Part shown: positions 1-64,000 of the stretch, in pieces
Layout of the letters: each line of letters starts with the position of its first letter
Numbering within the stretch: position 1 is the stretch's first letter
Source: Cognatilysobacter terrigena
GTDB lineage: Bacteria > Pseudomonadota > Gammaproteobacteria > Xanthomonadales > Xanthomonadaceae
Assembly: GCF_004361065.1 (NCBI RefSeq)
Contig: NZ_SELT01000004.1
Span: forward strand, 62,001-126,000
Direction: 5' to 3'
DNA length: 64,000 nucleotides
Translations under genes and position numbers: made by a program
The notes under the pieces: model-generated
Databases searched by the model: none
What the model was told of the DNA's origin: nothing
The model's input: only the letters and a program-made list of their open reading frames with translations

Positions 1-1055
1 TCCAGACTGCCGCGGCCACGGGCACCGGCAACTCGCTCACGCTCGGCACCGTGTCGATCAGCACCGATTCCGTCACCGGCGGCTTCGAACTGCGTGACAC
101 CACACGCGGCAACGGCACCACGCTCGACAACCACAACGGTTCGACCAGCTCGACCACCGGCACGATCTTCAGCGACGCCGACAACACCTGGGGCAATGGC
201 AGCACCAGCGATCGCGCCACCGCGGCAGTCGACGCGCATTACGGCGTCGCCGCGACCTGGGACTTCTACAAGACCACTTTCGGCCGCAGCGGCATCAAGA
301 ACGATGGCAAGGGTGCGAAGAGCCTGGTGCATGTCGGCACCAACTGGGTCAACGCATCGTGGGACGACTCGTGCTTCTGCATGCGCTACGGCGACGGCGA
401 CGGCTCGACGTATCGTCCGCTCGTCGCGCTCGACGTCGCCGGCCACGAGATGACGCACGGCGTGACCAGCGCGGTGAACGGCCTCGCCTACTCGCGCGAT
501 GCCGGCGGCTTGAACGAAGCGTCCAGCGACATCATGGGCACGATGGTCGAGTGGTCGGTCGCGAACGCCAACGATCCGGGCGACTACCTGATCGGGGAGG
601 AGATCTACAACTCGAATCCCGACAACACGAAGGCGCTGCGCCGGATGTTCAAGCAGGACATGGATGGCGCGTCGTACGTCTGCTATCCGCGCAACCGCCG
701 CTTCACCTTCTTCGACGACCCGCACTACACCTCGGGCGTCGCCAACCGCTTCTTCTACCTGCTGGCGGAAGGCGCCGTGGTGCCGGCCGGGTTCGGTGCG
801 GGCACGAGCTACAACCTGATGCCCGTCAACCTCGTCTGCAATGGCGATACCGGCATCACCGGCATCGGCCGGAGCAAGGCGGCGGCGATCTGGTACCGCG
901 CCATGGACCTGTACTTCACGTCCAGCTCGACGTACGCGCAGGCCCGCACCAGCACGCTGAACGCCGCGCGCGACCTCTACGGCCTGAACTCCCCGGAGTA
1001 CAACGCCGTCAACCGCGCCTGGGCCGGGGCGAACGTGACCTCGTCGACCCGCTGA
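1..1055 (+). CDS. M4 family (thermolysin-like) zinc metallopeptidase, 5' end outside window
   Basis: Secreted neutral protease; only the C-terminal catalytic part lies in the window (reading frame begins at base 3, no start codon seen). The zinc site HEMTH is encoded at about 444-458, and the third ligand is the Glu of GGLNEASSD at about 516-518. Further on, DPHYTSGVANRFFYLL carries the family's proton-donor histidine. The catalytic core looks intact and ends at TGA 1053-1055. Gly/Ser/Thr-rich sequence precedes the core. The signal peptide and propeptide expected for this family would lie upstream of base 1. A strong hairpin terminator follows within 20 bp. Confidence 0.93.
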   Translation, partial: QTAAATGTGNSLTLGTVSISTDSVTGGFELRDTTRGNGTTLDNHNGSTSSTTGTIFSDADNTWGNGSTSDRATAAVDAHYGVAATWDFYKTTFGRSGIKNDGKGAKSLVHVGTNWVNASWDDSCFCMRYGDGDGSTYRPLVALDVAGHEMTHGVTSAVNGLAYSRDAGGLNEASSDIMGTMVEWSVANANDPGDYLIGEEIYNSNPDNTKALRRMFKQDMDGASYVCYPRNRRFTFFDDPHYTSGVANRFFYLLAEGAVVPAGFGAGTSYNLMPVNLVCNGDTGITGIGRSKAAAIWYRAMDLYFTSSSTYAQARTSTLNAARDLYGLNSPEYNAVNRAWAGANVTSSTR

Positions 1056-1074
1056 TTCCGCAGCCCGGAAATGC

Positions 1075-1100
1075 GAAAGGCCCGCTTCGGCGGGCCTTTC
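1075..1100. terminator. Bidirectional intrinsic terminator between M4 peptidase and slyD
   Basis: Perfect 11-bp stem (GAAAGGCCCGC, TTCG loop, GCGGGCCTTTC) between two convergent genes. A-rich on the left and T-rich on the right, so it can serve both. An AT palindrome (1107-1118) follows directly. Confidence 0.85.
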
Positions 1101-1130
1101 GTTTGCACATATATATGTATGCGCGGCGGA

Positions 1131-1610
1131 TCAGTGGTGATGGCCGCCGTCGCCGTGCACGTGGCCGTGCTCGAGCTCTTCCGGGCTGGCTTCACGCACC
1201 TCGTCGATCTGGATCGCGAAGTGCAGGTCCTTGCCGGCCATCGGGTGGTTCAGGTCGACGTCGACCACCGTCATGCCAACCTTCTCGATCGTCACGGCGC
1301 GCGGGCCGAAGTTCGTGTTGAGCACGACCTGCATGCCCGGCTGCAGCGGCTGGCCTTCGAAGTGCTTCTTCGGGATGCGCTGGGTCAGGCCGTCGCGACG
1401 CTCGCCGTAGGCCTGCGCGGCCGGGACGTCGACGTCGAACTTGTCGCCGGCCTCGTGGCCGATCATCGCTTCCTCGAGGCCCGGGATGATGTTGCCGTGG
1501 CCGATGAGGATGGCCAGCGGCTCGCGGCCCTCGGACGACTCGATCGGCTCCTGGCCCTGCTCGGACACCGTGTAGTGGAAGCGGACGACGCTGTTCTTTT
1601 CGATCTTCAT
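1131..1610 (-). CDS. slyD: SlyD-type FKBP peptidyl-prolyl cis-trans isomerase
   Basis: Cytoplasmic folding helper and metallochaperone, 159 aa. The N-terminal FKBP half contains GHGNIIPGLEEAM (about 38-50). An insert-in-flap domain follows (about 70-125, with AYGERRDG and NHPMAGKDL) and is typical of SlyD rather than short FKBPs. The C-terminal tail is His-rich (about 148-159, ends HGDGGHHH) and fits the nickel-binding tail of SlyD. The ATG at 1608-1610 was chosen because MKIEKN is the family N terminus and AGGA lies about 6 nt upstream; the frame stays open further upstream but the sequence there is low-complexity. Convergent with the M4 peptidase. Confidence 0.93.
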   Translation of the reverse strand: MKIEKNSVVRFHYTVSEQGQEPIESSEGREPLAILIGHGNIIPGLEEAMIGHEAGDKFDVDVPAAQAYGERRDGLTQRIPKKHFEGQPLQPGMQVVLNTNFGPRAVTIEKVGMTVVDVDLNHPMAGKDLHFAIQIDEVREASPEELEHGHVHGDGGHHH

Positions 1611-1700
1611 GGGAATCCTGATGCCGCCGGCGGCGGAAGGGCGATGCCGGCGACGCGCGGACGCAGTAGCTGGCGGGACGAGCGGCATTGAAGCGGCGTG

Positions 1701-2273
1701 ATGGAGCCGTCAAGCTTTGCCGACATGGAACCGCCGCATTATCCCGGCAAGCGTTTCGCCGCGCCAGCGAGCGCGGTGCTCGCGCTGTCGCTGCTCCTCA
1801 GCGCCTGTGGCGGCAACGCGCCGACGGTGCGCCATTCGCCGTCGGTGACCCATACCGTCTTCCCGGCCGTGTGGCCGATCGTGACGCCCGAAAACCCGGA
1901 CGCCGCGAACGCCGTGCTGATGCGCGCGCTGTCGCTGGTCGGTACGCCCTACCGCTACGGCGGCAACACGCCGGAATCCGGGTTCGATTGCAGCGGCCTC
2001 GTCGGCTACGTCTTCCACGACGTGCTCTCGCGCCAGCTGCCACGCAATTCCGGGGAACTCGCCCGCCTCGGCGAAGGCGTGGGCTTCGAGCGCATGGCGA
2101 CGGGCGATCTGGTGGTGTTCGGTGATGCCGCGTCGGTCAGCCACGTCGGCATCTACGTCGGCGAAGGGCGTTTCGTGCATGCCCCGAGCACCGGCGGGAC
2201 GGTCCGCCTGGACCGGCTGGACGGCCCGTATTGGCGCGATCACTTCCGCGGCGCACGGCGCGTCCTGATGTGA
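1701..2273 (+). CDS. NlpC/P60 (C40) family cell-wall hydrolase, lipoprotein
   Basis: Probable murein endopeptidase anchored as a lipoprotein. The N-terminal hydrophobic stretch ends in LSLLLSAC, a fitting lipobox. The NlpC/P60 domain occupies the C-terminal 120 residues: GTPYRYGG, catalytic Cys in GFDCSGLVGYVF, catalytic His in SHVGIYVG, and a third polar residue in RFVHAPS. No SH3 or LysM binding domain is present. About 190 aa. ATG 1701 or ATG 1725 could both be the start; neither has a clear Shine-Dalgarno, and 1725 gives a more usual signal-peptide length. Paralogue of the gene at 2441. Confidence 0.9.
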   Translation: MEPSSFADMEPPHYPGKRFAAPASAVLALSLLLSACGGNAPTVRHSPSVTHTVFPAVWPIVTPENPDAANAVLMRALSLVGTPYRYGGNTPESGFDCSGLVGYVFHDVLSRQLPRNSGELARLGEGVGFERMATGDLVVFGDAASVSHVGIYVGEGRFVHAPSTGGTVRLDRLDGPYWRDHFRGARRVLM

Positions 2274-2356
2274 CGACCAAGCGGCCGGACGCCGGTCCGG
2301 GGCACAGCCGCCGTCACAACGCTGAAGTCCGTTTCTGGGACACCGGCCCCGCGAAT

Positions 2357-2382
2357 TAACGGTCGTCTAACGTTCTGCTAAC
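2357..2382. promoter_or_regulatory. Three TAAC direct repeats at 11-bp spacing
   Basis: TAAC occurs at 2357, 2368 and 2379, exactly one helical turn apart, about 60 bp upstream of the NlpC/P60 start at 2441. Direct repeats with an 11-bp period are the usual geometry of OmpR/PhoB-family response-regulator sites. The regulator is not identified. The rest of the 2274-2440 gap shows no gene. Confidence 0.4.
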
Positions 2383-2440
2383 CAAACGCCTCCGTTCGGC
2401 GGGCATGATGCCCCCGTGACGAATTCGTGAGGTCCCGGTG

Positions 2441-3082
2441 ATGACCGGAAACATTTTCAACCGCTCCTTCACCCGCGCCGCCCTGGCCGCCGTTCTGGCG
2501 CTGGCGGCCGCCCCGGCGTTCGCCGATCCGGCGACCACCACGGGCATGGGAGCGGACAGCGCCGACGCGCCGGCCGACTCGCGCGCCGCGCTGCCGGATT
2601 CGATGAGCCTGTCCGACCGCGCGCTGATGCTGGCGTCGGACATCAACCGCCTGATCGTGCCGGGCGCGCGTTCGACCTCGAACGCCACCGCCACGCCGGT
2701 CACCGGCCGCGCGCAGAGCGTCCTCGCCCGCGCGTTCGCCCTGCTCGGCACGCCGTATCGCTGGGGCGGCACGTCGACCGAAGGCTTCGACTGCAGCGGT
2801 CTCGTCGGTTACGTCTTCCGCAACGCCCTCGGCGTCGAGCTGCCTCGCGTCGCGCGTGAGCAGGCGCAGACCGGCATGCAGGTCGAGCGCAGCCAGCTCA
2901 CCGCCGGCGACCTCGTGTTCTTCAGCACGCACAGCAGCGGCGTGGACCACGTCGGCATCTACATCGGCGACGGCAAGTTCCTGCACGCGCCGCGCACCGG
3001 TCGCGACGTCACCGTCTCCCAGCTCGACACGGGCTACTGGAACGGCAAGTTCGTCCAAGCGCGCCGCGTCGCCGGAATCTGA
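2441..3082 (+). CDS. NlpC/P60 (C40) family cell-wall hydrolase, secreted
   Basis: Second murein endopeptidase, 213 aa. It has a Sec signal peptide ending about AAAPAFA-DP, a linker, then the C40 domain: GTPYRWGG, Cys in GFDCSGLVGYVF, His in DHVGIYIG, third residue in KFLHAPR. It closely parallels the gene at 1701 (same GLVGYVF and HVGIY blocks) but uses signal peptidase I instead of a lipobox, so it should be periplasmic or released. ATG 2441 has GAGG at 2429-2432; GTG 2438 is a less likely start. Possibly controlled by the 11-bp repeats upstream. Confidence 0.92.
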   Translation: MTGNIFNRSFTRAALAAVLALAAAPAFADPATTTGMGADSADAPADSRAALPDSMSLSDRALMLASDINRLIVPGARSTSNATATPVTGRAQSVLARAFALLGTPYRWGGTSTEGFDCSGLVGYVFRNALGVELPRVAREQAQTGMQVERSQLTAGDLVFFSTHSSGVDHVGIYIGDGKFLHAPRTGRDVTVSQLDTGYWNGKFVQARRVAGI

Positions 3083-3106
3083 GTTCGACGCACTGCTTCG
3101 GTGTTC

Positions 3107-3130
3107 GAAGGCCGCCTCCGGGCGGCCTTC
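3107..3130. terminator. Intrinsic terminator after NlpC/P60 gene
   Basis: 10-bp perfect stem GAAGGCCGCC/GGCGGCCTTC with a TCCG loop, followed by CTCGTTT. It sits between convergent genes and may act in both directions. Confidence 0.8.
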
Positions 3131-3136
3131 CTCGTT

Positions 3137-3628
3137 TCAGGCGTGCGTGGCCTTGACCACGTCTTCGAGCAGCGGCTCGATCCCGCGGCTCAGCGCCATC
3201 ACCTGCTGCGCGTAGTCGGCGAGCCGCCGGTCGTTCTCGTCGACCGGCGTCCACGGCGGCACCGGGACCGGCTTGCCTTCCGGCTGATCGAGCGCGACGA
3301 ACACGATCACGCAGTGCGTGCACAGGCGATCGCCCGATGCGGGATCCTTCGGGTCGCGCGCGCGGACTTCGATCGCGAAATGCATGCTCGTCGTGCCCGT
3401 ATGCACGAGCTTGGCTTCGAGCGTGACGAGGTCGGAGATGCGGATCGGCGCGAGGAAGCGGATACCGCCGACCGCGACCGTCACCGAGTAGTGCCCGCTC
3501 CACGCGACCGCCGCGGCGTAACCGGCCTGGTCGATCCACTTCATGACCGCCCCTCCGTGCACCTTGCCGCCGTAGTTGACGTCGGTGGGCTGGGCGAGGA
3601 AACGCAGCGTGAGTTCGCGGTCGCTCAT
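3137..3628 (-). CDS. Acyl-CoA thioesterase, hot-dog fold (YciA/ACOT type)
   Basis: Hydrolyses acyl-CoA to free acid and CoA in the cytoplasm. 163 aa, one hot-dog domain. The block VNYGGKVHGGAVMKWIDQAG (about 17-36) matches the acyl-CoA hydrolase family (HxGxxMxxID). ATG 3628 starts directly with MSDRELTLRFLAQP, a normal N terminus for this family. Chain-length preference cannot be told from sequence. Transcribed leftwards towards the shared terminator; 25 bp downstream of the symporter stop, so possibly co-transcribed with it. Confidence 0.88.
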   Translation of the reverse strand: MSDRELTLRFLAQPTDVNYGGKVHGGAVMKWIDQAGYAAAVAWSGHYSVTVAVGGIRFLAPIRISDLVTLEAKLVHTGTTSMHFAIEVRARDPKDPASGDRLCTHCVIVFVALDQPEGKPVPVPPWTPVDENDRRLADYAQQVMALSRGIEPLLEDVVKATHA

Positions 3629-3653
3629 GCGCGACGGTGTACCACAGCCGCCG

Positions 3654-4982
3654 TCAGGCGGCTTCGGTTTCGGCGTCGAGTCCGCCGACGTCAGTGCGGC
3701 CCGCGTTGTAGACGTTGGTATCGAGCAGCCCGGTCTCGCGCGCGACCAGCACGGGTACCAGCACTTGGCCCGTCACGTTCGTCATCGTGCGCATCATGTC
3801 GAGCACGCGATCGATGGCGTAGAGGTAGCCGATGACCTGCAGCGGCAGGCCGGCCGCCGACAGCACCACCGTCGCCATCACCACCGCCGTGCCCGGCACC
3901 CCGGCCGTGCCGAAGCTGCCGAGCACCGACGCGATCAGCACGATGAAGTACTGGTCGGGCGTGAGCGGCACGCCGGTGTACTGCGAGATGAAGATCGCGC
4001 ACAGCGCCGGATAGATCGCGCCGCAGCCGTCCATCTTGATCGACGCGCCGAGCGGCACGGCGAACGCGGCGTAGTCCTTGTCGACGCCCAGGTTGCGCGT
4101 CGCCGCATTGAGCGACGCCGGCATCGCTGCGAAGCTCGACGAACTCACGAACGCGACCTGCATCGCGGGGAACGCGCCCTTGAAGAAGCGCAGCGGATTG
4201 AGGCGATGCAGCAGCAGCAGGCCGCCGTAGCTCAGCACGATGTGCAGGCCGCAGGCGAGGTACAGCGCGATCACGAACTTGCCGAGCGGCAGCAGCTTCT
4301 CGAAACCGAATTCGCCGACGAGTGCGGCGATCAGGCCGAACGTGCCGATCGGCGTCATCTCGAGCACGAAGCGCGTGACCTGCACCATCAGGTCGCGGCC
4401 CTCGCCCATCAGCTCGCGCAGGCGCGGCACGCGGTCGCCGAGCTTCACCATCGCGAAGCCGAGGATGCCGGCCCAGAAGATCACAGGCAGGATCGAGCCC
4501 TTGCCGAACGCGAGCACCATTTCGCCCGCGGCGTTCTTCTTCTCGCCGATGCCGGTCATCGCGGCGAACGGGTTGTCGGGCACGACCGACAGCAGCACGT
4601 TCGACACGCTGGGCACGTAGCGCGGCACGTAGTCGGGGTCGACGGCCAGTTGCGTCACGCCGACGCCCGGCTGCAGCAGCGTGCCGACGCCGAGCCCGAT
4701 GCCGACCGCGATCACCGCCGTCAGCGCGAACCACAGGAACGTACGACCGCCGAGCGCCGCCATCGACTTCTGCCCGTGCAGCGCGGCAACCGCGTTGACC
4801 ACCGCGAAGAACACCAGCGGCACCGCGATCATCTTGATCAGGCGGACATAGAGGTCGCCGAGCGGGCCGAACCATGTCGCCGCCGCCGGCCCGAGCAGCC
4901 AGCCCGCGAGCGCGCCAAGCGCGAAGCCGAGCAGCACGCGCTTCCAGAAGCGGATCTTCAGCCAGGCGTGGACGAGGGACAT
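3654..4982 (-). CDS. Dicarboxylate/amino acid:cation symporter (DAACS, GltP/DctA family)
   Basis: Inner-membrane secondary transporter for C4-dicarboxylates or acidic amino acids, driven by Na+ or H+. 442 aa with eight or so hydrophobic segments. The family signature is present: serine-rich hairpin FVSSSSFAAMPASL, then KDYAAFAVPLGASIKMDGCG and the second hairpin GSFGTAGVPGTAVV. The conserved early segment LIKMIAVPLVFFAVVNAV is also seen. ATG 4980-4982 (MSLVHAWLKIRF) is preferred over upstream in-frame starts, which add 48 residues of non-membrane Arg-rich sequence. Substrate not predictable from motifs alone. Confidence 0.9.
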   Translation of the reverse strand: MSLVHAWLKIRFWKRVLLGFALGALAGWLLGPAAATWFGPLGDLYVRLIKMIAVPLVFFAVVNAVAALHGQKSMAALGGRTFLWFALTAVIAVGIGLGVGTLLQPGVGVTQLAVDPDYVPRYVPSVSNVLLSVVPDNPFAAMTGIGEKKNAAGEMVLAFGKGSILPVIFWAGILGFAMVKLGDRVPRLRELMGEGRDLMVQVTRFVLEMTPIGTFGLIAALVGEFGFEKLLPLGKFVIALYLACGLHIVLSYGGLLLLHRLNPLRFFKGAFPAMQVAFVSSSSFAAMPASLNAATRNLGVDKDYAAFAVPLGASIKMDGCGAIYPALCAIFISQYTGVPLTPDQYFIVLIASVLGSFGTAGVPGTAVVMATVVLSAAGLPLQVIGYLYAIDRVLDMMRTMTNVTGQVLVPVLVARETGLLDTNVYNAGRTDVGGLDAETEAA

Positions 4983-5158
4983 GGGACGGGCCGGAAAGGT
5001 CAGGACTGCACCATAGCGAAGTGCGCGTCGTGGAACGATGCCGGGCGTGACGCCGCAGCGTCCCGCCAGCGTGACCGACCGCACGACTGCGAACGGCCGA
5101 CGCGAACGGTCACGCCCGATCGGCATAATCGGCCGCCTTCGCCCCTGCCGTGTCGTCC

Positions 5159-6844
5159 ATGCATCGCCTTCTTCCCGCGGGCCTCGCGCTCGCCACCACG
5201 CTGCTCTGCGGCGCCTGCGCCACCACTGCGCCGACCGCGGCCGCCTACACCGTCGACGTCCCCACCATCCAGCACCCTGCCGGCGAAACCACGGCGTGGT
5301 GGGTCCGCAACGGCGCCGCGCAGGCCGCCGAGCGCGGCGCGATGGGCGGGCATGCGAAGAATGTGATCGTCTTCCTCGGCGACGGCATGAGCCTGACGAC
5401 CGTCGCCGCCGCGCGCATCCTCGAAGGCCAGCGCAACGGCCATCCGGGCGAAGAGAACCGCCTGAGCTGGGAAGACTTCCCGTACACCGCGCTCAGCAAG
5501 ACCTACAACACCGATTCGCAGACGCCGGACTCGGCCGGCACGATGAGCGCGATCGCGACGGGCGTGAAAACGCGCATCGGCGTGATTTCCGTCGGCCCCG
5601 AAGTGCCGCGCGGGAATTGCGAACAGGCGAAGCTGCACCCGACGACGACGCTGTGGGAACTCGCCGCGTCGCAGGGCATGGATGTCGGCATCGTGACGTC
5701 CACGCGCGTGACGCATGCGACGCCGGCTGCAACGTTCACCCACGTGCCCGATCGCAACTGGGAAGTCGACGAGGAGATGCCGGAGGACGCGCGCGCCGCG
5801 GGCTGCATCGACATCGCGCGCCAGCTCATCGAGTCGCCGCTCGCCGATCGGGTGAAGGTGCTGATGGGCGGCGGACGTTCGAACTTCATGCCCGCCGCGG
5901 ACGAGGACCCCGAATACGCCGACAAGCACGGCCTGCGCCTCGACGGCCGCGACCTCATCGGCGAATGGCGCACGAAGCATCCGGGCGGCGCCTATGTGTG
6001 GAATGCGAAGCAGCTCGCCGATGCGCCGGCCGGTGCGCCTGTGCTCGGCCTGTTCGACCCGAGCCACATGCACTACGTCGCCGATCGCGACACCGACAAG
6101 GGCGGCGAACCCGACCTCGCGACGATGACGCGCGAAGCCGTCTCGCGACTTTCGAAGAGCGGCACCGGCTACGTGCTGCTCGTGGAAGGCGGCCGCATCG
6201 ACCATGCGAACCACGAAGGCAACGCATATCGCGCGCTGACCGAAACCATCGCCTTCAGTGATGCCGTGCGCGCGGCGATGCAGGCGACGTCCGCCGACGA
6301 CACGCTGATCCTCGTCACCGCGGACCACTCGCACACGCTGAGCTTCGTCGGCTATCCGCAGCGCGGCAATCCGATCCTCGGCAAAGTGAAAGGCAGCAGC
6401 GGCGAAGGCGACGGCAAGACGGAATACGCGCTCGATGCGACCGGCCGCCCGTACACCACGCTCAACTACTCGAACGGTCCCGGCTATACCGGCGCGACCG
6501 ATCAGCAGCCCGAAGGCACGAAGCATTACCCGCACCTCGTCAGCGGTGCGCAGGAAGCCACCAAGGGCCGGCCCGACCTGACGCGCGTCGACACCACCGA
6601 CAAGGACTACATGCAGGAAGCGCTGGTGCCGATGGCCTCGGAAACGCACGGCGGCGACGACGTCGGCATCTGGGCGCGCGGCCCGGGCAGCGAGGCGATC
6701 CGCGGCTCGCTCGAGGAGAACTCGATCTTCCACGTGCTGCTGCAGGCGACGCCGCGTCTCCGCACCGCGGTGTGCAAGGCCGGCGGCTGCGATGCGCATG
6801 GCGTGCCGGTGACGATGCCGGCGACGATCGTTCCGAGGCTCTGA
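5159..6844 (+). CDS. Alkaline phosphatase, PhoA superfamily, exported
   Basis: Periplasmic phosphomonoesterase, about 561 aa. A hydrophobic signal precedes Cys in LLCGACATT; Cys at -3 makes it a poor lipobox, so soluble export is equally possible. Metal and catalytic motifs: VIVFLGDGMS (Asp), nucleophile Ser in QTPDSAGTMSA, VLLVEGGRIDHANHEG (Glu, Asp, His), VTADHSHT (Asp-His) and SETHGGDD (His). All three metal-site groups seem complete. ATG 5159 or the GTG at 5150 could be the start. I looked upstream for a Pho box and saw no convincing pair of repeats. Confidence 0.92.
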   Translation: MHRLLPAGLALATTLLCGACATTAPTAAAYTVDVPTIQHPAGETTAWWVRNGAAQAAERGAMGGHAKNVIVFLGDGMSLTTVAAARILEGQRNGHPGEENRLSWEDFPYTALSKTYNTDSQTPDSAGTMSAIATGVKTRIGVISVGPEVPRGNCEQAKLHPTTTLWELAASQGMDVGIVTSTRVTHATPAATFTHVPDRNWEVDEEMPEDARAAGCIDIARQLIESPLADRVKVLMGGGRSNFMPAADEDPEYADKHGLRLDGRDLIGEWRTKHPGGAYVWNAKQLADAPAGAPVLGLFDPSHMHYVADRDTDKGGEPDLATMTREAVSRLSKSGTGYVLLVEGGRIDHANHEGNAYRALTETIAFSDAVRAAMQATSADDTLILVTADHSHTLSFVGYPQRGNPILGKVKGSSGEGDGKTEYALDATGRPYTTLNYSNGPGYTGATDQQPEGTKHYPHLVSGAQEATKGRPDLTRVDTTDKDYMQEALVPMASETHGGDDVGIWARGPGSEAIRGSLEENSIFHVLLQATPRLRTAVCKAGGCDAHGVPVTMPATIVPRL

Positions 6845-6985
6845 CGTCGGCGATTGACCGCTGCGCGAGTGCGTTGGCGGTCGGTCCTAGTGCGTTCGCG
6901 ATTGCTCGCGTTTCGTGCTCGACGGCGCCTGTCGAACAGGTGTTAGCCGCGAGCGCCGCCGTGCTTGGCTTCTGCGCCGCCCGGA
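6845..6985. other. Short convergent intergenic stretch
   Basis: 141 bp between the phosphatase stop and the HemJ-like stop. No open frame, hairpin terminator or repeat stands out. Confidence 0.5.
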
Positions 6986-7435
6986 TCAGAACGGCTTGGC
7001 GAGCACCAGGTAGACGATCACGACGAGCAGCAACACCGGCACTTCGTTGATGATGCGCAACGTGCGCGATGTCGGAATCGCTTCGCCACGTGCCGCGCGC
7101 TTGAGCCAGCGCCCGCTCACGATGAAGAACGCGAGCATCACGATCACGAGGCCGATCTTCGCGTGCAGCCAGCCGTTGCCCGGTGCGAACCACACGGGCA
7201 TGCCGGCGATGACCTTGCCGCCGAGTGCGAGCAGCAGGCCGAGCGCGAACGCGAAGCCGAACATCATGTGGCCGAAGCGATAGAGCCGCCGGCCCATCAG
7301 CACGAGGCGTTCGCGCACCGCTGGAACATCGCCCGCTTCCGCGATGTTGATGAGGATGCGCGGCAGGTAAAACACCGACGCCATCCACGCCATCACGAAC
7401 ACGACGTGGGCGGTCTTGATCCAGAAATAGGCCAT
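6986..7435 (-). CDS. hemJ: HemJ/CopD-like membrane protein (UPF0093)
   Basis: 149-aa protein with four predicted membrane helices. HemJ is the protoporphyrinogen IX oxidase of many bacteria lacking HemG/HemY. Supporting residues: His10 in WIKTAHVVFVMAWMAS, YLPRILI, MGRRLYRFGHMMFG, and NGWLHAKIGLVIVML with His91. These match the conserved His/Lys-containing blocks of HemJ. Start ATG 7433-7435 (MAYFWIK) is the natural family N terminus; the longer open frame upstream is not membrane-like. Divergent from a methyltransferase with 72 bp between. The CopD superfamily is related, so the enzymatic role is inferred from family. Confidence 0.78.
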   Translation of the reverse strand: MAYFWIKTAHVVFVMAWMASVFYLPRILINIAEAGDVPAVRERLVLMGRRLYRFGHMMFGFAFALGLLLALGGKVIAGMPVWFAPGNGWLHAKIGLVIVMLAFFIVSGRWLKRAARGEAIPTSRTLRIINEVPVLLLVVIVYLVLAKPF

Positions 7436-7507
7436 GGCGGAGCGCGCTTCGATCGGGGCCGGTAGGATGCCACGCGCATCGCGCACCGTCCGTCCACGGC
7501 GACCTCC

Positions 7508-8116
7508 ATGACCAAGCACTACGACCGCGACTATTTCGAACGCTGGTATCGCGACCCCGCGCTTCGACGCGAGGCGATCGGCGGTGCGGCGCGGCTCGCG
7601 CGCAAGGTGGCGCTCGCGGTCGCGACGGCCGAGTACTGGCTCGAACGTCCTCTGCGCAGCGTGCTCGATGTCGGCTGCGGCGAGGGCGCGTGGCAGCCCG
7701 CGCTGAAGAAGCTGCTGCCGAAGGCGGCGTACATCGGGTTCGACAGCAGCGCGTATGCGGTCGAGCGCTACGGGCGTCGCCGCAACGTGCACCTCGCGAC
7801 GTTCGGCGACTTCGCATCGCTGCGGCCCTGCCCGCCCGCCGACCTCGTCGTCTGCAGCGACGTCATGCACTACCTCGAGGCGCGCGAGCTCGACGCCGGT
7901 CTGCCGGGCCTCGCCGAGTTGTGCGCTGGCGTCGCATTTCTCGAGACGTTCACCCGCGAGGACGAGATCGAAGGCGACACCGCGGGCTTCCGTCGTCGCC
8001 CTCCACGCTTCTATCGCGAGCGTTTCGAGGCCGCGGGATTCACCGCGCTGGGCTCGCATCTCTGGCTGTCGCCGGCGCTTGCCGACGAGGCAGCCGCGCT
8101 GGAAATTCCCGCCTGA
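7508..8116 (+). CDS. Class I SAM-dependent methyltransferase
   Basis: 202-aa Rossmann-type methyltransferase of unknown substrate. Motif I is LDVGCGEGAW (about 56-65), followed by an acidic post-I region IGFDSSAYAVERY. The motif IV-like segment is ADLVVCSDVMHYL. The C-terminal part PPRFYRERFEAAGF resembles small-molecule methyltransferases with a late substrate-facing helix. It begins KHYDRDYFERWYRDP, a pattern seen in bacterial methyltransferases of this size. Stands alone, divergent from hemJ and 71 bp before the PHB depolymerase. Confidence 0.85.
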   Translation: MTKHYDRDYFERWYRDPALRREAIGGAARLARKVALAVATAEYWLERPLRSVLDVGCGEGAWQPALKKLLPKAAYIGFDSSAYAVERYGRRRNVHLATFGDFASLRPCPPADLVVCSDVMHYLEARELDAGLPGLAELCAGVAFLETFTREDEIEGDTAGFRRRPPRFYRERFEAAGFTALGSHLWLSPALADEAAALEIPA

Positions 8117-8187
8117 ACGAGCCGGACCCGCTTCACATTCCGGCGTCAAGCCCCTGCGCTATGCTGCGGTGCAACGGGGGGATCCGA

Positions 8188-9435
8188 ATGCTCTATCAGA
8201 TGCATGAACTCGGCCGGGCCTGGCTCGCGCCGATGACCTACTGGGCCGATGCGATGAGCAAGGCCTTCGGCGCGCCGGGCAGTTGGCTGTCGTCGATGCC
8301 GGGCGCGTCGCAGATGGCGGCGGGCTCCGAGCTGTTCTACCGCCTCGGCAAGGATTACGAGAAGCCGCGCTTCGACATCCGCGATGTCGAGGTCGATGGC
8401 CGCAGCTATGCGGTGATCGAACGCGAGGCGCTGCACAAGCCGTTCTGCCGACTGCTGCATTTCAAGCGCTATGCCGACGACGCTGTGAGCGTCGAAGCCT
8501 TGCAGGGTGCGCCGACGGTGCTCGTCGTCGCCCCGCTCTCCGGTCACCACGCCACGCTGCTGCGCGACACCGTGCGCACGCTGCTGCGCGACCACGACGT
8601 CTACATCACCGACTGGATCGACGCGCGCATGGTGCCCGCCGCGGACGGCCCGTTCCACCTCGACGATTACGTGCTCTACGTCGAGGAGTTCATCCGTCAC
8701 ATCGGCACGCAGAACCTGCACGTGATCAGCGTCTGCCAGCCGACGGTGCCGGTGCTCGCGGCGGTGTCGTTGATGGCCGCGCGCGGCGAGCCGACGCCGA
8801 AGTCGCTGGTGATGATGGGCGGCCCGATTGATACACGCGAGAACCCGACGCAGGTGAACGATCTCGCCACGCACAAGCCGATGTGGTGGTTCGAGACGCA
8901 GCTGATCCATCCGGTGCCGGTGCCGTATCCGGGCGCGGGCCGCCGCGTGTATCCGGGCTTCCTGCAGCACATGGGCTTCGTCGCGATGAATCCGGAGCGG
9001 CATTTCCAGTCGCACTGGGACTTCTACGAGAACCTGCTGAAGGGCGATCTCGACGACGCCGAATCGCATCGTCGTTTCTACGACGAGTACAACGCCGTGC
9101 TCGACATGCCGGCCGAGTACTACCTCGACACGGTGCGCATCGTGTTCAAGGAACACCTGCTGCCGAAGGGCGAATGGGAAGTGCGCGGCCAGCGCGTCGA
9201 TCCGTCGAAGATCCATGACACCGCGCTACTCACCATCGAGGGCGAGCTCGACGATATCTCCGGCCGCGGCCAGACGCGCGCGGCGCAGAAGCTGTGCAGC
9301 GGTATTCCCGAGGCGGACCGCCAGCACCTCGTCGTCGAAGGCGCGGGCCATTACGGCATCTTCAGCGGGCGCCGCTGGCGCACGCAGGTGTATCCGAAGG
9401 TGCGCGATTTCTTCGCGACGTATTCGTCGAAGTGA
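8188..9435 (+). CDS. phaZ: Intracellular polyhydroxyalkanoate depolymerase (PhaZ family, Cys nucleophile)
   Basis: Mobilises stored PHB. 415 aa, alpha/beta hydrolase with the PHB_depo_C type C terminus. The nucleophile motif is ISVCQPTVPVL with Cys183, as in the intracellular Cupriavidus enzyme, which uses Cys instead of Ser. The acid is in GELDDISG and the histidine in GAGHYGIFSG near the C terminus. The C-terminal region MGFVAMNPERHFQSHWDFY is typical. No signal peptide, consistent with a cytoplasmic granule enzyme. ATG 8188 follows a strong GGGGGG stretch at 8175-8181. No PHA synthase or phasin gene is present in the window. Confidence 0.93.
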   Translation: MLYQMHELGRAWLAPMTYWADAMSKAFGAPGSWLSSMPGASQMAAGSELFYRLGKDYEKPRFDIRDVEVDGRSYAVIEREALHKPFCRLLHFKRYADDAVSVEALQGAPTVLVVAPLSGHHATLLRDTVRTLLRDHDVYITDWIDARMVPAADGPFHLDDYVLYVEEFIRHIGTQNLHVISVCQPTVPVLAAVSLMAARGEPTPKSLVMMGGPIDTRENPTQVNDLATHKPMWWFETQLIHPVPVPYPGAGRRVYPGFLQHMGFVAMNPERHFQSHWDFYENLLKGDLDDAESHRRFYDEYNAVLDMPAEYYLDTVRIVFKEHLLPKGEWEVRGQRVDPSKIHDTALLTIEGELDDISGRGQTRAAQKLCSGIPEADRQHLVVEGAGHYGIFSGRRWRTQVYPKVRDFFATYSSK

Positions 9436-9451
9436 TTTGATCGACGCAACG

Positions 9452-9483
9452 AAAAACGGGCGCCTTGAAGGCGCCCGTTTCGT
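9452..9483. terminator. Intrinsic terminator, phaZ / HAAS-sensor gene
   Basis: 12-bp stem AAACGGGCGCCT/AGGCGCCCGTTT around TGA (9454-9480), A-run before and CGTTTG after. Shared by two convergent genes. Confidence 0.85.
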
Positions 9484-9501
9484 TTGCGGAGTTCAGATGC
9501 G

Positions 9502-10428
9502 TCAGGCCGGCGACGACTTCACCAGCATCGTCTTCGCGATCTGGCCGTGCAGCTTGCCGACGCCGCGGGCGAGGTGCAGGGTCGCGAACAGCAGCACGAT
9601 GCCACCGACGAACACGAACGGCAGGCCCCAGTAGTTCACGCCGCTGATCGTGAATTCGTCGAACGGCGCCCAGCCGGCCCATGCGAACAGCGCGAGTACC
9701 GGCGCAGCGATGAAGCCCGCGGCGATCGACAGCAGCGTCACCGCGACCGTGAAGTAGATGATGCCCAACGGCAGCATCAGCAGCATGTAGAGCATCGAGC
9801 CCCACGTGCGCGGGTCGACGAACAGCTCGCGGATGCGTTCGAGCAGCGTGCCGTCCTTCGCGACGTAGGTCGGACGACGCGGCATGCGCTCACCGAGCAT
9901 CACTTCGACCAGTCGCCCTTCGACCAGGGAGAGCACGCGCACCGAACCGAAGAACAGGATCACGAACGGGATGCCGATGATCAGCACGGCGAGACCAGCA
10001 CTCATCGAAAGCCCCGTCACCACCCACGTGAAGTAGAAGATGCCGGTCGCGAGCGAGAGCAGCATGTAGAACAGCGCGGCGTACGTGCGCGGCTCGGCGG
10101 CGACGCCGAAGAAGCGCGCGAGCGCCGAGCGGGCGGCGGGCCGCTTGGGCGGCTGCAGCGCGGTTTGCACGCGCGCCTCGGTGTCGCGGTAGATGTCGGC
10201 GACCTCGTTCGGTGCGCCGTAGCTACCGGCGACTTCCGCGATGACCTCGGCTTCGGAACGCCCGGGGTTCGCGGCCATCTCCGAGCGCAGGTAATCCTCG
10301 GCGTCGTAGAGCGCGTCCTGGATGAGCGCGGGGTCCGCGCCGGCGAGGGCGACGCGCAGGCGTTCGAGATAGTCGGCAATCGTGGCCGGCGGGCGCGGCA
10401 GGTCGGTGAAGGACGTGGCGGCGTTCAT
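9502..10428 (-). CDS. HAAS-domain plus membrane sensor-like protein
   Basis: 308 aa. The N-terminal about 90 residues ([45 protein letters not shown]) form a HAAS/DUF1700-type helical domain, the usual partner encoded beside PadR regulators. Two membrane blocks follow, each opening with a similar phrase ([20 protein letters not shown] and [20 protein letters not shown]), an internal duplication of the putative-sensor type. ATG overlaps the padR stop in ATGA (10425-10428), so it is translationally coupled. No kinase domain. Role is inferred as envelope-stress or lipid-linked sensing, not shown. Confidence 0.8.
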
Positions 10429-10850
10429 GCGAGGTCTCCCCGGGAGACGGACGAGTCGGTGGATGGATGGGCGGCCAGCGGGCCGAGCACGGCGTCGACG
10501 GAGTCGCGCGTGGCGCGCCAGGCGTCGGCCCAGCGTGCGAGCACGACGCGGCCGGCGTCGTTGATGCGGTAGTAGCGGCGCGGCGGGCCGGAGACGGAGG
10601 GCTCGACGAAGCTCTCGAGCAGGCCGTTGCCTTCGAGGCCGCGCAGCACGGGGTACAGCGCGCTCTGCTTGCCGCTGAGCACGCCTTCCAGCTGCTCCAG
10701 CCGCTTGGCGATCTGGTAGCCGTACATGGGCTCGGTGGCGTCGCCGAGCACGGCCAGCAGCGCCAGCGAGACGGTGCCCGCGCTCAGCTCCTTCTGGAAC
10801 TTGCGCAGCTGCAGGTCGAGATCGGGTTCGTGTTCGGGTTGGGCGGACAT
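10425..10850 (-). CDS. PadR family transcriptional regulator
   Basis: 141-aa winged-helix regulator. Core: [23 protein letters not shown], then [16 protein letters not shown] and [10 protein letters not shown], the standard PadR helix-turn-helix and wing. It starts at ATG 10848-10850 ([11 protein letters not shown]) and has a short C-terminal helix, placing it in the small PadR-s2 class. It overlaps the HAAS-sensor gene by 4 bp, a very common PadR/HAAS arrangement in which PadR represses its own operon. The upstream inverted repeats at 10873-10904 are candidate operators. Confidence 0.9.
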
Positions 10851-10872
10851 GGCGAAGGCTCGTCCTAGGGTC

Positions 10873-10904
10873 GAGTTCACTCTAGTGCGAACTCCGCTAT
10901 AGCG
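10873..10904. promoter_or_regulatory. Two adjacent inverted repeats upstream of padR
   Basis: GAGTTC at 10873-10878 and GAACTC at 10889-10894 form one inverted repeat. The perfect palindrome CGCTATAGCG lies at 10895-10904 directly beside it. They lie 22-54 bp upstream of the PadR start, where an autoregulatory operator would be expected. The sequence does not match the classical ATGT/ACAT PadR half sites, so assignment is by position only. Confidence 0.4.
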
Positions 10905-11157
10905 AGCCTGCCATACGTCATGGGGACCGACGTCATGGCTGGATTGACCCGTGGGTGGGGCCCGGACCCCGTAAGGACGCCGGGGTGCAGCGCCCGGGCG
11001 CGACCAGCGAGCAGCAGGGCCGGCAGCAAAGTCGCTGTGGTTTTGGCCACCACGGCGGACGCGGCGCTCGCGCGTCGCGAAAGAGCCGATCGCACCGCGG
11101 CGTGCAGCCCGAGCAGCCGCTGCGCCAGAATCGGCGGACCACCTTGGGGAATCCGCC
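10905..11157. other. Intergenic region between divergent padR and cyclophilin genes
   Basis: About 250 bp beyond the inverted repeats. I see no convincing open frame or hairpin; it presumably carries the promoter of the cyclophilin gene at 11158. Confidence 0.4.
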
Positions 11158-12105
11158 ATGCCGACGCTGCGCCCGCTCGCCGTTCCGCTGTCCTGTGCCC
11201 TCGCCTGCCTCGCGTTCGGCGCGCACGCCGCCACGCCGAAGGCGCCCGCCACGCCGGCGAAGGTGATGTCCATGCAGGAGATCATCGACGCCTCCAAGCC
11301 GTCCGACTGGCGCGCGCTCGATCCGGCGAACACGCTGTACATGGATCTCGCGAACGGCCATCGCGTCGTCATCGAACTCGCGCCGCACTTCTCGCCCAAG
11401 CACGTCGCGAACGCGCGCACGTTCGCGAAGGAGGGCTACTGGAACGGCCTGGCGATCGTGCGTTCGCAGGACAACTTCGTCGTGCAGTGGGGCGACCCGG
11501 ACAGCGACGACCAGGCCAAGCGCAAGCCGCTCGGCGGCGCGATCAAGAAGCTGCCTGCGGAGTTCACCAGCCGCGATGCATCGCTGACGAAAACGTGGAC
11601 GCGCCTGCCCGACGTCGACGGCTGGGCGCCGCAGGTCGGTTTCGCCGATGGCTTCCCGGCCGGCCACGATCCCAAGGCCGGCACGTACTGGATGGCGCAT
11701 TGCTACGGCGCCGTCGGCGCGGGCCGCAACGAAGCGGCCGATTCGAGCGACGCGACGGAGCTCTACGTCGTGACGGGCCAGTCGCCCCGCCAGCTCGATC
11801 GCAACATGTCGATGATCGGCCGCGTCGTGCAGGGCATGGAGTGGCTGTCGACGATTCCGCGCGGCCCGGGTGCGATGGGGTTCTTCGAAAAGCCCGAGCA
11901 GCGTGTCGGCATCGCGTCGATCAAGCTGGCGTCGGACGTGCCGGCCGCCGAGCGCACGAACCTCGAACTGATGCGCACCGAGTCCGCGGTGTTCAAGCAG
12001 CTCGTCGAATCGCGCCGCAATCGTCGCGACGCGTTCTACAAGGTGCAGGCGCACCACATCGACCTGTGCAACGTGCCGCTTCCGGTGCGCGAAGCGAAGT
12101 CCTGA
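11158..12105 (+). CDS. Cyclophilin-type peptidyl-prolyl isomerase, periplasmic
   Basis: 315 aa with a signal peptide ending GAHA-AT. The cyclophilin-like domain begins [31 protein letters not shown] and continues with [21 protein letters not shown], in place of the usual [28 protein letters not shown] and [16 protein letters not shown] carry the barrel, followed by an about 60-residue C-terminal extension. The catalytic Arg-Phe/Gln positions are altered relative to PpiA ([12 protein letters not shown]), so activity may be reduced or the substrate range different. Probably folds exported proteins. Confidence 0.85.
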
Positions 12106-12108
12106 CGG

Positions 12109-13284
12109 TCAGCGCGTGATCATCGGCGGCGCGACGACCGCGCGCGCCGCCGGTTGCGTCGGACGCCCGTTCGCGACCTTGAGCGCGGCCTCTGTCGCGG
12201 CGACGGCATCGTCCTTACCGGACGCCGTGTTGGTGGCGGGCTTTGCCGCTGCATTCGACACGGCCGGAATCGGCACGATGTCCGGCGTGACGTTCGACAA
12301 CGCGATCGCCTTGCGCGCGACCAGCGGACCGGCGTCCATCGACTTCGGCACCGGCGGCGGATCGTTCGGCTTGCCGTCGCCCGCGAGGCGCGGTTCATCG
12401 CTTTCGGCAGCGATGCGCTCGGCTTCCTGGCTCAGCACGACCAGCGAGATGCGGCGATTCTTCGGATCGGCCGGATCGTTGCGATTGAACGGCACCGACG
12501 ACGACAGGCCGACGACGCGCGCGAGCTTTTCCTCGCGCATGCCGCCTTCGATCAGCGCACGGCGCGCCGCATTCGCACGATCGGCCGACAGTTCCCAGTT
12601 GCTGTAACCGATCTTCGCTGCATAGCGGAACGTATCGGTGTGGCCGCTGATCGCGACGCGGTTCGGCACCTGGTCGACGTACCGCGCGAGTTCCACCAGC
12701 AACGACTTGGTGTACGGCTTCAGGTCCGGCGAACCCGAATCGAACATCGGCCGGTTCTGCGCGTCGATGATCTGGATGCGCAGGCCTTCCGGCGTGATGT
12801 CGATGAGCAGCTGGTCCTTGAACGGTTTGAGCGCCTGGCTCTGGCCGATCGCCTTCTGCAGATCCTGCTTGAGGATCTCGAGCTTCTTCTTGTCGGCCTG
12901 TTCGAGCGCCTTGCGCGCGGCTTCGGCGTCGGCGTTTTTGCCGTTGCCGAGGCCCGGAATCTTGGCCGCGCCCGCGCCCGGCGGATTGCGCACCTGCTGG
13001 AACATCTTGATCGGCGTATCGCCCGCACCGCCGGGACCCATCTTGCCCTGCACCATCGTGCTGGTGCGGCCGCGCACCGCGCTCGGGTTCTTGAAGTAGT
13101 CGGCGATGCCGCCGAGCTGCTCCTGCGGCATCTGCGCGACGAGCCACATCACCATGAAGAACGCCATCATCGCGGTGACGAAGTCGGCGTACGCGACTTT
13201 CCACGACCCGCCGTGATGCCCGCCGCCGCCCTTCTTGCGGCGTTTGATCAGGATGATCGGCGGCTGTTGCTGCTGCGCGGCCAT
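12109..13284 (-). CDS. motB: Flagellar motor stator protein MotB
   Basis: Peptidoglycan-anchored stator subunit, 391 aa. One N-terminal membrane helix, YADFVTAMMAFFMVMWLVA, carries the proton-accepting Asp. A plug/linker follows, then an OmpA-like domain with ISGHTDTFRY and NWELSADRANAARRAL. The last 90 residues are Pro/Ala-rich. ATG 13282-13284 lies 3 bp after the motA stop. The sequence is clearly MotB, not ExbD or TolR, because of the large OmpA domain. Confidence 0.96.
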   Translation of the reverse strand: MAAQQQQPPIILIKRRKKGGGGHHGGSWKVAYADFVTAMMAFFMVMWLVAQMPQEQLGGIADYFKNPSAVRGRTSTMVQGKMGPGGAGDTPIKMFQQVRNPPGAGAAKIPGLGNGKNADAEAARKALEQADKKKLEILKQDLQKAIGQSQALKPFKDQLLIDITPEGLRIQIIDAQNRPMFDSGSPDLKPYTKSLLVELARYVDQVPNRVAISGHTDTFRYAAKIGYSNWELSADRANAARRALIEGGMREEKLARVVGLSSSVPFNRNDPADPKNRRISLVVLSQEAERIAAESDEPRLAGDGKPNDPPPVPKSMDAGPLVARKAIALSNVTPDIVPIPAVSNAAAKPATNTASGKDDAVAATEAALKVANGRPTQPAARAVVAPPMITR

Positions 13285-13287
13285 GGA

Positions 13288-14148
13288 TCAGCCCTTGGCC
13301 GCCTTGAGATCCGCTTCCAGGTCCTGGAACGACGGACGCACGTCGGAGAACAGCAGCTTGCGTGCGAACTCGATGGCGACGCTCGGCGCGTAGCCGCGCA
13401 GCGACGCGATCAGCGCCATCTTGACCACTTCGAACGCCTTGCCGTCCTCGTGCGCGCGGTTCTCCATCGCACTCGCGATCGGGCCGACGAAGCCATACGA
13501 CACGAGGATGCCGAGGAACGTGCCGACCAGCGCCGACGCGACCTTCTCGCCGATCTCGGCGGGCGCCGCGCTGCCGACGATCGACATCGTGTTGATGATG
13601 CCGAGCACCGCGGCCACGATGCCGAAGCCCGGCAACGCGTCGCCGACCTTCTGCACCGAATGCGCGGGTTCCAGCGCTTCGTGGTGATGTGTTTCCAGCT
13701 CGTACTCGAGCAGCGACTCCAGCTCGTGCGGCGCCATGTTGCCGCCGACGATCAGGCGCAGGCAGTCGGTGATGAAGTCGAGCATGTGATGGTCCGCGAG
13801 GACCTTCGGATACTTCTGGAAGATCGAGCTGTCGTTCGGCTGCTCGATGTGCGCTTCGATGGCCATCATGCCTTCGCGACGCATCTTCACCAGCAGCTCG
13901 TAGATGAGCTTCAGGAGATCGACGTAGTCCTCGCGCTTGTACTTCGGGCCCTTCAGCACGCCCTTCACGCCGGCGAGCGAGGCCTTGATCGTCTTGATCG
14001 GCGTGGCGACCACCCACGAGCCGAGCGCCGAACCGCAGATCACCACGATCTCGTTGACGTGCCACAACGCCAGCAGCTTGCCGCCGACCATCATGAAGCC
14101 GCCAAGCACGCTCGCGATGACGACAAACGCGCCGATGATCAGGTACAT
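13288..14148 (-). CDS. motA: Flagellar motor stator protein MotA
   Basis: 286-aa stator subunit with four membrane helices. The two conserved proline segments needed for torque are seen: ALPGFGIVAAVLGIINTM and VGTFLGILVSYGFVGP. The cytoplasmic loop (PKYKREDYVDLLKLIYELLVKMRREG) carries the charged residues that contact the rotor. ATG 14146-14148, MYLIIGAFVV, has GGAG about 9 nt upstream and is the family N terminus; longer in-frame extensions are not membrane-like. First gene of a motA-motB operon transcribed leftwards; no other flagellar gene lies nearby. Confidence 0.96.
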   Translation of the reverse strand: MYLIIGAFVVIASVLGGFMMVGGKLLALWHVNEIVVICGSALGSWVVATPIKTIKASLAGVKGVLKGPKYKREDYVDLLKLIYELLVKMRREGMMAIEAHIEQPNDSSIFQKYPKVLADHHMLDFITDCLRLIVGGNMAPHELESLLEYELETHHHEALEPAHSVQKVGDALPGFGIVAAVLGIINTMSIVGSAAPAEIGEKVASALVGTFLGILVSYGFVGPIASAMENRAHEDGKAFEVVKMALIASLRGYAPSVAIEFARKLLFSDVRPSFQDLEADLKAAKG

Positions 14149-14310
14149 CCGTGTGCTCCAGCGCTGCGGGGGACTCGACACGGAAGCTATCGGCGACCGG
14201 GGCCGCTTCTTGAGGTCGGGCCTGTTCAGCGACCTACGGCCGCTCGCTGTTGGCGCACCGGTCACACCGGCGCGACCAGCATCGGAAGCTGGACCCGCAG
14301 GAGCCCGACC

Positions 14311-14880
14311 ATGAATCCGAATACCCCTCACGGCCCCAATCGCGATGCCGGCGCGCGCCTCTACGAGAACTTGCCGTCCCTGACCGACCACGGCTGGGCC
14401 GGAACCGGCCGCGCGGACGACTCGTTCGGCCCGCCCGAGATCGGCGGCCCCCAGGAACCGCGCTACGACCTCCGCCAGGAAGAGGACCGCGCGATCAAGC
14501 GCTCGACGCATCGCGCCATGCATGCGCGCCGCGGCACGAAGAACGCGACGCGTTCGGACCTGCTCATCGCCGAGGAACTCAACGAGCGGCTGCGCGACGA
14601 CGAACTCGTCGATGCGTCGGAGATCCTCGTCACCGTCGACGAAGGCCGCGTCGTGCTCGCCGGCGACGTGCCGACGCGCTGGATGAAGCATCGCGCCGAG
14701 GACATCGCCGATGCGATCCGCGGCGTCGTCCATGTCGAGAACCGCATCCACGTCGACAACGGCATCGCCTCGTTCGGCCCCGGCGGCGCGGTGCGCAGCG
14801 GGCTCAACCAGCCCGGCAGCGGCTTCTCCAGCTCGCCGCCGAACGAGGACTGGCAGCCGCGCGATTCGCGCGTCGACTGA
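14311..14880 (+). CDS. BON-domain protein
   Basis: 189 aa, no signal peptide or membrane segment. The C-terminal half (about 78-150) is a BON domain: DLLIAEELNERLRDDELVDA, ILVTVDEGRVVLAGDVP, RAEDIADAIRGVVHVENRI. The N-terminal 75 residues are polar and low-complexity (NPNTPHGPNRDAG, GPPEIGGPQEPRYD), and the C-terminal tail is Gly/Ser/Pro-rich. ATG 14311 has GGAG at 14300-14303. BON domains bind membranes or phospholipids, but the absence of an export signal makes the role uncertain. Divergent from motA. Confidence 0.8.
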   Translation: MNPNTPHGPNRDAGARLYENLPSLTDHGWAGTGRADDSFGPPEIGGPQEPRYDLRQEEDRAIKRSTHRAMHARRGTKNATRSDLLIAEELNERLRDDELVDASEILVTVDEGRVVLAGDVPTRWMKHRAEDIADAIRGVVHVENRIHVDNGIASFGPGGAVRSGLNQPGSGFSSSPPNEDWQPRDSRVD

Positions 14881-14899
14881 ACCCATTGCCCTCGAAAAC

Positions 14900-14928
14900 G
14901 AAAACGCCCGCATCTCGCGGGCGTTTTC
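14900..14928. terminator. Intrinsic terminator, BON gene / TonB receptor
   Basis: 12-bp stem GAAAACGCCCGC/GCGGGCGTTTTC with loop ATCTC. Works for both convergent genes. Confidence 0.85.
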
Positions 14929-14950
14929 GCATCACAGGTCGCAGTGCCGA

Positions 14951-17368
14951 TCAGAAGCCGTACCAGAACCTTGCGAAGTACGCGCGGCCGTTCAGGCCGA
15001 ACTGCACGCTCTCGTAGATGTGACCGTTGTCGGTCTCGTTCGGATCCTGCCGCGTCGGGAAGACGTCGAACAGATTGGTGACGCCCACCGTGAACTTCGC
15101 CTTTGGCGTGAACGCGTAGGTGCCGCTAATGTCGGCGGAGGTCTTCGCGTCGTAGTGCTGGTTCGGAACGCCCGCGGCGGTGCCGGAGAACGTACCGAGT
15201 TCCTGCGGACCGAAGTGGATGATCTTCAGGTTCGCGTTCCACTGCGCGCGCGTCCAGTCGAAGCCGAGCACGGCCTTGCGATCCGGCGCGCCGTTCTCGA
15301 CGAACAGGCGATCGCGCTCCGGCAGCAGCGCATCCTCGCGGCCGGCAAGCGACGCCGGCGCGTTCACCTTCGTCACTTCGGTGCGTCCGAAGTTGGCGGC
15401 GAGGAATGTGTCGAGCGCACCGCCCCACAGCGTCGAATGGTTCGACAGCGTGAGGTCGAGGCCCGTCGTGCGCGTGTTCACCGCGTTGACGAAGAATCGC
15501 GCGCTGCCGATGTCGCGCGCGGCCAGGATCGCGCCGATGTTCGGGTCGTCCGTGCCGAATTCGCCGGTGAGGATGACGCGGTCGTCGATGTCGATGCGGT
15601 AGGCGTCGGCCGTGAACGACAGCGCACGCGACGGCGTCCAGGTGAAGCCGAGCGTCGCGCTCTTCGACGTCTCTTCCTTCAGCGACGGAATGCCCGCCGC
15701 CTGCGCCAGCGCGCTGTCGTTCGCGGCGATCACGATGTCGACCGGCTGGCCGCTGATGAAGTCGGTGATCGTCGACGAGAAGTACTTCTGCTGCAGCGAC
15801 GGCGCACGGAAGCCGCTGCTGTACGAGCCGCGCAGCAGGAAGGTGTCGGTGACCTTGAACGCGCTCGCGATCTTGCCGTTGAGCGTCGAGCCGAAGTCGC
15901 TGTAGTCCTCCCAGCGCGCGGCGAGGTCGGTGGTCCAGCGCGAGGTCAGGTCGAGTTCCACGTCGACGTACAGCGCATCGCTCTTGCGGCTGCGATTCGT
16001 CACGTCGCCCGGCTGGAAGCCCGGGAAGCCCTGGCTGCCCGCGTTGCCGCCGGTGCCCGCGCCGTCCGCGTCGATGTACGAGTTCGGCTCGCCCGCGCGG
16101 ATGCGGTAGCGCTCCTCGCGATGCTCGGCGCCGAACGCCACGTTCATGCCCTGCAGCACGCCGTCGTAGAAGCGCGAAAGGTCGAGGTTGGTGGTGTTCT
16201 GCTCGAACGAGAAGCCGCCGGCGTCGAAGCGGTCCTGGCTGACGGCCGGACGGCCTGCGAGCGCTTCGGCGTTCGCGATCGACGCATTGAGCGTGTGGTT
16301 GATGTCGTAGCGCAGCTCGTTGTAGCCGTGCGTCTGCGAGAGATCCCAATGCCACAGGCCGACGTCGCCACGCAGGCCGAGGATGCCGTAGCGGTCCTGC
16401 AGGTCGCCGTCGATGAAGGGCACGAAGCCGTCGGGATACATCGCCGCGGAGTTGCGCGACGGGATGTCGTCGCTGCCCACGCCACCGCGCGCGAACGCGG
16501 CCGACGACGCGGCGCGGCTCTGCATGCCGGCGGTGAAGTACAGCGTCGCGGCTTCGCCCAGCGGCTGGTCGCCGTTGAGGTAGAGCGTGCGGTTGATGAC
16601 CTGCGAGTCGCCGATGATGCGCAGCGGGTTCTCGGCCGTCGCGCGATTGGAGCGGCCGCGGTCCTGCCACTCACCGGTCACCGAAAGCGAGCCGCCGGTC
16701 GCGAGTTTCATGCCGCAGTACGCCGACGCCAGCCAGTTCTCGCCGTCGCCGCGCGAATACTGGCCCCAACCCAGCGCGCTCTCGCAGCCTTCGCGGCGCT
16801 TGAGCGCGATGTTCATGACGCCCGCGATCGCGTCCGAGCCGTACTGCGCCGCCGCGCCGTCGCGCAGCACTTCGATGCGGTCGATCGCCATCACCGGGAT
16901 GGCGTTGAGATCGGTGCCGGTGTTGCCGCGGTCGCGCGCGCCGTAGATGTTCACCAGCGACACCGTGTGGTGGCGCTTGCCGTTGACCAGCACCAACGTC
17001 TGGTCGGAGCCGAGTCCGCGCAGCGCGGCGCCGTCGACGAGGTCCGCGCCGTCCGCGCCGGTCTGCCGCGTCGAGATGAAGGACGGCACCGTGGCCTGCA
17101 GCGATTGCGCGAGGTCGAACTGTCCACCGGTCTCGGCCTGACGCTGCATCGGCAGCACGTCGACCGGCACCGGCGTGGTGGTCTCGGACGAACGCTGCAC
17201 GCGACGCGAGCCGATCACCGCGACGGTGTCGAGCTGTTTCGCGGTCGATGTATCAGTGGTCGACGTCGCGTCCTGCGCATGGGCGCGATACGGCGCGGCG
17301 AGCACGAGCACGGCCGCGATCGTCGAACACAGAACGGCGCGACGCGAAAGGTCGATTGGTCCCTGCAT
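14951..17368 (-). CDS. TonB-dependent outer-membrane receptor
   Basis: 805 aa. Signal peptide ends RAHA-QD. A TonB-box-like stretch, LDTVAVIGSRR, is followed by the plug (GAALRGLGSDQTLVLVNGKR, RIEVLRDGAAAQYGSDAIAG) and then a 22-strand barrel region. It ends FARFWYGF, with the aromatic C-terminal residue needed for barrel assembly. The plug resembles Xanthomonadales iron/saccharide receptors with the LVNGKRHH phrase. No extracytoplasmic sigma-factor-interacting N-terminal extension is present. No adjacent regulator or transporter gene indicates the substrate. Confidence 0.93.
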   Translation of the reverse strand: MQGPIDLSRRAVLCSTIAAVLVLAAPYRAHAQDATSTTDTSTAKQLDTVAVIGSRRVQRSSETTTPVPVDVLPMQRQAETGGQFDLAQSLQATVPSFISTRQTGADGADLVDGAALRGLGSDQTLVLVNGKRHHTVSLVNIYGARDRGNTGTDLNAIPVMAIDRIEVLRDGAAAQYGSDAIAGVMNIALKRREGCESALGWGQYSRGDGENWLASAYCGMKLATGGSLSVTGEWQDRGRSNRATAENPLRIIGDSQVINRTLYLNGDQPLGEAATLYFTAGMQSRAASSAAFARGGVGSDDIPSRNSAAMYPDGFVPFIDGDLQDRYGILGLRGDVGLWHWDLSQTHGYNELRYDINHTLNASIANAEALAGRPAVSQDRFDAGGFSFEQNTTNLDLSRFYDGVLQGMNVAFGAEHREERYRIRAGEPNSYIDADGAGTGGNAGSQGFPGFQPGDVTNRSRKSDALYVDVELDLTSRWTTDLAARWEDYSDFGSTLNGKIASAFKVTDTFLLRGSYSSGFRAPSLQQKYFSSTITDFISGQPVDIVIAANDSALAQAAGIPSLKEETSKSATLGFTWTPSRALSFTADAYRIDIDDRVILTGEFGTDDPNIGAILAARDIGSARFFVNAVNTRTTGLDLTLSNHSTLWGGALDTFLAANFGRTEVTKVNAPASLAGREDALLPERDRLFVENGAPDRKAVLGFDWTRAQWNANLKIIHFGPQELGTFSGTAAGVPNQHYDAKTSADISGTYAFTPKAKFTVGVTNLFDVFPTRQDPNETDNGHIYESVQFGLNGRAYFARFWYGF

Positions 17369-17527
17369 CTGGTTGTCCCCGAAGAAGTGATCCCCCGCAC
17401 GGAATCTAGCGGGACAAACGCCACGCGTCCACGCGATGAACCGCTCAGGGACCTTGCGAATCCATCACGCCGCCTTTGCCGCTGGCGTCCTAGCTTCGAA
17501 ATCGCCCCACCACAGGAAGTCCCCACC

Positions 17528-17830
17528 ATGCCCGTGATGCGAATGCGAGTGACCGGGAGCGACCACCACGCCCGCGCCATCGGCAATCTGCTGGCGAGCA
17601 TCGACGGCATCGAGCATGTCGAGGAAGTCGCCGACCTGATGCCGCATCTGGACGACGACGACTCCAGTTCCGCCGGCCTGCCCGATGACCAGGGCCCCGG
17701 CGTGCACGAACTCGAGATCGAAGCCGGCAACGACTACACCGTGCGCCGCGTGCGCGATGCGGTGGAAGCGCTGGCCTACGACCTCGACGTGCTCGTCGAG
17801 TTCGAGAACGACGACGACTGGAACAGCTGA
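17528..17830 (+). CDS. Small acidic conserved hypothetical protein
   Basis: 100 aa. Begins MPVMRMRVTGSDHHARAIGN and contains LLASIDGIEHVEEVADLMPHLDDDDSSS and a C-terminal acidic end (FENDDDWNS). The alternation of strand- and helix-like segments (RMRVTGS, ARAIGNLLASIDG, HELEIEAG, RVRDAVEALAYD) suggests a ferredoxin-like or ACT-like fold, though this is inference. No export signal. ATG 17528 preceded by AGGAAG. Divergent from the TonB receptor, followed about 100 bp later by a DUF72 gene. Confidence 0.7.
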   Translation: MPVMRMRVTGSDHHARAIGNLLASIDGIEHVEEVADLMPHLDDDDSSSAGLPDDQGPGVHELEIEAGNDYTVRRVRDAVEALAYDLDVLVEFENDDDWNS

Positions 17831-17928
17831 GGCCTGACCGTGCGCCGCATGCCCTGCCTGTCCCGTGTCGAATGCCGCCCCGCGCGCGAACCCGCGCGCC
17901 TCCTCGGCCCGTCGCAGGGAGCCTGATC

Positions 17929-18825
17929 GTGCAGGGCCGGCCGCGCGAGATGCTGCTGTCGGACCGAACGCCGCGGACCAGTGCGTTTCTCGCGAACGCG
18001 CCGGCCGTTTTCGGCAGCGGCGTGCCCGCGGTCGACGGCATCCGGGTCGGCATCGGCGGCTGGACGTACGCGCCGTGGCGGCACACGTTCTATCCGCAGG
18101 GCCTGGTGACGCGGCGCGAGCTCGAATACGCGAGCCGGCGCTTCTCCACGCTGGAGATCAACACGACGTTCTACGGCGCCCGGCGCGCGTCCGAATACGC
18201 GCAGTGGCGCGAGCAGACACCGGACGGTTTCGTGTTCTCGGTCAAGGCGCCGCAGCACATCACGCAGCGCGGCCCGCTCGCGAAGTGCGGCAAGGCGGCG
18301 TGGGCCTTCCTCAACGGCGGGCTGGCCGAGCTCGGTGACCGCCTCGGCCCCGTGCTGTGGCACATGCCGCCCAGCCGCGTGTTCGATGCCGACGATCTCG
18401 CCGCCTTCCTCGACCTGCTGCCCCGCACGCTCGACGGCCGCCCGCTGCAGCACGTGATCGAGCCGGGACATCCGAGCTTCGTCGATCCGCGCTACGTGGA
18501 AGTGGCCCGCGACTTCGGCGCCGCCACCGTATTCACCGACGCGCCCGACCTGCCGGCCTTCGGCGACGTCACCGGCCACGTCGTCTACCTGCGCCTGATG
18601 CGGTCGCGCGTCGACGTCGCGGAAGGCTACGAGAGCGACGACGTCGACGCGTGGCTCGAACGTGCGCGCCTATGGGCGCATGGCGATGCGCCCGCCGACA
18701 TTCCGCGATTGGCCGAGCCCGCTGCGCCGCGCGCGCGCGACGTGTTCGTCTATTTCATCAGCGGCGCGAAGCAGCGCAACCCGGCCGCCGCGATGTCGAT
18801 GATCTCGAAGCTGCTACGCCGCTGA
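17929..18825 (+). CDS. DUF72 (YecE-like) family protein
   Basis: 298-aa TIM-barrel-like protein of unknown biochemical role. Conserved DUF72 marks: IRVGIGGWTYAPWRHTFYP, FSTLEINTTFYG, PDGFVFSVKAPQHITQRG, LGPVLWHMPPS, VIEPGHPSF, HVVYLRLM. GTG 17929 was chosen because AGGGAG lies 7 nt upstream (17916-17921). The upstream in-frame ATG at 17872 gives a low-complexity Arg/Pro-rich extension. Its 3' end overlaps the convergent gene at 18814 by 12 bp. Confidence 0.88.
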   Translation: MQGRPREMLLSDRTPRTSAFLANAPAVFGSGVPAVDGIRVGIGGWTYAPWRHTFYPQGLVTRRELEYASRRFSTLEINTTFYGARRASEYAQWREQTPDGFVFSVKAPQHITQRGPLAKCGKAAWAFLNGGLAELGDRLGPVLWHMPPSRVFDADDLAAFLDLLPRTLDGRPLQHVIEPGHPSFVDPRYVEVARDFGAATVFTDAPDLPAFGDVTGHVVYLRLMRSRVDVAEGYESDDVDAWLERARLWAHGDAPADIPRLAEPAAPRARDVFVYFISGAKQRNPAAAMSMISKLLRR

Positions 18826-19044
18826 CGCGACGCGCTTGTGCGCTTCGGCGATCACGCGCACGTTCGACAACGTCACCGAACCCACCAACAGCAGCCGCAT
18901 GTCATCGACGATGCGCGCGGCGAGCCACGCCTCGTCAACGGCGTCGCCGGGGATTTCGAGGCGGAAATCCCAGCCGCACAGGCCGCCGCCATTGCTGAAC
19001 GCGATTTCGAAGTCGAAGACGGCGCGGTGCTGGACGTCGCTCAT
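18814..19044 (-). CDS. Small conserved hypothetical protein (third gene of EamA/DUF6058 operon)
   Basis: 76 aa, MSDVQHRAVFDFEIAFSNGG through LCGWDFRLEIPGD. Shape suggests a short beta/alpha domain; no known catalytic motif and no signal peptide. ATG overlaps the DUF6058 stop in ATGA (19041-19044), so it is translationally coupled. The context (DUF6058, EamA exporter) suggests an accessory protein in the same process. Function unrecognised. Overlaps the DUF72 gene tail-to-tail by 12 bp. Confidence 0.75.
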   Translation of the reverse strand: MSDVQHRAVFDFEIAFSNGGGLCGWDFRLEIPGDAVDEAWLAARIVDDMRLLLVGSVTLSNVRVIAEAHKRVASAA

Positions 19045-19796
19045 GGCGTCCGCTCGGTGATCCGGACCGCTTCCCGATCGAGGCGGCGGGGACTTGCGGG
19101 TGCGATGCGGGACGCCCGCGAACGCACCCGCGCACCAAAGTCCTCGACCAGGCGCTTGCGGCTGCTGGCGGGATATTCCGGCGGCGCGAACGGCATCGCG
19201 GCATCGGCATAGATGTCGAGGAGCGTCAGCAGCGGCGCGACATCGCGATCCTCGATCGTCTCGCGCGCGGCGTAGCGCGTCAGGTGCTCCTGCAGCAGCT
19301 CCTTGCGGACGATCGACGCCACCGAACCGCAGTCGCGCACGCACAGCCCGAATGTCCCGTTCATGAGGTACGTCCACGCCGTGCTGCAGCGTGCATGGAT
19401 CGCCGCGTCGCGCGGCGTTCCATCGGGTGCGAAGCAATCCTCGATGCGGAGCAGCTCGCGGTCCGTGCGGCGCAATGCGGCCGCGAAGCGACGTTCGAAT
19501 CCGCGGCGCAGCGCTGCCGGCGCATCGTCGAGGCCGACGCGCGCGATGACCTGCAGCGCGCGTCGCACCCATCGCTTCGTGCCGGGATGGAAGTACGCCC
19601 CCGGTGCGGCATCCATGCCGGCGAATTCGCCGAACACGACCGACGTCAGCACACCCTGCGCATGGACCCGGTACGACGGCGCGGGAACGATGCCTGCGTC
19701 GACGAGCGCGTCGAGCGTTCTTTCTGCGACCCCGCATTCCGAGGCGAGGCGCTCTGACGTCCAGTACTGCGCCGCGAGGTATCGCGCGACGGACAT
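19041..19796 (-). CDS. DUF6058 family protein (annotated family: natural product biosynthesis)
   Basis: 251 aa, cytoplasmic. Begins SVARYLAAQYWTSERLASEC, a winged-helix or MerR-like N terminus, then LDALVDAGIVPAPSYRVHAQ. The central part holds GTFGLCVRDCGSVASI and RKELLQEHLT. The end reads YADAAMPFAPPEYPASSRKR LVEDFG, which I recognise from DUF6058. Biochemical function is unknown. It lies 5 bp after the EamA stop and overlaps the next small gene by 4 bp. The operon and the divergent LysR gene suggest induced production and export of a small molecule; this is inference. Confidence 0.72.
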   Translation of the reverse strand: MSVARYLAAQYWTSERLASECGVAERTLDALVDAGIVPAPSYRVHAQGVLTSVVFGEFAGMDAAPGAYFHPGTKRWVRRALQVIARVGLDDAPAALRRGFERRFAAALRRTDRELLRIEDCFAPDGTPRDAAIHARCSTAWTYLMNGTFGLCVRDCGSVASIVRKELLQEHLTRYAARETIEDRDVAPLLTLLDIYADAAMPFAPPEYPASSRKRLVEDFGARVRSRASRIAPASPRRLDREAVRITERTP

Positions 19797-19801
19797 CGCG
19801 A

Positions 19802-20695
19802 TCACTTCGCCCGCTGGCTCATCGCCACGCTGCCAAGGATCAGCGCGCCGGCGATCAGCATGCGCAGCGTCGGGGCTTCGCCGAGCAGCATCCACGCCCA
19901 CGCAACGCCGAACAGCGGCACGAGGTAGGTCACCGTCGACGCCCTGCCCGCGCCGATGCGCGCGATCAGCCGGTAGTACATGACGAAGGCGATGCCCGTG
20001 CACATCACGCCGAGCAGCACGACCGACAGCCACGCGTGTGCGGACGGCATCGTCGACGGCCACTGCGCGATGCCGAACGGCAGCACGAGAATCGCGCTGC
20101 ACAGCAGCGTCGCAGGCGCCACGGCCTTTGCCGGAAGACCCGTGAGATGGCGACGCACGAGATTGATGCCGATGCCGTACAGCAGCGCCGCGGCCGAGCC
20201 GGCCATCACGGCCGGCGCGATATCGGCACCAGCGATGCGGCCGCTCGCGAGAACCACGACGCCGGCGAAACCGACGGCAAGCGTGATGCTCCGCGCGAAC
20301 CCGATCTTCTCGCCGAAGAACAACGCACCGACCAGCGCGGTGAACAGCACCGTCATCGCATTGCAGATCGCGCCGACGCCTGCCGGCGCGCGTTCGGCGC
20401 CCCAGGCGAACAGCAGGAACGGAATCGCGGAGTTGATCGCGCCGATGAGCGCGAGCTTCGGCCACAGGCGCAGCGGGAACGACGCACGCGCCTTCCACAG
20501 GAACGGCAGCAGCACGATCGCGCCGAGCGCGAGCCGCAGTTCGACCAGCGCCGCCGGCCCGAACTCGGACGCCGCGACGCGCATGAAGAGGAACGACGCG
20601 CCCCAGATCGCACCGAGCACGCCGATCTCGAGCGGCGTCGCCCAGCGTGCAGTGGTAGAGGGAGCGATCGGTGCGGCGGAAGCGTTCACGGCCAT
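19802..20695 (-). CDS. EamA/DMT-family exporter
   Basis: 297-aa inner-membrane transporter with ten helices in two EamA repeats: repeat 1 GVLGAIWGASFLFMRVAA through LLPFLW, repeat 2 AAALLYGIGINLV through SVAMSQRAK. GVGAICNAMTVLFTALVGAL and STVTYLVPLFGVAWAWMLLGE are the paired conserved helices. ATG 20695 has GGAGG 6 nt upstream; ATG 20701 would sit on the ribosome site. First gene of a three-gene operon and divergent from a LysR regulator, which probably controls it. Exports metabolites or amino acids by family. Confidence 0.88.
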   Translation of the reverse strand: MAVNASAAPIAPSTTARWATPLEIGVLGAIWGASFLFMRVAASEFGPAALVELRLALGAIVLLPFLWKARASFPLRLWPKLALIGAINSAIPFLLFAWGAERAPAGVGAICNAMTVLFTALVGALFFGEKIGFARSITLAVGFAGVVVLASGRIAGADIAPAVMAGSAAALLYGIGINLVRRHLTGLPAKAVAPATLLCSAILVLPFGIAQWPSTMPSAHAWLSVVLLGVMCTGIAFVMYYRLIARIGAGRASTVTYLVPLFGVAWAWMLLGEAPTLRMLIAGALILGSVAMSQRAK

Positions 20696-20844
20696 GGGCA
20701 TCCTCCGGATGGCGCAGGCTCCGCCGGGCGCGCCGCCGACGCTATCCGCATCGTGCGCACCGTCGGCCATGAGCCAGTTTGGTGTCGGAACCCATTGTCC
20801 GCGCACCGTGGGCCGGCACAAGCGCATACTTTGGAGGCCCGACC

Positions 20845-20857
20845 CAAATCTGATTTG
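20845..20857. promoter_or_regulatory. Inverted repeat CAAAT-CTG-ATTTG between eamA-type gene and lysR
   Basis: Perfect 5-bp arms with a 3-base centre, AT-rich in a GC-rich background, 8 bp before the LysR ATG and 150 bp from the exporter start. A likely operator for autoregulation by the LysR protein. The wider divergent region (20696-20844) shows nothing else I can name. Confidence 0.4.
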
Positions 20858-20865
20858 AGGCTCCG

Positions 20866-21759
20866 ATGAGCACCCGTGCGGAATGGCTTTCGGCTCTGGC
20901 CGCCTTCGAATCCGCGGCGCGCCACCAGAACTTCGCCCACGCCGGCGAGGAGCTGCACATCACCGCCAGCGCGGTGAGCCACCACGTGCGCAAGCTCGAA
21001 TCGCGTCTGGGGCTGCCGCTGTTCCAGCGCCATGCGCGCGGAGTCGCGCTGACCGCTGCCGGGCGGCAGCTCGCCGACGCCGCCAGCAGCTCGCTCGCGG
21101 ACCTCGAGGACGTGCTGCGCGGCCTCAAGGCGTCGAGCGAGGACCGCGACCTCGTGCGTATCGCGACGCTCCACTCCTTTACCTGCACATGGCTGATGCC
21201 GCGACTCGCGCGATTCGCCGACGCCCACCCCGGCATCCGCCTGAGCATCGAAACCGGCTTCGCGCTCGCCCGCTTCGACGACAGCGGCCCCGACCTCGCG
21301 ATCCGCCATGGCTCGGGCCAGTGGCCGGGTACGCAGGCGACCAAGCTGATGGACGAGCACCTGTACCCCGTCGCCGCGCCGCACATGCCCGGATTCGCGA
21401 CAACGAAGACGGCGCGCGACGTCGCCGCCCTGCCGCTGGTCTCGGACAACGCACGGCAGGGCTGGCACGACTGGTTCCGCGCCGCGAAAGTGCTCGGCGT
21501 GACGCCGGACGAACGCTTCCGCTTCACCGATTCAACGGGCGCACTCGAAGCGTCCGCCACGGGCCTCGGCGCGGTGCTCGCGCGAGAGCACATCGTCGCG
21601 CCGTACATCACCAACGGACGGCTGGTGCAGTTGCCCGGGCCGTCGCTCGTATCGCGCTGGTCGTACTACGTCGTGCTGCCGACGCATCGTCGCCTGCGCC
21701 CAGCCGCGCGCACGTTCGTCGACTGGGTGATCGAGGAAGCGCGGGCGCAAGGCGGCTGA
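20866..21759 (+). CDS. LysR family transcriptional regulator (GcvA-like)
   Basis: 297 aa. N-terminal winged helix: LAAFESAARHQNFAHAGEEL, HITASAVSHHVRKLESRLGL, PLFQRHARGVALTAAGRQLA. A periplasmic-binding-protein-like effector domain follows (RIATLHSFTCTWLMPRLARF, PDLAIRHGSGQWPG). The phrase TASAVSHHVRKLE and the AIRHG motif place it in the GcvA group. Divergently transcribed from the exporter operon at 20695, the classic LysR arrangement, so that operon is its likely target. Confidence 0.92.
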   Translation: MSTRAEWLSALAAFESAARHQNFAHAGEELHITASAVSHHVRKLESRLGLPLFQRHARGVALTAAGRQLADAASSSLADLEDVLRGLKASSEDRDLVRIATLHSFTCTWLMPRLARFADAHPGIRLSIETGFALARFDDSGPDLAIRHGSGQWPGTQATKLMDEHLYPVAAPHMPGFATTKTARDVAALPLVSDNARQGWHDWFRAAKVLGVTPDERFRFTDSTGALEASATGLGAVLAREHIVAPYITNGRLVQLPGPSLVSRWSYYVVLPTHRRLRPAARTFVDWVIEEARAQGG

Positions 21760-21850
21760 CCGCGGCGCGGCGCAGCGGTCCGACTCGGCCGCGGCCGATC
21801 ACCGTGTCGCGCAACGCAAGCGTCGATCTGCGAACGCGTGCCGCGATCGA

Positions 21851-21881
21851 TCGACATGCGTGTCCGTTGCGACGCGATAAT
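21851..21881 (+). promoter_or_regulatory. Possible sigma70 promoter giving a leaderless mRNA
   Basis: TCGACA (21851-21856) and GATAAT (21876-21881) resemble -35 and -10 elements, though the 19-bp spacer is long. The ATG at 21888 is 6 bp after the -10, so transcription would start at or near the first codon. Confidence 0.3.
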
Positions 21882-21887
21882 GACGCG

Positions 21888-22832
21888 ATGTCGACCCCCG
21901 AAACCCGCCGCGCCTTCCTGCAGATCCACGTCTGCGTCGTCCTCTGGGGCTTCACGGCCATCCTCGGCAAGCTGATCACGCTGCGCGCGCTGCCGCTGGT
22001 GTGGTGGCGCATGCTGTTCGTGGTCGCGGCCCTGGCGTTCGTGCCCCGCGTGTGGCGCGGACTGCGTGCGATGCCGGGGCGCATCGTCGCGGCGTATGCG
22101 GGCATCGGTGCGCTCGTCGCACTGCACTGGCTGACGTTCTACGGCTCGATCAAGTTGTCGAACGCGTCCGTCGGCGCAACGTGCATCGCGCTCGGCACGG
22201 TCTTCACCGCGATGGCGGAGCCGTGGCTCGCGAAAACGAAATTCCAGCCGCGCGATTTCCTGCTCGGTGTCGCGGTGCTGCCGGGTGTCGCGCTCGTCGT
22301 TGGCGGCATTCCGCACGGCATGCGCGCGGGCGTCTCGGTCGGCACGCTATCGGCGCTATTCGTCGCGCTGTTCGGTTCGCTCAACAAGCGCATGGTCGAG
22401 CATGGCGATGCGCTGACGGTGACGGCGATCGAACTCGGCGCCGGCGTGCTGACGCTGACGGTGCTGTCGCCGCTGATGGCGATCGTGGCGCCCGGCGAAG
22501 CGCTGACGCTGGCTGTTCCGTCATTGCACGACATTGGCCTCCTGCTCGCACTCGCGATCGGCTGCACGCTGATTCCCTATGCGCTCTCGCTGGTTGCGCT
22601 GCGGCATATGAGTGCGTTCGCGGCGCAGCTCGCGGTGAATCTGGAGCCGGTGTACGCGATCGTGCTGGCGATCCTGCTGCTCGGCGAGCAGCGTGAGCTG
22701 AGCCTCGCCTTCTACGGCGGCGTCGCCATCATCCTCGGCGCGGTGCTCGCGTATCCGCTGCTGCACCGGCTGCGTCGCATCGAGCATCCGGAGATGCTCG
22801 CGGCGTCGGAGTCGAAGGGCATGGTCGACTGA
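21888..22832 (+). CDS. EamA/DMT-family transporter
   Basis: 314-aa, ten-helix membrane protein: HVCVVLWGFTAILGKLI opens the first repeat, LHWLTFYGSIKLSNASVGAT follows, and FAAQLAVNLEPVYAIVLAIL with LLLGEQRELS closes the second. It resembles the RhaT/EamA group exporting amino acids or metabolites, but differs clearly from the other EamA gene at 19802. ATG 21888 has no clear Shine-Dalgarno and a -10-like element close upstream (see promoter entry). 128 bp after the LysR gene, same direction; not obviously in its operon. Confidence 0.87.
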   Translation: MSTPETRRAFLQIHVCVVLWGFTAILGKLITLRALPLVWWRMLFVVAALAFVPRVWRGLRAMPGRIVAAYAGIGALVALHWLTFYGSIKLSNASVGATCIALGTVFTAMAEPWLAKTKFQPRDFLLGVAVLPGVALVVGGIPHGMRAGVSVGTLSALFVALFGSLNKRMVEHGDALTVTAIELGAGVLTLTVLSPLMAIVAPGEALTLAVPSLHDIGLLLALAIGCTLIPYALSLVALRHMSAFAAQLAVNLEPVYAIVLAILLLGEQRELSLAFYGGVAIILGAVLAYPLLHRLRRIEHPEMLAASESKGMVD

Positions 22833-22836
22833 TGCA

Positions 22837-23202
22837 TCACTTCGACGCGCGCTTCTTCCCCGGCCCCTTCGGGTCGCCGTCGCGCGCGAATGCCGGCGGG
22901 TAGTAGAAGTTGAGCGTGCGCAGCAGACCGGTCCCGGTGTTGCGCACCTCGTGGCGCTCGCCCTTTTCGATGACGAGCAGACGGCCGGGTTCCAGCGTAA
23001 TGCGACGCTTGCGGCCGTCCACTTCTACCGTCGCCACGCCGCGCCCATCGACCACGTAGAGCCATTGATCCGCGCCGCGGTGATAGTTGTCGTCGCCGCC
23101 CTCGGCGTCGCCGGGCGCGAGCACCATCTCCGCGCATTGCGCTTTCCGCACCTCGAACGCGACGCGGAATCCTTCGCCGAACCTGAGCTTCTTGGTGTGC
23201 AT
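22837..23202 (-). CDS. Cupin-domain protein
   Basis: 121 aa, a single cupin barrel. GGDDNYHRGADQWLYVVDG gives the first metal-binding motif (His plus acidic residue). GRKRRITLEPGRLLVIEKGERHEVRNTGTG gives the second, with His in GERHE. The tail is Lys/Arg-rich (KGPGKKRASK). ATG 23202 (MHTKKLRFGEGF) has AGGAGG about 6 nt upstream. Function not predictable beyond metal-dependent cupin. Stops 4 bp from the convergent EamA stop. Confidence 0.82.
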   Translation of the reverse strand: MHTKKLRFGEGFRVAFEVRKAQCAEMVLAPGDAEGGDDNYHRGADQWLYVVDGRGVATVEVDGRKRRITLEPGRLLVIEKGERHEVRNTGTGLLRTLNFYYPPAFARDGDPKGPGKKRASK

Positions 23203-23258
23203 GGCCGCCTCCTGCACGAAGGCTGGCACCGCGGGCGTCGACGCGCGATCAGAACGAC

Positions 23259-23285
23259 GAAGGCGCCGCACGGGGCGACGCCTTC
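23259..23285 (-). terminator. Weak hairpin after the glyoxalase-fold gene
   Basis: GAAGGCG (23259-23265) pairs with CGCCTTC (23279-23285). Located between the VOC gene and the cupin gene on the left-going strand; little T-run follows, so weak. Confidence 0.3.
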
Positions 23286-23308
23286 GGCGATCAATCTCTG
23301 GCCGACGG

Positions 23309-23707
23309 TCAGGCCGGCGCGTGCTCGCCCTGATCGAACGTCATGTAGCAGACGTTGAGCTTGTTGCCGTCGAGGTCGCGGAAATAGGCGGCGTAGAAGC
23401 CCGGGAAGCGCTCACCCGGCGCGCCCTCGTCGGTGCCGCCGAGTGCAACGGCCTTCGCGTAGACGGCGTCGACCTGCGCGCGGTCCTTCGCTTCCAGCGC
23501 GACCATGACGCCGTTGCCGACCGTCGCGGTCTTCTTGTCGAACGGCACGGTCACGCCGAGGCCGGCGCCGGCGCCGCCGTTGCCGTAGGCGATGAAGTAG
23601 CCGGGCTGCTCCATCTCGCGCTTGGCGCCGATGATCGCGAGCAGCTCGTCGTAGAACGCGGCGGCGCGCGGCAGGTCGTTGGTGCCGAGGGTGGTGTAGG
23701 CGATCAT
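23309..23707 (-). CDS. VOC (glyoxalase/bleomycin-resistance fold) family protein
   Basis: 132 aa, one vicinal-oxygen-chelate domain: MIAYTTLGTNDLPRAAAFYD, then YFIAYGNGGAGAGLGVTVPF, and a second beta-alpha-beta unit VGNGVMVALEAKDRAQVDAV with FYAAYFRDLDGNKLNVCYM. The DxDGN turn is the usual end of this family. Metal ligands are not obvious, so enzymatic activity is uncertain. ATG 23707. Followed by the cupin gene in the same direction. Confidence 0.87.
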   Translation of the reverse strand: MIAYTTLGTNDLPRAAAFYDELLAIIGAKREMEQPGYFIAYGNGGAGAGLGVTVPFDKKTATVGNGVMVALEAKDRAQVDAVYAKAVALGGTDEGAPGERFPGFYAAYFRDLDGNKLNVCYMTFDQGEHAPA

Positions 23708-23835
23708 CGGTGGCGTCCCGGAAGAAAAGTCGGTCGGGATGCTAACCAATTCACACGATCGCGATGCCGCCATCCGCCGGCGAAGACAGCGGAGCGGCGA
23801 TGCGTCTATCCTCGCCGCGATCACGGGGGAACCGA

Positions 23836-24231
23836 ATGAACGCGAATACCCAGCACGACATCGCCAAGCTCCTGCTGCGCATCACGCTCGGCGTGCTGAT
23901 CCTGTTCCACGGCCTATCCAAGCTCAACGGCGGCATGGGCGGCATCGTCCACATGGTGCAGTCGCACGGCCTGCCCGGCGCGCTCGGCTATGGCGTGCTG
24001 CTCGGCGAAGTAATCGGCCCGCTGATGCTGATCGCCGGCTTCCACGCACGCATCGGCGCGGTGCTGGTCTTCATCAACATGGTCGTCGCGATCCTGCTCG
24101 TGCACATGGGCCAGATCGGCTCGTTCAACGAACAGGGCGGCTGGGCGCTGGAGCTGCAGGCGATGTACCTCGTGTCCGCACTCGCGCTCGCATTACTCGG
24201 CCCGGGACGCTTCAGCGTCAACGAACGCTGA
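23836..24231 (+). CDS. DoxX family membrane protein
   Basis: 131 aa with four membrane helices: LLRITLGVLILFHGLSKL, GYGVLLGEVIGPLMLIAGF, GAVLVFINMVVAILLVHMG and AMYLVSALALALLGPGRF. The HGLSKLNGG signature is DoxX. ATG 23836 follows GGGGGA and is the natural start; earlier in-frame ATGs add a charged non-family extension. Its TGA overlaps the ATG of the S4 gene by one base (TGATG). Role in bacteria poorly defined; often redox-related. Confidence 0.88.
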   Translation: MNANTQHDIAKLLLRITLGVLILFHGLSKLNGGMGGIVHMVQSHGLPGALGYGVLLGEVIGPLMLIAGFHARIGAVLVFINMVVAILLVHMGQIGSFNEQGGWALELQAMYLVSALALALLGPGRFSVNER

Positions 24232-24449
24232 TGGGCATGCAGGTCATCGATTTCGAGCTCGAGGGCGAATTCGTCGAGCTCAACCAGCTGCTCAAGCTGG
24301 TCGGCCTCTGCGACAGCGGCGGCGCGGGCAAGCAGATCGTCGCGAGCGGTGCCGTCAACGTCGACGGCACCGTGGAGCTGCGCAAGACGGCGAAGATCCG
24401 CGCCGGCCAGGTCGTGCGCGTCGGCACGACCGAAATCCGCGTCGGCTGA
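24231..24449 (+). CDS. Small S4-domain RNA-binding protein (YbcJ/YaaA-like)
   Basis: 72 aa, essentially one S4 RNA-binding domain: FVELNQLLKLVGLCDSGGAG, KQIVASGAVNVDGTVELRKT, AKIRAGQVVRVGTTEIRVG. The length and sequence fit the YbcJ-type ribosome- or RNA-associated proteins. ATG 24231 shares its A with the DoxX stop, so expression is coupled to doxX. Ends 3 bp from the convergent tesA stop. Confidence 0.88.
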   Translation: MGMQVIDFELEGEFVELNQLLKLVGLCDSGGAGKQIVASGAVNVDGTVELRKTAKIRAGQVVRVGTTEIRVG

Positions 24450-24452
24450 CGA

Positions 24453-25127
24453 TCAGCGCAGCATCGGCGCCAACGGGCGCCAGACGTGGTCGAGCAGGCG
24501 CGGCTGCACCGCCGCGGTGGGATGCAGGTTGTCGCGCTGGAACGCGCCGCGGTCGAGCATGATCGGCTCGAGGAAGAACGGAAGCAGCGTCGCGCCGTTC
24601 GATTTCGCCACCGTCGTGTACGCGTTCGCGAAGCCCTCGGTGTAGGCGCGCCCTAGGTTCGGCGGCATGCGCATGCCGATCACCAGCACCTTCGCGCCCG
24701 ACGCCTTCGACAGCTTCACCATGCGATCGAGATTGGCCTGCATGTCGCGCACCGGCAGGCCGCGCAGGCCGTCGTTCGCCCCGAGTTCGATAACGACTAC
24801 GCCCGGCTTCGCGCGCGCAAGCGCCGCCGGCAACCGCGACAGGCCGCCGGCCGTCGTCTCGCCGCTCACGCTGGCGTTGACCACCGACCAGCGCGGGCTC
24901 GTCGCCTTCAGCCGCTGGCCCAGCAGCGACACCCAGCCCTGCGACACCGCGATGCCGTAACCAGCCGACAGCGAGTCGCCCATGACGAGCACCGTCTTCG
25001 TCGTCGCGGGGGCGCGGACCGGCGCCTTGGCCTGCACCGGCGCGACCAGCGCCATCGCGACCAGAAGTACCACCCACCAAAGACCCTGTTGAATGCGCGC
25101 GCTCACGCCGTCATATGCCAGTTTCAT
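24453..25127 (-). CDS. tesA: Periplasmic GDSL/SGNH esterase, TesA-like (acyl-CoA thioesterase I / arylesterase)
   Basis: 224 aa with a signal peptide ending PVQA-KA. SGNH blocks in order: VMGDSLSAGYG (Ser), VSGETTAGG (Gly), ELGANDGLRG (Asn), and DNLHPTA (Asp and His, block V). All four catalytic residues seen. ATG 25125-25127 has GGAGG about 6 nt upstream. Divergent, 40 bp, from the ABC pair at 25168, the same arrangement as E. coli tesA with ybbA-ybbP. Substrate may be acyl-CoA, lysophospholipid or aryl ester. Confidence 0.92.
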   Translation of the reverse strand: MKLAYDGVSARIQQGLWWVVLLVAMALVAPVQAKAPVRAPATTKTVLVMGDSLSAGYGIAVSQGWVSLLGQRLKATSPRWSVVNASVSGETTAGGLSRLPAALARAKPGVVVIELGANDGLRGLPVRDMQANLDRMVKLSKASGAKVLVIGMRMPPNLGRAYTEGFANAYTTVAKSNGATLLPFFLEPIMLDRGAFQRDNLHPTAAVQPRLLDHVWRPLAPMLR

Positions 25128-25167
25128 GCAGTCCTCCGGCCGGACGCCCGGCCCCACTGGAGACATG

Positions 25168-25887
25168 ATGCTCGACGCCACCGTGAACCCCGGCCGAAGG
25201 ACCGCGCCCTCCGCGCTCACCGCGGAGGGCCTCGGCAAGCACGTCCCCCTGCCCTCGGGCGACCTGGTCATCCTGCGCGACGTCGGCTTCGCGATCGCGC
25301 CCGGCGAGGCGGTGGCGGTGGTCGGCGCCTCGGGCTCGGGCAAGAGCACCCTCCTCTCGCTGCTCGCGGGGCTGGACGTGCCCTCCTCCGGCCGCGTGCT
25401 GCTCGACGGCGCGCCGCTCTCCACGCTGGACGAGGACGGCCGTGCGCGCGTTCGCGGCGAGAAGGTCGGCTTCGTCTTCCAGAACTTCCAGTTGCTGCCC
25501 TCGCTGACCGCGCTGGAGAACGTGATGCTGCCGCTGGAGCTACGCGGTGACGCCGACGCCGAACCGCCGGCGCGATCGATCCTGCAGCGCGTCGGCCTGG
25601 GCGAACGGCTCGGCCACTACCCGCGCCAACTCTCCGGCGGCGAACAGCAGCGTGTCGCGCTCGCGCGGGCGTTCGTCACCCGCCCCGGCCTGCTGTTCGC
25701 CGACGAACCCACCGGCAACCTCGACACCCGCACCGGCGCTGCGATCATCGACCTGCTGTTCGAACTCAACGCGCAGGCGGGGACCACGCTCGTGCTGGTG
25801 ACGCACGACGACGCGCTGGCCGCACGCTGCAGTCGCCGCCTGCGCCTGGACGCCGGCCGGCTCGTCGACGATTCGGCGACCGTCTGA
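25168..25887 (+). CDS. ybbA: ABC transporter ATP-binding protein (YbbA-like, LolD/MacB type)
   Basis: 239 aa. Walker A GASGSGKST, Q-loop QNFQLLPSL, signature LSGGEQQRVALARA, Walker B LLFADEPTG, H-loop VTHDD. The LolD/MacB family works with FtsX-type permeases for lipid or lipoprotein handling. ATG 25168 is preferred over 25165 because GGAG at 25159-25162 is better spaced. Stop overlaps the permease ATG (TGATG). The tesA-ybbA-ybbP linkage is conserved in gammaproteobacteria. Confidence 0.92.
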   Translation: MLDATVNPGRRTAPSALTAEGLGKHVPLPSGDLVILRDVGFAIAPGEAVAVVGASGSGKSTLLSLLAGLDVPSSGRVLLDGAPLSTLDEDGRARVRGEKVGFVFQNFQLLPSLTALENVMLPLELRGDADAEPPARSILQRVGLGERLGHYPRQLSGGEQQRVALARAFVTRPGLLFADEPTGNLDTRTGAAIIDLLFELNAQAGTTLVLVTHDDALAARCSRRLRLDAGRLVDDSATV

Positions 25888-28391
25888 TGCCCACCGCCCT
25901 CATCCTCGCCTGGCGCCAGCTCCGCCGCGACCTGCGCGCGGGCGAAGTGCGCATCCTGCTCGCCGCGATCCTGCTCGCGGTGCTGGCGGTCACCGCCGTC
26001 GGGTTCGTCACCGACCGCGCGGATCGCGCGCTGGCCATCGAAGCCAACCGGCTGCTCGGCGGTGATGCAGTGCTGCGCGGTGACGACCCGGCCTCGCCGC
26101 GGCAACTGCAGGCCGCGCGTGCACCCGGCCTGCGCTTCGCCGAAACACGCCAGCTCACCACAATGGCGTCGATCGGCGAAGGCGATGCGCAACGCCTGAA
26201 GCTCGCGGACCTGCGCGCGCTCGGCGACGCATTCCCGCTGCGCGGCAGCTTCCGCCTCATCGACGCGACCGGCCGCGAATCTACCGCCACCCACGGCCCC
26301 GCGCCGGGCAGTGCGTGGATCACGCGCAACGGCGCACAGGCGCTCGACGCGAAACTCGGCGACGTCGTGTCGCTCGGCGACGCACAGTTCCCGATCGCCG
26401 CGATCGTCGCGCAGGAACCCGACGCGTCGACGGATCTCTTCAACATCGCGCCGCGCGTGCTGATTTCGCTTGGCGACCTGCAGCGCACGGGGCTCGTGCA
26501 ACCCGGCAGCCGCATCGAATACAAGCTCGTCGTCGCCGGTGAGGCTGGTGCGGTCGAGCGCTTCAACGCCGTCGCGAAGTCGACGCTGCAACGCGGCCAG
26601 CGACTCGACACGATCGGCAACGCGCGGCCGGAAGTGCGCTCCGCGCTCGATCGTGCGGGACGCGTCCTCGGTCTCGCGGCGATGGTGTCGGTGATGCTCG
26701 CGGCCGTCGCCGTCGCGATGGCCGCACGTCGGCACAGCGAACGACACCGTGCGGGCGCCGCGGTGATGCGCTGCCTCGGTGCGTCGCAACGACGCATCGT
26801 CGCCATCCATGTCGGCGAGCTGATGCTGCTCGGACTGGGCGCGAGTGTCATCGGCGTCGCGCTCGCCTTCGCGATGCAGTGGGGCGTCGGGCTGTGGCTG
26901 GCGCAGAAGCTCGCCATCTCGATTCCGCCCGCTACCGCGTGGCCCGCGCTGCAGGGCCTGTTGCTCGGCCTGGTGGTGCTGATCGCATTCGGCGCACCGC
27001 CGGTGCTGGCGTTGCGTCGCGTGCCCGCGTTGCGCGTGTTGCGCCGCGACCTTGATGCCTCAGAACCGAGCGCGTGGCTGGTGGGCGCGCTCGGTCTTGC
27101 CGCGTTGGGCGGCCTGCTGTGGTGGAAGGCGGGTTCGGCGACGCTCGGCGTTGCAATGCTCGTCGGCGTCGTCGCGACGCTTGCGGTGCTCGCGCTGCTC
27201 GCCGGCCTCCTGATCGTCGCCGTACGCATGTTGCGTACGCGACTGCGTGGGCCGCTGCGCTACGGGCTCGCGAACGTGAGCCGACGCGCCGGCGCGAGCG
27301 TCGCGCAAGTGTGTGCACTCGGCCTCGGGCTGATGGCCCTGCTGCTGCTCACGTTCGTGCGCACCGACCTGCTCGATCGCTGGCAGCAGTCGCTGTCCGC
27401 CGACGTGCCGAATCGCTTCATCATCAACGTGCAGCCGGACCAGGTCGCCGACGTGCGCACCTTCATTCGCGGCGAAGGCCTTGAAGCGCCGGTGCTGTTC
27501 CCGATGATCCGCGCGCACCTCGTGAGCCGGAACGGTGCGGCGGTCGATCCCAAGGCGTATGCCGACGAGGATGCGCGCCGCTTCGCCGAACGCGAGTTCA
27601 ATCTGTCCGTCGCCGACAAACCGGAAACGAGCAACCGGATCGTCGCCGGCCGCTGGTGGACGGGCACGCCGCGCGCGCCGGAGCTGTCGGTCGAAAAGCG
27701 CTTCGCTGATCGCCTCGGGTGGAAGGTCGGCGATCGCGTGGAGTTCGACGTGGCCGGCCAGCCCTTCGAAGCGCGCATCACGTCGTTGCGCGAGGTCGAT
27801 TGGGAAAGCTTCAAGCCGAACTTCTTCGTGGTCGCGTCGCCGCATGCGCTCGACGGCTATTCCGCGAGCTGGATCACCGCCGTGCGCGTCCCCGTATCGC
27901 AACCGCGCTTCACCGCGCGCATCGTGGACCGCTTCCCTAATCTCACGGTGATCGACGTCGACGCCGTGCTCGCGCAGGTGCGCGCCACCGGCGATCAGGT
28001 GTCCACCGTCGTGCAGGTGGTGTTCTGGTTCTCGCTCGCCGCAGGCGTGCTGGTGCTCATGGCGGCGGTGACCGCGAGCCAGGACGAACGCCTCCTCGAA
28101 GGCGGCGTGATGCGCGTGCTCGGTGCGAAGCGCGGGCAGTTGCGCCTCGCACAGGCATCCGAGTTCGTCGCGATCGGCCTGCTGTCGGGACTCGTCGCTG
28201 CGATCGCGGCATCGGTATTGTCGGGTGTCGTCGCCACGCGTGTGTTCGACCTGCCGTGGCATTTCGATCCCAAGCCTGCGATTGCGGGCGCAGCGATCGG
28301 CACGCTGGCCGCGTTGATTGCCGGACTGTGGGCGACGCGTCGCGTGCTCGATGCGCCGCCGTCGACGACGTTGAGGGAGTTGCAGGACTAA
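25887..28391 (+). CDS. ybbP: FtsX-like ABC transporter permease (YbbP-like)
   Basis: 834 aa with two FtsX/MacB permease units. N-terminal helix near LAAILLAVLAVTAVGFVTD, a large periplasmic part, then helices at LGLAAMVSVMLAAVAVAMAA, HVGELMLLGLGASVIGVALA and the LQGLLLGLVVLIAFGAPPVLA set. The second unit has VVFWFSLAAGVLVLMAAVTA and AAIAASVLSGVVATRVF. The sequence ERLLEGGVMRVLGAKRGQLR is the FtsX-type coupling loop. Paired with the ATPase at 25168. Likely an envelope lipid or lipoprotein export system; cargo unknown. Confidence 0.93.
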   Translation: MPTALILAWRQLRRDLRAGEVRILLAAILLAVLAVTAVGFVTDRADRALAIEANRLLGGDAVLRGDDPASPRQLQAARAPGLRFAETRQLTTMASIGEGDAQRLKLADLRALGDAFPLRGSFRLIDATGRESTATHGPAPGSAWITRNGAQALDAKLGDVVSLGDAQFPIAAIVAQEPDASTDLFNIAPRVLISLGDLQRTGLVQPGSRIEYKLVVAGEAGAVERFNAVAKSTLQRGQRLDTIGNARPEVRSALDRAGRVLGLAAMVSVMLAAVAVAMAARRHSERHRAGAAVMRCLGASQRRIVAIHVGELMLLGLGASVIGVALAFAMQWGVGLWLAQKLAISIPPATAWPALQGLLLGLVVLIAFGAPPVLALRRVPALRVLRRDLDASEPSAWLVGALGLAALGGLLWWKAGSATLGVAMLVGVVATLAVLALLAGLLIVAVRMLRTRLRGPLRYGLANVSRRAGASVAQVCALGLGLMALLLLTFVRTDLLDRWQQSLSADVPNRFIINVQPDQVADVRTFIRGEGLEAPVLFPMIRAHLVSRNGAAVDPKAYADEDARRFAEREFNLSVADKPETSNRIVAGRWWTGTPRAPELSVEKRFADRLGWKVGDRVEFDVAGQPFEARITSLREVDWESFKPNFFVVASPHALDGYSASWITAVRVPVSQPRFTARIVDRFPNLTVIDVDAVLAQVRATGDQVSTVVQVVFWFSLAAGVLVLMAAVTASQDERLLEGGVMRVLGAKRGQLRLAQASEFVAIGLLSGLVAAIAASVLSGVVATRVFDLPWHFDPKPAIAGAAIGTLAALIAGLWATRRVLDAPPSTTLRELQD

Positions 28392-28413
28392 GGTCGATTG
28401 ACCACTCGTGAGC

Positions 28414-28441
28414 CTGCCGCTAGCGTGGCGGCAGATCGTTT
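28414..28441 (+). terminator. Probable terminator after the ABC permease
   Basis: CTGCCGC (28414-28420) and GCGGCAG (28428-28434) form a 7-bp GC stem followed by ATCGTTT. A second imperfect inverted repeat lies just downstream (28440-28464: TTCGG(G)AA(A)CAT / ATGTTCCGAA) and could be a regulatory site. The rest of 28392-28651 shows no gene. Confidence 0.4.
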
Positions 28442-28651
28442 CGGGAAACATGGAATGTTCCGAATGTCGTCCGGGCGCGTTGGCGCCAGGCTCCGCTCCA
28501 GTGCAGTGACGTCCATCACCCCGCGAGCAGCGCCGGATGTAGCGGGTACGCTCGCCGCATCTCTCGGCAAGGCGCTATCGATGCGCCGTAACCCCGCGGT
28601 CAGTTCCCGCGCGACGCCGCTCGGCTCGTTGCCCTCGATGGGGATCACGCC

Positions 28652-29227
28652 GTGACGCCGCTGTCGCGACTTCTCGCCTGCGCTCCCTTTCTTCTTGCAT
28701 CAGGATGCCTGCCCGTGCACGACGCGAATTCGTCCGACCTGCCGGTCGTCACCGCAGCGAACGGCCAGCACTTCCGTAACCACACGTTCGGCGCTTACTG
28801 CTACGACACCCGAAGCTGCAGCGTCACGTACGGCGGTATGGAGCATGTCGTGCCGAGCGAACGCGCTGCGACGCACTCGTTCAACGGCGAGAGTGACATC
28901 AAACACTGGGAAGCGAACGCGATCGTCGACAAGACATTCGCCGGGCCCGCAGTCGTGCGCTGGACGTCGAAAGACGGTACGCCCCTCGAAGCCACACTCG
29001 ATCTCGACCGCATCTTTCCCGGCCATGTCGTCCTCCATCGGGTTCCGGCCGATCAGATCCCGCCGAACGCGGTAATGGGCGATCCGGGGATCATCGTGGT
29101 CGTCGACGACCGTACCGTCGCCGTCTACATGAAGGCATTCGTCCCGACACGCGACCCGCAGATCCCGGGCAACCCTCACAGCAGTTTCCGCGCCGACCCC
29201 GTACGCGCCTGGTCGCATACCTACTGA
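28652..29227 (+). CDS. Putative immunity lipoprotein for the adjacent lipase effector (DUF3304-like)
   Basis: 191 aa. Signal peptide with lipobox LLASGC (Cys19), so a periplasmic lipoprotein. It has several Cys (GAYCYDTRSCSVTYGG) and the phrases AVVRWTSKDGTPLEA, GHVVLHRVPA and GIIVVVDDRTVAVYM. These resemble DUF3304 lipoproteins linked to lipase effectors; that match is from memory and moderate. GTG 28652 is the only fitting start, with a GGGGA box upstream. It lies 12 bp upstream of the lipase gene, the usual place for an X-T4SS or T6SS immunity protein, to protect against the lipase in the periplasm (inference). Confidence 0.7.
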   Translation: MTPLSRLLACAPFLLASGCLPVHDANSSDLPVVTAANGQHFRNHTFGAYCYDTRSCSVTYGGMEHVVPSERAATHSFNGESDIKHWEANAIVDKTFAGPAVVRWTSKDGTPLEATLDLDRIFPGHVVLHRVPADQIPPNAVMGDPGIIVVVDDRTVAVYMKAFVPTRDPQIPGNPHSSFRADPVRAWSHTY

Positions 29228-29239
29228 GGCCGCGCACTG

Positions 29240-30823
29240 ATGACGGAACATCACAAGGTTGGCCAGGACGGCATTCTCGAAGACGGTGTGAGCTTCCGCC
29301 CCGCCACGCAGGCGGACATCGAGACCTATCGCCACGCGGAGCAGCAGCTGGCGACGATGCGCACACCGCGCTTCCTCCCCGCCGGCGACGCGAATGCACG
29401 ACTGTTCGTCGCGTGCTTCGACGGCACGGGAAACGACATGCGGCACGACCCCGAACACGCTACGGCGGTGGCGCGCGTGTGGCAGGACGTCGAGGACGCC
29501 CGCCGCCGCGACCCGCGCATCGGTTCGGGTTACGTCGAAGGTATCGGGACGCAGAGCAATGCGGTCATCCGACTCGCCGACGGCGCGGTGGGGTTCACGT
29601 ACGACGACCGTATCGAGCGCATGTACCGTCTCCTCATCGAAAAGGCGGCGCAGTGGAAGGCGGAAAACCCGAACGTCGAGATCCGCATCGCGGACCTCGG
29701 CTTCTCGCGTGGCGCCGAAGAAGCCGCGGCGTTCGCGCGGGTCGTGCACGAACGCGGCATCCAGGATCCGCGCGGATTTCGGCACGAAGGAAGTGAACTG
29801 CACTACACCGCGCCGCCATTGGTTCCGCCCGGACGGGTGCCGCAAGCACTCGACCTTATCGATCCCGTCGGTACGGGAATGCCACGCCTCTCGGACCGAC
29901 GGCCGCCCGCGTCGGTGATGACCGGCTTCCAGATCGTCGCCGCGGACGAGCGCCGCAATCTCTTCCAGTCGACGAGCATTCTCGATCCCGGTGCGACGGC
30001 GGACGGACGCTTCCTTTCCGTAACCGTTGCCGGCGCGCATTCGAACGCAGGCGACAGCTACCACCACGATGGCCTCGGAACGCTGTCGTACAACCTCGTC
30101 GTGGATTCGCTCAACGGCCTGTCCGACACATCGCTCGCGCAGAAGCGCGACCTACCCGCCGACCCCGGTCGCTACGTCATCCACCGCTCCGAAGAAGGTG
30201 CGTTCTTCTATCGCACGTCGGTCTTCGACCGGCACGGCGAACGCGGTCGCGTCGACGAGCTTGCACCACGTGGCACACCGGGCGACCGCTTCAATGCGGA
30301 GCCGCGCGATGACGCGCTGGCAGCGCGATTCGAGTTCCGTCCGGTCGCGATCGGGCCTGTCCCGGCGGCGCTTCAGACGAAGACCCAGGCCGACGTCGCT
30401 CCGCGATCCGAAACCGAGTCGCTGCGCCCCGCCGACGCCACGCTGCGCGCCCAAGCACTCGACGGCGTGCACCGCCTCGACGCCCAGTTCGGTCGCACGC
30501 CCGACGCGATCAGCGAGCGTGTCGCCGCCGCGCTGCTGCCGGTCGCACGCGAGGCCGGGCTCGAACGCATCGATCGTGTCGTCCGCAGCGATGACGGCCG
30601 TTACCTGTTCGCGGTTCAAGGTGAGCTGACATCACCGACCAATCGCTGGGCGCGCGTGGATGCGGCGGTCGCCGCGAACACGCCCGTCGAAACGAGCCTG
30701 CAGGCGTTGCGGACGTTGAGTGCCGAACTCGATCGGCGACGCGACACTGCGCGCGACACCCCCGACCGCGTTGCACCGCAGCAGGCGCAGCCCGCGCCCG
30801 TTCGCACCATCGGCGCGCTCTGA
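29240..30823 (+). CDS. Putative X-T4SS antibacterial effector: DUF2235/Tle-like lipase with C-terminal XVIPCD
   Basis: 527 aa, no signal peptide. Lipase part: FDGTGND (60-66), nucleophile elbow GFSRG with Ser156, Asp208 in LDLIDPVGTG and His267 in AGAHSNAGDSY, a plausible triad of the DUF2235/Tle type. The C-terminal part (about 395-500) reads as the Xanthomonadales VirD4-interacting domain: ALDGVHRLDAQFGRT, LERIDRVVRS, YLFAVQGELT, and ends in a Gln/Pro-rich tail (QQAQPAP). That domain recruits toxins to the X-T4SS for killing rival bacteria. No VirB/D4 gene is in the window. Lipid target unknown. Confidence 0.78.
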   Translation: MTEHHKVGQDGILEDGVSFRPATQADIETYRHAEQQLATMRTPRFLPAGDANARLFVACFDGTGNDMRHDPEHATAVARVWQDVEDARRRDPRIGSGYVEGIGTQSNAVIRLADGAVGFTYDDRIERMYRLLIEKAAQWKAENPNVEIRIADLGFSRGAEEAAAFARVVHERGIQDPRGFRHEGSELHYTAPPLVPPGRVPQALDLIDPVGTGMPRLSDRRPPASVMTGFQIVAADERRNLFQSTSILDPGATADGRFLSVTVAGAHSNAGDSYHHDGLGTLSYNLVVDSLNGLSDTSLAQKRDLPADPGRYVIHRSEEGAFFYRTSVFDRHGERGRVDELAPRGTPGDRFNAEPRDDALAARFEFRPVAIGPVPAALQTKTQADVAPRSETESLRPADATLRAQALDGVHRLDAQFGRTPDAISERVAAALLPVAREAGLERIDRVVRSDDGRYLFAVQGELTSPTNRWARVDAAVAANTPVETSLQALRTLSAELDRRRDTARDTPDRVAPQQAQPAPVRTIGAL

Positions 30824-30826
30824 CCC

Positions 30827-31063
30827 TCAGCAGGTCTGCATCGAGATCGCGGAGCGGATCAGCAACGCGTCTTCGCCGCGCGCGATCGCCCAGGCATCGA
30901 GGCCGATGCCGAGCACGAGATTGGGACTAAGTTGCGCGAGGTCGACTTCGGCGACGCCCATGTCGTGGGCGTCGAGCTCGCGATGCGCATCGAGTGCGGC
31001 GGCGAGCCGTTCGGCCACCACGTGCATCGTGCCGTCGGTCATCTGGAATGCATGAAGGCGCAT
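30827..31063 (-). CDS. Hypothetical protein
   Basis: 78 aa starting MRLHAFQMTDGTMHVVAERL and including VDLAQLSPNLVLGIGLDAWA. No signal peptide, membrane segment or known motif. ATG 31063 has GAGG 6 nt upstream. It ends 4 bp from the convergent effector stop. Composition looks protein-like, but I cannot place it; it may be spurious. Confidence 0.45.
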   Translation of the reverse strand: MRLHAFQMTDGTMHVVAERLAAALDAHRELDAHDMGVAEVDLAQLSPNLVLGIGLDAWAIARGEDALLIRSAISMQTC

Positions 31064-31137
31064 GCATGCCTCGCGGGCGACGTGGTCGCCAGTCGTAGCC
31101 GCATCGGGCGGCCTCCGGTTCGAGAGCCCTCTACGAG

Positions 31138-31166
31138 GAGTCCCCGGCCGACGACGCCGGGGACTC
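31138..31166. repeat. Perfect 11-bp inverted repeat
   Basis: GAGTCCCCGGC and GCCGGGGACTC around CGACGAC. No T-run on either side, so not a standard terminator; could be an RNA processing or protein-binding element. Confidence 0.5.
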
Positions 31167-31273
31167 ATGCCTCACAGGAGGCGTATCCGCGCGAGGCGGA
31201 ACCGCGACGGAGAGCCGTCGCGCCATCACGCTGCGCCGACATGCGTTAGCCGTGCGTGACGGCACACACGCAG

Positions 31274-31301
31274 AAAAAACCCCGAGCCGGAAGGCTCGGG
31301 G
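31274..31301 (-). terminator. Leftward intrinsic terminator with no obvious gene
   Basis: CCCCGAGCC, GGAA loop, GGCTCGGGG (31280-31301). On the minus strand it is followed by six T (A-run 31274-31279). Strong terminator form. Confidence 0.75.
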
Positions 31302-31440
31302 CGGAGAGGAATGACCTGCGACCACGGTGATGCGAACTACGTATTCAGGCTCATCCAGCGGCCGTGAGATCGTCGTGATGGCCGCTTGCCGTTCGTCGCC
31401 ACGCGACACCTGCATCGCGCTCCGATGCATTCGAACGCTT

Positions 31441-31469
31441 AAAAAGAAAGCCCCGACAGGAGTCGGGGC
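31441..31469 (-). terminator. Second leftward intrinsic terminator with no obvious gene
   Basis: GCCCCGAC, AGGA loop, GTCGGGGC (31450-31469), followed on the minus strand by a T-rich tract (TTTCTTTTT, from 31441-31449). Upstream on the minus strand only short frames exist. Confidence 0.75.
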
Positions 31470-31897
31470 AGGCAAGCGTCGTCGCCGCGCAACGCCTGTG
31501 CACGGGCGTGCGGGGGCCGCGGTCGGTGCCGTTGGCTTTGCTTGTCGGCGGCCTTGCAGCAAAGGTGCCCGCGGCCGGGTTAACCGATCCTGATCCGCTC
31601 GATGGTTGCGATGCGATGCGCCGTTTGCACGCGAGCCATGTCGCAGCCGGCAATCGGGATGCGCGTCAGTCGCGAAATCCAATCGCACATCGACACTGCA
31701 CATCGTTGTCCTCCGGCATCGACTGCACAGCCTGCCTGCATGTCGATGCATCGATGAAGCGGACGACGTCGACCATCAGCGAACGTGACGCACACGATTG
31801 CATCGCAACGTCGTGCGCATTCACCACGGCTGGCTTGCCGCCATCTAGATATCGCGCGACCTAACGTCGTTCCCACGCACTCTTCGAGAACGACGAC

Positions 31898-33100
31898 ATG
31901 CTCGCGACCGTCTATCGACGTCCTTACAAGGTCCGCGCACAGCAGATGCCGGAACCCGTCATCGAACATCCCAACGACGCGATCGTCAAAATCGCGCGCA
32001 CGTGCATCTGCGGTTCGGACCTGCACCTCTACCACGGCCTCGTGCCCGACACCCGCGTCGGCCAGATCTTCGGGCACGAGTTTTGCGGCATCGTCGAAGA
32101 AGTCGGCTCGTCGGTGCAGAACCTCAAGAAGGGCGATCACGTCATCGTGCCCTTCAACATCGCCTGCGGCACCTGCTACTTCTGCCAGCGCGAGCTGTAT
32201 TCCAACTGCCACAACACTAACCCGCAGGCGACAGCCGTCGGGGGCATCTTCGGCTATTCGCACACCACCGGCGGTTTCCACGGCGGCCAGGCGGAATACG
32301 CGCGCGTGCCGTTCGCGGACATCGGCCCGACGAAGATCCCCGACGGCATGCACATCGAAGACGCGGTGCTGCTCACCGACGTCGTGCCCACCGGCTACCA
32401 GGCCGCGGAAATGGGCGACATCAAGGAGAACGACACCGTCGTCGTCTTCGGTGCCGGCCCGGTCGGCATCCTCGCCGCGCGGAGCGCGTGGCTGATGGGT
32501 GCGGGCCGCGTGATTGTGGTGGATCACGTCGACTATCGCCTCGACTTCGTATCGAAGTGGGGTCCGGCTGAGGTCGTCAACTTCAAGGAAGTCGACGACA
32601 TGGTCGTGCACATCAAGAAAATGACCGACTGGCTCGGCGCGGACGTCTGCATCGACTGCGTGGGCGCCGAAGCCGACGGTTCGCTCTGGCAGTCGATCAC
32701 CGGCGTGCGCATGAAGATCCAGGCGGGCGCGGCGACCGCATTGCAGTGGGCGATCAACTCCGTGCGCAAGGGCGGCAACATCTCGATCGTCGGCGTCTAC
32801 GGCCCGACCGTGAACATGGTGCCGATCGGTAATGCGCTCAACAAAGGCCTGACCATCCGCGGCAACCAGGCGAGCGTGAAGCGCCACCTCCCCCGCCTGT
32901 TCGAGCACGTCATGGCCGGCCGTATCAAGCCACGCGAAATCATCACGCACCGCGTCGCGCTCGAGGACGTGGACGAGGCGTACCACATGTTTTCGGCGAA
33001 GAAGGACGGCTGCATCAAGACCGTGCTCATTCCGCCCGGCATGGAAACCGTCAACACCGGCACCGTGACCACGACCACCACGCCGACCCATCTGCACTGA
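31898..33100 (+). CDS. Zinc-dependent alcohol dehydrogenase (MDR, formaldehyde-dehydrogenase-like)
   Basis: 400 aa. Catalytic zinc: Cys38 in CICGSDLHLYHG and His60/Glu61 in FGHEFCG. Structural zinc: Cys90, 93, 96, 104 in IACGTCYFCQRELYSNC. NAD motif VVVFGAGPVG (181-190). Resembles the glutathione-independent formaldehyde dehydrogenase group (long, with NPQATAVGGIFGYSHTTGGF). The C terminus is Thr-rich. ATG 31898. 10 bp before the small membrane-anchored partner gene at 33111, same strand; likely an operon. Substrate uncertain. Confidence 0.9.
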   Translation: MLATVYRRPYKVRAQQMPEPVIEHPNDAIVKIARTCICGSDLHLYHGLVPDTRVGQIFGHEFCGIVEEVGSSVQNLKKGDHVIVPFNIACGTCYFCQRELYSNCHNTNPQATAVGGIFGYSHTTGGFHGGQAEYARVPFADIGPTKIPDGMHIEDAVLLTDVVPTGYQAAEMGDIKENDTVVVFGAGPVGILAARSAWLMGAGRVIVVDHVDYRLDFVSKWGPAEVVNFKEVDDMVVHIKKMTDWLGADVCIDCVGAEADGSLWQSITGVRMKIQAGAATALQWAINSVRKGGNISIVGVYGPTVNMVPIGNALNKGLTIRGNQASVKRHLPRLFEHVMAGRIKPREIITHRVALEDVDEAYHMFSAKKDGCIKTVLIPPGMETVNTGTVTTTTTPTHLH

Positions 33101-33110
33101 GGAAACCGCC

Positions 33111-33518
33111 ATGACTTTCGACCGCTCGCAGATCTCCGGCTGGGGCGCCGACCTCGATCGCGCCAACCGCCCGGCCGTGCCGATGGAGCGCCAGCCACCG
33201 CGCCTGGAGAACGTGCATTGGGACATTCCGGAACCCCAGCGGCAGACCGTCGAGGTGCTGCACTCGATCGAACGTCCGGGCATCACGCCAGTGTTCGGCA
33301 GTGCGTGCCCACCGTCGGGCCTCTCAGGAAAGATTCGCCGCGCCGCATTCCGGCACAGCGAAGGCCGGCTGCGTCACTGGATGATGCTGCTGCTCGCCGA
33401 CCGCGTGAACGTCATCGAAGGGTTGTTCGACGACGCGCGACACTCCAAGCGCGTGCATACGATCGCGGCGGTCGGCCTCGTCGGGCTCGTCGCGATGTTG
33501 TGGCTGCGCAAGAGCTGA
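33111..33518 (+). CDS. Conserved membrane-anchored hypothetical protein next to the zinc dehydrogenase
   Basis: 135 aa. N-terminal part is hydrophilic (DRSQISGWGADLDRANRPAV, ENVHWDIPEPQRQTVEVLHS, ERPGITPVFGSACPPSGLSG). A single C-terminal membrane segment follows (HTIAAVGLVGLVAMLWLRKS). I recognise the phrase pattern WGADLDRANRPAVPMER as recurring beside such dehydrogenases in Xanthomonadales, from memory. GAGG precedes ATG 33111. Predicted tail-anchored orientation; function unknown. Ends directly at the convergent gene's stop (33519). Confidence 0.75.
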   Translation: MTFDRSQISGWGADLDRANRPAVPMERQPPRLENVHWDIPEPQRQTVEVLHSIERPGITPVFGSACPPSGLSGKIRRAAFRHSEGRLRHWMMLLLADRVNVIEGLFDDARHSKRVHTIAAVGLVGLVAMLWLRKS

Positions 33519-33953
33519 TCAGGTTTTCGGCGGCTTCTTGGAGGCATGGCTCGCGACGAGCACCCAGTGCCCGTCGCGACGAATCCACGTATCGGTGAAC
33601 GCAAAGTCGGCAGCGAACGCGCTGCCGGCGGCCGTGCCGCGGATGTGTGTGATCCCGGTGATCACCGCGGCACTCCCGTAGCGCCGCACGACCTGGTCGC
33701 TGTTGCGGAACTCGTCGTAGCGCGGCTCGCGCTGCTCGACTTCGCGCAGCGTCTGGGCAAGGTCCTGCACGACGCCGTTCGAACCGGTGAGCGTGAACGT
33801 CGGATCCAACGCACGACGCAAGTACGCCGCGTCGCCGCCTTCGAATGCATGGCAGACCGCGCGTTCGGTATCGCGCAGGTCGCGTTCGCTGCGATCCATC
33901 GCGACGGCGACGGTCGGCAGCAGCAGGCAAAGCAACGCGATCCGACGCAACAT
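33519..33953 (-). CDS. Exported SnoaL/DUF4440-like (NTF2-fold) protein
   Basis: 144 aa with a signal peptide ending AVA-MD. NTF2-like body: RAVCHAFEGGDAAYLRRAL, DPTFTLTGSNGVVQ, TGITHIRGTAAGSAFAADFA, FTDTWIRRDGHWVLVASHAS. The last phrase is a hallmark of DUF4440. The central pocket and export suggest a small binding or hydrolase-like periplasmic protein; function unknown. A second exported NTF2-like protein is at 39132. ATG 33953, 12 bp from the next gene upstream in the same direction. Confidence 0.85.
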   Translation of the reverse strand: MLRRIALLCLLLPTVAVAMDRSERDLRDTERAVCHAFEGGDAAYLRRALDPTFTLTGSNGVVQDLAQTLREVEQREPRYDEFRNSDQVVRRYGSAAVITGITHIRGTAAGSAFAADFAFTDTWIRRDGHWVLVASHASKKPPKT

Positions 33954-33964
33954 GGCGATCTCCA

Positions 33965-34318
33965 CTACGACGACGTCGCGTCGTCTTCCCAATGGAAGCG
34001 GTGCAGCAGGCGATGCGCCAGCGGCGCGACGACGAGACCCGCTGCGACCAGAAACACCAGGCCCGCATACAGCGCATAGAGGCCGGCGAAGATCTTGCCG
34101 CTCTCGTGCTTCGGCGCGTCCACCGGGCCCATGCCGCCGAGCAGCATCGACGCGTTGAGGAAGGCGTCGGTCCCGTTGAGGCCTTCGAAGGCCATGTAGC
34201 CCGCCATGCCGATGCCCAGCGAGAACGCGAGCAGCGCGAGCGCGACGAGCGCGTGTCGCCCGACGCGTCGAAGGAACAGCGGGAATGGCAGGAGCGGACG
34301 CGTGCGGGACTCGTACAT
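33965..34318 (-). CDS. Small two-helix membrane protein
   Basis: 117 aa. Two membrane segments: HALVALALLAFSLGIGMAGY and IFAGLYALYAGLVFLVAAGL. Between them lies LNASMLLGGMGPVDAPKHES, which resembles a pore-like Gly-rich loop and could be conserved. The C-terminal tail is cytoplasmic (HRFHWEDDATSS). Start ATG 34318 chosen; ATG 34327 is also in frame. No clear Shine-Dalgarno at either. 12 bp ahead of the DUF4440 gene, so probably co-transcribed. Function not recognised. Confidence 0.7.
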   Translation of the reverse strand: MYESRTRPLLPFPLFLRRVGRHALVALALLAFSLGIGMAGYMAFEGLNGTDAFLNASMLLGGMGPVDAPKHESGKIFAGLYALYAGLVFLVAAGLVVAPLAHRLLHRFHWEDDATSS

Positions 34319-34367
34319 GGGCCGCATGCTAGCGCCGGTCGCGCGCCACGCCTACGATCCCTCGACC

Positions 34368-34877
34368 ATGGCCGACGAACTGCACCTGCGCGACGTCCGC
34401 GACGACGATCGCCCCACCCTGCTCGCGCTCAACGCCGCGTCGGTCGCGGTGCTGAGCCCGATGAACGACGCGCGTCTCGATCAACTGCTCGCCGCGAGCG
34501 CGATGTGCCGCGTCGTCGAACAGAATCGCGACGTCCGCGCGTTCGTACTGGCCTTCCGGGAAGGCGCCGACTACGACAGCGTCAACTATCGCTGGTTCGA
34601 CGCACGCTATCCGCGCTTCCTGTACGTCGATCGTGTGGTCGTCGATACCGCATGTCGTGGTGCGGGCTTCGGCCAGCGCCTCTATGCCGACGTGTTCGAG
34701 CGCGCGCGTCGCGATGACGTGCCGCGGGTGACCTGCGAATTCGATGTCGAACCACCGAATCCGGCGTCGGAACGTTTCCACGCGCGACAGGGCTTTGTCG
34801 AAGTGGGCCGGCAGACCTTGCCCGGCGGCAAGCAGGTCAGCCTGCAGGCCGCGGACGTTGCTCAGTCGCTGCGATAG
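34368..34877 (+). CDS. GNAT family N-acetyltransferase
   Basis: 169 aa. LRDVRDDDRPTLLALNAASV opens a GNAT fold. The acetyl-CoA motif A is YVDRVVVDTACRGAGFGQRL (V..V...RG.G.G), and the C-terminal motif B is ASERFHARQGFVEVGRQTLP. Substrate unknown. ATG 34368 (MADELHLRDV). The 3' end overlaps the convergent gene at 34862 by 16 bp. Divergent from the small membrane gene at 34318. Confidence 0.88.
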   Translation: MADELHLRDVRDDDRPTLLALNAASVAVLSPMNDARLDQLLAASAMCRVVEQNRDVRAFVLAFREGADYDSVNYRWFDARYPRFLYVDRVVVDTACRGAGFGQRLYADVFERARRDDVPRVTCEFDVEPPNPASERFHARQGFVEVGRQTLPGGKQVSLQAADVAQSLR

Positions 34878-35353
34878 ACGCGCGCCTTCGGGTGGTCCTC
34901 GTCGAGTTCGAGGAACCAGCGTCCCGCGATGCCCGGCACCAGTCGCACCGTCGGCGAGTCGATCGCGCGGTTGAGCTTCACGGTGCCCTTGAGCACCGTC
35001 CACTGCTGGCCGTTGTCGAGATCGAACACGGTGCCCAGCGACCAGCCGTCGACGCGACCGCGCACCTTCGCCGTCATCGCCTCGCTGTCGAGGCCGACGT
35101 GCTGCTTGGGCGACGGCGTGGCGTCGTTCGACACGCTGACGTCGCGACGCGGCGTCGGGGCAGAGGCGGTATCGCGTGCTGCAGCATCGCGCAGCACCGT
35201 ATTGAGCCGCTGCAATTGCTCCGGCGTGAGACCGATCGACGCGAGCTCTTCGGGCGTGAGCCGCTTCTCGATGGCGACGTAGCGCTCGCCCGCGATGGCG
35301 GCGAACGACAGCAGGGCGACGAGCATTAGGGACGCGAGGCGACGCAGGGCCAT
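34862..35353 (-). CDS. Exported hypothetical protein
   Basis: 163 aa. Signal peptide ending AIA-GE, then a conserved-looking start ERYVAIEKRLTPEELASIGL followed by LTPEQLQRLNTVLRD. The C-terminal half has GRVDGWSLGTVFDLDNGQQW, TVLKGTVKLNR and ARVYRSD. Family not recognised; similar proteins in Xanthomonadales begin AGERYVxIExRL (from memory). No enzyme motif. Converges on the GNAT gene with a 16-bp overlap. Confidence 0.7.
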   Translation of the reverse strand: MALRRLASLMLVALLSFAAIAGERYVAIEKRLTPEELASIGLTPEQLQRLNTVLRDAAARDTASAPTPRRDVSVSNDATPSPKQHVGLDSEAMTAKVRGRVDGWSLGTVFDLDNGQQWTVLKGTVKLNRAIDSPTVRLVPGIAGRWFLELDEDHPKARVYRSD

Positions 35354-35769
35354 GGCGGTCGGCGCGAAGGGACGTGTGCCGCCACCTTATGACCGTCGTA
35401 TTGCAGTTCGAAGACACCTCGCCACACGCAGATGTCCGCGCCGCGCGACCGAGACGCCGCATCAGGGGCGGGCGATATCCCTGCGATCCAGGGTTTCGGA
35501 GAACGTGACATCGTCCAGCTGGGCGAGCATGTGCAGATCGACGCGCAACAGCTCGCTGCGCTTCTTGCGCGCCGCCAGCGCCGCATGCAGCCTCAGTCAA
35601 CGTGCAGCTTTGTCGTCGGCGCGTGCTGACCTCTGGGTCTGCATTGAGGGACGCGCGCTCGACGATCGTTTGCGGCGACGTGATCAAATACCGTCGACGT
35701 CCACATCGCGCCTCAAAGCGCAGCCGCGTGCGCTAGCTGCGCGGCTCCACACGCAACGCTCGTAACGCC
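35354..35769. other. Intergenic region with a possible 44-codon frame
   Basis: 416 bp. No clear gene. On the minus strand 35462-35596 carries a stop-bounded frame of 44 codons that reads like real protein (LHAALAARKKRSELLRVDLH, DDVTFSETLDRRDIARP) but has no good ATG until residue 23; it may be a remnant or use CTG/TTG. Confidence 0.4.
35462..35596 (-). pseudogene. Possible gene remnant or non-ATG small ORF
   Basis: 44-codon frame from CTG 35596 to TGA 35462. Codon use and residue order look protein-like, with a helical charged segment. No ribosome site and no ATG at the beginning; a stop codon lies directly upstream. Could be the tail of a lost gene. Confidence 0.25.
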
Positions 35770-36051
35770 TCACCGGTCGACGGGAAACATCGCGCCGCGG
35801 CGAAGCCGGATCGGCCCCGATGCGGTGAGCACGCCGGCCGAAGGCAATACGCCCTCGCCTTGCGTGACGGTAACGACACGCGTCTCCGACAACATCGCGG
35901 CGACGTGTCGAACCCGCGGCATCAACGCGCGCCATTCGGCTTCGTCGTCGCTCAACGAGCGGGCGACGTCCGACGGACAGATCGACGACGTCGGCGCTCG
36001 CGATGCGAGCAACGCGACGATGCGTTCGCGGATCGTCGCGTCGCCAACCAT
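35770..36051 (-). CDS. DUF3253 domain protein
   Basis: 93 aa, DUF3253 throughout: IRERIVALLASRAPTSSICP, SDVARSLSDDEAEWRALMPR, VRHVAAMLSETRVVTVTQGE, TASGPIRLRRG. The helical part resembles a winged helix; function unknown. ATG 36051 is 2 bp after the hutU stop, so it looks translationally coupled to hutU, an unusual partner. Confidence 0.85.
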   Translation of the reverse strand: MVGDATIRERIVALLASRAPTSSICPSDVARSLSDDEAEWRALMPRVRHVAAMLSETRVVTVTQGEGVLPSAGVLTASGPIRLRRGAMFPVDR

Positions 36052-36053
36052 GC

Positions 36054-37724
<1,671 letters not shown>

Positions 37725-37780
37725 CGGCGCGTCGGCAGTCGGGCGGAGGCCCGATTATCGCCGCTCGCGCCGGTCGCGGC

Positions 37781-38566
37781 TCAGGCTTCGGGCACGCCGC
37801 ACTTGGCGCGCACCTGCGCGGCACGCTGGAGGGCGGCGCTGCTGGGGCGGCGCTTGTCGTAGTACGCCTCGTAGAAGTGGTGGCCATCCACCTCCGTGTA
37901 GCCGACATGCGAGAAGCCGTCGACCGTCAGCGCCACCGGCCGCGTATCGGCGGGCAGGATGTCGTTGTAGGCGCGCAGGCCGACGATCTCGTACGTGTCG
38001 CCGCCGCCGTCCTCACCGCCGGTGTCGCTGAAGTCGTAGAAGCGGTTCGCACCGAACACGACTTCGCGCATGTCGTAGCCGCGCAGCGTCGACAGCATGC
38101 AGCGGCCTTTGGTGTCCTGATCCGCATTGAACTTGCGCATGTAGTCCTCGGCGACGTCGTAGCCGCCGTTCGCCGAGCGGTTGACCAGTGCGAGGCCCTT
38201 GCGGAAATCGGGCGACACACCGCCCGTGCCGTCGATGTAGCGCATGCCGAGGTGATGCAGGGATTCCGCGTCGTTGAGCTCGGCCGCGTAGGCGAACCAC
38301 TTGGTCGCGAGCGCGTCGTGGTTGGGCACGGCGGCCGCGCCTTCGTAGAGGTGGCCCAGCTTGTGCGCCATCGCCCCGCTATGCGCGATTTCCGTCGCCG
38401 CCCCGAGCAGGCGGAATGCCTCGGCGGTGTCGCCCGCGTTCATCGCGGTCTGCGCGGCTTCGAGTTTCTGCTTGACCGCGGCCTGGTCGACGGCGGGTGC
38501 GTCGGCGGCCGCGGCGGGCGCGATGGCCAGCGAGAGGGCGAGTGCGAGCAGGCGCGTGCGGGTCAT
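37781..38566 (-). CDS. Exported Sel1/TPR-like repeat protein
   Basis: 261 aa. Signal peptide ending AAA-DA. Helical repeats of Sel1/TPR type: AEAFRLLGAATEIAHSGAMA, HKLGHLYEGAAAVPNHDALA, TKWFAYAAELNDAESLHHLG, MRYIDGTGGVSPDFRKGLAL. A globular C-terminal part follows (SDTGGEDGGGDTYEIVGLRA, HFYEAYYDKRRPSSAALQRA). No catalytic motif. Stands alone 56 bp after hutU (same strand, upstream side). Function unknown. Confidence 0.78.
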   Translation of the reverse strand: MTRTRLLALALSLAIAPAAAADAPAVDQAAVKQKLEAAQTAMNAGDTAEAFRLLGAATEIAHSGAMAHKLGHLYEGAAAVPNHDALATKWFAYAAELNDAESLHHLGMRYIDGTGGVSPDFRKGLALVNRSANGGYDVAEDYMRKFNADQDTKGRCMLSTLRGYDMREVVFGANRFYDFSDTGGEDGGGDTYEIVGLRAYNDILPADTRPVALTVDGFSHVGYTEVDGHHFYEAYYDKRRPSSAALQRAAQVRAKCGVPEA

Positions 38567-38644
38567 TCGGTCGTCTCCGGCGCCGGGCGCCGGCGCATCG
38601 CCCGATTATCGGCGGCTACGGCCGCTTCCTGAACCCGAAACGGC

Positions 38645-38668
38645 GACGCCCGGCCGGAGCCGGGCGTC
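38645..38668 (-). terminator. Intrinsic terminator after 38689 gene
   Basis: 10-bp stem GACGCCCGGC/GCCGGGCGTC with CGGA loop; the minus strand continues GCCGTTTCGGG. Follows the small secreted gene. Confidence 0.6.
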
Positions 38669-38688
38669 GTGCGACGAAGCGGTATCGA

Positions 38689-39042
38689 TCAGCGGATCGA
38701 CGGATCGAGCATGCGCAGTGCGTCGGCGATGTCGGTCTGGCCGGTGCGACGCAGGTCATCCTGCGTGTAGGCGCGGCCGGGCAAGCCGGTGCAGCCCTTG
38801 GCGTCGCGACTGGAGCGCGCGCGGATCAGCGTGCCGGTCTCGCGGAGGCAGGTGCGATCCGCGAGGTCGTCACGGGCGGCGACGGTCTTGGGCGACGCCG
38901 TGGCAACGGTCGCAGGCGCCGGCGCAGGCTGTGCGTCCGCGGTCGGTGCCGGCGCGGCGGCCGGCTCGGGCGTCGCCTGTTCCGCGAACGCGGGCAGCGC
39001 GGCGAGCACGAGCGTGGGGAGAAGAATCGGTCGGGTGTTCAT
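38689..39042 (-). CDS. Small secreted protein with a TonB-receptor plug-like tail
   Basis: 117 aa. Signal peptide ends AFA-EQ, then an Ala/Pro-rich linker (about 22-55). The C-terminal 60 residues contain RTCLRETGTLIRARSSRDA, CTGLPGRAYTQDDLRRTGQT and DIADALRMLDPSIR. The last part resembles the start of a TonB-receptor plug (DLRRTG...ADALR...P), but no barrel follows. Two Cys may form a disulphide. Function unknown; independent of a receptor in this window. Confidence 0.7.
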   Translation of the reverse strand: MNTRPILLPTLVLAALPAFAEQATPEPAAAPAPTADAQPAPAPATVATASPKTVAARDDLADRTCLRETGTLIRARSSRDAKGCTGLPGRAYTQDDLRRTGQTDIADALRMLDPSIR

Positions 39043-39131
39043 GACGGGCCTCCCGAATGGGTCGACACCGCCACGATACGCCTACGCGGCGGCGACGGCG
39101 CATGGACGCCGCCGCCGGATTCAGGCCGGGC

Positions 39132-39653
39132 TTACGCGCGCGGACAGGCGGCCGGACGCGCCTTGCGGAACGCCTCGGCGTCCGCCGCCTGCACCTCGCG
39201 CGGCGGCGTGCCGCCGTCGAACACGACCTGCCAGACGCCCTGCGCATTGCGGCGCCACACCGACTGGAACGTGCTGCGCGTGAGCCGCGTCGTGCCCTTC
39301 TCGCTTTCCTCCGCGAGCGCCGGGCCGGTGGACCACGCGATGTCGCCGACGACGGTCGTGCGCACCGGATACCACTCGAGGCGGAGGCCCTCGCCCTTCA
39401 CGATCGGCGTCCACGCGCGGACGATCGCATCGCGCCCGCGCTGCGGATGCGGCGATCCGGCGGCGAACGCGGCGTCGGGCGCGACGTGTTCTGCGAACGC
39501 CGCGGCATCGTGATCCGCCACCGATTTCGCGAACGACAGCTCGCGTGCGAACACCGCACATTCGTCGGCGGAAAACGGTGCCGGTGGCGGAGGCGTCGGC
39601 GCGGCGGCGGCCGCAGCGGCGAGCGCGGGAACGAGCACGAACGCGAAAGCCAT
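39132..39653 (-). CDS. Exported DUF4440/SnoaL-like protein
   Basis: 173 aa. Signal peptide with a long hydrophobic start (MAFAFVLVPALAAAAAAAPT). NTF2-like domain: AVFARELSFAKSVADHDAAA, FAEHVAPDAAFAAG, GRDAIVRAWTPIVKGEGLRL, GDIAWSTGPA, WRRNAQGVWQVVFDGGTP. The last phrase is the usual DUF4440 end. ATG 39651-39653 has GGGAG upstream. Divergent from the NPP gene at 39750. Similar fold to the gene at 33519, but not closely related in sequence. Confidence 0.84.
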   Translation of the reverse strand: MAFAFVLVPALAAAAAAAPTPPPPAPFSADECAVFARELSFAKSVADHDAAAFAEHVAPDAAFAAGSPHPQRGRDAIVRAWTPIVKGEGLRLEWYPVRTTVVGDIAWSTGPALAEESEKGTTRLTRSTFQSVWRRNAQGVWQVVFDGGTPPREVQAADAEAFRKARPAACPRA

Positions 39654-39749
39654 GGCGGTTCTCTCCCTTGAAGTTGCGCGATGGTGTGCGCATCGGGGAT
39701 TCATCGCGACCCGCTAAAGTCACGGTCTCTTTCGACCTCTCCCGTCCAC

Positions 39750-40988
39750 GTGCTCCGACCGCTCGTACTTGCCCTCGCCGCGGCCACGCTCGCCGCCTGC
39801 GCTTCGACCTCCCCGCACTCCACGGCACCGGCAACCCCCGCGGCGTCGACCATCCTGATCTCCATCGACGGGTTCCGCGCCAACGCGCTGCAGCGCGGCC
39901 ACACGCCGAACCTCGATTCCCTCGCCCGGCACGGCGTGCGCGCCGAATACATGCGCCCGTCGTACCCGAGCCTGACGTTCCCGAACCACTACACGCTGGT
40001 GACGGGCCTGCGTCCGGATCACCACGGCATCGTGCACAACACGATGGACGACCCGCAGCTCGGTCACTTCAACATGGACGACGACGTCGCCACGGCCACG
40101 GCCGCGTGGTGGGGCAGCGAGCCGATCTGGTCGACGGTCGAGAAGTCGGGCCAGCGCGCGGCGACGATGTTCTGGCCGGGCAGCGCGGCACCGATCGGCG
40201 GCGTTCGCCCGACCGAATGGCGTCCGTTCGACGACAAGTTCCCCGGCGCATCGCGCGTCGACGCCGTGCTCGGGTGGCTCGATCGCCCGGAAGGCGTGCG
40301 TCCGAAGCTGATCACGTTGTACTTCGAAGACGTCGACCACGAGGAACACGACCACGGCCCGGGCTCGGCGGAAGACCTCGCCGCTGAAACGCGCGTCGAC
40401 GGTTACATCGGCCGCCTGCGCGCGGGGCTGGCGTCGCGCGGGCTCGCCGATCGCGTGAACATCGTCGTCGTGTCGGACCACGGCATGGCGCCGGTGGCCG
40501 AAGGCCATACGGTGACGATCGAGGACATGGCCTCGCCCGACATCGCGGCGAACATCACGACGGGGCAGTCGGTCGGCTTCCGTCCGCTTCCGGGTCACGA
40601 AGCGGAAGCGACGGCCAAGCTCGTCGGCCGCCACGATCACTACGAATGCTGGACCAAGGAGACGCTGCCCGCGCGCTGGCAGTACGGCACGAGTCCGCGC
40701 GTGCCGCCCATCGTCTGCCAGATGGACGAAGGTTGGGATGCGGTGGCGCGCGCGAAGCTCGCGACGCGAAGCAAAGGCCCGCGCGGTTCGCATGGCTTCG
40801 ATCCCGCGCTGCCGTCGATGCGTGCGCTCTTCGTGGCGGACGGCCCGTCGTTCCGCGACGGCGTGGTGCTGCCGCCGATCGACAACGTCGACGTCTATCC
40901 GATGCTCGCGCGCGTGCTCGGCGTGACGCCGATGCCGAACGACGGCAACCCCGAGGCGCTGGCGGGAGCGCTGCGTCCCACGCCCTGA
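39750..40988 (+). CDS. Nucleotide pyrophosphatase/phosphodiesterase (NPP/autotaxin family), lipoprotein
   Basis: 412 aa. GTG start at 39750 gives MLRPLVLALAAATLAAC, a signal with lipobox LAAC. Alkaline-phosphatase superfamily active site: ISIDGFRANALQ (Asp), nucleophile Thr in PSYPSLTFPNHYTLVTG, EDVDHEEHDHGPGS (Asp and His), VVSDHGMAP (Asp-His), and a late His in RGSHGFDP. Hydrolyses nucleotides or phosphodiesters in the periplasm, typical of Xanthomonas NPP. 2 bp before the next gene, probably co-transcribed. Confidence 0.92.
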   Translation: MLRPLVLALAAATLAACASTSPHSTAPATPAASTILISIDGFRANALQRGHTPNLDSLARHGVRAEYMRPSYPSLTFPNHYTLVTGLRPDHHGIVHNTMDDPQLGHFNMDDDVATATAAWWGSEPIWSTVEKSGQRAATMFWPGSAAPIGGVRPTEWRPFDDKFPGASRVDAVLGWLDRPEGVRPKLITLYFEDVDHEEHDHGPGSAEDLAAETRVDGYIGRLRAGLASRGLADRVNIVVVSDHGMAPVAEGHTVTIEDMASPDIAANITTGQSVGFRPLPGHEAEATAKLVGRHDHYECWTKETLPARWQYGTSPRVPPIVCQMDEGWDAVARAKLATRSKGPRGSHGFDPALPSMRALFVADGPSFRDGVVLPPIDNVDVYPMLARVLGVTPMPNDGNPEALAGALRPTP

Positions 40989-40990
40989 AC

Positions 40991-41548
40991 ATGGACACCG
41001 CGACCACGAAGCCCGCGCCGCATGCGGATGATCGCCGCCTGCGGCGCATTGCGCTCGCGAGCTTCGTGATCACGGTCCTCGTTGCACGCCTGCTGGTCTA
41101 CCTGATCATGGCGCGCACGCTGCCCGATCTGTACCTGCACCTCGGCGGCACGCACGTCCACCATCTGAACTTCGGCATCTTCGCGCTGGCGATCGTCGGC
41201 GCGGCCTTGCTGTTCTGGACGCCCGGTCGACGCGCGCGTCGTGTGCTCGCGGTGCTCTATGGCGTCGGCATGGCCCTGACGTTCGACGAGTTCGGCATGT
41301 GGCTGCATCTCGGCGGCAGCTACTGGCAGCGATCGAGCTTCGACGCGGTCGTCGTGGTGCTGGGTCTGTTCGGGCTGCTCGCGTACGGCGGCACGCTCCG
41401 CACCCTGCGGCGGCGATCGGCACTGATGCTCGTCGCCGCGGTTCTGCTCGCCGGCTACTTCGCATACGTCTATCGCGACTACGCACGCCTGCTCGCGACG
41501 AGTCAGGCGGAGCGGCTGCATCGGCTGGAGGCCGACGGGCCGCGGTAG
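40991..41548 (+). CDS. Small membrane protein of unknown function
   Basis: 185 aa with about five membrane segments: IALASFVITVLVARLLVYLI, LNFGIFALAIVGAALLFW, RVLAVLYGVGMALTFDEFG, FDAVVVVLGLFGLLAY, and SALMLVAAVLLAGYFAYV. Polar conserved-looking clusters include LHLGGTHVHHLNFG and DEFGMWLHLGGSYW, where His and Asp/Glu could bind metal or lipid. 2 bp after the NPP gene on the same strand, so likely an operon. Family not recognised. Confidence 0.72.
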   Translation: MDTATTKPAPHADDRRLRRIALASFVITVLVARLLVYLIMARTLPDLYLHLGGTHVHHLNFGIFALAIVGAALLFWTPGRRARRVLAVLYGVGMALTFDEFGMWLHLGGSYWQRSSFDAVVVVLGLFGLLAYGGTLRTLRRRSALMLVAAVLLAGYFAYVYRDYARLLATSQAERLHRLEADGPR

Positions 41549-41626
41549 CGTCCGACAACGCGTGCCCGCGATGCGCGCAGCGCCACGTCGTTCGTCGTTC
41601 GCGCGGACGAAGCCCGAAGTCGTGCG

Positions 41627-42859
41627 TTAAGCCACCAGACGCGCGATCGCCGCACGGTAACGCACCGCGATCGCCTCGGCGTCGACGTGCCGTCCCTCGC
41701 ACACGCGTTCGCCGCCGGCGACTTCGACCGTCTGCACGACGGGTCGGTTGCCCGAGAAGATCCAGCGGTCGATGACGTCGCCCTCCGTCGCGCCTGCGAG
41801 GATCGGTGCGCCCGCATCGAGCACCACGCGATCGCCCTGCATCGTCTGCCCGGTCGCATCGGCGGCAGTGGAAAGCACACCTGCAAGCAGCGTCTCGCCA
41901 ACGCTCGTGGATTCGCGCACGGCGATGTTGCGACGACGTGTCACGAGTCGCTGGCCGTATTCCAGCCAGCGCAGCTCCTCTACCGGCGATGTCGACACAT
42001 GCGAATCCGAGCCGATGCCGAAGCGCCCGCCGGCATCGAGGAATGGACGCAGTGGAAACAGCCCATCGCCCAGGTTGCCCTCGGTGGTCGTGCAGATCGC
42101 GACCGTCGCGCGCGACGCCGCGATGCCCGCGATCTCGTCATCGTTGAGGTGCGTCGCGTGCACCAGTGTCCAGCGCGAATCGACCGGTGCATGGTCGAGG
42201 AGCCAGCGCACAGGTCGTGCGCCGCGCACCGCGATGCATTCGTCCACTTCCGCCGTCTGTTCGGCGATGTGGATGTGGATGCGCGCGTCCCCGGGGAGTG
42301 CCGCGAGCACGTCGCGCATCGCGGCTTCCGGTACGGCCCGCAGCGAGTGCAGCGCGCAGCCGATGCGCAGCGTGTCGTCCTGCGATGCGCGCAAGGTGTC
42401 GAGCAGTCGCAGATAGGCGTCGATGTCGTGACCGAAACGACGCTGGCGCTCCGCGAGCGCGCGGCCGTCGAAACCGCCCGTCATGTACAGCACCGGCAGC
42501 AACGTGAGGCGGATGCCCGTCTCGCGCGCCGCATCGATCAGCGCGCGCGACATCGCAGCCGGGTCGTCGTACGGCCGACCGTCGGGCGCGTGGTGCAGGT
42601 AGTGGAACTCGCAGACCGCGGTGTAACCGGCCTCGAGCATCTCGACGTAGAGCTGCGCCGCGACTTCGCGCAACGTGTCGGGATCGAAGCGCGCCGCCAT
42701 GCGGTACATGGTGTCGCGCCAGGTCCAGAAGCTGTCGGCCGGATCGGTCTGGCGCTCGGCCATGCCCGCCATCGCGCGCTGGAACGCATGCGAATGGAGG
42801 TTGGCGAGGCCGGGAAGCTCCCAGCCCCGGGCGGTGCGCTGGACGGGCGATTCGGACAT
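41627..42859 (-). CDS. hutF: Formimidoylglutamate deiminase
   Basis: Converts N-formimidoyl-glutamate to N-formyl-glutamate in the HutF branch of histidine degradation. Amidohydrolase, 410 aa. Metal and catalytic marks: GLANLHSHAFQRAMAGM (HxH), ALHSLRAVP, HIHIAEQTAEVDEC, LVHATHLNDDE, GIGSDSHVSTSPVEE. The usual HutF N-terminal beta-sandwich of about 40 residues before the HSH motif is nearly missing: only about 20 residues precede it. Start ATG 42859. Divergent from the small membrane gene at 42920. Confidence 0.92.
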   Translation of the reverse strand: MSESPVQRTARGWELPGLANLHSHAFQRAMAGMAERQTDPADSFWTWRDTMYRMAARFDPDTLREVAAQLYVEMLEAGYTAVCEFHYLHHAPDGRPYDDPAAMSRALIDAARETGIRLTLLPVLYMTGGFDGRALAERQRRFGHDIDAYLRLLDTLRASQDDTLRIGCALHSLRAVPEAAMRDVLAALPGDARIHIHIAEQTAEVDECIAVRGARPVRWLLDHAPVDSRWTLVHATHLNDDEIAGIAASRATVAICTTTEGNLGDGLFPLRPFLDAGGRFGIGSDSHVSTSPVEELRWLEYGQRLVTRRRNIAVRESTSVGETLLAGVLSTAADATGQTMQGDRVVLDAGAPILAGATEGDVIDRWIFSGNRPVVQTVEVAGGERVCEGRHVDAEAIAVRYRAAIARLVA

Positions 42860-42919
42860 GGCGGGCCGCGGACGCTTGGGGTGCGCTAGGCTACCGCGGC
42901 CGCAGGACGGAAGGACCGC

Positions 42920-43075
42920 ATGCGCATCGTCGAATTCGTCGGCGTCATCGTCGCCCTGATCGGGCTGTTCGCGTGGCTACTCGGCCGACCGCATACGCTG
43001 GAATCTGTCGAGCGCGAGCGCAGTGCCGCGGCGCGCGTGCACGACGCCTCCAACGACGGCGAGCCTGATCGGTGA
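42920..43075 (+). CDS. Small membrane protein, 51 aa
   Basis: MRIVEFVGVIVALIGLFAWL gives one membrane helix followed by LGRPHTLESVERERSAAARV and an acidic end. GGAAGGA is 3-9 bp before ATG 42920, a convincing ribosome site. Too short for most gene callers. Divergent from hutF, upstream of hutI. Function unknown. Confidence 0.6.
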   Translation: MRIVEFVGVIVALIGLFAWLLGRPHTLESVERERSAAARVHDASNDGEPDR

Positions 43076-43208
43076 CGGTGCGGTCGCAGGTTGATCGTCG
43101 GCGGCACTTTCGCCTCTTCGAGCGCAGGGCCTCCGGGTCTCCGCCAAGCTTTGCGGCGCCCGTCGTGAACTCCGCCTTCCGCCATACGTCGTCGACGACA
43201 CCCGCACC

Positions 43209-44420
43209 ATGACAGACCGGCTGTACGACCACCTGCTCGTCGGCGCATCGCTCGCCACCCTCGACGGCGACGACTACGGCGCGATCCGCGACGGCGCGAT
43301 CGCCTGGCGCGATGGCGTTATCGCCTATGTCGGGCCCCGTTCCGGTTTGCCCGGCGATCCCGCGTCGATCGCGCACGCGGTCGAGGACGTCGAGGGCTGG
43401 ATCACGCCCGGCCTCGTGGATTGCCACACACATGCGGTGTTCGCCGGCGATCGTGCCGTCGAATTCGAAATGCGCCTGCAGGGCGCGACCTACGGAGAGA
43501 TCGCGCGTGCCGGCGGCGGCATCCTGTCGACCGTGCGCGCGGTGCGCGATGCGTCCGAAGACGCGCTGTACGCCCAATCGAAGCCGCGCATCGACGCCCT
43601 GCGCGCCGACGGCGTGACGACGCTCGAGATCAAGTCGGGCTATGGCCTCGACTTCGAGAACGAACGCAAGATGCTGCGCATCGCGCGCCGATTCGGCGAG
43701 GGCACGCTGACGGTACGCACCACCTACCTCGCGGCGCACGCATTGCCGCCGGAATACGCCGGCCGCGCCGACGACTACATCGAGGCCGCGATCGACTGGC
43801 TGCCGCGCCTGCATGACGAAGGCCTGGTCGACGCGGTCGATGCGTTCTGCGAAAGCATCGGCTTCTCGCCCTCGCAGACGCGCCGCCTGTTCGAGCGCGC
43901 GCGTTCGCTCGGCCTTCCGGTCAAGCTGCACGCCGACCAGTTGAGCGATCTTGGCGGCGCCGCGATCGCCGCGGAATTCGGCGGGCTGTCGGCCGATCAT
44001 GTCGAACACACGAACGAGGATGCGGTGCGTGCGATGGCCGCGGCCGGCACGGTCGCCGTGCTGCTTCCCGGCGCGTTCCATGTCTTGCGCGAAACCAAGT
44101 GGCCGCCGCTCGACGCGTTCCGTGCACACGGCGTGCCGATGGCCGTCGCAACAGATTGCAATCCCGGCACCTCGCCGCTGCTGTCGTTGCGACAGGCGAT
44201 GCAGCTCGCCTGCACGCATTTCCGGCTGACACCCGAAGACGCGCTGCGCGGCGCGACGACGCACGCGGCGCGTGCACTCGGCCTCGCCGATCGTGGCATG
44301 CTGCGCGTCGGCCTGCGCGCCGATGTCGCGCTGTGGCGGGTGAATCATCCCGCCGAGCTCTGCTACTGGCTCGGCGGCGACCTCCTGCAGGCGCGCTGGG
44401 TCGCCGGCCGCCGCACCTGA
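43209..44420 (+). CDS. hutI: Imidazolonepropionase
   Basis: Third step of histidine degradation: imidazolonepropionate to N-formimidoyl-glutamate. Zinc amidohydrolase, 403 aa. [20 protein letters not shown] (HTH metal pair), [42 protein letters not shown] in [15 protein letters not shown], and [10 protein letters not shown] with the late Asp. All ligands present. ATG 43209; no strong Shine-Dalgarno. Followed 22 bp later by an M19 dipeptidase. Confidence 0.96.
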
Positions 44421-44442
44421 TGCTTTCGACACGGAGAACGTA

Positions 44443-45660
44443 ATGCGCCCCATCGCCCTGCCCGTCCTCCTCCTGCTCGCACCTGCGCTCGCCCTTGCGG
44501 CGGATCGCAACCCGAGCGCACGCGCACTCGCCGACGACGCGGTCGTCGTCGACACGCACATCGATGCGCCGAGCGAACTGCTGAAGTCGTGGCGCGATCT
44601 CGGCGCCGCCACGCCGGACCGCGAATTCGACTATCCACGTGCACGCCAGGGCGGCCTCGATGTCGCCTTCATGTCGATCTACACCTCGCCCGAGGACGAC
44701 GCGGCGGGCACGGCGCGACAGAAGGCGCATATGGAGATCGATGCGGTCGAGGCGATGGTCGGCCGCCATCCGGACAAGTTCGCGGTCATCGCCGAACCGC
44801 GCGACTACGCGCGCCTGCATCAGGGCGGCCGCGTGCTGCTCGCGCTCGGCATGGAGAACGGCGCGCCGATCGGCGACGACCTCTCGCAGCTGCAGGTTTT
44901 CCACGATCGCGGCGTCCGCTACATCACGCTCGCGCACAGCCACAGCAATCGCATCGCCGACGGGTCGTATTCGCTCGATCGGCCGTGGCACGGGCTCAGC
45001 CCGTTCGGCGAAAAGGTCGTCGCCGAAATGAACCGCCTCGGCATCATGGTCGACGTCTCGCATCTCTCCGACGAATCGGTCGAAGATGTGCTGCGTGTGT
45101 CGAAGACGCCGGTGATCGCGAGTCATTCGGGCCTGCGCCATTTCACGCCCGACTTCGAACGCAATCTCAGCGACGAGCTGGCGAAGAAGATCGCGAAGGG
45201 TGGCGGCGTCGTGCAGATCACCTTCGGCAGCGGCTTCATCGATGCCGCCGCAGCCGCGGACACCACGGCCTATTTCCGCGAGCTCGCGAGATTCCAGCGC
45301 GCGCAGACCGAGGCGAAGGCACGCGGCGAAACGGTGCAATCGCTCGAGGACTGGGACGCGGCGTGGGACAAGGCGCATCCAAAGCCGCCGACGAAGCTGT
45401 CGCAGGTCGTCGACCAGGTCGACTACGCGATCAAGCTGCTCGGCGAGGACCACGTCGGCCTCGGCTCGGACTTCGACGGCGTGTCGGGTGCGTTGCCCGA
45501 AGGCCTGAAGAGCGTGGCGGACTACCCGAATCTCGTGCAGGCGCTGCGCGAACACGGCTATGCCGACGCGACGATCCGCAAAGTACTCGGCGCCAACCTC
45601 ATGCGCGTGTGGACGGCGGTGGACGCAGCGGGCGCGAAGCTTCGCGGCGGGTCGCGCTGA
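44443..45660 (+). CDS. Membrane dipeptidase (renal dipeptidase, M19)
   Basis: 405 aa. Signal peptide ends ALA-AD. Zinc amidohydrolase marks: VVVDTHIDAPSEL (His39 and Asp41), MENGAPIGDD (Glu), LAHSHSNRIADG (His), IMVDVSHLSDESVEDVLRVS, PVIASHSG, and VGLGSDFDGVSG near the end. Hydrolyses dipeptides in the periplasm. The region GVVQITFGSGFI is typical of bacterial M19. Probably co-transcribed with hutI (22-bp gap), perhaps supplying amino acids including histidine from peptides (inference). Confidence 0.94.
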   Translation: MRPIALPVLLLLAPALALAADRNPSARALADDAVVVDTHIDAPSELLKSWRDLGAATPDREFDYPRARQGGLDVAFMSIYTSPEDDAAGTARQKAHMEIDAVEAMVGRHPDKFAVIAEPRDYARLHQGGRVLLALGMENGAPIGDDLSQLQVFHDRGVRYITLAHSHSNRIADGSYSLDRPWHGLSPFGEKVVAEMNRLGIMVDVSHLSDESVEDVLRVSKTPVIASHSGLRHFTPDFERNLSDELAKKIAKGGGVVQITFGSGFIDAAAAADTTAYFRELARFQRAQTEAKARGETVQSLEDWDAAWDKAHPKPPTKLSQVVDQVDYAIKLLGEDHVGLGSDFDGVSGALPEGLKSVADYPNLVQALREHGYADATIRKVLGANLMRVWTAVDAAGAKLRGGSR

Positions 45661-45782
45661 CGATCGGGCAGCACGGCGGCGCTGCTCCGCGAGCTCCGGT
45701 TGAACGAGGCGACGCGTATCGGATGTCAACGCGCGCCGTATCGGCGCGTTCGCGGTGGCTAATCCCATGGATCGAGGTCGCC

Positions 45783-46811
45783 ATGCGCCACTGGCGTTGG
45801 ATCGCAATCGCGCTGTTGTTCCTCGTCGCCGTCGACGTGCTGGCCCAGGCGCGCGACGGCCGTTTTGCGCAGATGCTGCGAGCGCGCATGGCCCAGCGAC
45901 GCGCCGATGCGTCTGTAGTGACCGGCGGCGATCCGCGTGCCCGTCTCGCGACACCGGGCGATTACCGCTACGAGATCCGGCACGACGGCATCACCCGCCT
46001 CTACCGCGTGCACGTGCCGCGCAGCTATCGGCCGGGCCGACCGGCGCCGCTGCTCGTCGCCCTGCACGGCGGTGGTGGCGACATGGATTGGCAGGCGGAC
46101 GACTCGAAGTACGGGCTGATCACGGCGTCGGAACAGCACGGCTTTGTCGCGGTCTTCCCGAACGGTTTCAGTCGCATGCCGGGCGGACATCTCGCCACCT
46201 GGAATGCAGGGCGCTGCTGCGGCGCGGCGCGTGATCGCGGCATCGACGATGTCGGCTTTATTCAAACGGTCGTCGACAACGTCGAGCATCAGCTCGACAT
46301 CGATCGATCACGCGTCTACGCGACCGGCATGTCCAACGGCGGAATGATGGCCTACCGGCTCGCGTGCGAAGCCGCCGATGTGTTCCGCGCGGTCGCGCCC
46401 GTGGCCGGCACGGACAACACCGTTCGATGCGCGCCGTCGCGCCCCGTCGCCGTCGCGCATTTCCACGCGCGCAACGACGATCACGTGCTGTTCGACGGCG
46501 GCGCCGGTCCGAACGCGTTCCGCGATCCGTCGATGGTCACCGAGTTCATGTCGGTGCCGAAGACGATCGAGATGTGGGCGCGTCGGGACGGTTGCGCCGC
46601 ACCGCCGCGTCGCGTGCTCACCGTGCCCGGCGCGTACTGCGAACTGCGGGCGCCGTGCGGCGGTGGCGCGCAGGTGCAGCTCTGCGTCACCGAGACGGGT
46701 GCGCATTCGTGGCCCGGTGGCCACAAGGATCGCGGTGAGCCGGCGTCACAGGCCATTTCGGCGAACGACGTCATGTGGCGCTTCTTCGAGTCGATGCCGC
46801 CGCGGTCGTAA
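45783..46811 (+). CDS. Exported alpha/beta hydrolase, PHB depolymerase/feruloyl esterase family (LpqC-like)
   Basis: 342 aa. Signal peptide MRHWRWIAIALLFLVAVDVL with cleavage near LAQA. Core: LLVALHGGGGDMDWQADDSK (oxyanion), nucleophile Ser in YATGMSNGGMMAYRLACEAA, AHFHARNDDHVLF (acid), and ETGAHSWPGG (His). This is the polyhydroxybutyrate depolymerase/feruloyl esterase family. Its true substrate may be a polyester, feruloyl sugar or other ester. ATG 45783 has GAGG 6 nt upstream; ATG 45723 would extend it by 20 residues. Confidence 0.9.
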   Translation: MRHWRWIAIALLFLVAVDVLAQARDGRFAQMLRARMAQRRADASVVTGGDPRARLATPGDYRYEIRHDGITRLYRVHVPRSYRPGRPAPLLVALHGGGGDMDWQADDSKYGLITASEQHGFVAVFPNGFSRMPGGHLATWNAGRCCGAARDRGIDDVGFIQTVVDNVEHQLDIDRSRVYATGMSNGGMMAYRLACEAADVFRAVAPVAGTDNTVRCAPSRPVAVAHFHARNDDHVLFDGGAGPNAFRDPSMVTEFMSVPKTIEMWARRDGCAAPPRRVLTVPGAYCELRAPCGGGAQVQLCVTETGAHSWPGGHKDRGEPASQAISANDVMWRFFESMPPRS

Positions 46812-46833
46812 CGCGCATTGCAACATCAACAAC

Positions 46834-46862
46834 GAAAAAGCCCCGCTCTCGCGGGGCTTTTC
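46834..46862. terminator. Bidirectional intrinsic terminator
   Basis: AAAAAGCCCCGC, loop TCTC, GCGGGGCTTTTT. Perfect 12-bp stem with flanking A and T runs; between the esterase gene and the convergent bTHX gene. Confidence 0.88.
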
Positions 46863-46883
46863 TGCATCCGGCGAACCGGGCGC

Positions 46884-47075
46884 TTACTCCTTCGACGCGG
46901 CCTTCTTCACCGCGACCTTCTTGGTCGCCGGCGCCTTGGCCACGGTCTTGGTCGCCTTCTTCGCGACCGGGGCAGCGGTCGTGCCGGTGGCGACGGCGGT
47001 CGCCTTCGGACGGGCGTTGCCGTAGCTGGAGTTGTAGCGCTTGCCCTTGGCGGTCTTGCGGTCGCCCTTACCCAT
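46884..47075 (-). CDS. 30S ribosomal protein bTHX with long basic tail
   Basis: 63 aa. N-terminal MGKGDRKTAKGKRYNSSYGN is the bTHX (THX, S31) signature that binds the 30S head. A Lys/Ala/Thr-rich histone-H1-like tail of about 40 residues follows (repeats of AKKA, VAKAPATKK, VAVKKAASKE), longer than Thermus THX (26 residues). ATG 47075. Alone in its transcription unit, with a strong terminator. Confidence 0.82.
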   Translation of the reverse strand: MGKGDRKTAKGKRYNSSYGNARPKATAVATGTTAAPVAKKATKTVAKAPATKKVAVKKAASKE

Positions 47076-47205
47076 CGTGGTGCTCCTGGAATCTGAGAAT
47101 TGAAACGTCGGCGCCGCGTCTGCGGGCCTGCGGACGAGCCGCGTGAAGGATCGCGCCGCGCGCGAGGCTGCGAAGCCTAGCACAGCCGGCGGAGGGCCCG
47201 CCCCG

Positions 47206-47637
47206 TCAGGGCGTGCAGCAGGTCTCGTCGTGGCGGTTCTGCAGCCGCAGGTTGAGCACGTGGGCCGTGCCCACCAGCGCGCCGCCGATGGTCATCGACA
47301 CCGCATGCAGCACGGTCGACCCATGGAGCGGCGCGTACAGCACGCCCAGCCACAGCGCCGCGAGGCCCGGCACCAGCAGCCGCAGCGCACGCAGCACGCC
47401 GTGGCGCTGGTAGCCACGGATGAGGCTGTACAGGCCAAGCGCGGTCGCGAACAGCACGAAGCCGATCTCGAAGTCGTCGTCCAGCCACGCCGCGAGTCCC
47501 AGCGACGGCAGCAGCGCGATCAGCACCGGCAGCGCCGCACAGTGGATCGCACACAGCAGCGAGCCCGTCGCGCCGATCCGGTCAAGGACCGGCGTTGCGG
47601 GGCGATGCGGGGTCGCGTGGGGTGCGGAGGCGGCCAT
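47206..47637 (-). CDS. MerC-domain membrane protein in the zinc cluster
   Basis: 143 aa with four membrane segments: LLCAIHCAALPVLIALLPSL, FEIGFVLFATALGLYSLIRG, ALRLLVPGLAALWLGVLYA, and VSMTIGGALVGTAHVLNLRL. Two Cys in SLLCAIHC and a tail CC (HDETCCTP) fit metal handling in MerC. ATG 47637 is the first ATG; a Zur-like box lies 2 bp upstream (47640-47656). No Shine-Dalgarno at that start, so regulated or leaderless. Lies 35 bp after znuB. Putative zinc or heavy-metal uptake. Confidence 0.85.
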   Translation of the reverse strand: MAASAPHATPHRPATPVLDRIGATGSLLCAIHCAALPVLIALLPSLGLAAWLDDDFEIGFVLFATALGLYSLIRGYQRHGVLRALRLLVPGLAALWLGVLYAPLHGSTVLHAVSMTIGGALVGTAHVLNLRLQNRHDETCCTP

Positions 47638-47639
47638 TT

Positions 47640-47656
47640 GAAACACTATAACATTC
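47640..47656 (-). promoter_or_regulatory. Zur-like box upstream of the MerC-domain gene
   Basis: On the minus strand GAATGTTATAGTGTTTC: the left half AATGTTATA matches the gammaproteobacterial Zur half site (consensus AATGTTATAACATT); the right half (GTGTTT) is degenerate. Directly before the start codon. Confidence 0.5.
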
Positions 47657-47672
47657 GGTCGCGAACGGGCCG

Positions 47673-48473
47673 TCAATGCGTCGAAGTCGACATCGCGGTC
47701 TCACGATGCCCGCGGCGCACGGCCGGTACGACCTGCGCGATCAGCGCCGCCACCGCCAGCATCCACACGATCAACGCGCCGCTCGGCAGGTCGAGCACGG
47801 CGGAGACGGCGAGACCGAGCACGTAACCGGCGATGCCGATCAGGTACGCGGCAACGAGCTGCCTGCGCCCCGTCATGCCCGCGGTGGCCAGCGCCGGCAC
47901 GATCAGGCTCGCGAACACGAGGTACACGCCCACGAGCTGCACCGAAGCAGTGATCGCGAGTGCGAACAGCGCATAGAACACGAGGCCCTTCAGCTGGCCG
48001 CGACGCATCCACATGAAGGCGAGCAGGACGACAGAGAGAATCAGCGCCGGAATCAGCTGCGCATAACTCACCCACAGGATCTGCCCGACCAGCAGATCCT
48101 TGAGGTGCTCACCGCCCTGCGGATTGTTCGCGAGAAGCAGAAGTCCGCCTGTGGCGGCGAGCGCGAACAGCGTGCCGATCAAAGGCTCCTGGTACTGCGG
48201 CCAGCGCTTGTCCGTCCACGACAGCAAACCCGCGCCGAGCAACGCAGCCGCGGCGGCGGCGATCTGCACGCCGTAGCCGTGCTCGTCGATGCCGAGGAAC
48301 TGCGCGAGGATCACGCCGAGCCCCGCGATCTGCGCGATCGCGAGGTCGATGAAGATGATGCCGCGCGACAGCACCTGCCGGCCCAGCGGCACGTGCGTCG
48401 ACAGGACGATCAGGCCGGCGGCGCACGCCGGCCCGAGGATGCTGAGGTCGAGCCCTTCCCAGTTGAGCGTCAC
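47673..48473 (-). CDS. znuB: Metal (zinc) ABC transporter permease, ZnuB-like
   Basis: 266 aa, eight to nine hydrophobic segments, ABC-3 family: GPACAAGLIVLSTHVPLGRQ, VLSRGIIFIDLAIAQIAGLG (the conserved EAA-like cytoplasmic loop region), LIGTLFALAATGGLLLLANN, YLVFASLIVPALATAGMTGR. Its ATG lies inside the znuA stop (ATGA overlap, 48470-48473). No ATPase partner is encoded beside it. Likely imports zinc with ZnuA and an unlinked ATPase. Confidence 0.88.
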   Translation of the reverse strand: MTLNWEGLDLSILGPACAAGLIVLSTHVPLGRQVLSRGIIFIDLAIAQIAGLGVILAQFLGIDEHGYGVQIAAAAAALLGAGLLSWTDKRWPQYQEPLIGTLFALAATGGLLLLANNPQGGEHLKDLLVGQILWVSYAQLIPALILSVVLLAFMWMRRGQLKGLVFYALFALAITASVQLVGVYLVFASLIVPALATAGMTGRRQLVAAYLIGIAGYVLGLAVSAVLDLPSGALIVWMLAVAALIAQVVPAVRRGHRETAMSTSTH

Positions 48474-49369
48474 TTGGCGGCCTGCACCAACTTGGAGATC
48501 GTCGAGTCGAACAGACCGAACAGATCCTTCGACTGCGCATCACCGCCGACGGTCAGCGGCAGCGTCACCGCCTTCACGCCCGTGCGCTCGGCGAGCCAGT
48601 CGGCCGGCTTCGGATCCTGGTACGCCGCGCGCACGATGGCGAGCGTGTTCGAACCCTTCGTGGTCGCGATCAGGCTGGCGAGATGCGCGCTGGTCGGCGG
48701 CACGCCCGGCTTCGGTTCCAGTGCACCGATCTGCTGCATGCCGAGCCAATCCCACAGATACACCCAGCTGATGTGATGCACGACGACCTTGCGGCCGGCG
48801 AGCGGCGCGGCCTGCGCCTTCCAGCGCGCCATCGCGGTCGTCCAGCGGTTCTGGAAGTTGGCGAGGTTCTGCTGGTACGCGGCGGCGTTCGACGGATCGA
48901 GCTGCGCGAGGCGCGCATCGAGACGCTGCGCAACGATCAGCACGCGGCGCGGATCCATCTGGATGTGCGGATTGCCTTCCGGATGCACGTCGCCGTTCGC
49001 GCGATCGAGTGCGGTCGGACGCTCGAGCGTCTTCACCTGCTTCGCCGCTTCGAAATAACCCGCGCCCGATGCGACCGTCGTGTTGCCCGACTGACGGATC
49101 AGCTGCGGCAGCCAACCCACTTCGAGCTCCGCACCCGTGCAGACGACGAGATCCGCCGCGCGCACCTTGGCGATCAGGCTCGGCTTGGCTTCGATGACAT
49201 GCACGTCCTGCAGCGCGGACGTGCCGACATCGACAGCAACCTTGTCGCCCGCGAGTTCGTGCACCAGCGAACCCCATTCGGGCTCGCACGCGAAGACGCG
49301 CATCTTGGCCTGCGCGGGCGCGGCGACCGCACCGGCGAGCAGGACCGCGGACATCAGCAGGGACTTCAT
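48470..49369 (-). CDS. znuA: Zinc ABC transporter substrate-binding protein, ZnuA-like
   Basis: 299 aa, periplasmic cluster 9 binding protein. Signal peptide ends AQA-KM. Metal ligands: His in SALQDVHVIEAKPS, His in GNPHIQMDPR, His in VVHHISWVYL, with an Asp/Glu late in the protein. The His-rich loop usual in ZnuA is short or absent. ATG 49369, 11 bp after the outer-membrane gene stop. Substrate called zinc from the Zur boxes and neighbours; manganese cannot be excluded from sequence alone. Confidence 0.88.
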   Translation of the reverse strand: MKSLLMSAVLLAGAVAAPAQAKMRVFACEPEWGSLVHELAGDKVAVDVGTSALQDVHVIEAKPSLIAKVRAADLVVCTGAELEVGWLPQLIRQSGNTTVASGAGYFEAAKQVKTLERPTALDRANGDVHPEGNPHIQMDPRRVLIVAQRLDARLAQLDPSNAAAYQQNLANFQNRWTTAMARWKAQAAPLAGRKVVVHHISWVYLWDWLGMQQIGALEPKPGVPPTSAHLASLIATTKGSNTLAIVRAAYQDPKPADWLAERTGVKAVTLPLTVGGDAQSKDLFGLFDSTISKLVQAAK

Positions 49370-49380
49370 CGTTCGATTCC

Positions 49381-50868
49381 TCAGAACTTGTGGGCGCCAT
49401 GGGCGCCGAGGCTGGTCTGGTACTGCACGGTCACGGCATTGTCCGTGTCCGTTGCATTCGGCTTGTCATGGCTCAGCTGCAGGCGGATCAGGCTGAATTC
49501 GCTGTTGCGCCAGGTCGCTTCGATGGTGTGACGCGTCGGATCGGTGTCGTTCGCGAACGGGCCGTCGTTCGCCGCCCACAGGCGATCGAAGCGATAGCCG
49601 ACGTCCCACTGGCGGTTGATGCGATAGACGGCTTCGGCATACGCGCCGCGACGCTTGCCGCTCCAGTCGAACATCACCGACGGATCCGCCGCATCGACGA
49701 ACGTGCCGTCGCGGTGATCGATCATGTATTCGCTGCGCAGCGTCAGGCCGCCGTCCTTGAAGTTGCCCTGCGGCGCCCACTTCCACGTGCCATCGACGAT
49801 GTAGAGCGTGCCGTCGCCGGTGAAACCGTCTTCGCCGTCGACCGCGCTCGTGCGCAGCGCCGAAATCCCGGCGAGCCATTCGTTCTCGTCTCCAACGTCG
49901 CCGCCGACATGCGCGAACAGCGTCTTGGTGCCGACGCCGCCGTGGCCGGCGCCCGCTGCCGGGTAGCTCTCCCCACGGAAGGCTTCGCCGCCGAGTTCGA
50001 GGAAGAACGACGTCGGCGCAACCCAGCGCACCTGCACGCCGTCGTCCCCGTACTGGTTGCCCAGGAACGCCTGGTACGCGAGCGGACGATCAAAGAAGTT
50101 GTCGGTGTGCGCGTGGTGGCTGTTGAGATAGCCGACGTTCGAATAAAACCGGCCCAGGCGCATGTTCCAGCCGGCGGGCAGCGCGGTGGTGTCGATGAAG
50201 GCTTCTTCGACGCCGATGTGGTCCTGACCGCCTTCGCTCGACGCCGTCAGCGTGAGCTGGCCGTAGAACTTCTCGTCGATGTTCGCAGCGAACGAGACTT
50301 CGCTTTCGCCGAGCGAGAAACCGTTGGGCGCCGGCCCGCCCTCGCCCACGATCGGGAAGCCGGAGCGAACGTAGTTCGCCGGATCCAGCGAGTGATGCGT
50401 GTAGCTGCCGTTGAGGATGATCGAGATCGCGGGGTTGAACGCGTTCGGGTTCGAACTCGAACCGCCGCCACTGTCGGCACTCGCGACGTTGTCGTTGGAC
50501 GTCGCAGCTGGGGCCGGCGCGGGCGCCGCAGCGTTCGCGGTGTCGTCGGGTGCGGCGAGATCGTCGTTCGCCGCGAGATCCGAGGTGTCGGCCGACGCGG
50601 GAGCTGCAGCGCTGCCCGCCGCCGCCGGCGCGACCGGCGCCGTTGCGACGTTCGCATTCGATGCGCCCTTCAATCGGGCGACCTCCGCCTGTGCGGCCTC
50701 GGCCTCGGCGCGTGCCTTCGCGGCATCGGCGCGGGCGGCCTTGGCGTCGGCTTCGAGCTGCGCCATGCGCGCCTCAAGCGCCTTGAACTGCGCCTGCGAG
50801 ACGCCGTCGGCGGCGTGGGCAGTGCCCAGCGCGCCCGCAAGCGCGAGGGTGAGGAGGGTTTTCGTCAT
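49381..50868 (-). CDS. Zinc-regulated outer-membrane beta-barrel with coiled-coil head
   Basis: 495 aa. Signal peptide ends AHA-AD. Then a helical coiled-coil stretch (about 25-70: QFKALEARMAQLEADAKAAR, repeated Ala/Glu), an Ala/Pro/Asp linker (70-135) and a beta-barrel (140-495) with alternating strands ending LGAHGAHKF. It includes HHAH in YLNSHHAHTDNFF and several His that may bind zinc. No plug and no TonB box: this is a porin-like barrel. Preceded by a Zur-like box at 50890-50906. First gene of the zinc operon. Role: likely zinc passage across the outer membrane (inference). Confidence 0.82.
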   Translation of the reverse strand: MTKTLLTLALAGALGTAHAADGVSQAQFKALEARMAQLEADAKAARADAAKARAEAEAAQAEVARLKGASNANVATAPVAPAAAGSAAAPASADTSDLAANDDLAAPDDTANAAAPAPAPAATSNDNVASADSGGGSSSNPNAFNPAISIILNGSYTHHSLDPANYVRSGFPIVGEGGPAPNGFSLGESEVSFAANIDEKFYGQLTLTASSEGGQDHIGVEEAFIDTTALPAGWNMRLGRFYSNVGYLNSHHAHTDNFFDRPLAYQAFLGNQYGDDGVQVRWVAPTSFFLELGGEAFRGESYPAAGAGHGGVGTKTLFAHVGGDVGDENEWLAGISALRTSAVDGEDGFTGDGTLYIVDGTWKWAPQGNFKDGGLTLRSEYMIDHRDGTFVDAADPSVMFDWSGKRRGAYAEAVYRINRQWDVGYRFDRLWAANDGPFANDTDPTRHTIEATWRNSEFSLIRLQLSHDKPNATDTDNAVTVQYQTSLGAHGAHKF

Positions 50869-50889
50869 CGAGGCCGGCCCGCTGATCAG

Positions 50890-50906
50890 AAGGTTATAAC
50901 ATTACG
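50890..50906 (-). promoter_or_regulatory. Zur box upstream of the zinc operon
   Basis: On the minus strand CGTAATGTTATAACCTT, containing TGTTATAAC, nine of ten of the palindromic core TGTTATAACA. It lies 22 bp before the barrel gene start, where Zur would block transcription under zinc-replete conditions. The remainder of 50869-51059 shows nothing else. Confidence 0.65.
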
Positions 50907-51059
50907 TTACGGGGTCCCGGCCCGACGGCAATAGCCCGAAAGTCAGGGAGTCAGCGTCCAGCAGGGTGACGGCCCTTCCCCATCGTCCGGCCCGGCCGCG
51001 GCAGTGACTGGACTCGCAGCGTCGCTATAGTCGGCGCGTCCGCGCACGGGGAGCCGGCC

Positions 51060-51497
51060 ATGAGTTCCGTTTCGACGCGCATCGCGATCTCGCGGGTTCG
51101 CGCGCGGCTTTCGTTCGCGACCAAGCTGCTTGGCGTCGCCGCACTGGTGCAGCTCGCACTGTTCCTGCCGCGCGGCTGGCTGCCCGACAACCGGCTCTTC
51201 GCGCTGGTCTGCATTGCGAGCGCGGTGTTCGGCATCGCCGGCTTCCGCGTCGCCTATCGCGCGCTCGACCTCGACGAGGAAATGGACGATGCGCGTTCGT
51301 CCCTGCGCCGGTTCGGATGGCGTGTCAGCGGGTCGGTGCAGATGATGTTCTGCCTCGCCTTCCTCGTGCCGCTGCTGAACCTGGTGATCCTGCTCTGGAC
51401 GTGGCTTCGCATCCGCGCCGGCCGCGCCGCACTCGACGGTATCGAACGCTCGACGCAGGAAATGGATGCGCGACGACGTCGCGTGATGGGCGGCTGA
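51060..51497 (+). CDS. Small membrane protein of unknown function
   Basis: 145 aa. Membrane segments AALVQLALFLPRGWL, FALVCIASAVFGIAGFRVAY and VQMMFCLAFLVPLLNLVILL. The loop between carries LDLDEEMDDARSSLRRFGWR, and the C-terminal tail is Arg-rich and cytoplasmic. ATG 51060. Lies between the zinc operon and zur, convergent with zur (7 bp). No obvious link to zinc. Confidence 0.72.
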   Translation: MSSVSTRIAISRVRARLSFATKLLGVAALVQLALFLPRGWLPDNRLFALVCIASAVFGIAGFRVAYRALDLDEEMDDARSSLRRFGWRVSGSVQMMFCLAFLVPLLNLVILLWTWLRIRAGRAALDGIERSTQEMDARRRRVMGG

Positions 51498-51503
51498 GCG
51501 CGG

Positions 51504-52004
51504 TCAGCCGGCCTTCGCCACGTCCTCGGCGAGGCAATCCGCACAGAGGCCGTGCACTTCCAGTGTCTGCGCGCGCGGCGTGAAGCCGAGTGCGCGCGCA
51601 CGCGTGTCGAGCGCGCCGACGATCTTCTCGTCCTCGAGCTCCGTCGCCGCATGGCAGCGATCGCAGATGAGGAACGGCACCGCGTGCTGCGCGCCGCCCG
51701 GGTGGTGGCAGCCGACGAACGCGTTGATCGACGCGAGCTTGTGGATGAAACCGTTCTCGAGCAGGAAATCGAGCGCGCGATAAACCGTCGGCGGCGCCGC
51801 GCCTTCGTGCGTCGCCTTCATGCGATCGAGAAGGTCATACGCCTTGAGCGGGCGATCGGCGTCCGCGATCAGGCGCAGTGCGCTCGCACGCAGCGGCGTC
51901 AGGCGCAGGCCGCGGTCCTCGCAGGCGCGTTCGACCTGCGCGACGAACGCATCGCCCGTGTGGACGTGATGACGCGGATCGGTGCAGGTCTCGTGGTGCG
52001 ACAT
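51504..52004 (-). CDS. zur: Zinc uptake regulator Zur (Fur family)
   Basis: 166 aa. DNA-binding helix-turn-helix: LTPLRASALRLIADADRPLK, AYDLLDRMKATHEGAAPPTV, YRALDFLLENGFIHKLASIN. Zinc sites: FVGCHHPGGAQHAVPFLICD and the CxxC pairs ICDRC and LCADC, structural for Zur. The start has a His/Cys-rich tail (SHHETCTDPRHHVHTG). ATG 52004 sits 8 bp after gltX, an unusual but probably co-transcribed pair. The two Zur-like boxes nearby are plausible targets. Confidence 0.9.
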   Translation of the reverse strand: MSHHETCTDPRHHVHTGDAFVAQVERACEDRGLRLTPLRASALRLIADADRPLKAYDLLDRMKATHEGAAPPTVYRALDFLLENGFIHKLASINAFVGCHHPGGAQHAVPFLICDRCHAATELEDEKIVGALDTRARALGFTPRAQTLEVHGLCADCLAEDVAKAG

Positions 52005-52011
52005 GGAAGCC

Positions 52012-53418
52012 TCAGGCGTGCGCCGGCACTTTGGCGAGCGCCGCATCGATGCGACGCAACGCTTCCTCGTGCCCGGCGAGATAGATGGTGTGCGCGATGT
52101 CGGGGCTCACCTGCGTGCCGGTGATCGCGACGCGCAGCGGTTGCGCGACCTTGCCCATGCCGACTTCGCAGGCGGCGGCGACGTCGTTCAACGTCGCGTG
52201 GATCGCTTCGGGCGTCCATGCGGCGAGCTGCGCGAGACGCGAGCGCGCTTCCATGAGCGGCGCACGCGCCGACTCGGTCAGGTGCTTGGCAACCGCTGCG
52301 TCGTCGTACGTTTCCAGCGGCTGGAACCACACCGCGGCGCGCTCGGCCATGTCCTTGAGCGTTTGCACGCGATCGCGCAGCGCGATCACGATGTCGGCGG
52401 GCGCCGGGCCGTGCGACAGGTCGTAACCGGCGCGCTCCAGATGCCAGACGAGATGCTTCGCGACGTCCGCCGGATCGTCGCTCTTCAGGTACTGCTGGTT
52501 CACCCAGCCGAGCTTCGCCGAGTCCAGTCGCGACGCCTTCGGGTTCACGTCCTTGAGATCGAAGATGCGCGTGAGCTCGTCGATCGAGAACAGCTCCTGG
52601 TCGCCATGCGACCAGCCGAGACGCACCAGGTAGTTCAGCAGCGCATGCGGCAGGTAACCGTTCTCGCGGTACTGCATGACGTCGGCCGCGCCGGTGCGCT
52701 TGGACAGCTTCGCGCCCTGCTCGTCGAGGATCATCGGCAGGTGGGCGAAGTGCGGCACGGGCGCGCCAAGCGCCTTGTAGATGTTGATTTGGCGCGGCGT
52801 GTTGTTGACATGGTCGTCGCCGCGCACCACGTCGGTGATGCGCATGTCGATGTCGTCGACGACGACTGCGAAGTTGTAGGTCGGATAGCCGTCGGAACGG
52901 AAGATGACGAGATCATCGAGCTCGCTGTTCGCGAACTCGATGCGGCCCTTGACCTTGTCGTCCCACGCGACGGTGCCGTCCTGCGGATTGCGGAAACGGA
53001 TCACGCGAGTGGGATCGTCGCGATACGGCAGGTTGGCGTCGCGCGCCGCGCCGCTGTAGCGCGGTTTGCCACCCTCGGCCATCGCCTTCTCGCGCATGGC
53101 TTCGAGCTCGTCCTTCGTTTCGTACGCGTAGTACGCCTTGCCGTCGGCGACGAGCTGCTCGGCGACTTCGCGATAGCGGTCGAGACGTTGCGTCTGGAAG
53201 ATCGGGCCTTCGTCGTAGTTGAGGCCCAGCCAGTCCATCGCTTCGAGGATCGCGTCGATCGCGCCCTGCGTGCTGCGCTCGCGGTCGGTGTCCTCGATGC
53301 GCAGGACGAACTCGCCACCGTGGCGCCGCGCTTCGAGCCAGCAATAGAGCGCCGTACGGGCGCCTCCGATGTGGAGGTAGCCGGTGGGACTCGGCGCGAA
53401 GCGGGTACGGCTGCTCAT
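52012..53418 (-). CDS. gltX: Glutamyl-tRNA synthetase
   Basis: Charges tRNA-Glu. Class I synthetase, 468 aa. HIGH-like motif [20 protein letters not shown], zinc-less N domain, [20 protein letters not shown], and KMSKS-like [14 protein letters not shown]. The discriminating region [17 protein letters not shown] is normal. ATG 53418 (MSSRTRFAP) is the standard start. The anticodon-binding helical C-terminal half is present. zur follows 8 bp later. Confidence 0.97.
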
Positions 53419-53474
53419 GCGGGGCTCGACGAACGTGGGGGCGTCGATTTTACGCCTGCCGCCGAGCGGGCTGT

Positions 53475-53726
53475 TCAGCCTTGGTGGGCGAAGTCGACCA
53501 TCAGCCAGAACCCTTCATGGTCGCCGGGTGCGCGCGGCAGCGCTTCGAGGCGGGTCGCGGCGGGCCAGCCGGTGGAGCGCGCCTGCTCCCGAACGGTCTC
53601 GCGGACCGCGCTGGTGAGCGCTTCGAGTGTGTCCGCCTCGGCCGTGCAACCGGGGAAATCCGGCAGCGTCGCGTGATAACGGCGGTCGGCGTCGCGTCGA
53701 ACGAACGCGAAATAACCGCGACTCAT
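53475..53726 (-). CDS. HicB-like protein, no HicA partner
   Basis: 83 aa. [40 protein letters not shown] form the HicB partial RNase-H-like fold. The usual HicB C-terminal DNA-binding helices are not present; the tail is [16 protein letters not shown]. No hicA toxin gene lies within several hundred bases on either side. Perhaps an orphan antitoxin or a repurposed HicB-like regulator. ATG 53726. Confidence 0.7.
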
Positions 53727-53948
53727 CCGCCGGCTCCGCTGCGCGCGTCATGCGTATCTGTCTGGATCCCCATACCGTCCGCCCCCCGGCCGTGATCGGT
53801 CCGGCCGACTATACGCCGCGACGATCGGCACGCTACGACGCGCGCTTCCGGGACGTGCGGCCCGTCGCATTCATGTCGGCCGCAGCGACTTCCTGCGTGC
53901 GTTCGGGTCCCCCGACGGCACGCTCGCGGGCGCACCTACACTGCGCCG

Positions 53949-54683
53949 ATGACCACGCTCTTCATCTCCGACCTGCATCTGGATGCCGAACGCCCGCAGG
54001 TCACGGATCTGTTCCTGCGCTTCCTCCGCGACGACGCGCGCGGCGCCGCGGCGCTCTACATCCTTGGCGATCTGTTCGAGGCGTGGGTCGGCGACGACGA
54101 CCCGTCGGAGACCGGAGCAGCGGTCGCGCAGGGCGTTCGCGAACTCGTCGATGCGGGCACGCCCGTCCATTTCATCCGTGGCAATCGCGACTTCCTGCTC
54201 GGCGACGACTACGCGCGCCGCGCCGGCATGACGATCGTGCAGGACCCGTCCGTCGTGATGCTCGAAGGCCGTCCCGCGCTCATCCTGCACGGCGATCTTC
54301 TCTGCACCGCCGACACCGGCTACATGGCGTTCCGCGCGCAGACGCGCGATCCGAAGTGGCAGGCGCAATTCCTGTCGCAGCCGCTGCCCGCCCGCATCGC
54401 GTTCGCGCAACATGCGCGTGCGCAGAGCCGCGACGCGCAGGCCGCGCTGAAGAACGCGGGCACCATGGAAACGATCACGGACGTTGCGCCGTCGACTGTG
54501 GACGAGTACTTCGTGCGCTACGGCGTCGACCTGATGATCCACGGACACACGCATCGCCCCGCGATCCACGCACTCGATGTGGGCGGACGCGCGCGACGCC
54601 GCGTCGTGCTCGGCGACTGGTACGACCACGGCTCGGTGCTGCGCGTCGACGGCGATCGCGTCGAGCTGGAAGGCCTGCGCTGA
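53949..54683 (+). CDS. lpxH: UDP-2,3-diacylglucosamine diphosphatase
   Basis: Lipid A pathway, fourth step: UDP-2,3-diacylglucosamine to lipid X plus UMP. 244 aa calcineurin-like phosphoesterase: Asp8 and His10 in [38 protein letters not shown], and [11 protein letters not shown] near the end. All metal ligands of LpxH present. ATG 53949. The 222-bp gap upstream shows no other gene. Confidence 0.95.
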
Positions 54684-54697
54684 AGGCGCGGCGGACG

Positions 54698-55504
54698 TCA
54701 GTTCGCCAACGTTTCCAGCGACTCGAGTTCGTCTGCGTCGAAGCCGGCTTCGAGCCGCGCCTGGCGATTGAACGGGCCGTACAGCACGGCACGCGCGTAC
54801 TCGGCGAGCAGTGCTTTGAACGTGCGCTGTGGTTCGAGACCGCGTTGCGCGCAATGCCAGCGGAACCATCGACTGCCCGCGGCGACGTGCCCGACCTCCT
54901 CGCGCAGGATGACGTCGAGAATGTCGGCGGTCGCATCGTCGCCGCGCGCGCGCAGCTTCACGATCATGCCGGGCGTGACGTCGAGTCCACGCGCTTCGAG
55001 CACGCGCGGCACCAGCGCCATGCGGGCCAGGCCGTCGTGTGCAGTCTTCTCGGCCATTTCCCACAGGCCGTTGTGCGCGTCGAAGTCGCCGTAGTCGTAA
55101 CCGAGTTCGCGCAGGCGGCCGCGCAGCATCGTGAAGTGGCGTGCTTCGTCGTTCGCGACCGATGCCCAGTCGGCATAGAACTGCGCCGGCATGCCGCGAT
55201 AGCGATAGGCCGCATCCCAGGCGAGGTCGATCGCGTTGAACTCGATGTGTGCGATCGCATGCACGAACGCGGCCAGGCCTTCCGTCGTGCCGAAGCCGCG
55301 CTTGGGCAGATCACGGGCGTGGACGAGTCGCGGCCGCTCGGGGCGGCCCGGCATCGCGATCGGCGCAGGTGCGTCGCTGGTGTCCGAGGGCGCAAGTTCG
55401 CCGCGCGAGAAGCGTGCGAACGCATCGAACGTACGCTCGACCTTCGCCTCCGGTGTCGCCGCGCGCAGGCAGTCGTGCGCGGCGGCGTGCAGATCGCCCG
55501 CCAT
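54698..55504 (-). CDS. DUF455 ferritin-like protein
   Basis: 268 aa, helical ferritin-like. Metal-type residues: HIEFNAIDLAWDAAYR, VANDEARHFTMLRGRLRE, REEVGHVAAGSRWFRW (E/H clusters). The start has DLPKRGFGTTEGLAAFVHAI. This is DUF455, related to MiaE-like diiron proteins; its substrate is unknown. ATG overlaps the rraB stop by one base (TGATG), so translationally coupled. Last gene of a purF-rraB-DUF455 chain. Convergent with lpxH. Confidence 0.85.
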   Translation of the reverse strand: MAGDLHAAAHDCLRAATPEAKVERTFDAFARFSRGELAPSDTSDAPAPIAMPGRPERPRLVHARDLPKRGFGTTEGLAAFVHAIAHIEFNAIDLAWDAAYRYRGMPAQFYADWASVANDEARHFTMLRGRLRELGYDYGDFDAHNGLWEMAEKTAHDGLARMALVPRVLEARGLDVTPGMIVKLRARGDDATADILDVILREEVGHVAAGSRWFRWHCAQRGLEPQRTFKALLAEYARAVLYGPFNRQARLEAGFDADELESLETLAN

Positions 55505-55878
55505 CACGCGACCGCGTCGTCTCCGTCGACGGGACCCGCGGCGCGCGAGCATTCCCAGCCGTCGGGATAACCGCCGAACGATTCCGCGAGCGCCGTCAGC
55601 TCGTGCTCGAGCTTCGTGATGTCCGCATGCCTCGGCACCATGTGCCGGCTCGCCGTCACCTGCCAGATGCCTTCGTCGTCGACGCCCGGCACCGAGACGA
55701 TCAGGTCCGGGCGTTCATTCACCGCTGCGACGAATGCGCGCGCCGCCGCTTCGTCGCCGAACACGAGATGGAAATCGATCTCGCGCGGAATGGTGAGGTC
55801 GTCGCCGTCCTCGAGCATGGCGCGCAGCACGTCGCCGTTTTCGTCGTCCGGGATCATCGCGAACTGCAGCGACTTCAT
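55504..55878 (-). CDS. rraB: Ribonuclease E inhibitor RraB family protein
   Basis: 124 aa, RraB domain: RAMLEDGDDLTIPREIDFHL, VFGDEAAARAFVAAVNERPD, GIWQVTASRHMVPRHADITK, LEHELTALAESFGGYPDGWE. Inhibits RNase E and so alters mRNA turnover in E. coli. The start ATG shares a base with the purF stop, and the stop shares a base with the DUF455 start; both are TGATG. Function in this organism is by family. Confidence 0.85.
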   Translation of the reverse strand: MKSLQFAMIPDDENGDVLRAMLEDGDDLTIPREIDFHLVFGDEAAARAFVAAVNERPDLIVSVPGVDDEGIWQVTASRHMVPRHADITKLEHELTALAESFGGYPDGWECSRAAGPVDGDDAVA

Positions 55879-57347
55879 CAGGCGACCTTGCGCGCCTGCT
55901 TGGCCGCATCGGAGCGCAGCTGCTTGATGCGCTCGAAGTAGCCGGGCTCGACGCCCGTCACGTAGTCGCCGTTGAAGCACGACGAATCGAACGCGTCGAT
56001 GCGGTGCTTCGGGCCCGACACGGCTTCTTCGAGGTCGGCGAGATCCTGGTAGATCAGCCAGTCGCAGCCGAGCAGCTCCTGCACCTGCTCATCGGTGCGG
56101 TCGTGCGCGACGAGCTCGTCGGCCGACGGCATGTCGATGCCGTAGATGTTCGGATAACGCACGGCCGGCGCGGCGGAGGCGAGATACACCTTGCTCGCGC
56201 CCGCATCGCGCGCCATCTGCACGATCTGCTTGGACGTGGTGCCACGCACGATCGAGTCGTCGACCAGCAGCACGTTGCGGTTGCGGAACTCGAGCGGGAT
56301 CGGATTGAGCTTGCGACGCACCGACTTCGCGCGCTCGCCCTGCCCCGGCATGATGAAGGTGCGGCCGACGTAGCGGTTCTTGATGAAACCTTCGCGGTAC
56401 TTCACGCCGAGCACGTTGGCGATTTCCAGCGCGGCGTCGCGCGACGTATCGGGAATCGGGATGACGACGTCGATGTCGTGATCGGGGCGCAGACGCAGGA
56501 TCTTTTCGCCGAGCTTCTGGCCCATACGCATGCGCGCCTTGTGCACCGAGACGTCGTCCATCATCGAGTCGGGGCGCGCGAAGTAGACGTATTCGAAGAT
56601 GCACGGCGTCGGCTCGCGCTCGCCCGCGCAGAGGCGCGTATGCAGCGTGCCGTCCGCAGTGACGACGACGCCCTCGCCCGGGCGCACGTCGCGCAGGCGT
56701 TCGTAGCCCAGCAGGTCGAGCGCGACGGACTCGGACGCGACCGCGTATTCGTCCCGACCGTTGCTGCTGCGCTTGCCGAGCACCAGCGGGCGGATGCCGT
56801 TCGGGTCGCGGAACGCGACGAGGCCGAAACCGAGCACCGTCGCAACGACGGCGTACCCGCCGACGCAGCGGCGATGCACGCCTTCGATCGCCTTGAAGAT
56901 CGACTCCGGCGACAGCACGCCCTGCACGTCGAGCTCGTGCGCGAACACGTTGAGCAGCACTTCCGAGTCGGACTCAGTGTTGACGTTGCGCTTGTCCTGC
57001 TCGAACACCTCGCGACGCAGCGCGTCGGTGTTGATCAGGTTGCCGTTGTGCGCGAGCGCGATGCCGTACGGCGAGTTCACGTAGAACGGCTGCGCTTCAT
57101 CGCAACCGGCGCTGCCAGCGGTGGGATAGCGGCAGTGGCCGATGCCAAAGTGCCCGTGCAGCAGCTGCATCGCCGCCTCGTCGAACACGTCGCTGACGAG
57201 GCCATTGCCCTTGTGCACGCGGATCTTGGAGCCGCTCGCGGTGGCGATGCCGGCGGCGTCCTGGCCGCGATGCTGGAGCACGGTCAGCCCGTCGTAGAGC
57301 TGCCCTGCGACGTCGCTTTGGCCGACGATTCCGATGATGCCGCACAT
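55878..57347 (-). CDS. purF: Amidophosphoribosyltransferase
   Basis: First committed step of purine synthesis: PRPP plus glutamine to phosphoribosylamine. 489 aa. Starts [20 protein letters not shown]; the Cys2 becomes the N-terminal nucleophile. Glutaminase core [17 protein letters not shown]-binding loop [23 protein letters not shown] 57347. Part of the conserved folC-dedD-cvpA-purF run. Overlaps rraB by one base. Confidence 0.97.
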
Positions 57348-57368
57348 GGTTCGATGTCCTGCAGTAAA

Positions 57369-57917
57369 TCAGGCGGGAAGCTGCGGAAGTGGGGGCAGCG
57401 CGGGGAAATTGCCAGCGGGCGTAGTGCCGTCGAGATCGAGGTGCGCACGCACGCCCACCGGCAACCACGTCGACAGCCATCGCGCGCCCGGCTTGAACAC
57501 CGGCACGAGCGCGGAGGCCTGCCACGGCCGCTGGCGCGGCAGCGGCGTGAAACCGAGCAGCAGCACGACCGCGCACGCCATCGCGATGCCGCGTACGCCG
57601 CCCAGCGCGAGCCCGAGCATGCGGTCGACGCCATCGAGCCCGGCGGCCTTGAGTGCGCGTCGCACCAGATAGGCGATGAGCGCGACGACGATCGACGTCG
57701 CGATGAAACACAGCGCATACCCGACCAGCATCTGCACCGGCGACGGATTCGGGCCGCCCGCAATCATGTCGGCCGCGCCGCCACCGAACAGCAGCGCCGA
57801 CGTGCCGCCGAGCAGCCACGCGGCGAACGACGCGATCACCCCGACGAAGCCGCGCATCAGGCCCGTCAGCGCCGAAACGCCGAGGATCGCCACCAGCAGC
57901 CAGTCGAGCGCGCTCAT
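57369..57917 (-). CDS. cvpA: CvpA family membrane protein (colicin V production)
   Basis: 182 aa, four membrane segments: DWLLVAILGVSALTGLMRGF, VGVIASFAAWLLGGTSALLF, MLVGYALCFIATSIVVALIA and LALGGVRGIAMACAVVLLLG. Required for colicin V production and probably envelope homeostasis in E. coli; exact action unknown. ATG 57917, 21 bp upstream of purF on the same strand. Conserved neighbour of purF. Confidence 0.92.
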   Translation of the reverse strand: MSALDWLLVAILGVSALTGLMRGFVGVIASFAAWLLGGTSALLFGGGAADMIAGGPNPSPVQMLVGYALCFIATSIVVALIAYLVRRALKAAGLDGVDRMLGLALGGVRGIAMACAVVLLLGFTPLPRQRPWQASALVPVFKPGARWLSTWLPVGVRAHLDLDGTTPAGNFPALPPLPQLPA

Positions 57918-57921
57918 CGAT

Positions 57922-58920
57922 TTACGGATGCGGCCGCACGATGCCGTTGACGCCGAGCTTCGACGCGACCTGCGTGCGCAGCGCATCGGCGGCCGCGCGA
58001 TCCGGCACCGGGCCAACGCGCACACGGCTGAGGTTGCCGCGATCGGTGTGCACCTGTTCGACGAACGCCGAGAAGCCGGCGGCGCGCGCGCGATCGCGCA
58101 GGCGCGTGGCTTCGTCCGCATCGGCGAACGCGCCGAGCTGCACGGCGAAACCGACGTTGGCCGCGGCCGGTGCGCTCGTCGCTGCAGGCGGTGCGGGCGG
58201 CGTCGCGGGCTTCGGCGGCGCGCTCGCGGCGGGCGCGGGGCGCTGCGTGCCAGCGGTGACGGTCGTGCTGTCGGGCGTCGTGGGCTTCGCCGTGGCCGTC
58301 GTCGGCGCGGGCGGGAGCGCTGCGACGGCGACGGCGGGCGTCGACGGTGCAGGGGTCGTGGTCGCGGCGGGCTTGGCGGGCGTCGCGGCGTCGGCGTCGA
58401 GCACGACGACCTTGGCGTTGATGTCGCTGCGGACGCGGCCCGCGGCGAGGCGGGCGGCTTCGGCGTCGGCGGACGTCGCGAACGGACCGATGCGCACACG
58501 GTGCACGGTGCGCGTGCCGAGCGCCGTCGGCTCCTGGTAGGCCGGCAGGCGTGCGGCGGACAGCGCGGCGATCACGCGCGCCGCGTCGGCGGGCGTCGCG
58601 TAGCTGCCGAAGTTGACGGCGTAGTTGCCGGCGGCGGTCGCCGGCGTCGTGGGCGCAGGCGCGGCCGGAGCGGCTTCGGGCGCCGCGGTGGACGCCTCGA
58701 CAGGCGCCGACAGCACCGGCTTCCCGGTGGGCTCGACGAGCGCGAGATCGACCGTCTTCGTGTCGCCGTTCGCGGCTTCGGGCGCCGGCGGCACCTTCAG
58801 GGGAACGCGCGATGCGCCGCTGTCGGGCGCGGGATCCATCACGAGGAGGGGGAGGAAGACCACCGCCAGCGCGACGAGCACCGCCGCGCCGAGCAGCCGC
58901 TGTTTCAGGGCAGGTTCCAT
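57922..58920 (-). CDS. dedD: SPOR-domain membrane protein (DedD-like), two SPOR repeats
   Basis: 332 aa. One membrane helix near the N terminus (LLGAAVLVALAVVFLPLLVM) with a short cytoplasmic start. Two SPOR domains: about 98-175 (NYAVNFGSYATPADAARVIA ... VHRVRIGPFATSADAEAARL) and about 253-330 (FAVQLGAFADADEATRLRDR ... LSRVRVGPVPDRAAADALRT), joined by a long Ala/Pro/Thr linker. E. coli DedD has one SPOR. Septal peptidoglycan binding in division is expected. 4 bp before cvpA. Confidence 0.9.
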   Translation of the reverse strand: MEPALKQRLLGAAVLVALAVVFLPLLVMDPAPDSGASRVPLKVPPAPEAANGDTKTVDLALVEPTGKPVLSAPVEASTAAPEAAPAAPAPTTPATAAGNYAVNFGSYATPADAARVIAALSAARLPAYQEPTALGTRTVHRVRIGPFATSADAEAARLAAGRVRSDINAKVVVLDADAATPAKPAATTTPAPSTPAVAVAALPPAPTTATAKPTTPDSTTVTAGTQRPAPAASAPPKPATPPAPPAATSAPAAANVGFAVQLGAFADADEATRLRDRARAAGFSAFVEQVHTDRGNLSRVRVGPVPDRAAADALRTQVASKLGVNGIVRPHP

Positions 58921-59007
58921 CGCGTCCGCATGCGGCGGGGGCGGCCCGCCTTGTCGCGGCGAATTATACCCGCCGGGTTCCGCGTGCCCGGCCGCTGGGT
59001 TCCGCGT

Positions 59008-60276
59008 TCAGCGGCCGGTGGCTCCGAGCGCGTGCAACGCGTCCGCCACCGTGTGGAACGAGCCGAAGACCAGCACGCGATCGCCCGGGTGCGCGTCGAT
59101 GCCGTGGATGGCCGAAGCGACATCGTCCCAGCGCGTTGCCGTCGCAGCGGCCGTTCCCGCGAGACGCCCGGCGAAGGTCGCCACGTCCACCGCCCGCGGA
59201 CCATGACCCGCCAGGCCCGCGATGTTCCATGCGTCCACGGACGGCGCGAGCGCCTCGACGACCCCCGCCGCGTCCTTGTCCCCTAACGCGGCGAACAGCG
59301 CGATCGTCCGACCCGGCGACGGCGTGCGCGACAGCCACGCCGCCAGTTCGCGCGCCGCCTGCGGGTTGTGCGCGACGTCGACGACGTAGTCGACGCCGTT
59401 GCGCTCGATGCGCTGCAACCGCCCCGCGATCCGCGCATTCGCCACGCCGTCCGCGATCGCGCGTTCGCCGATGTCGAGCGGACTCGAGCGCAGCGCGGCG
59501 ATCGCGACGGCCGCATTGCGCAGCTGCGACGGTGCTGCGAGCGAGGGACGCGGCAGCTCGTACTGCTCGCCCACCGCGCGCCACTGCCACGTGTCGGCAT
59601 CGGCTTGCGGGTCGAAAAAGAAGTCGCAGCCGATGCGCAGCGCCTTCGCGCCGATCCCATAGGCGTGCCGCAACACGCTCGACGGCGGGTCGTCGTCGCC
59701 GAGAATCAGCGGCGTCCACGCACGTGCGATGCCGGCTTTTTCGAAGCCGATCGATTCGACGTCCGGGCCCAGCCAATCGGTGTGGTCGATGTCGACGGTG
59801 GTGATCACCGCGACGTCCGCGTCGATCAGGTTCGTCGCATCCAATCGCCCGCCGAGGCCGACTTCGAGGATCGCGAGATCCAGATCGGCGCGCTCGAACA
59901 GCCACAACGCGGCGAGCGTGCCGACTTCGAAATACGTCAGCGTAGTGTCGCCGCGCGCCGCTTCGATGGCTTCGAATGCTTCGACGATGGACGCGTCATC
60001 CGCATCGTGGCCGTCGATGCGGATGCGCTCGTTGTAGTGCAGCAGATGCGGCGACGTGTACGCGCCAACGCGCAGCCCTTGCGCGCGCGCGATCGCCTCG
60101 ATGAACGCGACCGTCGACCCCTTGCCGTTGGTGCCGCCAACGGTGATCACGACGGGCGCCGGCTTCGTCAGCCCGAGGCGCGTGTGCACGGCGCGGATGC
60201 GGTCGAGGCCAAGATCGACGCTGCGCGGGTGCTGCTGTTCGAGGCGGGCGAGCCAGGTGTCGAGTTCGGACGTCAT
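59008..60276 (-). CDS. folC: Bifunctional folylpolyglutamate synthase / dihydrofolate synthase
   Basis: Adds glutamate to dihydropteroate and folates. 422 aa Mur-ligase-like. P-loop TVGGTNGKGSTVAFIEAIAR, VGAYTSPHLLHYNERIRIDG, ATNLIDADVAVITTVDIDHT, VVDVAHNPQAARELAAWLS. ATG 60276. First gene of the conserved folC-dedD-cvpA-purF set, leftward. 88 bp before the dedD-like gene. Confidence 0.96.
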   Translation of the reverse strand: MTSELDTWLARLEQQHPRSVDLGLDRIRAVHTRLGLTKPAPVVITVGGTNGKGSTVAFIEAIARAQGLRVGAYTSPHLLHYNERIRIDGHDADDASIVEAFEAIEAARGDTTLTYFEVGTLAALWLFERADLDLAILEVGLGGRLDATNLIDADVAVITTVDIDHTDWLGPDVESIGFEKAGIARAWTPLILGDDDPPSSVLRHAYGIGAKALRIGCDFFFDPQADADTWQWRAVGEQYELPRPSLAAPSQLRNAAVAIAALRSSPLDIGERAIADGVANARIAGRLQRIERNGVDYVVDVAHNPQAARELAAWLSRTPSPGRTIALFAALGDKDAAGVVEALAPSVDAWNIAGLAGHGPRAVDVATFAGRLAGTAAATATRWDDVASAIHGIDAHPGDRVLVFGSFHTVADALHALGATGR

Positions 60277-60339
60277 GCGCGAATTGTAGGCCGCGCGGCC
60301 ACCGCCATCGCCGACGCGGGCGATGGCGGACGCTGCGTT

Positions 60340-60981
60340 CTACAGCGCGCGATGCACCGCTTCGCCGAACAGCGCGGTGTGGTGCGTGCAGTCGTTGAGG
60401 CGCACGACGTCCAGCCGGTCGACATCCGGACCTTCCAGCAGGTTCAGCGTCGTCGGCGCCTGGCGGAAGCGCCAGAGATTCGCCAGTGGCAGGCCGAGGA
60501 TGCGACAGAGCAGCACACGGTTGACCGCATCGTGCGCGACGATCAGCAGCGTGTCGTCCGCGTCGAGCCCTTCGCAGGCCCGCGTGAATGCAGGCCATGC
60601 GCGATCGAGCACATGCTGCAGCGACTCGCCGCCGGGCATCAGCACGTCGTGCGGCGTGTCGCGCCAAGCGGCAAGCCGTTCACCGTCGCGATCGCGGATT
60701 TCCGCGGCGAGCAGGCCCTCCCACTCGCCGTGTGCGATCTCCATGAGGCCGGGATCGGTACCCAGCATCGGCGCGCGATCGCCGAGCGCGATTTCCGCGG
60801 TGCGACGTGCACGCGTGAGCGGCGATGCGATCGCCCGCGTGATCGGCACGTCGTGCAGGCGCTGTGCGAGTGCGCGCGCCTGACCTTCGCCGACTGGCGA
60901 GAGCGGAATGTCGACCTGCCCCTGGTAACGGCCTTCGGCGTTCCACGGCGTTTCGCCGTGACGGGCGAGGATGATCTTCAT
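60340..60981 (-). CDS. Histidine phosphatase family protein
   Basis: 213 aa, phosphoglycerate-mutase-like. Catalytic His8-region: ILARHGETPWNAEGRYQGQV (RHG). ASPLTRARRTAEIAL, MEIAHGEWEGL (Glu), LIVAHDAVNRVLLCRILGLP (second His) fit this superfamily. Could be a phosphatase of alpha-ribazole, sugar phosphate or similar (CobC/GpmB-like). ATG 60981, 18 bp after the serA stop on the same strand. Substrate unknown. Confidence 0.9.
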   Translation of the reverse strand: MKIILARHGETPWNAEGRYQGQVDIPLSPVGEGQARALAQRLHDVPITRAIASPLTRARRTAEIALGDRAPMLGTDPGLMEIAHGEWEGLLAAEIRDRDGERLAAWRDTPHDVLMPGGESLQHVLDRAWPAFTRACEGLDADDTLLIVAHDAVNRVLLCRILGLPLANLWRFRQAPTTLNLLEGPDVDRLDVVRLNDCTHHTALFGEAVHRAL

Positions 60982-60999
60982 GTCGGGCGTCGTCCTGCG

Positions 61000-62577
61000 T
61001 CAGATCTGCTGGATGGAGAAGACGCCGGGCGTCGCGCGCAGCACGTCGAGTTGCGCGTCGTCGATCTCGCGATCGATGGTGATCGCGGCGCGCGCGTAGC
61101 CGTCGCCGGACGCGCCCAGCGCGAAATTGATGATGTTGATGCCGGCCGCGCCGAGCTGCGAGCCGACGATGCCGACCATGCCGGGGCGATCCTCGTTGCG
61201 CATCAGCAGCACGTGCGCGAGCGGATCGAATTCGATCTCGACGCCATCGAGCGCAACGACGCGTGGCGCGCGATGCAACGTCGCGTCGATCTCGCGTCGA
61301 ACGGCGCGATCACCGTTGTCGCCTTCGATGGTGAGTCGCACGAGGCGGTCGTAGCCATCGCCTTCGCCGCCGATCGTTTCCGACACTTCCAGCCCGCGCG
61401 CCGCGGCTTCCTGCAGCGCGTTGACCGGGGTCACGCGACCCGACGCGGCGCCGAGCAGCGATGCAACCAGCAAGCGCGTCAGCGGACGCGTATCGAGTCC
61501 GTCGGTGCGGCCGGCATAGCGGATCTGCAGGCGCGTCGGCGCCGGCACGAGCCGCGAAGCGACGCGGCCAAGCGCTGTCATCAACGGCATCCACGGGCCC
61601 ACTTCGCGCGCCGCCTCCGCCGTAAGCGGCGGCAGGTTGACGCAGCCGGCGACCGCGCCAGTCGCGACGAAATCGATGATCTGTCGCGCAAGGATGGTGC
61701 TGACGGCCTGCTGCGCTTCGCTGGTCGACGCGCCGAGATGCGGCGTCAGCACCAAGTTCGGATGCGAGCGCAACGAAGAGTCGGAGGCGAGCGGTTCGGT
61801 GACGAACGTATCCAGCGCCGCGCCGGCCAGATGGCCCTCGTCGAGCAGGCGCAGCAAGGCCGCTTCGTCGACGAGGCCGCCGCGCGCCGCGTTGATCAGC
61901 ATCGCGCCCGGCTTCATCGAACGCATGCGCGCTTCGGACAGCAGGTTCGTCGTTTCCTTCGTGCGCGGGATGTGCAGCGTGACGATGTCGGCCCAGGCGA
62001 GCAGGTCATCGAGCGACATCAACGGCACGCTGCCCTTGCCCGCGGCCGACGCCGGGAGGAACGGGTCGTACGCCGCAACTTCCATGCCGATGCCGCGCGC
62101 CTTGCGCGCGACCGTGCTGCCGATGCGGCCGAGGCCGATCACGCCGAGCCGCTTGCCTTCGAGTTCGAAGCCCGTGAGCCCCGCCTTCGGCCATTCGCCG
62201 GCCTTCATGCCGGCGTCGGCGCGCGGGATGTGGCGCGCGAGTGCGAACAGCAGCGCGATCGCATGCTCCGCCGCGGCGAGCGTATTGCCGTCGGGTGCGT
62301 TCATCACTGCGATGCCGCGCGCGGTGGCGGCGTCGACATCGATGGTGTCGACGCCCGCGCCGGCACGGCCGATCACCTTGAGCTTGGTCGCCTGCGCCAG
62401 GGCTTCAGCCGGCACCTTGGTCGCCGATCGAACGAGCACCGCGTCGACATCCGCGAGCGCGAGCGCCAAGGCGTCGGGGTCCTTGATCGGTTCGGGGGCG
62501 ACGAGAACGTCCCAGCCCGCATTGCGGAACAGCGTCAGGCCGTCGTCATGAATTCCATCGCATGCCAGCACTCGCAT
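61000..62577 (-). CDS. serA: D-3-phosphoglycerate dehydrogenase, long form
   Basis: First step of serine synthesis. 525 aa, the long (type 1) form. NAD motif GVIGLGRIGSTVARKA (145-160), AARGGLVDEAALLRLLDEGH (Arg/Glu region), then an allosteric substrate-binding domain (GCVNLPPLTAEAAREVGPWM) and a C-terminal ACT domain (RPGMVGIVGSQLGAAGINI). E. coli SerA lacks the middle domain. ATG 62577 (MRVLACDGIH). The upstream in-frame extension is not conserved-looking. Followed by the histidine phosphatase. Confidence 0.95.
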   Translation of the reverse strand: MRVLACDGIHDDGLTLFRNAGWDVLVAPEPIKDPDALALALADVDAVLVRSATKVPAEALAQATKLKVIGRAGAGVDTIDVDAATARGIAVMNAPDGNTLAAAEHAIALLFALARHIPRADAGMKAGEWPKAGLTGFELEGKRLGVIGLGRIGSTVARKARGIGMEVAAYDPFLPASAAGKGSVPLMSLDDLLAWADIVTLHIPRTKETTNLLSEARMRSMKPGAMLINAARGGLVDEAALLRLLDEGHLAGAALDTFVTEPLASDSSLRSHPNLVLTPHLGASTSEAQQAVSTILARQIIDFVATGAVAGCVNLPPLTAEAAREVGPWMPLMTALGRVASRLVPAPTRLQIRYAGRTDGLDTRPLTRLLVASLLGAASGRVTPVNALQEAAARGLEVSETIGGEGDGYDRLVRLTIEGDNGDRAVRREIDATLHRAPRVVALDGVEIEFDPLAHVLLMRNEDRPGMVGIVGSQLGAAGINIINFALGASGDGYARAAITIDREIDDAQLDVLRATPGVFSIQQI

Positions 62578-62834
62578 CGTCGTCGCGCTCCTTGTGTGAG
62601 GGATGCGCGGATGTCCTGCCAGCCGGCCGTCGTGCGTGAAGACGCGTCGACGGTAATGCGGACCTGCGGTGCTGCATGCATGCACGGCATGCGGTCGTCG
62701 GTCGGGAGACGGGGCCGGCTGGCATGGGAATCCGCGACGCGTTGGAGACTAGCAGACGCGCGTTCGTCGACAAGCGCTGGCCGACCGGCGGCGTGCAAGC
62801 GATTATGGAATTCGATTTCAACGCGGAGACCGCC
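62578..62834. other. Divergent intergenic region, serA / DUF3224
   Basis: About 260 bp. No convincing gene; holds the promoters of serA and of the DUF3224 gene. I did not recognise a serine-responsive element. Confidence 0.4.
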
Positions 62835-63233
62835 ATGCCCGTCGCCCACGGACGCTTCGACGTCAAACGCACGCCGCAGGGCGCGCTCGATCTGGGCGGC
62901 GACGCGCAGGGCATGCACCTGCGCTTCGACAAGACGTTCGAGGGCCCGCTGCGGGCGACGAGCGTCGTGCACATGATGGCCGTGGGGACCGCCGTGGAGG
63001 GCTCGGCCGGTTATGTCGCGATCGAACGCCTCGACGGCACACTCGACGGCCGCAGCGGCGCGTTCTCCATGATGCACTTCGGCGTGATGGACCGCGGGCA
63101 CCCGTCGCTGCGCGTCGAGGTCGTGCCGGATTCGGGGACGGACGAACTCACGGGTCTGCGTGGCACGATGACGATCGACATCACCAACGGCGAGCACGCG
63201 TACACGCTCGATTACACGTTGCCGGCGGCCTGA
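62835..63233 (+). CDS. DUF3224 domain protein
   Basis: 132 aa beta-barrel-type protein: MPVAHGRFDVKRTPQGALDL, MHLRFDKTFEGPLRATSVVH, MMAVGTAVEGSAGYVAIERL, SMMHFGVMDRGHPSLRVEVV, PDSGTDELTGLRGTMTIDIT. It matches DUF3224 (small lipocalin-like enzymes or binders). ATG 62835 has GGAG 7 nt upstream; ATGs at 62805 and earlier would add a non-family extension. Function unknown. Confidence 0.82.
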   Translation: MPVAHGRFDVKRTPQGALDLGGDAQGMHLRFDKTFEGPLRATSVVHMMAVGTAVEGSAGYVAIERLDGTLDGRSGAFSMMHFGVMDRGHPSLRVEVVPDSGTDELTGLRGTMTIDITNGEHAYTLDYTLPAA

Positions 63234-63253
63234 CGCTGCGACCTCCGACAACG

Positions 63254-63283
63254 AAAAAGGCCGGCGATTTCGCCGGCCTTTTC
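63254..63283. terminator. Intrinsic terminator between DUF3224 and S46 peptidase genes
   Basis: AAAAGGCCGGCG, loop ATTT, CGCCGGCCTTTT (63255-63282), A-run on the left, T-run on the right. Bidirectional. Confidence 0.88.
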
Positions 63284-63296
63284 GCATCGGACGACG

Positions 63297-64000
63297 TTAC
63301 TTCTTCTCGGGAACGTTGAGTTCCTGCAGCAGCTGCGGCGCCGGATAGACCTCCTGCATGATCCAGCGCATGTAGCGCTGGTCGACCGCGATCATGCGCG
63401 TCATCGCCGGGTCGAACACCCAGTTGCTGCTCACCGACTCCCAGTTGCCGTCGAACGCGAGGCCGACGAGCTTGCCTTGCGCGTCGAGCACCGGCGAACC
63501 GGAATTGCCGCCGGTGATGTCGAGGTCGGACAGAAAATTCACCGGCACCGTGCCGAGGCGCTTGTCGGCGAGGCCACCGTAGTTCTTCGCCCGGATCGCA
63601 TCGAGCTCGACCTGAGGCGCATCGAACGGGTCCTTGCCAGTCGCCTTCTGCGCGACCTGCTCCAACGTGGTGAACGACGGCTGCTTCGCGCCGCTGGGCT
63701 TGGTGTAGCCCATCACGTGGCCATAGGTGATGCGCAGCGACGAGTTCGCATCCGGGTACACCGCCTGCCCGTGCGCCTTGCGGTAGTCGGCGAGCGCCTG
63801 TAGGAACTCGGGACGCGCGACCAGCGAATCGCCCGCGCGCGTCTTCGCCTCTTCCTCGAGGCGCAGCACGTCAGGCATCACGGCGACCGCGAACTGGATC
63901 GCCGGATCCTTCGACTTCTCCAGCGCAGCGCGATCGGCGCTCAGCAGCGCGACGCGCACCTGCGTGTCCCCGAGCTTGGTCTTCGCGAGGCGATCGAGCG
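63297..64000 (-). CDS. S46 family dipeptidyl-peptidase (DPP7/DPP11 type), 5' end outside window
   Basis: Exo-peptidase removing dipeptides from peptides in the periplasm. Only the C-terminal about 234 residues are present; no start codon in the window. The catalytic serine is in ITGGNSGSPVLDAQGKLVGL, followed by AFDGNWESVSSNWVFDP and MTRMIAVDQRYMRWIMQEVY, an S46 hallmark. The helical part upstream (LDRLAKTKLGDTQVRVALLS) is normal. The DPP7 versus DPP11 choice depends on one subsite residue that I cannot assign with certainty. Ends VPEKK at 63297. Confidence 0.92.
   Translation of the reverse strand, partial: LDRLAKTKLGDTQVRVALLSADRAALEKSKDPAIQFAVAVMPDVLRLEEEAKTRAGDSLVARPEFLQALADYRKAHGQAVYPDANSSLRITYGHVMGYTKPSGAKQPSFTTLEQVAQKATGKDPFDAPQVELDAIRAKNYGGLADKRLGTVPVNFLSDLDITGGNSGSPVLDAQGKLVGLAFDGNWESVSSNWVFDPAMTRMIAVDQRYMRWIMQEVYPAPQLLQELNVPEKK

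Follow-up and report, generated by a model that had tools for sequence, protein, structure and literature searches.

A genus-restricted locus of three putative small RNA units behind two minus-strand terminators in Cognatilysobacter terrigena

Introduction

What is terminated by two strong intrinsic terminators, about 150 nt apart, when no gene on their own strand appears to lead into them? The question is raised by an intergenic stretch in a window of 64,000 nucleotides (the whole stretch of Cognatilysobacter terrigena DNA that was analysed). A first-pass annotation had regarded the pair as orphan hairpins, and had proposed two short independent transcripts, either small RNAs or leader peptides with attenuators. 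By comparing related genomes we demonstrate conservation and synteny of the stretch, its non-coding character, the pairing of its predicted stems and the relatedness of short elements that open its parts. On these grounds we think it probable that the locus is an array of small RNAs, confined to the genus, in which each unit has its own promoter-like element, and below we weigh this against four other explanations.

Results

Two intrinsic terminators on the minus strand

Both hairpins are present, within about one base of where the first-pass annotation had placed them. Terminator 1 (31441-31469, minus strand) has an 8-bp GC stem (stem-loop 31469-31450; 7 of the 8 pairs are G-C) followed by the T-run TTTCTTTTT. 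Terminator 2 (31274-31302, minus strand) has a stem-loop at 31302-31279 with 9 pairs, 8 of them G-C, or 10 if the closing G-T pair is included, and then six T at 31279-31274; the spacing from terminator 1 to terminator 2 is 147 nt. At both sites a GC-rich stem thus runs directly into a U-run on the transcribed strand, which is what defines an intrinsic terminator. A terminator scan of 8 kb returned 10 terminator-like entries, against 4.0 +/- 2.0 in shuffled sequence; three of the 10 (one nested) are terminators 1 and 2, and their hairpins are the only entries in the 8 kb with at least five consecutive T. Terminator 2 has at least five T in all six genomes that carry the locus; the tail of terminator 1 is weaker, being a mixed T-rich stretch in some. 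As sequence elements the two terminators are genuine, and they are predicted to stop transcription.

A conserved block with changing neighbours

A search with the minus strand of 31050-31900 against 40 related genomes gave matches in six, namely the window's own and five congeners. The stretch that is kept, 31598-31064, is found in five of the seven other genomes of the genus, or six of eight counting the window's own. With a shorter query seven of the eight genus genomes matched; we count six, the two hits in the seventh (G004) being of 20-30 bases with E of about 0.005-0.009. A search of genome contigs with the RNA1 pattern, in which the window's own record and those nearest to it may be missing, found four named records (Lysobacter xinjiangensis, L. 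lacus, L. segetis and a Lysobacter MAG), a group that we take to be the one now called Cognatilysobacter.

In all six genomes the conserved block extends from about 31598 to a small gene at 30827-31063 on the minus strand, which encodes a 78-aa protein with no assigned function, and the surrounding genes vary. The upstream neighbour is a divergent ADH-like gene in the window (31898-33100), G005 and G006; in G002, G003 and G007 it is a same-strand gene of 119 aa, 554 aa (presumably urocanate hydratase-like) and 247 aa, ending about 40, 60 and 280 nt, respectively, before the lead element of RNA1 (see below). In the three of the six genomes in which the upstream gene diverges, RNA1 cannot be made by read-through from it. 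The ADH gene and two further genes (31598-33977 of the window) are absent at this place in G002, where the block nearly adjoins the 119-aa gene.

The description of the terminators as orphans holds on the upstream side, where the ADH gene diverges; what it missed is the link to the 78-aa gene (31063-30827), which lies just downstream on the same strand. The ATG at 31703 that had been put forward as a start codon does exist behind a GGAGG, in a frame (ORF 31751-31131) that runs open through both hairpins, but it lies outside the conserved stretch: DNA past about 31598, including the region of this ATG, gave no alignment with the relatives.

Non-coding character of the block

Insertions and deletions within the block often differ from multiples of three among the genomes (for example 1, 2, 5, 8 and 14 bases). 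When the window's three sense frames were compared with all sense frames of five relatives, each matched several different frames about equally and none was preferred, and no conserved short open frame precedes a terminator in the window or these relatives. Long stop-free frames do persist in single genomes, such as two of the three sense frames of G005. A coding role for the 206-aa frame through both hairpins was rejected because of the indels, because no frame is preferred and because Pfam gave no match. A plus-strand start codon opposite RNA2, GGAGAGGAATG, was also considered and set aside; by eye it is not retained in G003, and the frame is short elsewhere.

Three blocks, each opened by a related element

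Each of three successive blocks opens with a related 16-base element, which in the window reads TCAGGATCGGTTAAC before RNA1, TCACGACGATCTCACG before RNA2 and TCACGCACGGCTAACG before RNA3. The first-pass annotation had counted two transcripts, and the third block, RNA3, had escaped it. All coordinates that follow are on the minus strand, and the 5' ends of the RNAs, like the promoter-like function of the lead elements, are putative.

RNA1 is preceded by the lead element at 31578-31593 (TCAGGATCGGTTAACC), which is aligned in six genomes. Its core as modelled occupies 31445-31568, is closed by terminator 1 and contains the near-invariant AAGGCCGCCGACAAGCAAAGC; mean column identity in the six-genome alignment of RNA1 is 84%. 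The RNA2 lead element lies at 31363-31378 and the putative RNA2 body at 31303-31362, closed by terminator 2. In the alignment of six genomes this body is poorly conserved except at its 3' end, where TTCCTCTCC (31311-31303) is found in five of the six, G007 having TTTCTCTCC; the pyrimidine-rich stretch UUCCUCUCC likewise precedes the RNA2 terminator in five of six, with UUUCUCUCC in G007. Both TTCCTCTCC and UUCCUCUCC are unpaired in the predicted fold of the window's sequence. The RNA3 lead element (31244-31259) is followed by hairpin a (31204-31221; GCGACGG-CTCT-CCGTCGC), hairpin c (31169-31182; GCCTC-CTGT-GAGGC) and hairpin d (31138-31166; GAGTCCCCGGC...GCCGGGGACTC). The T-run after hairpin d is poor in the window and proper only in G003 among the six genomes. 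The tips of the RNA3 hairpins bear CUCUCC in five of six genomes (CCCUCC in G006) and CCUCCUG in all six.

The similarity of the lead elements was first noticed by eye, and the regions tested were centred on it. In the best ungapped 16-column match of the three alignment profiles all three stand in one register, with a score of 28.5, against 20.1 +/- 0.9 (maximum 24.9) in 400 column shuffles, none of which scored as high. The strict form TCAYGNNNGGYTAAC has six exact occurrences in the eight genomes, five at the array locus and one elsewhere, and the control gave two matches; the copies at the locus belong to RNA3 in G000, G002 and G005 and to RNA1 in G005 and G006, and within the window's genome the exact form is found only at the RNA3 lead element. 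Most of the 18 aligned lead-element copies do not fit the strict form, and when one mismatch was allowed the 16-base form was found at 7 sites of the window's genome and the control at 9, a result that is uninformative on looser copies elsewhere. A sigma-70-type promoter scan of 8 kb, in which 0.6 sites were expected, found none and did not detect the lead elements; nor do they fit any promoter type that we could name, ECF, sigma-54, RpoH and CRP types included. Judging from its position, the element is most likely promoter-associated.

Predicted structure

Covariation was assessed on six related sequences, which is few, and against shuffles that do not preserve relatedness; pairs were counted only in the principal hairpins of each consensus fold (21 of 40 predicted pairs for RNA1, 9 of 23 for terminator 2 and 22 of 39 for RNA3). 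For RNA1, 96.8% of cells are paired and six pairs show two-sided changes, a number reached in 1 of 500 shuffles; these changes fall in the inner helices. All cells (100%) are paired in RNA3, and its three pairs with two-sided changes were equalled in 12 of 500 shuffles. The covariation scores of both RNA1 and RNA3 exceed those of all 500 shuffles. Within RNA3, every cell is paired in hairpins a and d, with one and two pairs, respectively, showing two-sided changes; the stem of hairpin c is invariant in the six genomes and hence uninformative on covariation. At terminator 1 the outer six pairs are invariant and the inner two vary, each with one two-sided change and one genome unpaired. At terminator 2 (92.5% paired), five of the nine pairs counted are invariant, two show two-sided changes and two depart by unpaired cells only; two such changes were matched in 43 of 500 shuffles and the covariation score in 5 of 500, and a control slid by three columns gave an equal number of two-sided changes. 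Therefore covariation for RNA2 alone is weak.

Folding stability was compared with shuffles for the shorter blocks in three of the six genomes per block. In the window the RNA2 fold, computed on 31372-31272 and so covering part of the lead element, has z -4.0, and two relatives give -2.2 and -1.6; the RNA3 fold has z -3.6 in the window, and -3.0 and -3.2 in relatives. None of 200 shuffles was as stable as either block of the window. The RNA1 fold is little or no more stable than its shuffles (z -1.3, -0.45 and -1.5), and the long stretches 31740-31440 and 31440-31270 are not more stable than theirs (z -0.70 and -1.33). The locus thus has what is expected of small non-coding RNAs, being conserved, non-coding and structured, with RNA1 stability not above shuffles and RNA2 covariation weak.

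Distribution in the family and relation to known RNAs

Covariance models built from the six sequences, R1 for RNA1 and R2 for RNA3, were applied to 198 family genomes, which came from a larger group under stricter filters, with a match cut-off of E <= 0.01. R1 matched 20 of the 198, six at 116-133 bits (its own source sequences) and the rest at no more than 30.7 bits; R2 matched seven, six at 104-126 bits and one (G173) at 29.9 bits, and it scored 30.9 bits on the window's own plus strand. More than 100 bits with R1 or R2 was reached only by the six genus genomes. The weak R1 matches (14 genomes, up to 31 bits) were rejected as wider homologues, 14 of 17 inspected stretches (among L047-L070) holding a GCCCCG-type hairpin; of the others, L051 and L056 are without it and the L048 stretch is empty. 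RNA1, RNA3 and the 78-aa gene co-occur in six of the eight genus genomes, and none of the three was found in G004 (99% complete) or G001 (81% complete). As far as searched, the predicted array is restricted to one genus.

No Rfam 15 family matched over its gathering threshold in the 64-kb window, and a permissive scan of 30600-32100 gave 11 weak hits of 15.1-20.7 bits, against thresholds of at least 35.8; neither Rfam scan of the window contained a known riboswitch aptamer, and ARAGORN found no tRNA in the 64 kb. We considered whether the array might be sX13 (RF02232), and rejected this: at gathering score the window contains no match to sX13, which sits at a separate locus in seven of the eight genus genomes, so that the array comes in addition to it. 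At one of these sX13 homologues (L079, 1431-1610) we observed an upstream stretch TTCAC...CGTGCATG that is also present in three other congeners (L078, L080 and L076). sX9 (run without a positive control) gave no match in the window either. Among the open-licence titles listed for sX13, Lysobacter sRNA, the genus and tandem sRNAs none concerned the array locus, and those listed for Lysobacter sRNA and the genus included no sRNA study of this bacterial group.

The 78-aa gene

The 78-aa gene is at the locus in the same six genomes (five of the seven other congeners). Its changes are mostly in third positions in the four genomes compared codon by codon, G003 being left out. More distant relatives of the protein (29-37% identity) are encoded elsewhere in five of the six genomes, and one of them (the 93-aa frame of L029) adjoins a gene that is presumably RecQ-like. 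The longer frame enclosing the 78-aa gene has no Pfam match, and the structure predicted from 4 sequences (mean pLDDT 58.5) was too low in confidence for a fold search. On the far side of the 78-aa gene the window has a plus-strand gene pair (28652-30823), of which one gene (29240-30823) encodes a protein with an XVIPCD / Tle1-like phospholipase domain and the other a partner of 191 aa; the pair is also present in G002, and is absent between the same neighbours in G003, G005, G006 and G007.

Possible targets

The pyrimidine-rich stretches suggest pairing with ribosome-binding sites. A search for GGAGAGGAA-N2-8-ATG, GGAGAGGAA being the exact complement of UUCCUCUCC, found nine sites in the eight genomes. 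Four of these are one and the same gene start, in G000, G002, G003 and G005, and we take the gene to be nrdA (ribonucleotide reductase). The other five precede a 205-aa frame with a signal-peptide-like start (G002), two similar 14-aa frames (G005 and G006), and two more that are 52 and 15 aa long. The similar 14-codon frames, on the minus strand of L083 (G006) and L091 (G005), may represent a tiny conserved gene or a leader. In G006 and G007, both of which bear RNA2, the search did not find nrdA, and G004, which is without the array, has a different nrdA leader. The nrdA match is weak evidence for a target, because the nrdA leader carries its own UUCCUCUCC arm facing its binding site (UUUCUCUCC in G003), and this arm is also present in G015, where the array models gave only a terminator-type hit. 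Matches to UUCCUCUCC at start codons are few, and are not clearly meaningful.

A separate observation concerns the nrdA leader itself: in L092, about 3-30 bases upstream of its start codon (position 1501), UUCCUCUCC and GGAGAGGAA could pair as the arms of a hairpin and so hide the nrdA ribosome-binding site; four congeners have similar arms, as does one genome from another genus (L096).

Discussion

We propose that three short non-coding RNA units are encoded one after another on the minus strand, between about 31595 and 31130. The first two, RNA1 of about 130 nt and RNA2 of about 80-90 nt, would each begin just past a lead element and stop at its own intrinsic terminator; RNA3 would begin after the third lead element and fold into a string of stable hairpins, and either end at a weak hairpin terminator or read on into the 78-aa gene as its 5' leader. 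We infer separate promoters and separate transcripts. The RNAs may act in trans, with UUCCUCUCC (RNA2) and CUCUCC and CCUCCUG (RNA3) pairing with purine-rich ribosome-binding sites. We favour this reading because of the terminators, the synteny, the lack of a preferred frame, the covariation of RNA1 and RNA3, the folds of RNA2 and RNA3, the lead elements and the variable upstream neighbour. Against it are the lack of a promoter match, folds of RNA1 and of the longer stretches that are close to those of shuffles, the poor conservation of the RNA2 body, the weak covariation of its terminator, the stop-free frames and the small number of UUCCUCUCC matches at start codons. Both terminators close conserved non-coding blocks that open with related elements, and the order of the blocks is independent of the upstream gene. 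Of the two forms that the first-pass annotation had allowed for its independent transcripts, the comparison thus supports small RNAs and, the frames not being conserved, speaks against leader peptides.

The alternative that survives best, although we hold it to be unlikely, is one long leader of the 78-aa gene, in which a single promoter near 31590 is followed by two successive conditional terminators (attenuator- or riboswitch-like) that gate the gene. All elements lie on one strand, in a fixed order upstream of the 78-aa gene, and co-occur in six of eight genomes; the primary sequence of RNA1 is near-invariant, as it often is in sensor RNAs; and, by eye, pairing seems possible between GCGGCCCCCG of RNA1 and the GGGGC arm of terminator 1. 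However, the lead element is repeated before RNA2 and RNA3, the spacer that separates terminator 1 from the RNA2 element is lost in G003 and unconserved elsewhere, no antiterminator was seen for terminator 2, and there is no Rfam riboswitch over threshold or among the weak hits.

We regard it as distinctly improbable that the array is instead autoregulated, with the lead element as the operator of a dedicated local regulator for which the 78-aa protein would be a candidate. The near confinement of the strict element to the locus across eight genomes, and the co-occurrence of the 78-aa gene with the RNAs, agree with such a scheme, while the lack of a recognised Pfam domain in the 78-aa protein, the low confidence of its predicted structure and the paralogues elsewhere in the same genomes count against it.

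There is still less to commend the view that the terminators belonged to upstream genes and were kept after rearrangement, RNA1 being merely a 3' UTR, which we consider very unlikely. The same-direction upstream genes of G002, G003 and G007, with their ends close to the RNA1 lead element, would fit, but the flanking ADH gene diverges in the window, G005 and G006, the conserved block stops near 31598 regardless of the neighbour, and neither two close terminators nor a repeated lead element would be required. Protein-coding leader peptides with attenuators are hardly credible, for the open frame that crosses both hairpins of the window, and those found in some relatives, are outweighed by frame-shifting indels, the absence of a preferred frame when three frames were set against five relatives, and a start-codon region that is not conserved.

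A three-unit array has partial parallels elsewhere. In Rhodobacter, CcsR1-4 are tandem sibling sRNAs encoded with a small protein, and have anti-Shine-Dalgarno-like loops. The array resembles these in having several short RNAs in a row beside a small-protein gene, with loops of the same kind; it differs in that its units are alike in the lead element only (as far as compared), lie upstream of the gene, and in two cases have strong terminators. Attenuators and riboswitch leaders share with the array terminator hairpins upstream of a gene on the same strand; in contrast to them, it has two serial terminators and repeated lead elements, and no recognised aptamer or leader peptide. Like sX13 of the Xanthomonadaceae, the array would provide structured intergenic sRNA in the same bacterial family, with a GCCCCG-type terminator and pyrimidine-rich hairpin tips; unlike sX13, to which it is not homologous, it has three units and CUCUCC/CCUCCUG motifs, and matches no Rfam family. 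A study of sX13 in Xanthomonas describes 4C/5C loops and a locus beside polA, with the C-rich loops acting on G-rich motifs at ribosome-binding sites and Hfq not being needed (PMC3771888).

One may go further and imagine a regulatory island peculiar to the genus, with three RNAs, one locus-specific control element and a dedicated regulator (possibly the 78-aa protein), the RNAs blocking ribosome-binding sites and nrdA being a possible target; taken as a whole, we regard this as a long shot.

As small RNAs, the predicted units are of an ordinary kind; what is unusual is that three unlike units share one local lead element. What appeared to be a pair of orphan hairpins becomes a defined, conserved three-unit RNA locus outside every Rfam family, at which, through the repeated, locus-specific lead element, one signal could switch several unlike RNAs together.
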